Origin: Candidatus Uhrbacteria bacterium
GTDB lineage: Bacteria > Patescibacteriota > Patescibacteriia > 2-12-FULL-60-25
Reading direction: 5' to 3'
DNA: 36,755 nucleotides
Assembly: GCA_009691315.1 (NCBI GenBank)
Contig: SICT01000002.1
Span: 1 to 36,755 of the forward strand
Position numbers and translations under genes: made by a program. The notes under the pieces were generated by a model. That model did no database searches, was not told where the DNA came from, and saw only the letters and a program-made list of their open reading frames with translations. Below, piece by piece: positions 1 to 36,755 of the stretch (position 1 is the first letter of the stretch; each line of letters starts with the position of its first letter).

Positions 1-2027
1 GGAGAATCGATTATGTTAAAGAGCTCAATCAAGAGCAGCTGCGTGTTGTGTTGGAAGGAGATGATGCGTGTTTGGTGTTGGCGGGCGCGGGGTCGGGGAA
101 AACGCGGACGCTCACGTATCGGGTGGCGTATCTTTTAGAACAGGGGGTTGATCCGGCGTCGATTTTGCTTTTGACATTTACGAATAAAGCAGCCAAAGAA
201 ATGTTGATGCGGGTTGAATCATTGGTCGGTCAGATGGGTCGTGGGATCACTGGTGGAACGTTTCATTCGGTGGCGAGCCGTATGCTCCGCGTATTTGCAA
301 ATCGGTTGGATTATCATTCTCAATTCTCCATCCTCGATTCGGAAGACTCCCGCGATCTCATCAAGGCAGTGATGAAAGATTTGTCGATTGATCCGAAAGC
401 GCGGCGTTTTCCATCGGCTTCGGTGGTACTTGATATTATTTCTTTTGCACGCAATACGCAGACCTCGATTGAAGCTTCGCTTGAAATCAAACACCCAAAT
501 TTTTATGCTTTTTCTGGAGATATCGAAGAGATTGCCCGGCAATATCAGTTACGAAAAAAATCTTCGCAAGCCATGGACTTTGATGATTTGCTAACCAATC
601 TCGCGTTGCTTCAAACAGATCCGCAAGTGGGTGAGATGTTGGCCGGACGTTTTCAGTATGTGTTGGTTGATGAATATCAAGATACGAATGCGATGCAAGC
701 GAAACTCGTAAAGGGATTTGCGCGCGTGCATGAAAATATTTTAGTGGTGGGTGATGATGCACAATCTATTTATGCGTTTCGTGGAGCTGATGTAAAAAAC
801 ATTTTGCGTTTTCCAGATGAATGGCCTGATTCAAAAATGTTTAAGCTCGTCACGAACTATCGTTCCACGCCGCAGATTCTGGAGTTAGCGAATGAGTCAC
901 TTAAAAATAATCAACAGCAATTTGAAAAGGAGCTCGTGGGCGTGCGATCAAAAGGGGACAAGCCGCATTTGGTGCCATGTGCGTCAGCCGGTCAGGAAGC
1001 ACAATATGTCGCCGAGCAAATTTTGATGTTGCGACAAGAGGGAACCTCACTTCGTAATATCGCGGTGTTGTTTCGATCAAGCGCGCATTCGCAAGCACTT
1101 GAATTTGAATTGATGAAACGTGATTTGCCATACGAATATCGCGGCGGACAAAAGTTTTTTGAACGCGCGCATATTAAGGATGTGCTGGCGTTTTTGCGCG
1201 TCGCGAATAATGTGCGTGATGAAGTCGCTTGGCTTAGGGTTTTGGGTTTGCAATCAGGAATTGGGGCCGCAACAGCGAGCGCGCTTGCGAATCAACTCAA
1301 AGAATATGTGGAGTTTGATCAGGTGATGAAAGTTGGTATGCTCCCCGCGCTCTCTACACGTGCGCAAACCGGTTGGCAAGGCTTTTTAATGATCGCAGAA
1401 CGTATGCAAGTATTGGGATCAGCTCCTGCGATGATGATCCGCGGGATATGCAAGTCACCGTATCAAGATTATTTGGAGCGTGAATATCCAAACTGGCGAG
1501 ATCGTTTGGAAGATTTGGAACAGTTGGCATTATTTGCGGAAAATTACACCGAGCTCACACCATTTCTCTCAGACATTTCTTTATACGATGAAGTGGCGGC
1601 GAAACGCGAGGAGGCAGAGGCGCAAAAAGATCCGCCAGCTGGCGGAGAGCGGCTGATTCTGTCGACGATCCATCAAGCAAAAGGTTTGGAGTGGGATAGC
1701 GTGTTCATTATTCATCTGGCTGATAACGCTTTTCCGAATCGTCGAGCGCTTGCTGAAGAGGATGGCTTAGAAGAAGAACGACGTTTGTTTTATGTAGCGG
1801 TCACGCGCGCCCGTCGGAAACTGTTTCTGACCTATCCGCTGACCTTTGGCTATGACTCACTCATGTTCAATCAGCCTAGCACCTTTATCGACGAAGTTTC
1901 ACCAAGGTTATTTGATCGGGTTGAATTGCGATCGAGTGGTTTGCAACGTTTAAAATCATCAACGGTTTGGAGAACATTAGAGGATGAAGGATTTGAAGAG
2001 CCGGGAATAGATATTAATGAATTATGA
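1..2027 (+). CDS. UvrD/PcrA-type superfamily I DNA helicase, 5'-truncated by window edge
   Basis: Walker A AGAGSGKT, VDEYQDTN, GDDAQSIYAFRGA, STIHQAKGLEWDSVF, VAVTRARRKL. Frame stays open to the left edge (…YVKELNQEQLRVVLEGDDACLVLAG, Q-motif-like), so the GTG at 48 is probably not the true start. Confidence 0.95.
   Translation, partial: RIDYVKELNQEQLRVVLEGDDACLVLAGAGSGKTRTLTYRVAYLLEQGVDPASILLLTFTNKAAKEMLMRVESLVGQMGRGITGGTFHSVASRMLRVFANRLDYHSQFSILDSEDSRDLIKAVMKDLSIDPKARRFPSASVVLDIISFARNTQTSIEASLEIKHPNFYAFSGDIEEIARQYQLRKKSSQAMDFDDLLTNLALLQTDPQVGEMLAGRFQYVLVDEYQDTNAMQAKLVKGFARVHENILVVGDDAQSIYAFRGADVKNILRFPDEWPDSKMFKLVTNYRSTPQILELANESLKNNQQQFEKELVGVRSKGDKPHLVPCASAGQEAQYVAEQILMLRQEGTSLRNIAVLFRSSAHSQALEFELMKRDLPYEYRGGQKFFERAHIKDVLAFLRVANNVRDEVAWLRVLGLQSGIGAATASALANQLKEYVEFDQVMKVGMLPALSTRAQTGWQGFLMIAERMQVLGSAPAMMIRGICKSPYQDYLEREYPNWRDRLEDLEQLALFAENYTELTPFLSDISLYDEVAAKREEAEAQKDPPAGGERLILSTIHQAKGLEWDSVFIIHLADNAFPNRRALAEEDGLEEERRLFYVAVTRARRKLFLTYPLTFGYDSLMFNQPSTFIDEVSPRLFDRVELRSSGLQRLKSSTVWRTLEDEGFEEPGIDINEL
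1631..1646. repeat. 16-bp perfect palindrome TCCGCCAGCTGGCGGA inside helicase ORF
   Basis: tccgccag/ctggcgga read directly; translated as DPPAGGE between helicase motifs. Confidence 0.7.
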
Positions 2028-3671
2028 GCTGTGATTTAAAAATTGAGGTAGTTTAAATGATAGGGAAAAAGCATCAACGGTTTCAATAAAAAGTTGTTTT
2101 AAGGTTTCCATTTCGAACAGTGTTTCTGTGCCGACGGCAATACGGACGAAAGGTGATCCGTCTCGAGACTCTGCATAACGAGCTGAAAGATAGGCGCGGG
2201 TGGTATCAAATCCAAAACTCGTTCCCGCGTTTAAATCCACGTTTTTCTTTTTTGCCTTTGACAGCAACAGCGCTAGAAAAGCGTCATAGACCAATACATG
2301 GCGAAAACCAAATTTGAAGGCAATGGTAAAAAACGCTCCATGGAAAGGGTGGCTTTTTGTCCAAGCATAGGCAGGATGGGAGGCCAGGCCTGGATATAGG
2401 ATGTTTGCAATAGGCGTCCAGGTGAGGCCACGCACGTGTTCTTCAAGGGCTTGTGAGAGTATTTGGGCGTTGCGTTCAAAGCGTGTGAAGCGCTGTTCCA
2501 ATTTTTTGCGGTTAGGTTTGGGGAGTGTAAGGGCAGAGGTATGGGCAATATTCGTTCCAAGATGCATGCGAGCATACCACATTTTTCTCGCGGTACTGCC
2601 TTGAGCAAGAATCATTCCTCCGGTGATTTGATCAAAACCAAATTGATGGAATTTGACCAAACTTTCAATTCTGATCAGGTGGATGTGTGAGAGTGTGGGA
2701 AGATAAGAAAGGGGTTGCAAAGTCGAAGAGAGGGGGGTGTTATCCAGTACGAGATACATTTTTTCTTTGATGTTCTGAGCCAGAGCTTGGATAAGGGTTG
2801 TGATATCAGGAACGGGAATCAAGGGTGTATTGCACAGCGTATCTAGAAAAAGAATCTTTGGATGATATTTTGCTACGTTATCTAGAATGGCGCTTGTATC
2901 CATTTCATTAAACCAAGTAATTTTTCCCCCAAAGAGTTGTCTCAGCACATATTTGTTTTGAAAGTAAGAATTTTCTCCAACCATAATTTTATCTTCGGGC
3001 CCGCATTCGGGGAGGAGGGCAGTGGCGACGGTTGTCATAGCGGACATACCGCTTGATGTCAGAAGGCCTTGCACCGGGAGACCAAAAACAGCATCATGAT
3101 ATTCCTGCACAAACTGTTTTTGATACCAACTGGCTTCTGCGTGCAGGTCACGTTTATAGTCATTCTCACCGCTGTGAATGATTCCGGTTTCACGTCCAGC
3201 CTGTGAGAGAAAGGAGGAATCAGATGAGGGTGATTGCCAATCCGTTGAGGTCATTAATCCGGCGCCTGTAGAAAAGAGGCTTCGAAGCTGTCTCAAGATA
3301 TTTTTTTTTAACACAAGGAGAGCATCGAAGTGCTGTCTTGTCTTGTTTTGTTCACAGGTCGTGATGGCTTCCGTGAGTTGATGGATGAGAGAATGATATC
3401 TTTGAGAAGTCGTTTCAAAATCAGCGAGGAGCTCGCGTCGCGCTTCTTCGGGAAGGATATTTTCTTGTTTTTCAATTTGAGATTTTATTTTTTCAAAGTG
3501 CTCAAGCTGTGAGGTGGCAAGAAAAATAAACATATCAAAATCTTGAACAAGATCTTGAAGTGATTGATGGAATAGAGGACCCTGCTCACTCATAGGATAG
3601 GAGATAGCGAGATCATATATTGTCTGATAGCATACGTCCATGTCTTTTTTTGGATCTCTTGCTGTCTCCAA
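2022..3671 (-). CDS. PLP-dependent Cys/Met-metabolism-type enzyme (fold type I) with extra N-terminal helical region
   Basis: SSGMSAMTTVATALLP, KILFLDTLCNTPLIPVPDI, LVLDNTPLSSTLQPL, candidate PLP lysine in IESLVKFHQFGFDQITGGMIL. Start may be TTG 3671 or ATG 3641. Confidence 0.75.
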   Translation of the reverse strand: METARDPKKDMDVCYQTIYDLAISYPMSEQGPLFHQSLQDLVQDFDMFIFLATSQLEHFEKIKSQIEKQENILPEEARRELLADFETTSQRYHSLIHQLTEAITTCEQNKTRQHFDALLVLKKNILRQLRSLFSTGAGLMTSTDWQSPSSDSSFLSQAGRETGIIHSGENDYKRDLHAEASWYQKQFVQEYHDAVFGLPVQGLLTSSGMSAMTTVATALLPECGPEDKIMVGENSYFQNKYVLRQLFGGKITWFNEMDTSAILDNVAKYHPKILFLDTLCNTPLIPVPDITTLIQALAQNIKEKMYLVLDNTPLSSTLQPLSYLPTLSHIHLIRIESLVKFHQFGFDQITGGMILAQGSTARKMWYARMHLGTNIAHTSALTLPKPNRKKLEQRFTRFERNAQILSQALEEHVRGLTWTPIANILYPGLASHPAYAWTKSHPFHGAFFTIAFKFGFRHVLVYDAFLALLLSKAKKKNVDLNAGTSFGFDTTRAYLSARYAESRDGSPFVRIAVGTETLFEMETLKQLFIETVDAFSLSFKLPQFLNHSS

Positions 3672-4581
3672 AAATCCAATTAAACTCGTAGAATTGGATC
3701 TTGGTCCGCGAAAAATTCAGATACCAGTTTTTGATCTCCAAGGGAAGAATGGGGATGGAAAAACTCTCTTGATCACTGCTGGAATGGATGGAGACGAATA
3801 CGCTGGCATGGAGGCGGCCTACCAATTCATTGAGCAGTTCAAGATGGGAGACTTTTGCGGACGCCTGATTATCATTCCCTGTTTTAATATTCCGGGGTTC
3901 GAAGCGGAGGAAAGTTTTAACCCACTGGATATGCGTCACCCAAGAGATACTTTTCCGGGAACGGCACAGGGCAAACCCACGGAGAGATTAATCTATTGGC
4001 TGATGAATGGGTATGCATCATCAGCCCACATCTGGTGTGATCTGCATGGAGGAGGTGGTACTGAAAGACTTCGTCCTTTTCTATGGATGTTTGAGACAGG
4101 TGAACCATCCATTCAACTCTTGGCAAAACAAATCATGGCTTCTCTTTCTGCTAACACAATTGTTTCGGATAAAGTTTCTCGATGGTCTAAGGCCGTGCCG
4201 CTCGCGCGTCGAGGCTGTTTGTATTTTATGGCTGAATCAGGCGATCGCAGATGTGCTGACGATGGCGCGGTTCAACATGTCAAATGGATGCACAGTGTTA
4301 TGAGCCTCCTTCATATGATCTCGCCGACACTGACAGATCAAGCTCAGCCTTCGATTGTTTTAAAAAATTTGCATTTTTTGAGAGCTGATTTTGATGGCTT
4401 TTGGAGACCGCTTCAGGATATGCCAGTTCAGATAGGCAGACACGATATCATTGGGATGAGGATGAAGATCCAAAAAGGAGTCTGGAACGAGGTTCGGATA
4501 TCTCATGCAGGTCAAATTTTATACTGGAAAGAAACTCATCGGATGAAGCGGGGAGAGATCTTGGCCGCGATCGGCTATTAA
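3640..4581 (+). CDS. Succinylglutamate desuccinylase/aspartoacylase (AstE/AspA)-like zinc deacylase
   Basis: LLITAGMDGDEYAGMEAAYQFIEQF, IPCFNIPGFE, WCDLHGGGGTERLRPFLW, C-terminal beta-rich domain. Confidence 0.7.
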   Translation: MSFFGSLAVSKNPIKLVELDLGPRKIQIPVFDLQGKNGDGKTLLITAGMDGDEYAGMEAAYQFIEQFKMGDFCGRLIIIPCFNIPGFEAEESFNPLDMRHPRDTFPGTAQGKPTERLIYWLMNGYASSAHIWCDLHGGGGTERLRPFLWMFETGEPSIQLLAKQIMASLSANTIVSDKVSRWSKAVPLARRGCLYFMAESGDRRCADDGAVQHVKWMHSVMSLLHMISPTLTDQAQPSIVLKNLHFLRADFDGFWRPLQDMPVQIGRHDIIGMRMKIQKGVWNEVRISHAGQILYWKETHRMKRGEILAAIGY

Positions 4582-4590
4582 CAATCTGTT

Positions 4591-6039
4591 ATGAGCTGGC
4601 TTTATGAGCGCCAACGATTCACATCGGAAAAAAATGGCACGATTGTCTGTACACGTGAGCTTGGTCGTTGGAGTGTGATCGTGGAGGGATATGTGGAGAG
4701 TGCGCCTTACATGAGGCATTTGTGGTGCCGCGCCTTGCAACGCGTGCCAAAAGAAGCGTGTATAAAAAAAATTTTAATTTTAGGTTTTGGCGCCGGAGGA
4801 AATATCGTTCAGTTGCATCGTCGTTATCCAGGGTGCCAGATCACAGCCATCGAATGGGATCCTGTGATGATCAAGATTGCAGATCAACTCAAGATGTACC
4901 CGCGGGAATGGCACCCGCAGATTCTCTTAGATGATGTAGAACAGGCCGTGAAAACTTTGCAAGAAAAATTTGACCTTATTCTTTTTGATATTTACACGGC
5001 AAATCGGATCCTGCCATCTGCAGGCACCTCGAGATTCGTATCTGACACGGCGCGTTTACTTGAGCCGGATGGATATCTGCTATTTAACGCGAACGTTGTG
5101 ACAGGGCCATCTGTTTTAGAATCGATTGGCCATGATTTGTGTGAACATGAGCGTTGGCGTTATCGTTGGAATACGATTGCCCTCTTCCGCCATTTTGGTC
5201 GTGGAATGATAGGCGAATCGTTACCGTCAAGTTACACACCTTATCGATCCGTGCAGACATATCTTGCGCGTGATGGTGCAGGACAGAAAAATCGTTGGGT
5301 TATTGGGGATGAGCCTCAGAGAGGAGTTCGTTGGAAGCATGGACCTTTATGGTTTGAAGCGTATCACGGAGATCGAGACCCGATCATCAAACCATTTTTA
5401 CATTGGCGGATGATTATTTGGCAACCGTTTGTTCGGCTTGATCAGCCTAAGGGCTGGCATCGTTCTTGGGTACAGATGAATCCGCATCTGACCGGTTTTG
5501 CGGAGATCAAGCACCCGGATGCTTATTGGAAATCTTGGACGGATCATGCTCAACGCCATCGTAAACGCTGGCTCAAGCAAACGGATTTTACGCTGGAGGA
5601 GGTCGATCTGGAAATATTTATCAGTGCATACAAACACAGTCCAAAACTTCTTTTATTAAAAAGAGATTTTATTCATCTTTTGAAAAAAAAGAAGCGGGCG
5701 CATGGGGATTTGCTACATTTATTTGTCGCGCGCGAACGATTAACAAATCAAATCGTGGCAGGACTTGCCGTGCTTGATATTCCTGAGGCTCAGCAATCCA
5801 TTCATATCACGGCATTTTTTCTTCCATGCGTGAAACATACGTCCGTTAACGTTGGCTTAATGGATCACTGGTTTCAGGATGCCATTAAGAAAGACCTGCG
5901 CTTTCTTGATTTTGACTTGTTTTGGGCGCCAGGGGATCCGCGTGAGTGGAAAGGGTTCTCCAAATTCAAAAGCCAGTTTGGCACGCAGTTCGTGAGGTAT
6001 CCGAATCCATTGGTGAAATTTGTGAAGAAGAACAGGTAG
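4591..6039 (+). CDS. Two-domain protein: spermidine-synthase-like SAM-binding domain plus C-terminal FemAB/GNAT-like acyltransferase-like domain
   Basis: N-term ILILGFGAGGNIVQLHRRYPGCQITAIEWDPVMIKIA and FDLILFDIY…RLLEPDGYLLFN; C-term YWKSWTDHAQRHRKRWLKQ…LFVARERLTNQIVAGLAVLD…DFDLFWAPGDPREWKGFSKFKSQFG. Confidence 0.65.
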   Translation: MSWLYERQRFTSEKNGTIVCTRELGRWSVIVEGYVESAPYMRHLWCRALQRVPKEACIKKILILGFGAGGNIVQLHRRYPGCQITAIEWDPVMIKIADQLKMYPREWHPQILLDDVEQAVKTLQEKFDLILFDIYTANRILPSAGTSRFVSDTARLLEPDGYLLFNANVVTGPSVLESIGHDLCEHERWRYRWNTIALFRHFGRGMIGESLPSSYTPYRSVQTYLARDGAGQKNRWVIGDEPQRGVRWKHGPLWFEAYHGDRDPIIKPFLHWRMIIWQPFVRLDQPKGWHRSWVQMNPHLTGFAEIKHPDAYWKSWTDHAQRHRKRWLKQTDFTLEEVDLEIFISAYKHSPKLLLLKRDFIHLLKKKKRAHGDLLHLFVARERLTNQIVAGLAVLDIPEAQQSIHITAFFLPCVKHTSVNVGLMDHWFQDAIKKDLRFLDFDLFWAPGDPREWKGFSKFKSQFGTQFVRYPNPLVKFVKKNR

Positions 6040-6042
6040 ATT

Positions 6043-6160
6043 CCTCCTCTTAGCCTAAGAGGAGGTTAGGAGGAGTTATAAAAGAAAAGGGTTATGTGGT
6101 ACCAGGTTCAATAATTTCCGGTTTATAACTCCCTCATTCCCTCTTACGTTAAGAGGGAGG
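6043..6160. repeat. Pair of inverted copies of an AACTCCCTC…CCCTCTT/AAGAGGGAG-type palindromic repeat
   Basis: cctcctcttagcctaagaggaggttaggaggagttata (6043-6080) and tataactccctcattccctcttacgttaagagggagg (6124-6160); related copy at 13211-13248. Confidence 0.65.
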
Positions 6161-6217
6161 TCTGAATCAGGTGTTTGAGGCTTGATTTTTTCATCAAAAT
6201 CGTCTAAGGTTTTGGCC

Positions 6218-7210
6218 ATGTCATTTGCTCGTGTGCGTGGCCCTGGGCAACCAGACCAAGCCTGTGATTTGATCGCCGCGGCGATTGTGGAGGAGTATGT
6301 ACGTCGTGATCCGGCTTCGTGTTTGCGTTTGCACGTGTCGGGCGGGCGCGGGGCGATTTTTGTCTCCGGCGAAGTTTCTTCCTCTGCAGATTTTGACGTC
6401 TCAGCCATTGTTCGCCGAGCGCTCGGTTCGTGTGGTGTGAATGCATTGATGGAGCCTTTTATTGCGCTTGAAGTGATGAGCCCGCGTACTGCGATTGCTC
6501 GGGCCAGTCATGAAACGGTACACGCGTTTGGTTATGTGACGACGCAAACAAATGATGGATTCCCTCGTCCAGTTTCTTTAGCCAGAGATTTTGCACGCGA
6601 ATTCGAACGTCGCCGCACGAGCGATGCCGATTGGTTTTGGTTGGGGTCAGATTATGAAGTTATGGTTCAGGAAAAAAATGATGCGCCACTTGTTATCGTT
6701 CGCGCAGAACATGTGGCAACGCAAGAAGTAGCTCAAGTGCGAGAAGCAATTTCATCACTCCTGACAACACGGGCACCAGGGATCGAAGTGCGCGTAAATC
6801 CATCTGGAGAAGAAACGTCCGCTGGACTCGCCGGTCGCATGGGCGGTTCTGGTCGTGCGAGTTCCATCGATCAATATGGAACGATGTTACCCATGAGTCC
6901 ATCAGGCGTGGGACAGCAGGCGACCCACCCGGCCAATATGGGAGCTTGGTTGTGTCGACAGGTTGCGCTTGAACTGGTTCGCCGCGGGAAAGGAAAAGCG
7001 ATCGCCGTGCATGCCATGTGGTTGCCGCTCGAATCACGTCCACACCATGTCCGCATACGAAATGAAAAAGGTGAAGATCTTGCTTCACAGATCGATTTAG
7101 AAAAATTTGATTTATCGAAAGTCCCAGAATCTTTTCTTACCCCACATCTCGTGACAGCGAGTCTTCGCCATCCGTTTGACGGTAGTGTGACTCTTCCGTG
7201 GGAGGAATAG
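6218..7210 (+). CDS. Divergent S-adenosylmethionine synthetase (MetK)-like protein
   Basis: GPGQPDQACDLIAAAIVEEYVRRDP…FVSGEVSSSADFDVSAIVRRALGSCG parallels MetK EGHPDKxADQISDAILD…GEITTSAxVD; VRVNPSGEETSAGLAGRMGGSGRASSIDQYG parallels INPTGRFxxGGxxGDxGLTGRKIIVDTYG. Confidence 0.65.
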   Translation: MSFARVRGPGQPDQACDLIAAAIVEEYVRRDPASCLRLHVSGGRGAIFVSGEVSSSADFDVSAIVRRALGSCGVNALMEPFIALEVMSPRTAIARASHETVHAFGYVTTQTNDGFPRPVSLARDFAREFERRRTSDADWFWLGSDYEVMVQEKNDAPLVIVRAEHVATQEVAQVREAISSLLTTRAPGIEVRVNPSGEETSAGLAGRMGGSGRASSIDQYGTMLPMSPSGVGQQATHPANMGAWLCRQVALELVRRGKGKAIAVHAMWLPLESRPHHVRIRNEKGEDLASQIDLEKFDLSKVPESFLTPHLVTASLRHPFDGSVTLPWEE

Positions 7211-7231
7211 AATTGTTATCATGCATTCACT

Positions 7232-7948
7232 ATGAAAAAATATGTTTTCGTGTCTTGTCTCAGTCTCGTGTTATTTGGTGCGGGATGTCAGAGCACACCA
7301 GCTTCTAAAACAACACCACCACCTGACGCGTCTGCGCCCACAGCCCCAACCGAACCCGTGGCACCAGCGCCCGCGGTTGAACCTCCTCCATCTCCATCTC
7401 CCTCTCCTCAACCTCCTCAATCACCAACTTCTTCTTCTATGCAAAAAGATACGTCTCCACTCGCGTTTCCAGGTGTCCTGCCAGCCGCTGAGGTCAATAA
7501 AAAAATTCGTATCAAGACAACGCACGGTGACATTGTGATTCAGCTCATGGCCGATCAAGGACCGAAAGCGGCCTCGAATTTTATCTATCTGGTCAAGCGT
7601 GGATTTTATGATGGAACGATTTTTCATCGGGTGATTCCTGGGTTTATGATTCAGGGTGGGGATCCAACTGGTACGGGCAGGGGAGGGCCGGGTTATCAAT
7701 TTGCCAATGACGAAGTGAAACTTCCTTATAAGGATGGGATCGTGGCTATGGCCAATGCGGGACGCGATACAAACGGTTCACAGTTTTTTATCATGGTCGC
7801 AGATTATCCCTTGCCGCCAGATTATTCGGTGTTTGGTAAAGTGGTGAGTGGTTTGGACGTGGTGCATAAAATTGCTCAAATTTCTCGGGACTCACAAGAT
7901 CGCCCAAATGAGGATGTAAAAATGATTTCTGTCACTGTTGAGCCGTAG
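7232..7948 (+). CDS. Cyclophilin-type peptidyl-prolyl cis-trans isomerase, predicted lipoprotein with Pro-rich linker
   Basis: Lipobox-like LVLFGAGC; IRIKTTHGDIVIQLMADQGPKAASNFIYLVKRGFYDGTIFHRVIPGFMIQGGDPTGTGRGGPGYQF. Confidence 0.95.
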   Translation: MKKYVFVSCLSLVLFGAGCQSTPASKTTPPPDASAPTAPTEPVAPAPAVEPPPSPSPSPQPPQSPTSSSMQKDTSPLAFPGVLPAAEVNKKIRIKTTHGDIVIQLMADQGPKAASNFIYLVKRGFYDGTIFHRVIPGFMIQGGDPTGTGRGGPGYQFANDEVKLPYKDGIVAMANAGRDTNGSQFFIMVADYPLPPDYSVFGKVVSGLDVVHKIAQISRDSQDRPNEDVKMISVTVEP

Positions 7949-7964
7949 TTCTGTATTCATTAAA

Positions 7965-8816
7965 ATGAAAAGATCTTACTTTTTTGCTTCAGGCATCTGT
8001 CTTTTGATTGTTTTAGGAGGTGCTTGGTTTGTTCGCGCTTCGATTCGTGATTTGGTGTATCAGACCAGCCAGCCCGTGCTTCCGCCACCTATTGCCTATC
8101 AGGCAACAAGTACTGATGCATTCATGCGTGTGCCTACGTCGACCGGTAGGGGCGAACCTATGCGTTCGCCCTCCGACCGAGGACAGGCGATAAAACCAGG
8201 GCAGACGCATGGGTCTGCCCCTACGACAACAAAAAAATTTCCCTCGCAAGTCAACCTCGCGATTCCATTCCTGTTGCAAGCGCCAACGCACAAATGGATC
8301 CAGCCGTATGAAGATGCCTGTGAAGAAGCGTCAGCCATCATGGTTGATGCGTATTATCGGGGACGCACGGAAAAGTATGGCGAGCAAGAAGGGGACAAAG
8401 TCATTCTGGATCTTATTGCTTATGAAAACGGTTTATTCGGTAAGTATGAATCAACGAGTGCGACTGAAACGGCTCGTTTAATCGAAAATTATTTTCCCAA
8501 TCGTCGTGTCACGGTTCACGCACCAACCAGCACACAAGAGATCAAGCAATTAGTGGCACAAAATATTCCGGTTATCGTGCCCTTGTATGGCAAGGCCCTG
8601 AATAATCCGTATTTTCGTAATGGTGGGCCGATTTACCATATGCTTGTGGTGAAAGGCTATTTGCCAGACGGACGTTTCATCACCAATGATCCAGGGATTG
8701 GTCGTGGAGCTGACTATATTTATGCGGCTGATGTATTATGGGAAGCGATGCATGATTGGAATGAGGGAGATGTGTTGAATGGTAAACCGATGATTCTGAT
8801 TGTGCGTCCGAAATAA
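7965..8816 (+). CDS. Membrane-anchored C39-like (papain-fold) peptidase family protein
   Basis: N-terminal TM; LAIPFLLQAPTHKWIQPYEDACEEASAIMVDAYYRG…HMLVVKGYLPDGRFITNDPG. Confidence 0.75.
   Translation: MKRSYFFASGICLLIVLGGAWFVRASIRDLVYQTSQPVLPPPIAYQATSTDAFMRVPTSTGRGEPMRSPSDRGQAIKPGQTHGSAPTTTKKFPSQVNLAIPFLLQAPTHKWIQPYEDACEEASAIMVDAYYRGRTEKYGEQEGDKVILDLIAYENGLFGKYESTSATETARLIENYFPNRRVTVHAPTSTQEIKQLVAQNIPVIVPLYGKALNNPYFRNGGPIYHMLVVKGYLPDGRFITNDPGIGRGADYIYAADVLWEAMHDWNEGDVLNGKPMILIVRPK
8146..8224. repeat. 79-bp palindromic (REP/MITE-like) element with GTAGGGGC…GCCCCTAC ends inside the C39-like ORF
   Basis: gtaggggcgaacctatgcgttcgccc…gggcagacgcatgggtctgcccctac: two internal hairpins and matching inverted termini. 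Confidence 0.75.
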
Positions 8817-8830
8817 TAAATAGAATTATT

Positions 8831-9991
8831 ATGACAAAGAAGCATAAGCCGCCTCATTCCCGAATATTTTTGTTATTCGGTTTTGTGGTTGTGTTGGTGG
8901 GTGGACTGTTGCTGATTTGGAATGAGATAGGAGATTTACGATTGAAATCAATGCCGACACTTTCGCCGATCGCTCCCCTTAAAGATGAGCCACCCTCTGA
9001 GATCAAAAAATCAAAGCAAGCCTGTCAGTCTGCATATGGGTATTGGATTGATTGCGGAAGCCCATGTCATGGAAAAGGGAGGGACGTCGTGTGTGCTCAA
9101 GTGTGTGAGTCACAATGTTTGTGTGGAGGGTTAGCTGGTTGGCAGTGCCCAGCCGCAACCGTGTGTACAGATTGGGATCCAAGTCAGGCCGCACCAGATG
9201 CGGTTGGTGTTTGTCGGCCTCGAACAGAAATTATTTCTGTTCCAACTCCAGTTCTTTTACCCGTACCGCAGGGCATGATTTGTGATGAAACCCACTCAAT
9301 TTGCGTCGATCAGTCTTATGAAAATAAATTAATGACCAATCCCGTGGTTGTGACCGGTACGGCTCGCGCGTTTGAACAGCAATTTTCTTGGGCGATGGAA
9401 GATGGAAATGGGAAAGTCATAAAACAGGGAAATATCATGACGCATGGCCCGGATATGGCCACTGCCAATCCATTTACTTTACGAACATTTTTGACCAGCG
9501 TTCCAAAAACTACCACAGGGACACTTGTTTTATTGGAATTTTCTCCACGCGATGGCAGTCCGATTCATGTTTTGCGCATTCCCATTCGATTTCCATCTGA
9601 TACGACCACCGTAAAACTCATGGTGCCGGAAGATTGGGCGGCGTGGGTAAAAGCGGTGCAAGCAGATATTGACGCAGGAGATGTGAAGCCTCACGATCAA
9701 ACACCTGCTATTCTATTTCATTTAGAAAGTATCGTTATTCCAAAAACGATTGTGCCGGCCGAAGCAACGCTTGAAACCGTGCTTGATTGGTTGCGTAAGA
9801 AAACGGGCAAAGACCAGGAATTGGATGTGAAAAGTTTTAAGGTTAAACAGGGGATCGCTTACGTTGTCTTGGCTTGGGATCAAGATCGTTCCGCAGATCT
9901 TTTTGCTTTGACAGCCGTCTATCCCGTCATTCAGAAAACTTTAGTTCAATTTTCTAGCATTGTGAAAGTGTTGCATCAGGAAAATCTATAA
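8831..9991 (+). CDS. Membrane-anchored protein with Gmad2 Ig-like domain and possible C-terminal GerMN-like region
   Basis: TM segment; Cys-rich YGYWIDCGSPCHGKGRDVVCAQVCESQCLCG; NPVVVTGTARAFEQQFSWAMEDGNGKVIKQG…IHVLRIPIRF (Gmad2-like). Confidence 0.65.
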   Translation: MTKKHKPPHSRIFLLFGFVVVLVGGLLLIWNEIGDLRLKSMPTLSPIAPLKDEPPSEIKKSKQACQSAYGYWIDCGSPCHGKGRDVVCAQVCESQCLCGGLAGWQCPAATVCTDWDPSQAAPDAVGVCRPRTEIISVPTPVLLPVPQGMICDETHSICVDQSYENKLMTNPVVVTGTARAFEQQFSWAMEDGNGKVIKQGNIMTHGPDMATANPFTLRTFLTSVPKTTTGTLVLLEFSPRDGSPIHVLRIPIRFPSDTTTVKLMVPEDWAAWVKAVQADIDAGDVKPHDQTPAILFHLESIVIPKTIVPAEATLETVLDWLRKKTGKDQELDVKSFKVKQGIAYVVLAWDQDRSADLFALTAVYPVIQKTLVQFSSIVKVLHQENL

Positions 9992-9993
9992 GT

Positions 9994-10422
9994 ATGATTT
10001 TGATTGCCGGATATGCAGGGCTTGCCGCAGGAGTCATTCTGCTTTTCTTAGCGCATGTGGCTCCGCGTTTTGGTGCCGGAAATTTTATTCGTGAGATAGA
10101 TCAGCCAACCGCATTTGGTCGTAAGATTTCACACCGCGAAGCGCATTTGATTGGCATTTTGATTCATCTCCTCGTATCATTATTTGCCGGTCTTGTCTTT
10201 GCCTGGCTGGTCGATCAGAGGTTGGTGAGCGGATTCCATTTTCTGCCCGTGCTTGGCTGGTCTGTCATTCTGACGTTCGTTTTTGGTTTGATCATCATGC
10301 CGCTGGAAGGGCATGGGATATTTGGTGTGAAGCACGACGCCTGGTTTCCCGTTGATCTTTTTCTCACCAGCATTTTGTGGGGGCTGATCTTTTTTGCCTT
10401 GATGAGAGTGTGGGGAGTGTAA
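9994..10422 (+). CDS. Hypothetical multi-pass membrane protein
   Basis: About four hydrophobic segments; ORF follows the previous gene by 2 nt. Confidence 0.6.
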   Translation: MILIAGYAGLAAGVILLFLAHVAPRFGAGNFIREIDQPTAFGRKISHREAHLIGILIHLLVSLFAGLVFAWLVDQRLVSGFHFLPVLGWSVILTFVFGLIIMPLEGHGIFGVKHDAWFPVDLFLTSILWGLIFFALMRVWGV

Positions 10423-10475
10423 AATCTGATCAAGGCTTGATACAAGAAGATCATTCATATATGATCCTGACGTTT

Positions 10476-10550
10476 GCGGGTATCGTATAGTGGCTATTAT
10501 GCTAGCCTTCCAAGCTGGAGAGGCGGGTTCAATTCCCGCTACCCGCTCCA
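10476..10550 (+). tRNA. tRNA-Gly (anticodon TCC), CCA encoded
   Basis: Acceptor GCGGGTA/TACCCGC, T-loop GGTTCAATTCC, anticodon loop CTTCCAA, terminal CCA. Confidence 0.95.
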
Positions 10551-10592
10551 AAAAGAAAAACGCCTCGAATTGTTTAGGCGTTTTTCTTTTTG
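10551..10592 (+). terminator. Intrinsic terminator-like hairpin after tRNA-Gly
   Basis: aaaaagaaaaacgcctcgaattgtttaggcgtttttcttttt. Confidence 0.75.
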
Positions 10593-10628
10593 GAGCGAGG
10601 CTCGCCCCTTGCAGGGGCGGCCCGCTCT
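10592..10628. repeat. REP-like palindrome
   Basis: ggagcgaggctcgccccttgcaggggcggcccgctct. Confidence 0.5.
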
Positions 10629-10661
10629 ACAAAAAAAGTTACCGAAGGTATCATAGGTATC

Positions 10662-10910
10662 ATGTTCTTCACCTATATTCTTTTGAGTCTGAAAGACAAC
10701 CGAACCTATGTGGGATACACTAATGACTTAGAAGAAAGACTCGCTCGTCACAACTCCGGTCAAGTCACGGCAACGCAAAATCGTCGACCGTTAAAAGTTT
10801 TCTTTCATGAAGAGTGGCCAACGATGGAAGAAGCGAAAAAACGAGAGCTGTATTGGAAGAGCGGGGCGGGAAGAAGAAAGTTGAAAAAGATGTTTGAGGA
10901 AAAAATTTAG
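10662..10910 (+). CDS. GIY-YIG nuclease superfamily protein (UPF0213/YhbQ-like)
   Basis: MFFTYILLSLKDNRTYVGYTNDLEERLARHNSG…EEAKKRELYWKSGAGRRK. Confidence 0.9.
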   Translation: MFFTYILLSLKDNRTYVGYTNDLEERLARHNSGQVTATQNRRPLKVFFHEEWPTMEEAKKRELYWKSGAGRRKLKKMFEEKI

Positions 10911-10980
10911 GGCCTCGTAGAGCTTTCAAGTCTGGGGTACTATCTTTAAAGGCATCTGAAATACAAACACAATTTCTGTT

Positions 10981-11484
10981 ATGAACAAGCAAGCACCTCG
11001 CGAAGCATTACAATGGATCACTGATATCCTCCTTCAACACAAGATCCCTTTTCAGATCACGGGCGGATTGGCTGGTATCGTGTATGGTTCGGGTCGTTCG
11101 TTGAACGATATTGATATCGATGTACCAGAAGATCGAATGCAAGAGATTGTTTCTGACGTGAAAAAGTACATTGAATTTGGCCCAGAAAGGTACAAGGATG
11201 AAAATTGGGATCTCATGGTTCTCACGCTGAATTACAAGGGTCAGAGTATCGACCTCGGAGGAACAGATACGACAAAGACTTTTGATAAAAATCATAAACA
11301 ATGGTTTCTCGCTCCATGCAATTTATCTTCCGCACAAATTCATGATGTTCTCGGCACACCTCTTCCTGTTGTACATCCAAAGGATTACATCATCTACAAA
11401 AGGAGTCTCAATAGGACTATACATGGGGAAGCTATTGATCAAATTGATGCTGTTGCTGCAGAAAACTTTCTACGATCCCAATAG
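10981..11484 (+). CDS. Nucleotidyltransferase-fold (MNT-like) protein
   Basis: FQITGGLAGIVYGSGRSLNDIDIDVPED (GG…D-x-D signature), VVHPKDYIIYKRSLN. Confidence 0.7.
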   Translation: MNKQAPREALQWITDILLQHKIPFQITGGLAGIVYGSGRSLNDIDIDVPEDRMQEIVSDVKKYIEFGPERYKDENWDLMVLTLNYKGQSIDLGGTDTTKTFDKNHKQWFLAPCNLSSAQIHDVLGTPLPVVHPKDYIIYKRSLNRTIHGEAIDQIDAVAAENFLRSQ

Positions 11485-11572
11485 TTTCCTGTCTAGATTT
11501 TAGAATGGTAAATAGAGAGGATTGCTCTCCTTCAAGAAAAAGGTTCGAAATTCGTCCCGGGTGGTGCTCCAT

Positions 11573-11604
11573 AAAAAAGCTCTCATTGTTATGAGGGTTT
11601 TTTT
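11573..11604 (+). terminator. Intrinsic terminator-like hairpin
   Basis: aaaaaagctctcattgttatgagggttttttt. Confidence 0.65.
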
Positions 11605-11702
11605 ATGGAATGAGACTCCGATCAAGTCTCTTGACGTTTATCTTGTCGTTTTTCGCCATTTCCTTTAATTTGAATAGTGGACTATTCGTTCAGGAGGCGC
11701 CC

Positions 11703-12050
11703 ATGTCGTTGCCCACCCCGATCGTGTTCAGCCCAGGTTTCAGTTTGCGCTTTCACGCGCTCGCCAACTTGGTCATCGTGAGCCTGGTCATTCTCGGCCA
11801 GTTCATCACATTCACGCCGCATGTGATCATCTCGCCGCCGCCGTCCAATCAGGCTCGGCTCTGTATGCCGCCGTATGCCACGGGGATCGTGCAGATTTCA
11901 AGTGAGCCGCTGGTGTTCACCCTATGCGAGTCGGTCTGTCCCACCACCTGTGTGCGGACGATCGCCCGATATTCGTCTGGTACCAGTACGGGTTCAGGTT
12001 CGGCTGCAGCACTCTGGTTCTGGCCATCCGTTCGCCCAGGGAACGCTTAA
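11703..12050 (+). CDS. Orphan hypothetical protein with strong SD, possibly frameshifted into the frame ending at 12145
   Basis: tcaggaggcgcccATG; 115 aa in this frame. Confidence 0.5.
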   Translation: MSLPTPIVFSPGFSLRFHALANLVIVSLVILGQFITFTPHVIISPPPSNQARLCMPPYATGIVQISSEPLVFTLCESVCPTTCVRTIARYSSGTSTGSGSAAALWFWPSVRPGNA

Positions 12051-12221
12051 TGGAAGCGATCATCGATGGCCGCTCGCTTCAGATCGAGGACTGGTGGGAT
12101 GATCCCGCCATCCTGCCTGAAGGTCCACACATCTGTCTGCACTGATTCTCCTCGTTGTTCTTTTCTCTCGCCCTCGACCTTCGCCATTCGCCAACCGGCG
12201 AAGGCGGATCGGGGATTTTTT

Positions 12222-12551
12222 TTATCTATTATCTCCGCTTCCAGAAAGTTTCCCTCGCTCCATTCTGGAAAATAATTTTTCTAAATTCACGTTGGCAATT
12301 TCATCAAGCGATAATCCAAGTTCAGTTGCAATTTGCGCCACATACCACAACACATCTCCCAATTCTTTTTTAATTTCCATTTTCTTTTCTTCTGTCACCA
12401 CTCCATGATCATCGCGCAAAGTCTTTTTAATTTTATCAGCCACCTCGCCAGCTTCACCGGCTAGACCTAAAACTGGGTACACGAAATTTTTTCCAAGGTC
12501 TGGATAGATTGCTGTTTTACGGGACTGAGACTGATAATCATTGAATGTCAT
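12222..12551 (-). CDS. MazG-like nucleotide pyrophosphohydrolase
   Basis: VLGLAGEAGEVADKIKKTLRDD…KKELGDVLWYVAQIATELGLSLDEIANVNLEKL. Confidence 0.93.
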   Translation of the reverse strand: MTFNDYQSQSRKTAIYPDLGKNFVYPVLGLAGEAGEVADKIKKTLRDDHGVVTEEKKMEIKKELGDVLWYVAQIATELGLSLDEIANVNLEKLFSRMERGKLSGSGDNR

Positions 12552-12654
12552 AGTTCATGAATCATGAAACATGGATCATAAAACGTCAAACAAAAAAGAG
12601 AAAACAGGGTAGGCCTTGGCATCCCAATCGTTTTCCATTAGGATGTGGGGACTT

Positions 12655-12731
12655 CGGGGTGTAGCTCAGTTGGCTAGAGCATCTGCTTTGGGAGCAGAGG
12701 GTCGCAGGTTCGAGCCCTGTCACCCCGACCA
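12655..12731 (+). tRNA. tRNA-Pro (anticodon TGG), CCA encoded
   Basis: Acceptor CGGGGTG/CACCCCG, anticodon stem-loop TCTGC TTTGGGA GCAGA, GGTTCGAGCCC, ACCA. Confidence 0.95.
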
Positions 12732-12802
12732 CGTAAAAACCACGCTTTTATAGCGGGGTTTTTTGTTGTGGTCCACGTGGCAGGCCGCGTTTTATTTTAG
12801 GC

Positions 12803-12831
12803 TTGATGGAACGGGTTATCTGTGATATACA
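12803..12831 (+). promoter_or_regulatory. sigma70-like promoter TTGATG-17-TATACA
   Basis: ttgatg gaacgggttatctgtga tataca. Confidence 0.55.
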
Positions 12832-12880
12832 GGGAAGGCTGTTTTTTTCTTCCCCTCGTTGTTCTCAGGAGAGATCACGA

Positions 12881-13153
12881 ATGCCTCTGCTCGATCTGCA
12901 TCCGGAAAAAGCTTCTTCCCCGTGTCATCAGGTCGCTTTGATCATGAAGATGGTCGGTGACGTGATGGTCTACTATTGTGCCCGTGTGACCTGTCAAACA
13001 GCGGTCGCACGAATCAGTCCCGACACTCATCGCGGTGAGTGGCTCGATGGGAATGATCCGGGGACCATGAGCCCGCTACGTCGCATGGTTCAGGAGGGGC
13101 CCGTTCCCAAGGCGAAGGCGGCATCCTCTCGCACCGTCTCCGCTCGCCGCTAA
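12881..13153 (+). CDS. Orphan hypothetical protein with SD
   Basis: ctcaggagagatcacgaATG; 90 aa; own promoter upstream. Confidence 0.5.
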   Translation: MPLLDLHPEKASSPCHQVALIMKMVGDVMVYYCARVTCQTAVARISPDTHRGEWLDGNDPGTMSPLRRMVQEGPVPKAKAASSRTVSARR

Positions 13154-13210
13154 CGCTTCGTACCGCACTTCTTCCTTCACGCTTCTTCTGAGGCGTTTTT
13201 TTATTCCGAA

Positions 13211-13248
13211 ATAACTCCCTCCAACTCCCTCTTTCCAAAAGAGGGAGT
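13211..13248. repeat. Third copy of the CCCTC/GAGGG palindromic repeat
   Basis: ataactccctccaactccctctttccaaaagagggagt, same consensus as 6124-6160. Confidence 0.6.
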
Positions 13249-13272
13249 GTCAGAGTACGATTCTATCTAAAT

Positions 13273-14421
13273 ATGCGCATTGCCATTGACGCTCGAATGA
13301 TGGGGCCGCTGAATACGCGGGGGATTGGGCGTTATGTAGAAGAGTTGGTGCGAGCCATGTTGATTGAAGGGCCGCAGAATCAATTTGTTCTGCTCGCGCG
13401 TGATCCAAGTACGTCTCCATTTTTAAATCATCCAAACGTTGAACATATCAAAGCGGATATTCAGTGGTACACGTTTCAAGAGCAGATCAAGATGCCTGCC
13501 CTTCTCCGTCAGGCGCGAGCGGATGTCGTTCACATTCCGCATTGGAATGTTCCGTTTTTGTATCGTGAGCCATTTTTGGTCACGATCCATGATTTACTAT
13601 TGCGCCGCCAACCATTCAGCGCAAAAATTTCTACACGTCATCCGTTTCTCGCATGGTTAAAATTTTATGCGTATCGTGGCTTGCTTCGCGATGTGGTGTC
13701 TCGCGCGAAGTTGATCCTCGTGCCCACGCAATTTGTGCGAGATGAGGTGCGTGAGTTTTATTCTGTTTCTGATGATCAACTCATGGTAACGGGTGAAGGG
13801 TTGTCTGATTTTCCGCCAGCCGATGCTTCAGGCATTCCGTCAGGAAAATTTTTGTTTTATTTGGGCAGTGCCTATCCGCATAAACGGCTTGATCTTTTGT
13901 TAGATAGTTGGACGGTACTGTCAAAATCACACCAAGATCTTCAGCTTGTGCTGGCCGGAGAAAAAGATGTGTTTATGCAGAGACACATGACGCGCGTTGA
14001 ACAGGAAAGACTTCCCCGCGTATTTTTTCCTGGCCGGCTCCCTGATAGTGAGTTACGTGGATTCTTGGAGCACGCCTCATTATTCGTTTTTCCTTCCTCG
14101 CATGAGGGCTTTGGTCTGCCACCGCTTGAGGCGTTATCATGCAATTGTCCTGTCGTTTCGAGTGATGCTCCATGTTTGCGAGAAGTTTTGCCGAAAGAAG
14201 CCGTTTTTTTCTTCCGGAATGGGGATCGAGATGATATGATACGAGCGATCGAGACGGTACTCGGTGATTTGCCGGCCGCGCGTGCTGGAGCACAAAGGGC
14301 GAGTCAGAAGGTGCGCGAGCAATGGACCTGGCAGACGGTCGCGCGCAAAACGCTTTCAGCCTACGATCAATTTTTTCATGCCAAGAAAAATGGGTTCCGT
14401 GAAAATAAAAACCGTCCGTAA
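13273..14421 (+). CDS. GT4-type (GT-B fold) glycosyltransferase
   Basis: IAIDARMMGPLNTRGIGRYVEELVRAM, VHIPHWNVPF, FLFYLGSAYPHKRLDLLLDSW, LFVFPSSHEGFGLPPLEALSCNCPVVSSDAPCLREV. Confidence 0.93.
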   Translation: MRIAIDARMMGPLNTRGIGRYVEELVRAMLIEGPQNQFVLLARDPSTSPFLNHPNVEHIKADIQWYTFQEQIKMPALLRQARADVVHIPHWNVPFLYREPFLVTIHDLLLRRQPFSAKISTRHPFLAWLKFYAYRGLLRDVVSRAKLILVPTQFVRDEVREFYSVSDDQLMVTGEGLSDFPPADASGIPSGKFLFYLGSAYPHKRLDLLLDSWTVLSKSHQDLQLVLAGEKDVFMQRHMTRVEQERLPRVFFPGRLPDSELRGFLEHASLFVFPSSHEGFGLPPLEALSCNCPVVSSDAPCLREVLPKEAVFFFRNGDRDDMIRAIETVLGDLPAARAGAQRASQKVREQWTWQTVARKTLSAYDQFFHAKKNGFRENKNRP

Positions 14422-17068
14422 AAAAAAGACGGTTGTTTCAAAATCAAAAGAAAAAATACTCAAGCTCGAGGCTCAGTTGTCTGCGGTGCTTGAACGGCCG
14501 GGCGCGACCATCTCCATCGCTCGGTCGCGTCGTTCTCACAAAAAACCACGTAAACCAACCGTTCTTGATTTTCAGGATGCGATTCACGCTTTAGATCAAA
14601 TGTTAGTTGGTGGGATTGGTCGGGCGCAGGAGCGTGGCAAGGCCAAGCGCGTCAAAATTCATTTTGGTTCGCATCAGCCGAGCACGCATAAGGTTTCCCT
14701 GCCTCGTCTCAAACGTGGACCACTCGTTTCGCCTTCTCCGCCTCTTGACGAACCCCCTATTCATAAGTGGATGGCTCCATTTGAGTTTCCTCCCTCGCTC
14801 GAAGAGATCATCGCCGCAGTAAACGATCTCCACATCTCTGAGATTGATCCGCGCGCCATGCAGGGACAATTTACGATCGGTCAATCCTCTCGGCGCGTCT
14901 CGGGTTCCACGACCCAGGGCGCGGAAACCGCGCCCTTACGATTGACCATCGATCAGACGTGGTTCATTTCTCAATTTACCCCCTCTGATCCAGACCAAGC
15001 CTTCCAAGCAGTGTATGGCTGGTCTAGGCGGTTGGTAGATCAATTCAGCTTTGTGAGAAACGAAGAGGCAAGAGAAGAAAAAGAGGAAGAACCGGTCTGG
15101 GCAGCGCCTGCCTGGAGCATGAAGCGGGTGATGATTGGTTTTTGCGGATTGCTTTTGGTCGTGTCTTTGCCAGCCGGAGCTATTTCTTTTGCGCGATCGC
15201 TCTCCACATCAGTTGAGCAGGTCACTCAGCACAGTCACGAGGCGCTCAATAGTATTCACGCAGCCATCAGAGGTTCCGGATCTGATCAAATGGTTGCTTG
15301 GCGCCAGGCGTCCGAGCGTTTTACGCAAGCCGATCAAGCCCTGTCTCAGATGAACGCCTCGATCGTTGCGTTGGCCCAACTTTTACCGCAAACACGCACG
15401 CTGTATCGTAGTGCCCATGAACTTTTAAATGCCGGAGACTCCGCGGCCCAAGCGGGAAAATTTTTATCCGAGGGATTACAGCATGCTTTGCAAGATCCAG
15501 TGACGCATGCAGATGAGCGTTTGATCACTTTTTCTACCTATTTAGAAGCCGCAAGTCGTCCCCTGTCTTCTGCGGTTCAATCCGTCGGTCGATTGAGTAT
15601 TGATCGTCTTCCAAGCACGGTTCGGCCCCAAGCGAATGAATTAAAAGATGCGCTTTCTTCGAGTCAAACATCTTTGCGGGAATTACGTGCCATCACCGAC
15701 GTGTTGATTTCTGCCGCTGGTCATAATGAACCGCGGAGATATCTTTTGGTCTTTCAAAATCATACCGAACTTCGTCCCTCCGGTGGTTTTATGGGATCGC
15801 TGGCGGAAATCGAAGTGGATCGTGGAGAAATCACCAAAGTATTTGTGCCAGCGGGCGGGCCGTATGATTTGCGTGATCAGCTGAACACGCGGGTTTTGGC
15901 GCCTGAGCCGCTGCAGCTGATTTCGGCTCGCTGGGAATTGCAGGATGCCAATTGGTTTCCGGATTTTCCTGCCACGGCGCGTAAAATTCAATGGTTTTGG
16001 AGCAAGTCTGGGCAGGCAAGTGTGGATGGCGTGATTGCGATCAATGCGCATGTCATGGAAAAATTATTGGCTTTCACCGGGCCGATCGATTTGCCGGAAT
16101 ATGGCAAAGTGATCACCGCGGAAAATTTTTTAATCGAAACGCAAAAGGCGGTTGAGCTGGAATATGATCGCAAAGAAAATAAACCGAAAAAAATTATCGG
16201 TGATCTTTTAGAACAAGTTCTGGTCAAATTCAAAACAACCTCGCATGAAGATTGGCCATCTCTCGTAGGACTATTCAACGACTCGCTCACCACAAAAGAT
16301 GTCCAAATTTATTTTACGCGTGCAGATGAAGACGCCTTGGCCCATCGTTTTGGTTGGCGCGGGGAAATGAAACCGGTGCAAGGCGATACGCTGTCGCTGA
16401 TTGAGGCGAATATTGCCGGACAAAAAACAGACGGCGTGATTCCTGAAATCGTGACGCATGATGTGGATATTCAGGAAGATGGGCAGATCGTGGATACCGT
16501 AACCTTGACCCGTCGTCATCTCGGAAAAAAAGGCGAACTTTTTCGTGGTGTGAACAATGTGAGCTATCTGCGTGTCTATGTGCCAGAAGGTTCAATGTTG
16601 ATCTCCGCAGATGGATTTCATCCGCCTCCAGCCACATTGTTCAAACAACCTTTGGCCAGCGATCAGATGGATACGGATTTGGCCGCTTTGGTTTCTCAGC
16701 AGGAGCAAGAGCAGGGGAGTGAAGTCACGGTTACGCACGAATTCGGTCGGACAGCTTTTGGTGGGTGGCTTCAGCTCGAACCTGGAGAAACTTCGGTCAC
16801 CCATTTCAAATATCGTCTGCCTTTTACAGCTTTCGATATGACTCGCAGTGCCGTTGCCGCTGAACGCGCAGCCTATCTTCTTTTACTGACGAGTCAATCA
16901 GGTAAACCAAATCGTCAGATTGTGACTCAGATTCATCTTCCAGCAACCTGGCGTATCAGTTGGTCTAATCGCGATACGAATTCATCCAATAGTAGTACAC
17001 TACGTCTCACGGCTACTTGGGATCGAGATCAGGTGCTCGCCGGTTTATTTAACATCTCCCATGAATAA
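14378..17068 (+). CDS. DUF4012-type large membrane protein
   Basis: TM around 15120-15190; RRYLLVFQNHTELRPSGGFMGSLAEIEVDRGEI. Start overlaps the GT4 end; upstream ORF extension from 14264 lies antiparallel in meaning to GT4 coding and is unlikely. Confidence 0.8.
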   Translation: MPRKMGSVKIKTVRKKKTVVSKSKEKILKLEAQLSAVLERPGATISIARSRRSHKKPRKPTVLDFQDAIHALDQMLVGGIGRAQERGKAKRVKIHFGSHQPSTHKVSLPRLKRGPLVSPSPPLDEPPIHKWMAPFEFPPSLEEIIAAVNDLHISEIDPRAMQGQFTIGQSSRRVSGSTTQGAETAPLRLTIDQTWFISQFTPSDPDQAFQAVYGWSRRLVDQFSFVRNEEAREEKEEEPVWAAPAWSMKRVMIGFCGLLLVVSLPAGAISFARSLSTSVEQVTQHSHEALNSIHAAIRGSGSDQMVAWRQASERFTQADQALSQMNASIVALAQLLPQTRTLYRSAHELLNAGDSAAQAGKFLSEGLQHALQDPVTHADERLITFSTYLEAASRPLSSAVQSVGRLSIDRLPSTVRPQANELKDALSSSQTSLRELRAITDVLISAAGHNEPRRYLLVFQNHTELRPSGGFMGSLAEIEVDRGEITKVFVPAGGPYDLRDQLNTRVLAPEPLQLISARWELQDANWFPDFPATARKIQWFWSKSGQASVDGVIAINAHVMEKLLAFTGPIDLPEYGKVITAENFLIETQKAVELEYDRKENKPKKIIGDLLEQVLVKFKTTSHEDWPSLVGLFNDSLTTKDVQIYFTRADEDALAHRFGWRGEMKPVQGDTLSLIEANIAGQKTDGVIPEIVTHDVDIQEDGQIVDTVTLTRRHLGKKGELFRGVNNVSYLRVYVPEGSMLISADGFHPPPATLFKQPLASDQMDTDLAALVSQQEQEQGSEVTVTHEFGRTAFGGWLQLEPGETSVTHFKYRLPFTAFDMTRSAVAAERAAYLLLLTSQSGKPNRQIVTQIHLPATWRISWSNRDTNSSNSSTLRLTATWDRDQVLAGLFNISHE

Positions 17069-18983
17069 GAATTTTTCCAAGCGCGGTATTTTTTCTCCTT
17101 CCTCCAAACGAGGGCAGGTGCGTGAACGTGAAATTGAAAAGAGTCTGCAGGCAATTTATGAGGATCCGAATGGCAAGATGCCGAATTTAAGCAGGTTGGA
17201 TCGCAGACCTTCCCGCCGCATTCTGCATATTGGCTTGAGTTTTATCATCGCCTGCGCCGTGATCCTGTTTGGCATCCCGAGCGCTCTCCTCTTTTTTGCC
17301 GGTCAACTCGATTATCATGAAGCTGGCCTTGAGTTGTCTATTGCTGGTCCAACAGACATTTCGCTTGGAGAAAATCAGCGTTATGAAATTCATTGGTTTA
17401 ATGGTTCATCAAAACCATTGAGTCATGTGCAGATTCGATTGAATGCCCCGGCAGATTTTGTTATAGGATCATCTGAACCAGCGTTTACGGATCCAGCACT
17501 TCATGCACTTGCCCTTGGAATTTTAGCGCCTGGTACGCGCGGCCAGATGATCGTGCAGGGTGCCTTTACGGGGGCCCTCGGAACCAAAAATTCTTTGCAG
17601 GTGCAGGGCTCTTTTCGACCGGCCGGCTATGTCCGCGATTTTGGCGTCACAGCAGCGAAGACCGTCTCATACGCAAAAAGTGTGATTGAAATCCAGACGG
17701 ATTTTCCGGTTCAGGCTATTGCCGGTGATGTCGTGCCGTTACGCTACACGGTGATTAACACGGGAGACCAGCCTCTCTCAAATCTTCAAGCGCATATTCG
17801 TCTACCCACAGGTTTTGTTCCAGCATTAGCTACAGGCTCTATTTCGGTCCAGCAAGATATTTATATACCGCTGGAGAAAAATTTATCTGCGCATGCGCCT
17901 GTTCGTTTCCAGATCAGCGGTTCGTTTGCCGCGGGTGTTTCGGGGGATCGGGTTTTCGGGATTGAAATCGGCCGCCGTGATGCTCATGGAAATTTTCTCG
18001 CCGTACAAAAAACTGAGACACGTGTGTCCGTCGTGAGCGGAGATTTGACCCTGCATCTTGTCGTCAATGGAGCGGAGCATGGAGGGGTTGCGATTGTCCC
18101 AGGAGAGACATTGCACGCGACGTTGGGTTATCAGAATACGAGTCCAAAACATCTGAAAGGTCTCACATTGCAGATTGGATTTGAGTCGATCATCAATGGC
18201 CGTTCAGCCACAGGAACTTCGCTTATTTCCTGGAAGACCTTAGATGATGTGCTCAGCGGCGCGTCCTCAACCAAATCCCGCATGCAAACCATTCGCTATG
18301 GCAAAAAACAGATAGAGCAGCTAGAGGACTTGTCTCCACAAGCACAAGGATCCATCGATGTGGTGATTCCAACCCTTCCGGTCGCGAGTGGCACGCATGA
18401 TGCGCTGATTCGTCTTACTGCCCAGGGAGAAATTTCCGCCGTGGGAGAGGCGAAAGTCCGCCGCACGGTTTCCGCCGAACCGCTGACCGTTCAATATAAG
18501 AGCGATGCCCTGTTCACGGCACAAGCACAATATTTTAATGATGAAGGTGTGCCATTGGGTTTTGGACCGTTACCTCCGGTTGCTGGAAAAGCCACGGCTT
18601 ATAGGGTCGTTTGGAATATCAGCAAGAAATTTCATCCGCTTGAACAGATCTCGGTCAGCGCGGTTCTGCCCAGTATTGTTTCGTGGAGCGCGCGAACCTT
18701 TGTTGATAGCGGTTCCATGAGCTATGACTCGGTGTCGCGCACCGTGCGTTGGACGATTGATAAAATTCCGGACAATGCCAAAGAAGTTCAAGCCAGTTTT
18801 GAACTCCAGCTGACCCCAGCTCAAATTGATATCGGCCGCTTTGCCGCCCTTCTTGGTGCCACAAAATTTCAAGCTCAGGACCCGATTGCCACCAGTCTTA
18901 TTTCCAATACTCAGCCCGCCCTCACCACCGATTTACAATATGATGAAGGGGCGAAAGGGAAGGGAGTGGTTAGGAAGGAATAG
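17061..18983 (+). CDS. Membrane-anchored extracellular protein with Ig-like/DUF11-like repeats
   Basis: TM ILHIGLSFIIACAVILFGIPSALLFFAG followed by beta-rich repeats (VPLRYTVINTGDQPLSNLQAHIRLPTGFV, YRVVWNISKKFHPLEQISVSAVLPSIVSW). Confidence 0.65.
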   Translation: MNKNFSKRGIFSPSSKRGQVREREIEKSLQAIYEDPNGKMPNLSRLDRRPSRRILHIGLSFIIACAVILFGIPSALLFFAGQLDYHEAGLELSIAGPTDISLGENQRYEIHWFNGSSKPLSHVQIRLNAPADFVIGSSEPAFTDPALHALALGILAPGTRGQMIVQGAFTGALGTKNSLQVQGSFRPAGYVRDFGVTAAKTVSYAKSVIEIQTDFPVQAIAGDVVPLRYTVINTGDQPLSNLQAHIRLPTGFVPALATGSISVQQDIYIPLEKNLSAHAPVRFQISGSFAAGVSGDRVFGIEIGRRDAHGNFLAVQKTETRVSVVSGDLTLHLVVNGAEHGGVAIVPGETLHATLGYQNTSPKHLKGLTLQIGFESIINGRSATGTSLISWKTLDDVLSGASSTKSRMQTIRYGKKQIEQLEDLSPQAQGSIDVVIPTLPVASGTHDALIRLTAQGEISAVGEAKVRRTVSAEPLTVQYKSDALFTAQAQYFNDEGVPLGFGPLPPVAGKATAYRVVWNISKKFHPLEQISVSAVLPSIVSWSARTFVDSGSMSYDSVSRTVRWTIDKIPDNAKEVQASFELQLTPAQIDIGRFAALLGATKFQAQDPIATSLISNTQPALTTDLQYDEGAKGKGVVRKE

Positions 18984-19143
18984 ACGAAGAGATTGGAAGA
19001 CCTGGGTAGTCGGTGAATACCTGGTCATGGTGTCCACCCGCGAACGCCCTCATTATCTCGTCGAAATCCACCATGCGGTTTTGAGTCACAACATGCGCGA
19101 AGTTTTTAAAGGGATTTGGCAGGATATTGAGAAGGGGATCTAG
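18940..19143 (+). CDS. Short ORF, possibly a remnant C-terminal regulatory domain (TrmB-like resemblance)
   Basis: WVVGEYLVMVSTRERPHYLVEIHHAVLSHNMREVFKGIWQDIEKG; overlaps the 3' end of the preceding gene. Confidence 0.3.
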   Translation: MMKGRKGREWLGRNRRRDWKTWVVGEYLVMVSTRERPHYLVEIHHAVLSHNMREVFKGIWQDIEKGI

Positions 19144-19187
19144 ATTCCTGCGGTTCGACTGAGCTCACCGAAGTCCTTCGCAGGAAT
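19144..19187. repeat. REP-like hairpin element
   Basis: attcctgcggttcgactgagctcaccgaagtccttcgcaggaat, termini attcctgcg/cgcaggaat. Confidence 0.65.
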
Positions 19188-19231
19188 GACACAGATTTAT
19201 CCCCAGAGAGAAGTGTGCTATTATAGGCCGC

Positions 19232-20539
19232 ATGTCTCCTCAAGGACGCCGTCGCCCTCACGTTGTTCCTATCACCGCGCCATCATTTCCGATGCTTCCG
19301 CGGCCGCGTGTTTATAAAACCATTGCTTATAGTTTCATTGCACTCGTAGTTGTGGTCGTGATCGGGGTTTTGTGGTTGTCATCGGTACGCGCGGATATCA
19401 CGGTTCACGCTAAAAAAGAATCTGCCAGATTTGATGGCACGGTCGCGGTAGCCAAATCTCCAGACCAAGGACAGATCGCCGGACGCGTGGTGCAGGGTGT
19501 GTTTGAAAAGATTCAGGAGTTCCGCGTGGAGGAGCTCGTGGCTTCTTCTACGGCTGCAGCGGCAACTGTCCCTGCGCCAGTGGTCACTTCGCCTCCGGTC
19601 GAATCAAGCGTGCTGGCGAAAGGCACGGTGCGGATCATTAACAAGTATTCAAAAGCTCAAACCTTGGTGAAAAAAACTCGTTTACTCACCTCTGATCAAA
19701 AGTTATATCGGATTGGCGAGACGGTGGTCATTGAGTCAGGCAAAGAAGTGAGCGTCGTTGCTTATGCCGATCAAGCCGGGTCTCAATATGCGATCGGTCC
19801 TACAAAATTTACCATCCCAGGTTTGTTTGTGGATTTACAACAATATATTTATGCCGTCTCGGACAGCGGATTTGTCACGATTCCATTACCTAAGATTCAT
19901 CCGGCAACAGGTTTGCCGACAAGTGAAGCGGCATCTACTCCATCTGCTCCAGCGGTGACAAAGAAGAGTGGAAAAACAATCACCCAAGCAGAAGTGGATG
20001 AGGCACAACGGAGATTGATGGATGCGGTTTTTGAACAAGCGAAAAAATCTTTGGCCGTGGAACTGACAGACAGCAAGTTTGGTGAAGTCGTTTATCTCGT
20101 GAAGCCTTTGGAGAAAAAAACCAATGCTTCCGCCGGCCAATCGGCAGAAACATTTCTCGCTTCCGTAAAGCTGGATGTCACAGCGGTGTATTATCCCAAG
20201 GACGACATGCTTGCCTTTATCCGATCGAAATTAAAAGAAAAAATTCCCGAGGGTCGTGAGCTCATGCCTTTTGATCAAACCATTGTCAGCTATCGTGTAC
20301 AATCCGCTGATGCGAAAGGAGAAACGGCAGTTATTCAGGCCGGGGTCGATGGTGGTTATCGGTTGACTCCGACCAGCCCACTTCTTGATAAATCGCTCGT
20401 TGCAGGAAAATCAGAAGCAGAAGCCGTCAACGCCCTACGTTCCATTTCTGGAGTGGAAAACGTGACGATCATCATGCATCCGCGTTGGTTTGGAAAACTG
20501 CCAAGTTTAAAAGATCATATTGAAATTAAAGTTGAATAG
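19232..20539 (+). CDS. Baseplate-J-like membrane-anchored protein
   Basis: TM; VRIINKYSKAQTLVKKTRLLTSDQKLYRIGETVVIESGKEVSVVAYADQAGSQYAIGPTKFTIPGL. Confidence 0.65.
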   Translation: MSPQGRRRPHVVPITAPSFPMLPRPRVYKTIAYSFIALVVVVVIGVLWLSSVRADITVHAKKESARFDGTVAVAKSPDQGQIAGRVVQGVFEKIQEFRVEELVASSTAAAATVPAPVVTSPPVESSVLAKGTVRIINKYSKAQTLVKKTRLLTSDQKLYRIGETVVIESGKEVSVVAYADQAGSQYAIGPTKFTIPGLFVDLQQYIYAVSDSGFVTIPLPKIHPATGLPTSEAASTPSAPAVTKKSGKTITQAEVDEAQRRLMDAVFEQAKKSLAVELTDSKFGEVVYLVKPLEKKTNASAGQSAETFLASVKLDVTAVYYPKDDMLAFIRSKLKEKIPEGRELMPFDQTIVSYRVQSADAKGETAVIQAGVDGGYRLTPTSPLLDKSLVAGKSEAEAVNALRSISGVENVTIIMHPRWFGKLPSLKDHIEIKVE

Positions 20540-20585
20540 AGCTTTACGAAAACGTGAAAAATTGCGAAGATGCAAAAATCGTATT

Positions 20586-22382
20586 ATGGATTATCCTATT
20601 GAATTTCGTCGCCATAGTGCGGCGCATGTCATGGCCGCGGCGATCAAGCAGTTGTTTCCCGAGGCCAAGTTTGGCGTTGGGCCTGTGGTTGAACATGGAT
20701 TTTATTATGATATTGATATTGGACGGCCGGTGACAGCAGAAGATCTAAAAGCGATTCAAAAAGGGATGCAGAAGATCGTCAATCAAAATCCAGCTTTTGT
20801 GCGTGAGGAGGTGGATATTGATGATGCCATTAAATTGTTTGACGAACTTGGTCAAACATACAAATTGGAATTATTAAACGATTTAAAAACGAAAGGCACA
20901 ACAAAGGTGAGCGTGGAAGAAGCGCAAGACATTGATCCGCAAAATGTGGGAAGCGTGACTCTTTATCGCACCGCTGAATTTGTCGATCTCTGTCGTGGGC
21001 CGCATGTCACCGAAGCAAAAGATATTGGCGTGTGGAAATTGCATAAAGTAGCCGGCGCCTATTGGCGTGGCAAAGAAACCAATCCGCAGATGCAACGCAT
21101 TTACGGTTTATGTTTTGCGACCAAAGAAGAATTGGCTGAATACGAAGCCATGGTGATTGAGGCAGAGAAGCGAGATCATCGAAAATTGGGTCAGGAGCTC
21201 GAGTTGTTTCATATTGATGAAATGGTGGGTAAGGGGTTGGTGCTGTGGTTGCCGAAAGGGGCGGCGGTTCGTCAGCAAGTCGAAAATTTAGCTATGGAGA
21301 TGGAGGGGGAGTATGGATATGAACGAGTGGTGACACCGCATATCGCGAAAGAAGAGCTGTTTCTAACCTCAGGCCATCTTCCATATTATAAAGATGACAT
21401 GTATCCAGCCATGGTTATGGATGATGGGACTTATTATATGAAGGCCATGAACTGTCCGCATCATCATATTATTTATCGGCACAAGCCGCGCAGTTATCGA
21501 GAGCTGCCGGTCCGTTTGGCAGAATATGGGACGGTTTATCGCAATGAGCGATCTGGGACTTTGGCAGGGTTGTTGCGTGTTCGCGCGCTGGCCATGAATG
21601 ATGCGCACATCTATTGTCGCAAAGATCAAATCAAAGACGAATTTAAACGCGTGATGGAATTGACCATGGGTTATTTTAAGATTTTTGGTTTGGAAAATTT
21701 TTGGTTTCGGTTGTCTAAGTGGAGTCCGGATCACCTAGATAAATATGTGAATGAACCGGATAATTGGGAGTATAGCCAAAACGTATTGCGTGAAGTCTTG
21801 ATCGAGATGGATGTGCCGTTTAAGGAAATAGACAATGAAGCGGCGTTTTATGGGCCAAAGGTTGATGTGATGTTTAAGTCTGTTATTGGGCGTGAAGAGA
21901 CGATGTCCACGGTTCAGCTCGATTTCATCGCTAAAACCAGATTTGGTTTGGAGTACACGGATGAAAAAGGGGAGAAGAATGGAGAAATTTTCGTGATTCA
22001 TCGAGCGCCTCTTTCGACACATGAGCGATTCATGGCATTTTTAATCGAGCACTATGCCGGAGCTTTCCCGCTCTGGCTCGCCCCCGTTCAAATTGCGGTT
22101 TTACCGGTGGCCGATCGCCACGTGGAATTTGCGCAATCACTTGCCAAAGAATTGTCAGCTCTCGGGCTGCGTGTGAGCGTGGATGACTCAACCGAGTCTG
22201 TGGGCAAAAAAATTCGCAACGCGGAGAAACAGAAATATCCACGTATGTTGGTCGTGGGGGATCGGGAAGCCGGTGGGGGAGCTCTTACCGTTCGTATCCA
22301 TGGAGAGCCAGATCAACAAGAGATATCAAAAGAAGAATTTATCAAAAAGTCGCTTCACGAAATTAAGTCACGCACCGCTTAA
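20586..22382 (+). CDS. thrS: Threonyl-tRNA synthetase lacking the N-terminal TGS domain
   Basis: RRHSAAHVMAAAIKQLFP, GFYYDID, VDLCRGPHV, MNCPHHHIIYRHKPRSYRELPVRLAEYGTVYRNERSGTLAGLLRVRALAMNDAHIYC. Confidence 0.97.
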   Translation: MDYPIEFRRHSAAHVMAAAIKQLFPEAKFGVGPVVEHGFYYDIDIGRPVTAEDLKAIQKGMQKIVNQNPAFVREEVDIDDAIKLFDELGQTYKLELLNDLKTKGTTKVSVEEAQDIDPQNVGSVTLYRTAEFVDLCRGPHVTEAKDIGVWKLHKVAGAYWRGKETNPQMQRIYGLCFATKEELAEYEAMVIEAEKRDHRKLGQELELFHIDEMVGKGLVLWLPKGAAVRQQVENLAMEMEGEYGYERVVTPHIAKEELFLTSGHLPYYKDDMYPAMVMDDGTYYMKAMNCPHHHIIYRHKPRSYRELPVRLAEYGTVYRNERSGTLAGLLRVRALAMNDAHIYCRKDQIKDEFKRVMELTMGYFKIFGLENFWFRLSKWSPDHLDKYVNEPDNWEYSQNVLREVLIEMDVPFKEIDNEAAFYGPKVDVMFKSVIGREETMSTVQLDFIAKTRFGLEYTDEKGEKNGEIFVIHRAPLSTHERFMAFLIEHYAGAFPLWLAPVQIAVLPVADRHVEFAQSLAKELSALGLRVSVDDSTESVGKKIRNAEKQKYPRMLVVGDREAGGGALTVRIHGEPDQQEISKEEFIKKSLHEIKSRTA

Positions 22383-22386
22383 ATCA

Positions 22387-22413
22387 AAACTCCCCACTGA
22401 AGGGGAGTTTTTG
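22387..22413 (+). terminator. Intrinsic terminator after thrS
   Basis: aaaactccccactgaaggggagttttt. Confidence 0.85.
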
Positions 22414-22421
22414 TTTTTATG

Positions 22422-22775
22422 TTAAGCGGCCGCTCGATGTCCAGCTTCCCAACCCCATTTGTCCAAAGCTTCTTTGCATTTCACGATTTGGGCATCACGA
22501 TCATTGGCCAGTTCATCAAGCTCTCCTTGAAGAAAGAATCGTTCCTCTGCGGTTGCACCTACCAGTTGTGTTTCTAGCACAGTTCTTTTTGCTTCAGGAC
22601 TGGTTTGAGTCTTCAGCATATCGAGCAATCCTTCTGCCGGAATTCCTTCTTTTTGTCCGCGGCGGGCTTCACCCGCTTGGAAGAATGCATGTTCTTGCTT
22701 GGAAAAAGACGGTTTAGGTGGTTGACCTGATTGATCTGATTGTGGCATCGCTTCTGCGGCATTTCCTTGCATCAT
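22422..22775 (-). CDS. Small alpha-helical hypothetical protein, paralog of next ORF
   Basis: LVGATAEERFFLQGELDELANDRDAQIVKCKEALDKWG. Confidence 0.55.
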   Translation of the reverse strand: MMQGNAAEAMPQSDQSGQPPKPSFSKQEHAFFQAGEARRGQKEGIPAEGLLDMLKTQTSPEAKRTVLETQLVGATAEERFFLQGELDELANDRDAQIVKCKEALDKWGWEAGHRAAA

Positions 22776-22815
22776 ATTTTTAGTGAAAGTGAAGAGTAAG
22801 ATTTTTTTAGATATT

Positions 22816-23217
22816 TTATCCTATGGTTTGCGGACCCCATTTCACGATGGCTTTGGCTAAAATTTTAAGGGATGATGCGTCTTGTAGATAGTGCGTTTTT
22901 AGAGACAGAGCTTCTTCTAGATCGCCTTTGACAAAGAAAATATCTTCCTGACTTGCTCCCGGCAAATGCTTCTGCAGGAGATTTATTTTGTCTTGATTCA
23001 TGTCGCCTCCCGCATCAAAAGTTTTATAAGATTGCAAGATTTGCTTCGTCTGCATTGCGAGCAATGCTTTCTCTTCAACAGTCGCCGGTCTACTTTGAGC
23101 CGCTTCTTTATTTGCGGCACGAGCGATTCCCTCGATGACTTTTAGGTTTTTGTGTTTTGGATGACCGACGGGAGATTCGGATTCTCTATTCAGAGGCATC
23201 GCTCTTTCTTGGGGCAT
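22816..23217 (-). CDS. Small alpha-helical hypothetical protein, paralog of previous ORF
   Basis: LPGASQEDIFFVKGDLEEALSLKTHYLQDASSLKILAKAIVKWG. Confidence 0.55.
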   Translation of the reverse strand: MPQERAMPLNRESESPVGHPKHKNLKVIEGIARAANKEAAQSRPATVEEKALLAMQTKQILQSYKTFDAGGDMNQDKINLLQKHLPGASQEDIFFVKGDLEEALSLKTHYLQDASSLKILAKAIVKWGPQTIG

Positions 23218-23317
23218 AAAATTTTTTGAAATAATTATACACATAGGATAGCAGTTTTTTTGTCAAGTGTCAATGTGGAAAAATAAAAAAACCTTTAGCC
23301 GAAGCGGCAAAAGGCAG

Positions 23318-23926
23318 CTAAAAGATCTTATTCCACACCCACACCAGGATTTTTCCCAGCCAGTGGCGGGGGATTTCCTCGTGCGAATTGATCGGCGGTT
23401 GGGGTTGATCCCCTGTCGATCGAACTTCGTTCATTGGCTGAGGAATCGTTTCCTGGTAGGGAGGTGAGGCTGGAGATTCCTCTAGACAAATGAAGTCGAT
23501 CGTCAACTGCTCCAGGCGGATTTCTCCGCGCATGGGGGCAGTGATGAACTGGCGGAAGATTCCAGGTCGTTTGGGCGCAGGTTCAGCTCCGTGGAGTAGA
23601 TCCTCGCCATCTTGCCAGCAGACATCTCCATCTGCTCGCATTTTCCCTTTGAACACCGAACCTTCGGTATCCTTGGGAAGATACAGCCAGTAGCCTGATC
23701 CTTGCGGGACGATCAGTCGTCCTGCTCGGTTCCGTCTGGTGAAGTCATGAGCCGGACCGATATCCAGGCTCCTTCCGTCACTCAGCCACAGCGCGTCATC
23801 CTCTCCCGCTCGAAGAACGAGATACATTCTTGGTTGTCCCAGGTCTGCACCGTAGGACACCTCGATCTGGAGAGAAGCGCGAGAAGGCGGCGAGACTGCC
23901 ACTGTTACGCTTGCTCTTGGTTGCAT
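23318..23926 (-). CDS. Orphan hypothetical protein with strong SD
   Basis: aaaggaggtggcggacATGcaacc on the minus strand. Confidence 0.6.
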   Translation of the reverse strand: MQPRASVTVAVSPPSRASLQIEVSYGADLGQPRMYLVLRAGEDDALWLSDGRSLDIGPAHDFTRRNRAGRLIVPQGSGYWLYLPKDTEGSVFKGKMRADGDVCWQDGEDLLHGAEPAPKRPGIFRQFITAPMRGEIRLEQLTIDFICLEESPASPPYQETIPQPMNEVRSTGDQPQPPINSHEEIPRHWLGKILVWVWNKIF

Positions 23927-23969
23927 GTCCGCCACCTCCTTTCTTTGAAGACGATTGGTCGGACGGATG

Positions 23970-23998
23970 AACCTATCAACCCCTGAGAAGTCTGTCAA
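23970..23998 (-). promoter_or_regulatory. sigma70-like promoter TTGACA-17-TAGGTT
   Basis: minus strand ttgaca gacttctcaggggttga taggtt, overlapping the 3' end of the upstream gene. Confidence 0.6.
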
Positions 23999-24410
23999 GA
24001 CTCTCTAGGATGTGCTCCTTCATTAAATCTACTCCCAATTCTTTGTGAATGAAAGGTGTAATATCATGCGCAAGTTTTGCACGCAGAGCATGAGCTAAAT
24101 CCGGTCGCATAATCGTATCAATGCGTTTGATATTTTTTGTTCGGCACAGGGTCTCAATTTTTTCTTTCATTAAATGCACAAAATGATGAAGCCGCTCGTC
24201 ATCATTCGGTTCCGTGCCGCTTCGAGAGCCACCATGATCTCCATTGACAAAAGCCCCCTCGCGATCACTCTTCTGTTCATGCGGAGTCACTAACTGATCA
24301 AGCTCTTCCAGCGTCTCAAGATGCACCAGCCAGAATTGTGCATGCACATGATCTGCCAGGACGATTAGCGTTGGCTCAGAAAAATGTTGGAGATGTTTGG
24401 GGAGTTGCAT
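23976..24410 (-). CDS. Host-attachment-protein-like (eRF1-like fold) protein
   Basis: TLIVLADHVHAQFWLVHLETLEELDQLVTPHEQKSDREG…DDERLHHFVHLMKEKIETL. Confidence 0.55.
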   Translation of the reverse strand: MQLPKHLQHFSEPTLIVLADHVHAQFWLVHLETLEELDQLVTPHEQKSDREGAFVNGDHGGSRSGTEPNDDERLHHFVHLMKEKIETLCRTKNIKRIDTIMRPDLAHALRAKLAHDITPFIHKELGVDLMKEHILESLDRLLRG

Positions 24411-24418
24411 AGAAAATA

Positions 24419-25015
24419 TTATGTTATTTCATGATGAGTAAGACAACGGGCTTCATAGGTGACACCATCGGCCAGATCATCGATCAGCACTTGTGGATCA
24501 TGGATGGGGACTGGTTTGCCATGGCGCAAGCGTTGCGTACGGGTGGCATTATATTGCCGGCACACACTGCAGACCGCGCGTGAACGTTGAATGATCGTCT
24601 CGGGCAGCGCCATGATGGCTTGGGACGTGGGAAACATTTGCCCGCGGAAATCATTGTCCAAACCGGAAATCAGGATAGTTTTTCCACGGCGCAGCTCTGT
24701 TTCTAGTAACGACACGATCTCTGTGGGGAAAAATTGTACCTCATCAATCCCAATCACGAGTTTAGCATCAATCGCATCCCGAATGGCAGAGAAGTCGTTA
24801 ATGTTGATGGCGATAGCGTCATGCAGGAGTCCGCCTCGGGATTGAACCGTTGGAGTTCTGGTATCAATCGACGGCCTCAGACAGATGAGGGGGATCTGCT
24901 GTTCGCGAAAAATTTGCAGATGGCGCACGAGTTCCAATGTCTTTCCGCAGGCCATGGGGCCGGTAAAAAAGGTGAGGGAACCTTGATGCGGAGCGAGGGT
25001 TTGAGCCGTCACCAT
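24419..25015 (-). CDS. tdk: Thymidine kinase
   Basis: GSLTFFTGPMACGKTLELVRHL, VIGIDEVQFFP, ISGLDNDFRGQMFPTSQAIMALPE, VCSVCRQYNATRTQRL. Confidence 0.95.
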   Translation of the reverse strand: MVTAQTLAPHQGSLTFFTGPMACGKTLELVRHLQIFREQQIPLICLRPSIDTRTPTVQSRGGLLHDAIAININDFSAIRDAIDAKLVIGIDEVQFFPTEIVSLLETELRRGKTILISGLDNDFRGQMFPTSQAIMALPETIIQRSRAVCSVCRQYNATRTQRLRHGKPVPIHDPQVLIDDLADGVTYEARCLTHHEIT

Positions 25016-25104
25016 AGATCGGCTACAGGATAGCACAATCCATGACTTGACAAAAAGGATTTTTTCAGCGACGCTTAGGATCGTTCTTCAAACAGGAGTG
25101 ACCC

Positions 25105-25506
25105 ATGTCAGCCGTATCTGATTTGGGGCCGCTCTTGCTCGAGCGGTCCTTGCCTTTAATTGAGCGCGTGCGCTTTGATGGAAAAGCCGACGGAGGGCTA
25201 CAGATCCGCGTGTGCGCCAAGAGCCCAGATTTCCGTCCTGGGGCACTCACGGATGTGCATGTCCTAACGGAAATTGTGGTCGACGTTTCAAAAAGAGAGC
25301 CGCGATTTGTCATGGGCCAGCTCATCTTGGTCCAGACGCAAGAGGCGCGAGGACTGATGTACTCGTACCACTTTATCCCGGGGCAGGCGGATATTCTCGC
25401 CGACATCCATTTCGTCGGTGTTTGCCCCTGGTGCAACATCAAAGAGTTGCGTTTTTTACACGGGGCTGGAATAGCCCAGTTCCCCAATCACTTCTTCTGT
25501 TCTTAA
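25105..25506 (+). CDS. Orphan hypothetical protein with SD
   Basis: aacaggagtgacccATG; terminator-like hairpin gcccctccaaactggagaggc directly downstream. Confidence 0.55.
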   Translation: MSAVSDLGPLLLERSLPLIERVRFDGKADGGLQIRVCAKSPDFRPGALTDVHVLTEIVVDVSKREPRFVMGQLILVQTQEARGLMYSYHFIPGQADILADIHFVGVCPWCNIKELRFLHGAGIAQFPNHFFCS

Positions 25507-25537
25507 AAGCCCCTCCAAACTGGAGAGGCATTTTTAA
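25505..25537 (+). terminator. Intrinsic terminator
   Basis: aaaagcccctccaaactggagaggcattttta. Confidence 0.75.
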
Positions 25538-25553
25538 TTCTATTTACGTTTCT

Positions 25554-26672
25554 TTATTCGATCTCAGCAGCAACCAGGGCAATATCATCTGTTTCAGCAC
25601 CTGGCTTGTCGTGCTGACTTAACATGTCTAAAGACTCAGTCAAAGGAAAATTAATCTTCACGCCTGAGCTTTGGCTTTGTGGAAAGGCTTCGCTCATGGC
25701 TTGCAGATCCATTTCTTCGCCATCACCTGCGCGGAATTTTTTCTCAAGTCCATCTGTTGCTAGAAGAATTTTGTCGCCCTTTTTGACTCGGCGAATGGTT
25801 AAAGAGGGGATGGCTAACTGATCATCACCACCTAAACATGCGACCATACTGCGTTTAAGTTCGCTATAAGTCACTTCTTTTTTGCCAATTTTAAACGTGG
25901 CTGTTGGATTTTGTTTTAGGTCTTCTAGCTGAGACGGCGTGATCATGCCGCGGGTCAGAAGAACATTCAGCAAAGAATCTTCGATGGTTGATTGCACGAA
26001 TTCTCCGGTCGCCTGTTTATATTTAAACGCTCGACTATCTCCAACATTGATGGAGATATGCCACTTGCTACCGTCTGGAGCGGTGTGAACAAGCCCAGTG
26101 CACAACGTCGCCTTGCCACCAGTCTCACGCACCTTAGCATTTATATTGATCGCCGCGTTCATTAAAGAAAAAGATTTTCTTGCCATCTCAGGATCCACTT
26201 TCATGATCCCTTGAATACGTTTTTCAAGTTCTTCTGTTAGTCCAGGAAAATCATGCCCGTATTTTTGTTTTTGTAAAGCAGTCATCTGCTCCACTAATTC
26301 TTTATCATCTAAAACCGAGGTGGCAGTCAAGGCGTCTTCATAGCTCATTGGAAAGTCATCTGCCAAAATCGCGCTGGCATCAGCTCCCTCGGTTTTTCCT
26401 TCTTTCTCACCCAAGCCATCGGTGACACCAACCAGACCCGTTTTTGGATCCACGATTATATTATCTTGATTTCGATTTTCACGATTTCCACGACGCTCAG
26501 GTTTTTTTGCAATCGTGGCCGCCACCTTCATCCCTTCAAAACCAGGCACCCAAAAAGCCGGGATGTTGGCTTTATAGCGGATTTCCTCGAGCGCCTCATC
26601 ACGACTCAATGATCGACCGCGTACATCAGGTTTTTCTTTACTCACCTTGATAGCTTGATCGTAGATGCTCAT
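25554..26672 (-). CDS. PP2C-family serine/threonine phosphatase
   Basis: NQDNIIVDPKTGLVGVTDGLG, WHISINVGDSRAFKYKQATGEF, KGDKILLATDGLEKKF, ETDDIALVAAEI. Confidence 0.85.
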   Translation of the reverse strand: MSIYDQAIKVSKEKPDVRGRSLSRDEALEEIRYKANIPAFWVPGFEGMKVAATIAKKPERRGNRENRNQDNIIVDPKTGLVGVTDGLGEKEGKTEGADASAILADDFPMSYEDALTATSVLDDKELVEQMTALQKQKYGHDFPGLTEELEKRIQGIMKVDPEMARKSFSLMNAAININAKVRETGGKATLCTGLVHTAPDGSKWHISINVGDSRAFKYKQATGEFVQSTIEDSLLNVLLTRGMITPSQLEDLKQNPTATFKIGKKEVTYSELKRSMVACLGGDDQLAIPSLTIRRVKKGDKILLATDGLEKKFRAGDGEEMDLQAMSEAFPQSQSSGVKINFPLTESLDMLSQHDKPGAETDDIALVAAEIE

Positions 26673-26701
26673 AAGAGAAAATGAATGATTTCTAAGAAGA
26701 A

Positions 26702-26730
26702 ATAATATCAGAAAAATAACCTTTTGTCAA
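26702..26730 (-). promoter_or_regulatory. sigma70-like promoter TTGACA-17-TATTAT for PP2C gene
   Basis: minus strand ttgaca aaaggttatttttctga tattat. Confidence 0.75.
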
Positions 26731-26752
26731 CTCGTTTACAGCATATTTTTTA

Positions 26753-27226
26753 TTATTTATGATACGTTTTTCCCGACAGAATCATCTCGGCGCGATAGAG
26801 TTGTTCAAGGAGTGTGATGCGGGCAAGAAGATGAGGGAGGGTGTGTTTGCCAAAAGACAGAACATGATGCGCGCGCTCCTTGATCGACGAGTCTAAGCCC
26901 CACGATCCACCGATCAGAAAAACAACGGGCCGGCCACCAGCAGACCACTCACTCATTTTTTTTGCGAGCATCGTCGACGACAGATTTTGGCCGGTTTCAT
27001 CCAGCGCGATTACCCAAGCAGAAGCGGGGAGCGACTTGAGTAGAGATTCGGCTTCAAGTCTTCTGGTTTTCTCTTCGTTTGGTTTGGCAGAGCCTTGATG
27101 CCCTTCGGGCAATTCAATCAGTTGAATTTTCGCCATGGACCCAAGTCGTTCGATGTAGGTGTGGATAGCTTCTTTTTGCCAGGCTTCATGGGGCTTGCCA
27201 ATCGCTCGAATCATGAGGAAATGCAT
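26753..27226 (-). CDS. rlmH: 23S rRNA (pseudouridine-1915-N3)-methyltransferase RlmH
   Basis: VVFLIGGSWGLDSSIKERAHHVLSFGKHTLPHLLARITLLEQLYRAEMILSGKTYHK, WVIALDETGQNLSS. Confidence 0.95.
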   Translation of the reverse strand: MHFLMIRAIGKPHEAWQKEAIHTYIERLGSMAKIQLIELPEGHQGSAKPNEEKTRRLEAESLLKSLPASAWVIALDETGQNLSSTMLAKKMSEWSAGGRPVVFLIGGSWGLDSSIKERAHHVLSFGKHTLPHLLARITLLEQLYRAEMILSGKTYHK

Positions 27227-27252
27227 AGGATTTTTCGCTGGAGAATAAAGAC

Positions 27253-27281
27253 TTGACAAAGGTTTTAGGTTTCTATAAACT
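27253..27281 (+). promoter_or_regulatory. sigma70-like promoter TTGACA-17-TAAACT (TATAAA overlaps at 15 nt)
   Basis: cttgacaaaggttttaggtttctataaact. Confidence 0.55.
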
Positions 27282-27304
27282 GCGGGCACTTTGATACCCC
27301 CATG

Positions 27305-27475
27305 TCCCCCTCCGTTAAAGCTTCGGGGAACCACTGGAGATCCTATGAGCTACACCATTTTCGCGAGCACGAACTCGCTTCACGGCTAAGCACTTGGAAC
27401 CTCCATAGGGGTACACCGCTTGGCCGACCGCCAGGCGGTTTTTTTCTCCCCCTCCGCTAAAGCTTCGGGGGACAG
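27305..27475. repeat. Two direct copies of a CCCCTCCG(T/C)TAAAGCTTCGGGG palindromic repeat
   Basis: cccctccgttaaagcttcgggg near 27309 and cccctccgctaaagcttcgggg near 27451. Confidence 0.65.
27421..27447 (+). terminator. Terminator-like hairpin upstream of 23S
   Basis: ggccgaccgccaggcggttttttt. Confidence 0.6.
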
Positions 27476-27991
27476 GCCCACAATAACATAAGAAGAGTCA
27501 GTCAGTGATGAGTCCTGATCTTGATCACGATTCGTCAGTGTCTGTCTCACAAGAGTTCTGGATGAGATGAGTGGGTTGGACCGGTCTTCGACAACCAAAT
27601 AGCACAATCAGTATGTGATATGTGCAAGGCATTGGAACGTTTGTGTACAGCAAACGTTCACAACCCAAATTGTAAGCAATAAAAAATACACCTTAAAGAA
27701 ATCTGTCATTCAATCTTATCTCTATCAATAACATGGGAGGGATGAGCATCTGGATGGCCGAAGCACGTAAGGGCGTACGGTGGATGGCTAGGCAGAGAGG
27801 AGCCGATGAAGGACGTGGCAGCCTGCGATAAGTCTCGGGGAGGTGGCAAGCAACCTTTGATCCGAGAATGTCCGAATGGGGAAACCTTTCCGCATAAACT
27901 GCGGAAGCTCGACCTCTGAATACATAGGAGGCGAGAGGGCACCTGGGGAAGTGAAACATCTCAGTACCCAGAGGAAAAGAAACAAATATAC

Positions 27992-28047
27992 GCAGACTTT
28001 TTATCCCGCAATGATTCTTCATGAATCACACGGGATAAAAAGTCTGC
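27992..28047 (+). other. Hairpin intervening-sequence-like insertion in 23S rRNA
   Basis: gcagactttttatcccg…cgggataaaaagtctgc (17-bp perfect stem) with inner tgattc/gaatca, inserted between agaaacaaata and attccc…agtagcggcgagcgaa. Confidence 0.75.
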
Positions 28048-28991
28048 ATGATTCCCTTAGTAGCGGCGAGCGAAACGGGACGAGCCCAAACCTTTATCAT
28101 TAACCTTTGTAAGAAGTTAGACGCAAGTTTAGCAACGAGCAGAGGGGCGAGCGTGGGCTTTCGTGATAAGGGGGTTGCGGGACGGAACATGCCAATCCCA
28201 TGAGCGGCATGAAGAGAAGATCACGTTAGTTGAATCCACTGGAAAGTGGAACCATAGACGGTGATAGTCCGGTAAACGAAAATTTGATCTTCCTTCAGTT
28301 CCTGATCCAAAGTACTACGAGGCTCGAGAAACCTCGTAGGAAGCAGCCACGACGATGTGGCAAGGCTAAATACTCCTCCTGACCGATAGTGAACAAGTAC
28401 AGTGATGGAAAGCTGAAAAGTAGCCCGGGAGGGCGATGAAATAGTATCTGAAACCGTACGCTTACAAGGAGTTGGAGTGGTTGTCGCAAGACAACCATGA
28501 CAGCGTTCCTATTGAAGAATGAGCCGACGAGTGTGATATACGTCGCTTGGTTAAGCCCCTGCGGGGGCGAAGCCGTAGTGAAAGCGAGCCTGAATAGGGC
28601 GTTTGTGGCGTATACACGACCCGAAACCCGGTGATCTAACCATGTCCAGGATGAAGTCCCGCGAAAGCGGGATGGAGGTCCGAACCCACGAGCCGTGCAA
28701 CACTCGGGGATGAGATGTGGTTAGAGGTGAAATTCCAATCGAACTGGGTGATAGCTGGTTCTCCCTGAAATAGATTTTGGTCTAGCGCTGATTAATAGCA
28801 TAACGGAGGTAGAGCACTGAATGGGGCCTGGGGCGCAAGCCTACAGTTTCCAACCAAACTCCGAATGCCGTTATGTGTTCCCAGCAGTCAGTCCTTGGGG
28901 GCTAAGCTCCAATGGACAAAAGGGAAACAGCCCTTGATCGCAGACTAAGGTCCCTAAATTCTTCCTCAGTGTCAAAGGTGGTCAGGTGACT

Positions 28992-29029
<38 letters not shown>

Positions 29030-29870
29030 TAAAGAAAGCGTAACAGCTCACTGGTCAAGTTGCTCGGCGCCGAAAACTTATCGGGGCTTAAGGAAGATAC
29101 CGAAGTCGCGGATTCATTTGATCTTCGGATCGAGTGAGTGGTAAGGGAGCATTCTCTTTGCGCCGAAGCGGAAGGCGTGAGCCACCGTGGAGCGGAGAGA
29201 AGTGAGAATGTCGGCATGAGTAGCAAAAAGACAGGTGAAAATCCTGTCCACCATAAACCCAAGGTTTCCAGGGCAACGCGAATCGTCCCTGGGTTAGTCG
29301 GTCCTAAGGCGAGGCTGAAAAGCGTAGTCGATGGACAGCAGGTTAATATTCCTGCACTTCCCTATTTTTTCGACGGAGTGACACATCGTTCAACTGGTCG
29401 AGTCTCTTGGAATGAGACTTCGGGCACGAAGGGGTGATTGATAGGTAAATCCGTCAGTCGCAAACCTCGTTGTGATCGTAAGTTTGCTGAAAGGCAAGCA
29501 AGGGCCGGGACTGCGGTGTCGAGAAAACCTCCTAGAGCTAAGGATAGGGGAACCGTACCGTAAACCGACACAGGTGGGTGGGCATACGTGTGCCAAGGTG
29601 TACGAGAGAACCCATGTTTAGGAACTCGGCAATACAACGGCCGTACCTTCGGTATAAGGCCTGCCCAGAGCAATCTGGGCCGCAGCTAAAGACGCTTTCC
29701 GACTGTTTACCAAAAACACAGCTTCCTGCTAAACCGCAAGGTGATGTATAGGAAGTGATGCCTGGCCAGTGTCAGAACGTTAAGGAGAGGGGTCATCCCG
29801 CAGCAATGCGGGGGCAGCTCTGAACTGAAGCGCTGATGAACGCCGGCGATAACTATAATCGTCCTAAGGT

Positions 29871-30602
29871 TCGCGAACTCTCTTTTGAGGGTGAGCGAAG
29901 GACTGGGACGATTGTAGGCAAATTGGTAAATCGCAATAAGCTGCCTCGCTCAGTAGTAATATTGAGTTGGTCTAAAAATAATTGGCTATATGCTGGAAAA
30001 TCTAGAAATGATAATGCAACTAGGGTATAATTCGACCATAGATTTATGCCCAAGAAAATCGTTTCAGACAATCAGCAGGAAAGGCCAGAAATCATTTATT
30101 GGATCTGTGGGTTTGTCGATGGTGAAGGATGCTTCTCGGTAAGTATCATTCGCAATCAAACCACGAGCCTTGGATGGCAAGTGTTCCCAGAGTTTGTTGT
30201 CACGCAGGGAGAGAAGAGCAGATTCGCGCTAGAGAAAATAAAGGAATATTTTCAGTGCGGTGAGATCTACCTCAATCGGCGTCACGATAATCACAAGGAA
30301 TCACTCCTACGATTCTGTGTTCGATCGCAAAAGGATCTTCGAGAAAAGATTATACCTTTCTTCTCCAAGTTTCCTCTGCATACTGCGAAACGAGAAGATT
30401 TCAAAAAGTTTGTGAAAATCCTTCAGTTCATGAAGCGAGGAGATCACAAACAATTAAAAGGAATCCGATCGATCGCAGGGATTATTCAAAATATGAATCG
30501 AAAAGTGCCATCACGATTTCTGGAATCCTCAGAGACTACACGCCAATCCCCCGATGTAACATCGGGGTGAAGATATAGTCCTTCGTCATCAAGGAAACGA
30601 AA
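29871..30602 (+). other. Group I intron in 23S rRNA (after the H69 region; E. coli about 1926-1931)
   Basis: Interrupts the conserved cctaaggt|agcgaaattccttg; core aagatatagtcc at about 30570, P7 partner agacta, P8-like ccccgatg/catcgggg; boundaries approximate. Confidence 0.85.
30046..30570 (+). CDS. Intron-encoded LAGLIDADG homing endonuclease
   Basis: IIYWICGFVDGEGCFSVSIIRNQ…FPEFVVTQGEKSRFALEKIKEYFQCGEIY…LRFCVRSQKDLREKIIPFFSKFPL. Confidence 0.92.
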   Translation: MPKKIVSDNQQERPEIIYWICGFVDGEGCFSVSIIRNQTTSLGWQVFPEFVVTQGEKSRFALEKIKEYFQCGEIYLNRRHDNHKESLLRFCVRSQKDLREKIIPFFSKFPLHTAKREDFKKFVKILQFMKRGDHKQLKGIRSIAGIIQNMNRKVPSRFLESSETTRQSPDVTSG

Positions 30603-31148
30603 AGCGAAATTCCTTGTCGGGTGAGTTCCGACCCGCACGAATGGCATAACGAGAGAGCGACTGTCTCAACATGGGACTCGGTGAAATTGCAAGTGGGGTG
30701 AAGATGCCCTGTACGCGCAGTCAGACGAAAAGACCCCGTGAAGCTTTACTATAAGTTGATATTGGGTATCGGTTTAGCATGTTCAGCGTAGGTGGGAGCG
30801 TAAGCACCAATGAGACACCACCCTTGCTCTATCGTTATTCTTATCACCGTCCGTGAAACCGGATGGTGAGACAGTATCTGCTGGGTAGTTTAACTGGGGC
30901 GGTTGCCTCCCAAAAAGTAACGGAGGCGTTCACAAAGGTCAGCTAGCTCCGGATGGAAATCGGAGCGATTCCGCAATGGGATAAGCTGGCTTAACTGCAA
31001 GACCAACAAGTCGAGCAGATGCGAAAGCAGGACATAGTGATCCGACCGTACGATATCGGACGGCGGAAGCTCAACGGATAAAAGCTACTCCGGGGATAAC
31101 AGGCTGATCTGGTCCAAGAGTCCACATCGACGACCAGGTTTGGCACCT

Positions 31149-31448
31149 TAATTAACATCGGGGTGCATCAGAAGTGATTCTGATCCAAAAAATACGGCTA
31201 TAACGGTGAAACCGTCAGTGACACAGTGGAAGAGTCGTGTCACCCGGCAATACCGTGGGAAGTTATCGAGTCAAACTTGATAACCCCGTAACGACTGACC
31301 CGAAAGGGGAGAGTCCCGCCATCCGGTGGGGCTAATACGCCGACGCTCGCTAAAAAAACCGAGATTACGCCTCAGAACGGCTACGATCCGGAGCGAGATG
31401 AAGATATAGTCTGGACCATATGAAAATATGGAGTGAGAAGTCCGACAG
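31149..31448 (+). other. ORF-less group I intron in 23S rRNA at the L2500-equivalent site
   Basis: Interrupts tttggcacct|cgatgtcgg; P1 GCACCU/GGGUGC with U.G at the splice site; core gatgaagatatagtctgg; last intron nucleotide is G. Confidence 0.9.
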
Positions 31449-31464
31449 CGATGTCGGCCCATCG

Positions 31465-31560
<96 letters not shown>

Positions 31561-32002
31561 CTGTCTACTGTGCGCGTGGAAAGTTGCGAGGGCGAATCTC
31601 TAGTACGAGAGGACCGAGATTCATAGACCTCTAGTGTGCCGGCTGTCCTACCAAGGGCACCGTCGGGTAGCTACGTCTAGCACGGATAAACGCTGAAAGC
31701 ATCTAAGCGTGAAGCCGTCCTCAAGATTAACTTTCATTATGAGGATCCTCCGAGACCAGGAGGTTGATAGGTGGTAGGTGTAAGAGTCGCAAGACTTTGA
31801 GCCGAGCCATACTAATCGTCCCATGCTTCGGCCATCTAGCTGGCCCCGTGATCGATTTACTCGATTTTACGGGGATGATGGCTGAAATTCACAAGGTGTA
31901 TAGGCTTACAATCTGCCTTGCACATACTACATACTGATCCGTTGTGCCACCGACTTTGCTTTTGCAATCTACAAGCCACGGTCTTGTTTTTGTGAGGCGG
32001 GG

Positions 32003-32118
32003 CCGGTGGCCCAAGCGACAAGGATACACCCGTTCCCATCCCGAACACGGCAGTTAAGCTTGTCAGCAGCGATGGTACTTGGACCCAACCCGGTCCTGGG
32101 AGAGTAGCCCGCTGCCGG
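32003..32118 (+). rRNA. 5S rRNA
   Basis: ccggtggc…ccgttcccatcccgaacacggcagttaagc…ggtcctgggagagtagcccgctgccgg. Confidence 0.95.
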
Positions 32119-32123
32119 ATTAC

Positions 32124-32154
32124 GAAAAACACTCGTCTGACGACGGGTGTTTTT
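32124..32154 (+). terminator. Terminator of 23S-5S operon
   Basis: gaaaaacactcgtctgacgacgggtgttttt. Confidence 0.85.
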
Positions 32155-32174
32155 GATTTTTTATACTTCCAGTC

Positions 32175-32203
32175 TTGACAAAAGGCTATTTTTCAATTAT
32201 AAC
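32175..32203 (+). promoter_or_regulatory. sigma70-like promoter TTGACA-17-TATAAC
   Basis: ttgaca aaaggctatttttcaat tataac. Confidence 0.75.
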
Positions 32204-32297
32204 CATCAACATCAGGCTTCCCTAATGTCGGGTTGCCTGCGTCGCTCAAAACTTGAAAAGAAAAAACCCTCATGAGGTCCGCCGGAGGAATTCGTAC

Positions 32298-32762
32298 ATG
32301 GTGATCAAAATCGATATCGAAACCAAAATGAAACGACCTCGTAAGAAGGAGTACCACGGGACGATCCAGATCACGGTGGACGAACCAGCGATCATCCGAT
32401 CATTCGAGTTCGCCGTCGAGAATCCATTCGACTCAACGGTGCATCTCGTGCTGCGAAGCGACCAACGGGTCGTGGTCGATCTGAACAGCTCCAGTGAGCA
32501 GGCGTTTCTCGCTCTCACCGAGTCCCAACGATTCCTGCTCATGATGGTCAACGCAGTCGTCATAGAGAGTATCAGCACCTACGATGGTCGATTCGTTGAA
32601 AGCGACGACCGTGCGGCGATGGAAAGCTACGATAGAATCCCAAGAGAAATGGCGGCGTTTGGTGGACATGCCGCATATTCCACTCGCGCCTCCCGCGAAC
32701 TACGGCCAAAAGACGATAAGACCGTCGCTCTGGTCTGCCACGTTCTCGGCATCGCGGCCTGA
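32298..32762 (+). CDS. Orphan hypothetical protein with strong SD
   Basis: gccggaggaattcgtacATG; own promoter upstream. Confidence 0.6.
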   Translation: MVIKIDIETKMKRPRKKEYHGTIQITVDEPAIIRSFEFAVENPFDSTVHLVLRSDQRVVVDLNSSSEQAFLALTESQRFLLMMVNAVVIESISTYDGRFVESDDRAAMESYDRIPREMAAFGGHAAYSTRASRELRPKDDKTVALVCHVLGIAA

Positions 32763-32926
32763 ACGTCTCTTCACGCATCCACGCGCAAGGAGTGCATCCG
32801 TCACAACTGTGACAGATCCGCGCTCCCAGTCGTGTCGGGTGCGCTTTTTATTTTTATACGAGAGTATAGGACAACGTGTGTTTTTGATTTTTGACCTGAT
32901 CCTTTATACTACTATCGCTATTGAAT

Positions 32927-33352
32927 ATGAAAAAGAATACAGACGATAAAAAAGATATCTACGTTGATCCAAAACATGAAGAACATGCTTTTGATTTCGA
33001 TTTTTGGAGGGATAATAAAAAGCTCTGGGCTTTGAACGTACCGGTTGAGGATATGGATATTAATGAATTAAGATGGATTTTGGATGTGCCGTTTTGGGAA
33101 GATGAAAAAGGGAATATCGTGATCACGCCAAACGAAGTGATCCAGGACTTAGATCGATACCCTGACCATCGTGATCGAATACAGGCGGCTGACACCTTTT
33201 ATCCCTTAGACATTATGAAAAATAAAAAAGGAAGATGGCTTACGCTAGATGGATTACATCGTTTAGTGAAACTCATTATTGAAGGCGAGACCGTCGTTAA
33301 AGTCCGAAAAATTCCACTGGAGATGGTTCATCTAACGAAGAGAGATAATTGA
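32927..33352 (+). CDS. ParB-like domain protein (putative)
   Basis: GRWLTLDGLHRLVKLIIEGETVVKVRKIPLE resembles the ParB/Srx DGxHR motif. Confidence 0.5.
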   Translation: MKKNTDDKKDIYVDPKHEEHAFDFDFWRDNKKLWALNVPVEDMDINELRWILDVPFWEDEKGNIVITPNEVIQDLDRYPDHRDRIQAADTFYPLDIMKNKKGRWLTLDGLHRLVKLIIEGETVVKVRKIPLEMVHLTKRDN

Positions 33353-33362
33353 AACATACCTT

Positions 33363-33935
33363 ATGCTCCCTGAACGTATCGCTGCCTTTTTCTCGAGATT
33401 TCCTTTGTTGATTTCAACCATCGAAAAATTAAATGCGGCTCATATCTCGTTTGCCATCGGTGGAAGTGGGTGTTTATTTTTGTTTGGGAATGAACGGGTG
33501 CCGGAGGATGCGGATATTTTATTGCCGGATGAGCGGCATGATGAGGCAGATAAAATTTTTGAGATTGAATCGTACACTCATACATCGGAAACAGAACATG
33601 TGCGCAATTCAAATCCTAGCGGTGACCACTCGATTCAACTGACGAGCCAGATCATTTTGAAAATTCAAGGAAAAGAATATCGTTTGAGCCTGACAAAAAA
33701 TGTTTTGGATCATGCGACGACGTTCGATTACCAAGGACAGACGATCACATTACTTCCCGTTGAAGACGTTTTGTTCATTAAAGCGCTTCTGCAACGTGGC
33801 GTAGATGTCGGCAAACATGACATCGAAGATATTCAACGCTTTTTAAAAATTAATCCAGCTATTGATCGTGCGTATCTTGCCTCGCGGGTTGAAGAACTTG
33901 GAGCGGAAGAAAGAGTGGGTAAAATTTTTGATTAA
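33363..33935 (+). CDS. Nucleotidyltransferase-fold protein (putative)
   Basis: HISFAIGGSGCLFLFGNERVPEDADILLPD…VLFIKALLQRGVDVGKHDIEDIQRFL. Confidence 0.55.
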   Translation: MLPERIAAFFSRFPLLISTIEKLNAAHISFAIGGSGCLFLFGNERVPEDADILLPDERHDEADKIFEIESYTHTSETEHVRNSNPSGDHSIQLTSQIILKIQGKEYRLSLTKNVLDHATTFDYQGQTITLLPVEDVLFIKALLQRGVDVGKHDIEDIQRFLKINPAIDRAYLASRVEELGAEERVGKIFD

Positions 33936-33961
33936 AAAAAACGCGGCTTGGGGAAGACGCG

Positions 33962-34993
33962 CTAAAAATGATTGAGGAGCGGAATGAGCAGGGGAGGGTT
34001 GAGTTCCGTCGGGTAGACGTACTCGCCCTTGCGCGGGCCGTCGATCGCGATTGGTGGGCCGCACGTCCGGATCGCTATCGGTGAGCGCCTGCGAACTGAG
34101 GTGTTTGACATGTCCTTGTAGCTTTTCAAGAACTCGGCAAACGCTGGGATCGCGGACTTGCTCTGACTTGCCGCGAAAGCCATCTGTTGTCCCTGTCGAG
34201 ACATGCTGCCATCCAGGACAGGGGTCGTCAGAAGTGACCTGAGATTCGGTCGGCTGGCGATCCAGCTCGCCTGATTGGTGTAGGCCAGGGCCTCGGTCAC
34301 GACCAGGAGAGTCCCGTCCAGATCCTGGCAGGTCATGGCCAGTTTTCCGAATGAGTCCTGGTACACATGGAGCGCGTCCATCATCTTGCGCTTGACGATG
34401 CCATGTGTGATCTCGTGCACCAGATGGTGAGAGATTTCTTCCGCAGACTCTCTCGCCACCATGGTAGGCCAGATCATGAGTCGATCTGCCCCGCCATCAT
34501 ATCCCATGATCGGTCCCTGAACGTTCGCGACTCTGGCCGGTGGCTCGACGATCGGAATGGTCCGATCAAGTTCCGCGATCATGCGTTGAACCTCAGGCCA
34601 CTCCCAGGCGCCCTGAACCATTGGCTGACCCAGGATCATCTCCTTGGCCTGATCGACCTTGGCTCGCAGAGCTTGATCCCGCAGGGGCGATACGCTATCC
34701 GGCGTATACGGGAAACGCTCGAACTCTTTGAAGAGTTCTGCCTGGCGAGTCACGTCTTCCGGCGACGGATGCACGGGAGCGGGTGATCCGTTCCAGCGCT
34801 CGAGCCGCGTCTCGGATACCTGTAGGGCTTGATCCGAATTCGCGCTCACGGTCGGCGGATTCTCCGTCGGTATCTGCCACCAACTGATCACGACCACGAG
34901 TGCGATGAGAACGGTGATCACGATAATGCGTCCACGGCTTTTGTTTGACCGCGGATCCTTCTTGATGTTCTTGGAACGATTGCTTTTGGACAA
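33962..34993 (-). CDS. Membrane-anchored putative zinc metalloprotease (HEITH motif)
   Basis: TM IIVITVLIALVVVISWW; SHHLVHEITHGIVKRK…VVTEALAYTNQASW; TTG start with gaggtga SD. Confidence 0.5.
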   Translation of the reverse strand: MSKSNRSKNIKKDPRSNKSRGRIIVITVLIALVVVISWWQIPTENPPTVSANSDQALQVSETRLERWNGSPAPVHPSPEDVTRQAELFKEFERFPYTPDSVSPLRDQALRAKVDQAKEMILGQPMVQGAWEWPEVQRMIAELDRTIPIVEPPARVANVQGPIMGYDGGADRLMIWPTMVARESAEEISHHLVHEITHGIVKRKMMDALHVYQDSFGKLAMTCQDLDGTLLVVTEALAYTNQASWIASRPNLRSLLTTPVLDGSMSRQGQQMAFAASQSKSAIPAFAEFLKSYKDMSNTSVRRRSPIAIRTCGPPIAIDGPRKGEYVYPTELNPPLLIPLLNHF

Positions 34994-35026
34994 TGGTCAC
35001 CTCTTGAATTGAGAAAGGAACGTGCA

Positions 35027-35055
35027 AGAGTAGCAAAAAAAGACCAAAAAGTCAA
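35027..35055 (-). promoter_or_regulatory. sigma70-like promoter TTGACT-17-TACTCT
   Basis: minus strand ttgact ttttggtctttttttgc tactct. Confidence 0.5.
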
Positions 35056-35131
35056 GCTAAGCCACATTTATCAGGAGTTATCCACTCGACAGGGCTTGCA
35101 AAAAATGCTATTCTGTATTTAACAAAAATAT

Positions 35132-35356
35132 ATGAAAAATAAACCTCATCTTGAAGATCCTCAGCGAGCTCCTGACAAATCGTGGGCAGAAATGCGGGAG
35201 GAACGAGGTTTGCCCATGCCAACAGATGGTCGCTCTTTACGGAGTGATGTCCGAGAACAGGTAGCTAAATCAGCCTCGACTCAAGGGAGCGTAAATCAAG
35301 AAGCTGTTCGTCCGAGCAGGCGCGTTAAAGGTTTTCAGGGTTCGCGATTTAAATAA
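35132..35356 (+). CDS. Small hypothetical protein
   Basis: 74-aa ORF after an AT-rich leader; no recognised domain. Confidence 0.4.
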   Translation: MKNKPHLEDPQRAPDKSWAEMREERGLPMPTDGRSLRSDVREQVAKSASTQGSVNQEAVRPSRRVKGFQGSRFK

Positions 35357-35363
35357 TTGAAAT

Positions 35364-35385
35364 AAATGGGGTCAGACCCCAATTT
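35364..35385. repeat. Palindrome AAATGGGGTCAGACCCCAATTT
   Basis: tggggtcagacccca plus flanking aaa…ttt. Confidence 0.5.
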
Positions 35386-35551
35386 ACTCGTTCGACCACG
35401 AGTGTTTTTGATGTGTTGACACTTTCGCTTTTTTGTACAAGGATAACCGTGATTCTTGAGGGGAGGAACTCAAGGATGGCTGGCTCATCGTAGGAGATGG
35501 GCGCTGTGAGGCACAGGTTGCCTGGTTCAAAACGATTGGAGAGAGGTGGTT

Positions 35552-36670
35552 ATGATGGTCAAGATAAATGAGCTTCGACCAGCCGAGTTAAATTTTCTTC
35601 GAGAGGCTCGTCGTGCCGCCGCCTTGCATGGAGAAGATGTCTTCATCTTTGGGCGTAAAAACCTGCGTCTCATCACCATCACTCGCGATCCGGCCGATTT
35701 GCAACGGTTGGTCGACAGGTGGCAGCAAGTTGGTCAAGGCCGTGTCCCCGAGAACGGGGCACATCCTCTCAATGAGAAACATCCTCATGCGAAGGCGGTT
35801 CTCGCAGAGACGCTCGTTCAGGTGTACTTGGAGCTTGGACAGGTTGAAGAAGCGATCCGGATGGCGCAGACCATTCCACTCAGTGATATAGAATGTGTGG
35901 AGGCCTGGACCCATGTCTCGAGGTATCTCCACGCTCCAGAGTTTCTCATCAAGGCAAGAAGAGCTGCGTTCAATCTGATGCGGTCAGCGCAGGTCATCGC
36001 GTGGCTAAGCATTTTTGAAGTCTCAAGGGATGCCGCAGATCTTGATCGGGCATGCCAGTCCGTTGATCATTTCGAGGCGCGACATTTCTCAAATACAACC
36101 CTCTCTGCCCTGCGATTGAAACTTTTGGGGACGTATGCTTCTTCTGGAATGTTGGAAGAGGCGCGCGCCATACTGCCTCGGCTGACGGATTACGATAACC
36201 GTTGTGAGGGAGCGGCGCTCATCGCGCAAGCATCGAAAACAGTCACTGATCTCACCGCCATGTGGCGCATCGTTCTGTCATTGGGTCAACGGGACTTGCC
36301 TGTGACGGAGAGCTCTGCGCAACAAATTCTTGTCGCTTGTCTGGCCTGCAATCAGACAGGGCAGGCATACCAATTTGCCGATGTCCTCAAAGGAGAGCTC
36401 AAGTCGTTCGCCTTCGCTTTTATCGCGGCACATGCGTCTGAAGCCGAAAGAGAGGAAGCCTTCGCAAAGATGGAGCAGATGTCTGTTGTCAGAGTGGAAA
36501 GTGAGGATTGGCAGAGGAGCCGTACTCTGCTTGAGCAAGCGCGAGCTTGCATAGCCGTTGGGAAGTTGTCCGCGGCGAAGACCATCACGCTTTCCATTCC
36601 TAGTTCAGAATCTCGGTGCGAAGCCTGTCTCTTGGTTTACCAAGCAGAGGAGGCATGTCGAAATCGCTAA
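35552..36670 (+). CDS. TPR-like alpha-solenoid protein, orphan, with SD
   Basis: gagagaggtggttATG; repeated AETLVQVYLELGQVEEAIRMAQTIP / LGTYASSGMLEEARAILPRL / ARACIAVGKLSAAKTITLSIP helical pairs. Confidence 0.6.
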   Translation: MMVKINELRPAELNFLREARRAAALHGEDVFIFGRKNLRLITITRDPADLQRLVDRWQQVGQGRVPENGAHPLNEKHPHAKAVLAETLVQVYLELGQVEEAIRMAQTIPLSDIECVEAWTHVSRYLHAPEFLIKARRAAFNLMRSAQVIAWLSIFEVSRDAADLDRACQSVDHFEARHFSNTTLSALRLKLLGTYASSGMLEEARAILPRLTDYDNRCEGAALIAQASKTVTDLTAMWRIVLSLGQRDLPVTESSAQQILVACLACNQTGQAYQFADVLKGELKSFAFAFIAAHASEAEREEAFAKMEQMSVVRVESEDWQRSRTLLEQARACIAVGKLSAAKTITLSIPSSESRCEACLLVYQAEEACRNR

Positions 36671-36755
36671 CATGCCGTTCTTTTTTCTCGCGGCTCTCAT
36701 CACTGGGTGCCGTTTTTTTGTTTTTAGATAAATGTTATTTTATGCCGCTTGCTCA

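Follow-up and report, generated by a model that had tools for sequence, protein, structure and literature searches.

A 36,755-nt stretch of Candidatus Uhrbacteria DNA (hereafter the window) contains an open reading frame in which a spermidine-synthase-like domain appears to be joined to a FemAB/GNAT-like domain. The questions are whether this fusion is a genuine gene and, if so, which groups its two heads transfer and from which donors. The ORF (4591-6039, plus strand) starts with ATG and comprises 482 codons with 0 internal stops. It is present as a single copy in the host genome (search of 0.94 Mb in 74 contigs), and an AF2 model of the whole 482-aa fusion had a pLDDT of 87.9. All motifs given in an earlier note on this DNA were located in the translated protein: ILILGFGAGGN at residues 61-71, ITAIEWDP at 84-91, FDLILFDIYTANRILP at 127-142 and YWKSWTDHAQRHRKRWLKQ at 312-330. 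The domain border, placed at approximately 230/240 in that note, was found close by, at 205/206. The gene and its two parts are as follows.

4591..6039, plus strand: fusion gene, 482 aa, spermidine-synthase-fold SAM domain plus FemABX-like double-GNAT domain (intact ORF, full-length relatives)
4591..5205, plus strand: N-domain, residues 1-205, predicted SAM-binding Rossmann domain with a short N-terminal beta region (Pfam, NCBIfam and PDB profiles)
5206..6036, plus strand: C-domain, residues 206-482, FemABX-like tandem GNAT (AF2, Foldseek, hhalign)

Full-length relatives (32-54% identity) were identified in 11 of the 41 genomes of the host's taxonomic family, host included; this count excludes genome G039, where the fusion gene is truncated by a contig end. 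The alignment of these 11 members showed numerous invariant residues in both halves of the protein. Among 381 sampled genomes of the class, 19 contained full-length or near full-length fusions, and fused genes occurred in several families. Since full-length relatives occur in family and class genomes, the fusion ORF is a real gene that is conserved in other Patescibacteria. A search of genome contigs with the single protein as query gave no matches, whereas an alignment query did find named Patescibacteria loci: records of the fusion family belonged to Candidatus Uhrbacteria, and relatives were labelled Magasanikbacteria, Falkowbacteria and Kaiserbacteria.

The two domains were then scored separately in the 381 genomes, and the C-domain was present in 38 and the N-domain in 23. 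All 23 genomes with the N-domain also carried the C-domain (expected 2.3, p 3e-27 with kinship ignored; the sampled genomes are related, so such co-occurrence p-values overstate independence). The domains were fused in 19 of these genomes, encoded by neighbouring genes in two (G250, G049) and located on different contigs in two (G243, G200); other genomes had the C-domain without the N-domain. Pairwise distances of the N- and C-domains correlated across the 23 genomes (r 0.84). Beyond the sample, N-only loci were found in three Uhrbacteria/Magasanikbacteria genomes, each with a clear C-domain elsewhere in the genome, and the weaker C-domain matches obtained in Collierbacteria and Gottesmanbacteria possibly represent ordinary FemABX proteins. 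The pairing is not due to chance, as every N-domain genome also carries the C-domain, and both heads probably act in one pathway. As both split and fused versions exist in nature, coupling of the two reactions can be tested directly in vitro.

The assignment of the N-terminal half as spermidine-synthase-like held up in profile and structure comparisons. For the fusion protein the Pfam match to Methyltransf_25 (7e-7) was above the cut-off, and the best match to Spermine_synth within the fusion family was 5e-8. Among PDB sequences, the N-domain profile matched spermidine synthases (4.5e-13) and the C-domain of METTL13 (2.7e-12). Every family member matched both SAM-methyltransferase and spermidine-synthase profiles in this region, and Foldseek analysis of the full model assigned the N-domain to the spermidine-synthase fold, with the Rossmann fold of the Spermine_synth family. 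The best NCBIfam match was PRK04457/NF003380 'polyamine aminopropyltransferase' (2e-9); with 37 bits versus a cut-off of 304, the N-domain is not a member of this family. The glycine-rich loop and the acid at the end of strand 2, both class I methyltransferase features, were found, and the SAM-binding residues G69 (25/25), E/D88 (25/25) and D115 (24/25) were conserved in the aligned N-domains. The N-domain very probably binds SAM. Two short segments bear on what it does with it.

4783..4797, plus strand: GxGxG loop, residues 65-69 (GFGAG), Ala replacing the acid of GxG(D/E)G (25-member count)
4987..5001, plus strand: residues 133-137 (DIYTA), D133 conserved throughout, second DxxD Asp not retained (25-member count)

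From these matches, the N-domain could belong to a polyamine-type enzyme that moves aminopropyl from decarboxylated SAM, the C-domain then adding an acyl or aminoacyl cap to the product. Besides the fold and the best profile matches, D133, the equivalent of the first Asp of DxxD, speaks for such an activity with its conservation in 25 of 25 N-domains; the second Asp, at position 136, was found in only 2 of 25, and position 135 was F or Y in 25/25. The earlier note had flagged this region as unlike the aminopropyltransferase active site and proposed that the chemistry may differ. The 25 aligned sequences bore out the departure; the key change, however, lies not there but in the GxGxG loop, where residue 68, the acid of the aminopropyltransferase GxG(D/E)G, was acidic in 0 of 25. 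NHMT, a methyltransferase with spermidine-synthase fold, carries Ile in place of this acid, the absence of which distinguishes it from spermidine synthases according to its authors (PMC10349129), and the equivalent Asp is likewise Ile in plant putrescine N-methyltransferase (PMC3725402), although the GxG(D/E)G criterion is a rule of thumb. The N-domain thus shares its fold with the METTL13 C-domain (5wcj), fungal NHMT and plant putrescine N-methyltransferase, and with the latter two also the GxGxG without acid; the three differ from it in being eukaryotic, in having other partner domains and in acting on known substrates.

Aminopropyl transfer also depends on supply of the donor, as decarboxylated SAM requires AdoMet decarboxylase. 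None was detected in the host or in 17 of 20 fusion genomes (draft genomes), 3 of the 20 having one, and the gene was not enriched with the N-domain (3/23 seen versus 4.2 expected in the 381 genomes); it was rejected as a pathway partner on this ground. In one genome (G345) an AdoMet decarboxylase lies near the cluster, as would suit a polyamine route; this is probably a coincidence. There, the decarboxylase gene (G345:C31:7739-8047, locus L082) is located ~0.7 kb from the amidohydrolase gene described below, with a PIN-like ORF between both genes and a ribonucleotide-reductase-like ORF beyond (by eye).

The acid missing from GxG(D/E)G points to a SAM-dependent, probably methyl, transfer, and methyl transfer from SAM is favoured over an aminopropyl reaction, since AdoMet decarboxylase is mostly absent and not enriched. 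Judged from sequence, the N-domain is therefore likely to transfer methyl rather than aminopropyl, the group moved probably being an N-methyl, and a polyamine-type enzyme appears improbable. A protein that annotation would label spermidine synthase can thus be another enzyme.

For the C-terminal half, the earlier note had proposed a FemAB/GNAT-like acyltransferase and, as a check, an AlphaFold-type model with Foldseek. Both were run, and the region proved acyltransferase-like in fold. The AF2 model of the C-domain, built from 34 sequences, reached a pLDDT of 94.8 and a pTM of 0.90. Its best solved matches were Sbb17/Sba18 (9wqw, 9wqx, 9wqy; TM 0.60-0.64, E ~1e-11), aminoacyl-tRNA-dependent peptide synthases of the streptothricin type. 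They resemble the C-domain in size and double-GNAT architecture, and differ from it in identity (14-15%), in being stand-alone proteins without a SAM domain and in acting on streptothrisamine. FemX of Weissella (TM ~0.66) and Staphylococcus, MprF-type aminoacyl-phosphatidylglycerol synthases and FemA came next; against Sbb17/Sba18 and Weissella FemX the predicted model gave TM values of 0.60-0.67, in agreement with a double-GNAT fold. The top 26 solved structures were all aminoacyl-tRNA-dependent transferases or close family, and acetyl-CoA tandem GNATs followed from rank 27. Identities to the matched structures were only ~10-20%, too low for these matches to reveal donor or acceptor.

Leucyl/phenylalanyl-tRNA-protein transferase (Aat) appeared at rank 47, and METTL13-C and fungal NHMT, which share the spermidine-synthase fold with the N-domain, act as methyltransferases on protein N-termini. 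These two observations would fit a modification of protein N-termini, with an amino acid attached by the C-domain and the N-terminus so created methylated by the N-domain. Given a weak Aat match and partner genes that point to small-molecule work, this reading is highly improbable.

On the sequence level, a C-domain profile found no relative among PDB sequences, only a chance helix; Pfam FemAB (PF02388) matched neither the host protein nor the 11 members, the relation becoming apparent only when profiles were compared with profiles, or structures with structures. No Pfam or NCBIfam profile covered the C-domain well, nor the whole architecture. Because the PDB sequence profile found no relative, the link to FemABX was made via structure and via the canonical FemABX genes, which are present in 39 of the 41 genomes of the host family and whose profile matched FemX structures with E values of up to 1e-34. 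In a single hhalign comparison, the C-domain aligned to canonical FemABX with a probability of 94.5% (E 8e-8); the alignment covers mainly the second GNAT half, and the first half (residues 206-300) rests mainly on the structure match. The earlier assignment as FemAB/GNAT-like is confirmed by both approaches, and three segments are of functional interest.

5947..5979, plus strand: WKGFSKFKSQF, residues 453-463, putative FemABX catalytic Phe-Lys (34-row alignment, hhalign)
5536..5583, plus strand: basic helix region, residues 316-331 (WTDHAQRHRKRWLKQT), where FemABX proteins have their proposed tRNA-binding helix (alignment)
5839..5856, plus strand: TSVNVG, residues 417-422, degenerate loop where GNATs have their CoA pyrophosphate loop (34-row count)

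F459, K460 and F463 were invariant in 34 of 34 C-domains, and hhalign placed WKGFSKFKSQF onto SWEGITRFKLGWG of canonical FemABX. In FemX and DhpH-C, Lys305 and Lys329 (beside Phe328), respectively, handle the aminoacyl group (PMC12945691, review); we infer the equivalence of K460 and FemX Lys305 from the alignment of K460 with the canonical FemABX Lys, as Lys305 lies just beyond the printed alignment. A basic helix of the second GNAT domain is the proposed tRNA-binding element in FemABX (PMC12945691). At the corresponding place W316 and R322 were invariant, and helix 316-331 had a net charge of +2 to +6 in 34/34 rows. The stretch WTDHAQRHRKRWLKQ of the earlier note falls on this helix by alignment with canonical FemABX and is basic in every member. 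Structure matches, profile homology, the invariant Phe-Lys and the basic helix together identify the C-domain as a divergent FemABX-type domain, the descent of which is in little doubt.

With FemABX as parent group, and UDP-MurNAc-pentapeptide as FemX substrate (PMC12945691), the fusion could also be a peptidoglycan enzyme, in which the FemABX paralogue aminoacylates a cell-wall precursor and the newly attached residue is modified by the SAM domain. FemX, FemA and the canonical FemABX proteins of the same genomes share fold, Phe-Lys motif and basic helix with the C-domain; they are, however, longer (~335 residues for FemX versus 277), act on cell-wall precursors and are encoded by a separate gene in the same genomes, so that the wall role is already filled. 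The recurrent partners are PLP enzyme and amidohydrolase genes, not wall genes, and a wall function is accordingly improbable.

The donor was assessed further at the CoA-loop position. The C-domain could be an acyl-CoA- or acetyl-CoA-dependent tandem GNAT that combines SAM transfer with ordinary N-acylation, in line with the acyl transfer suggested in the earlier note. The acetyl-CoA enzymes that follow the FemABX group in the Foldseek ranking are in line with this, as is the weak match of 4 of the 11 members to Acetyltransf_6, a family with mixed donors. An SV-G-x-G loop at the place of the CoA pyrophosphate loop, with Gly at 420 and at 422 in 28 of 34 sequences each, also favours it; this GxG loop was not seen in the canonical FemABX alignment, which reads MAPYALHW there. 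The strict [QR]xxGx[GA] motif, however, was found in 1/34 C-domains only, most having a degenerate GxG and the window protein NxG with Asn for the first Gly. Moreover, every better structure match is aminoacyl-tRNA-dependent, and the C-domains retain both the Phe-Lys and the basic helix of FemABX. The degenerate GxG may leave room for an acyl-CoA donor, a reading we regard as unlikely. Of the earlier claim of a C-terminal acyltransferase, the fold stands; judged from motifs and the predicted model, aminoacyl-tRNA is the more probable donor than acyl-CoA, the domain being closest to the aminoacyl-tRNA-dependent FemABX branch.

The neighbourhood of the fusion gene, which the earlier note had overlooked, contains further candidate members of the same module.

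3640..4581, plus strand: AstE/AspA-family amidohydrolase, DoeB-like (Pfam AstE_AspA_cat 1e-15; 6twl 4.7e-17)
2022..3671, minus strand: Cys/Met-metabolism-type PLP enzyme with an N-terminal extension of ~190 aa (Cys_Met_Meta_PP 5e-19)
6182..7210, plus strand: divergent S-adenosylmethionine synthetase (MetK), downstream neighbour (S-AdoMet_synt_N 4e-10)

The amidohydrolase gene ends 9 bases upstream of the fusion gene, and the closest solved relative of its product is the N-acetyl-diaminobutyrate deacetylase DoeB (6twl). Of the zinc ligands HxxE...H, Glu and the second His are kept and the first His is replaced by Asp (AGMDGDEY versus GANHGDEY in DoeB); DGDEY also occurs in the relatives at loci L069, L082 and L084. 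The PLP gene is divergent from the amidohydrolase gene, and its ORF overlaps the latter, so the true start may be internal.

In the 381 genomes, the PLP enzyme had strong homologues in 17 and the amidohydrolase in 13, clearly set off from the next match; all carried the C-domain (17/17, p 2e-19, and 13/13, p 1e-14, kinship ignored in both). The 13 amidohydrolase genomes were all among the 17 PLP genomes, the gene lying near the PLP gene on the same contig, and the association with the C-domain persisted when counted by family (8/8, p 3e-10). One or both genes adjoin the C-domain gene in the window and in G040, G275, G345, G292 and G262. Elsewhere they are unlinked, which speaks against shared gene order as the sole cause of the association. 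Stand-alone C-domain genes occur as a tandem duplicate at L069 (4208-5984) and L070 (2398-4178), those at L069 adjoining PLP and amidohydrolase genes.

Within the 38 C-domain genomes, N-domain and PLP enzyme occurred together less often than expected (5 versus 10.3, p 6e-4, kinship ignored; the contig-end truncation in G039 may shift these counts slightly). Each being optional, the two may therefore be alternatives instead of steps of one route. The core is thus the FemABX-like domain, with the SAM domain and the pair of PLP enzyme and amidohydrolase as add-ons; we regard them as parts of one pathway, in which they may be alternative means of preparing or tailoring the acceptor.

A similar association is known from dehydrophos biosynthesis: DhpH has a PLP enzyme as its N-terminal half, reminiscent of the PLP gene that accompanies the fusion gene. 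DhpH differs in having a PLP rather than a SAM domain fused and in coming from Streptomyces, and it was likened by description, not by sequence. The likeness consists in a FemABX domain with Phe328/Lys329 that serves a natural-product route (PMC12945691).

The fusion protein is probably a cytosolic two-headed transferase. Our main reading, to which we assign a probability of roughly 0.5, is that it combines a tRNA-dependent aminoacyl transferase with a SAM-dependent transferase in a pathway with the PLP enzyme and the amidohydrolase. The C-terminal head would transfer an amino acid from aminoacyl-tRNA to the amine of a small acceptor (an amino acid, a peptide or similar), with Lys460 positioning the aminoacyl group and basic helix 316-331 holding the tRNA acceptor stem. 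The N-terminal head would bind SAM and transfer a group, most likely methyl, the target being an amine either of this acceptor or of the product; that both heads share a substrate is our inference. In part of the lineages, the Cys/Met-type PLP enzyme would make or tailor the amino-acid partner and the DoeB-like amidohydrolase would cut the amide for maturation or recycling. More tentatively, these parts might form a Patescibacteria-specific, tRNA-dependent small-peptide pathway in which a single polypeptide uses aminoacyl-tRNA to form an amide that it also N-methylates, while the PLP enzyme supplies an unusual amino acid and the DoeB-like hydrolase releases or recycles it.

The company of these genes suggests that Patescibacteria have a small-molecule or peptide pathway not described so far. 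Genomes of Patescibacteria are ~1 Mb in size with few biosynthetic genes, so a conserved multi-gene tRNA-dependent amide module is unexpected in them and should serve an important purpose there. The earlier note had called the pairing of SAM-dependent and acyl transfer uncommon. No characterised family with such an architecture was found in Pfam, NCBIfam or the open-access literature, and no description of a SAM-transferase/FemABX fusion in open-access papers. Both domains come from known superfamilies, and their fusion would be, as far as found, a new pairing.

Several other neighbours were considered. The divergent MetK gave weak matches to the MetK N, M and C domains and is apparently the host's sole MetK. 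It is a possible SAM supplier; as a dedicated partner it was rejected, being present in 38 of the 41 family genomes whether or not the fusion was. UvrD and a prolyl isomerase, constant neighbours in the host family, gave no functional lead, nor did the DUF6938 and glycosyl-hydrolase genes that neighbour the fusion gene in another family. At L085 (1815-8680), L086, L087 and L088, all from one family, a DUF6938 gene, a gene for a 527-aa protein and a glycosyl-hydrolase-like gene precede the fusion gene; the 527-aa protein had no Pfam or PDB match and is membrane-like by eye. An anti-phage defence library gave only a SAM-domain similarity to mad2, which was not counted as defence evidence.

Elsewhere in the window, the 23S rRNA gene (27756-31835) is ~4.1 kb long versus a 2.9-kb model and thus carries insertions. 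A LAGLIDADG homing-endonuclease ORF (30046-30570) lies inside it, and the 5S rRNA follows at 32002-32120.
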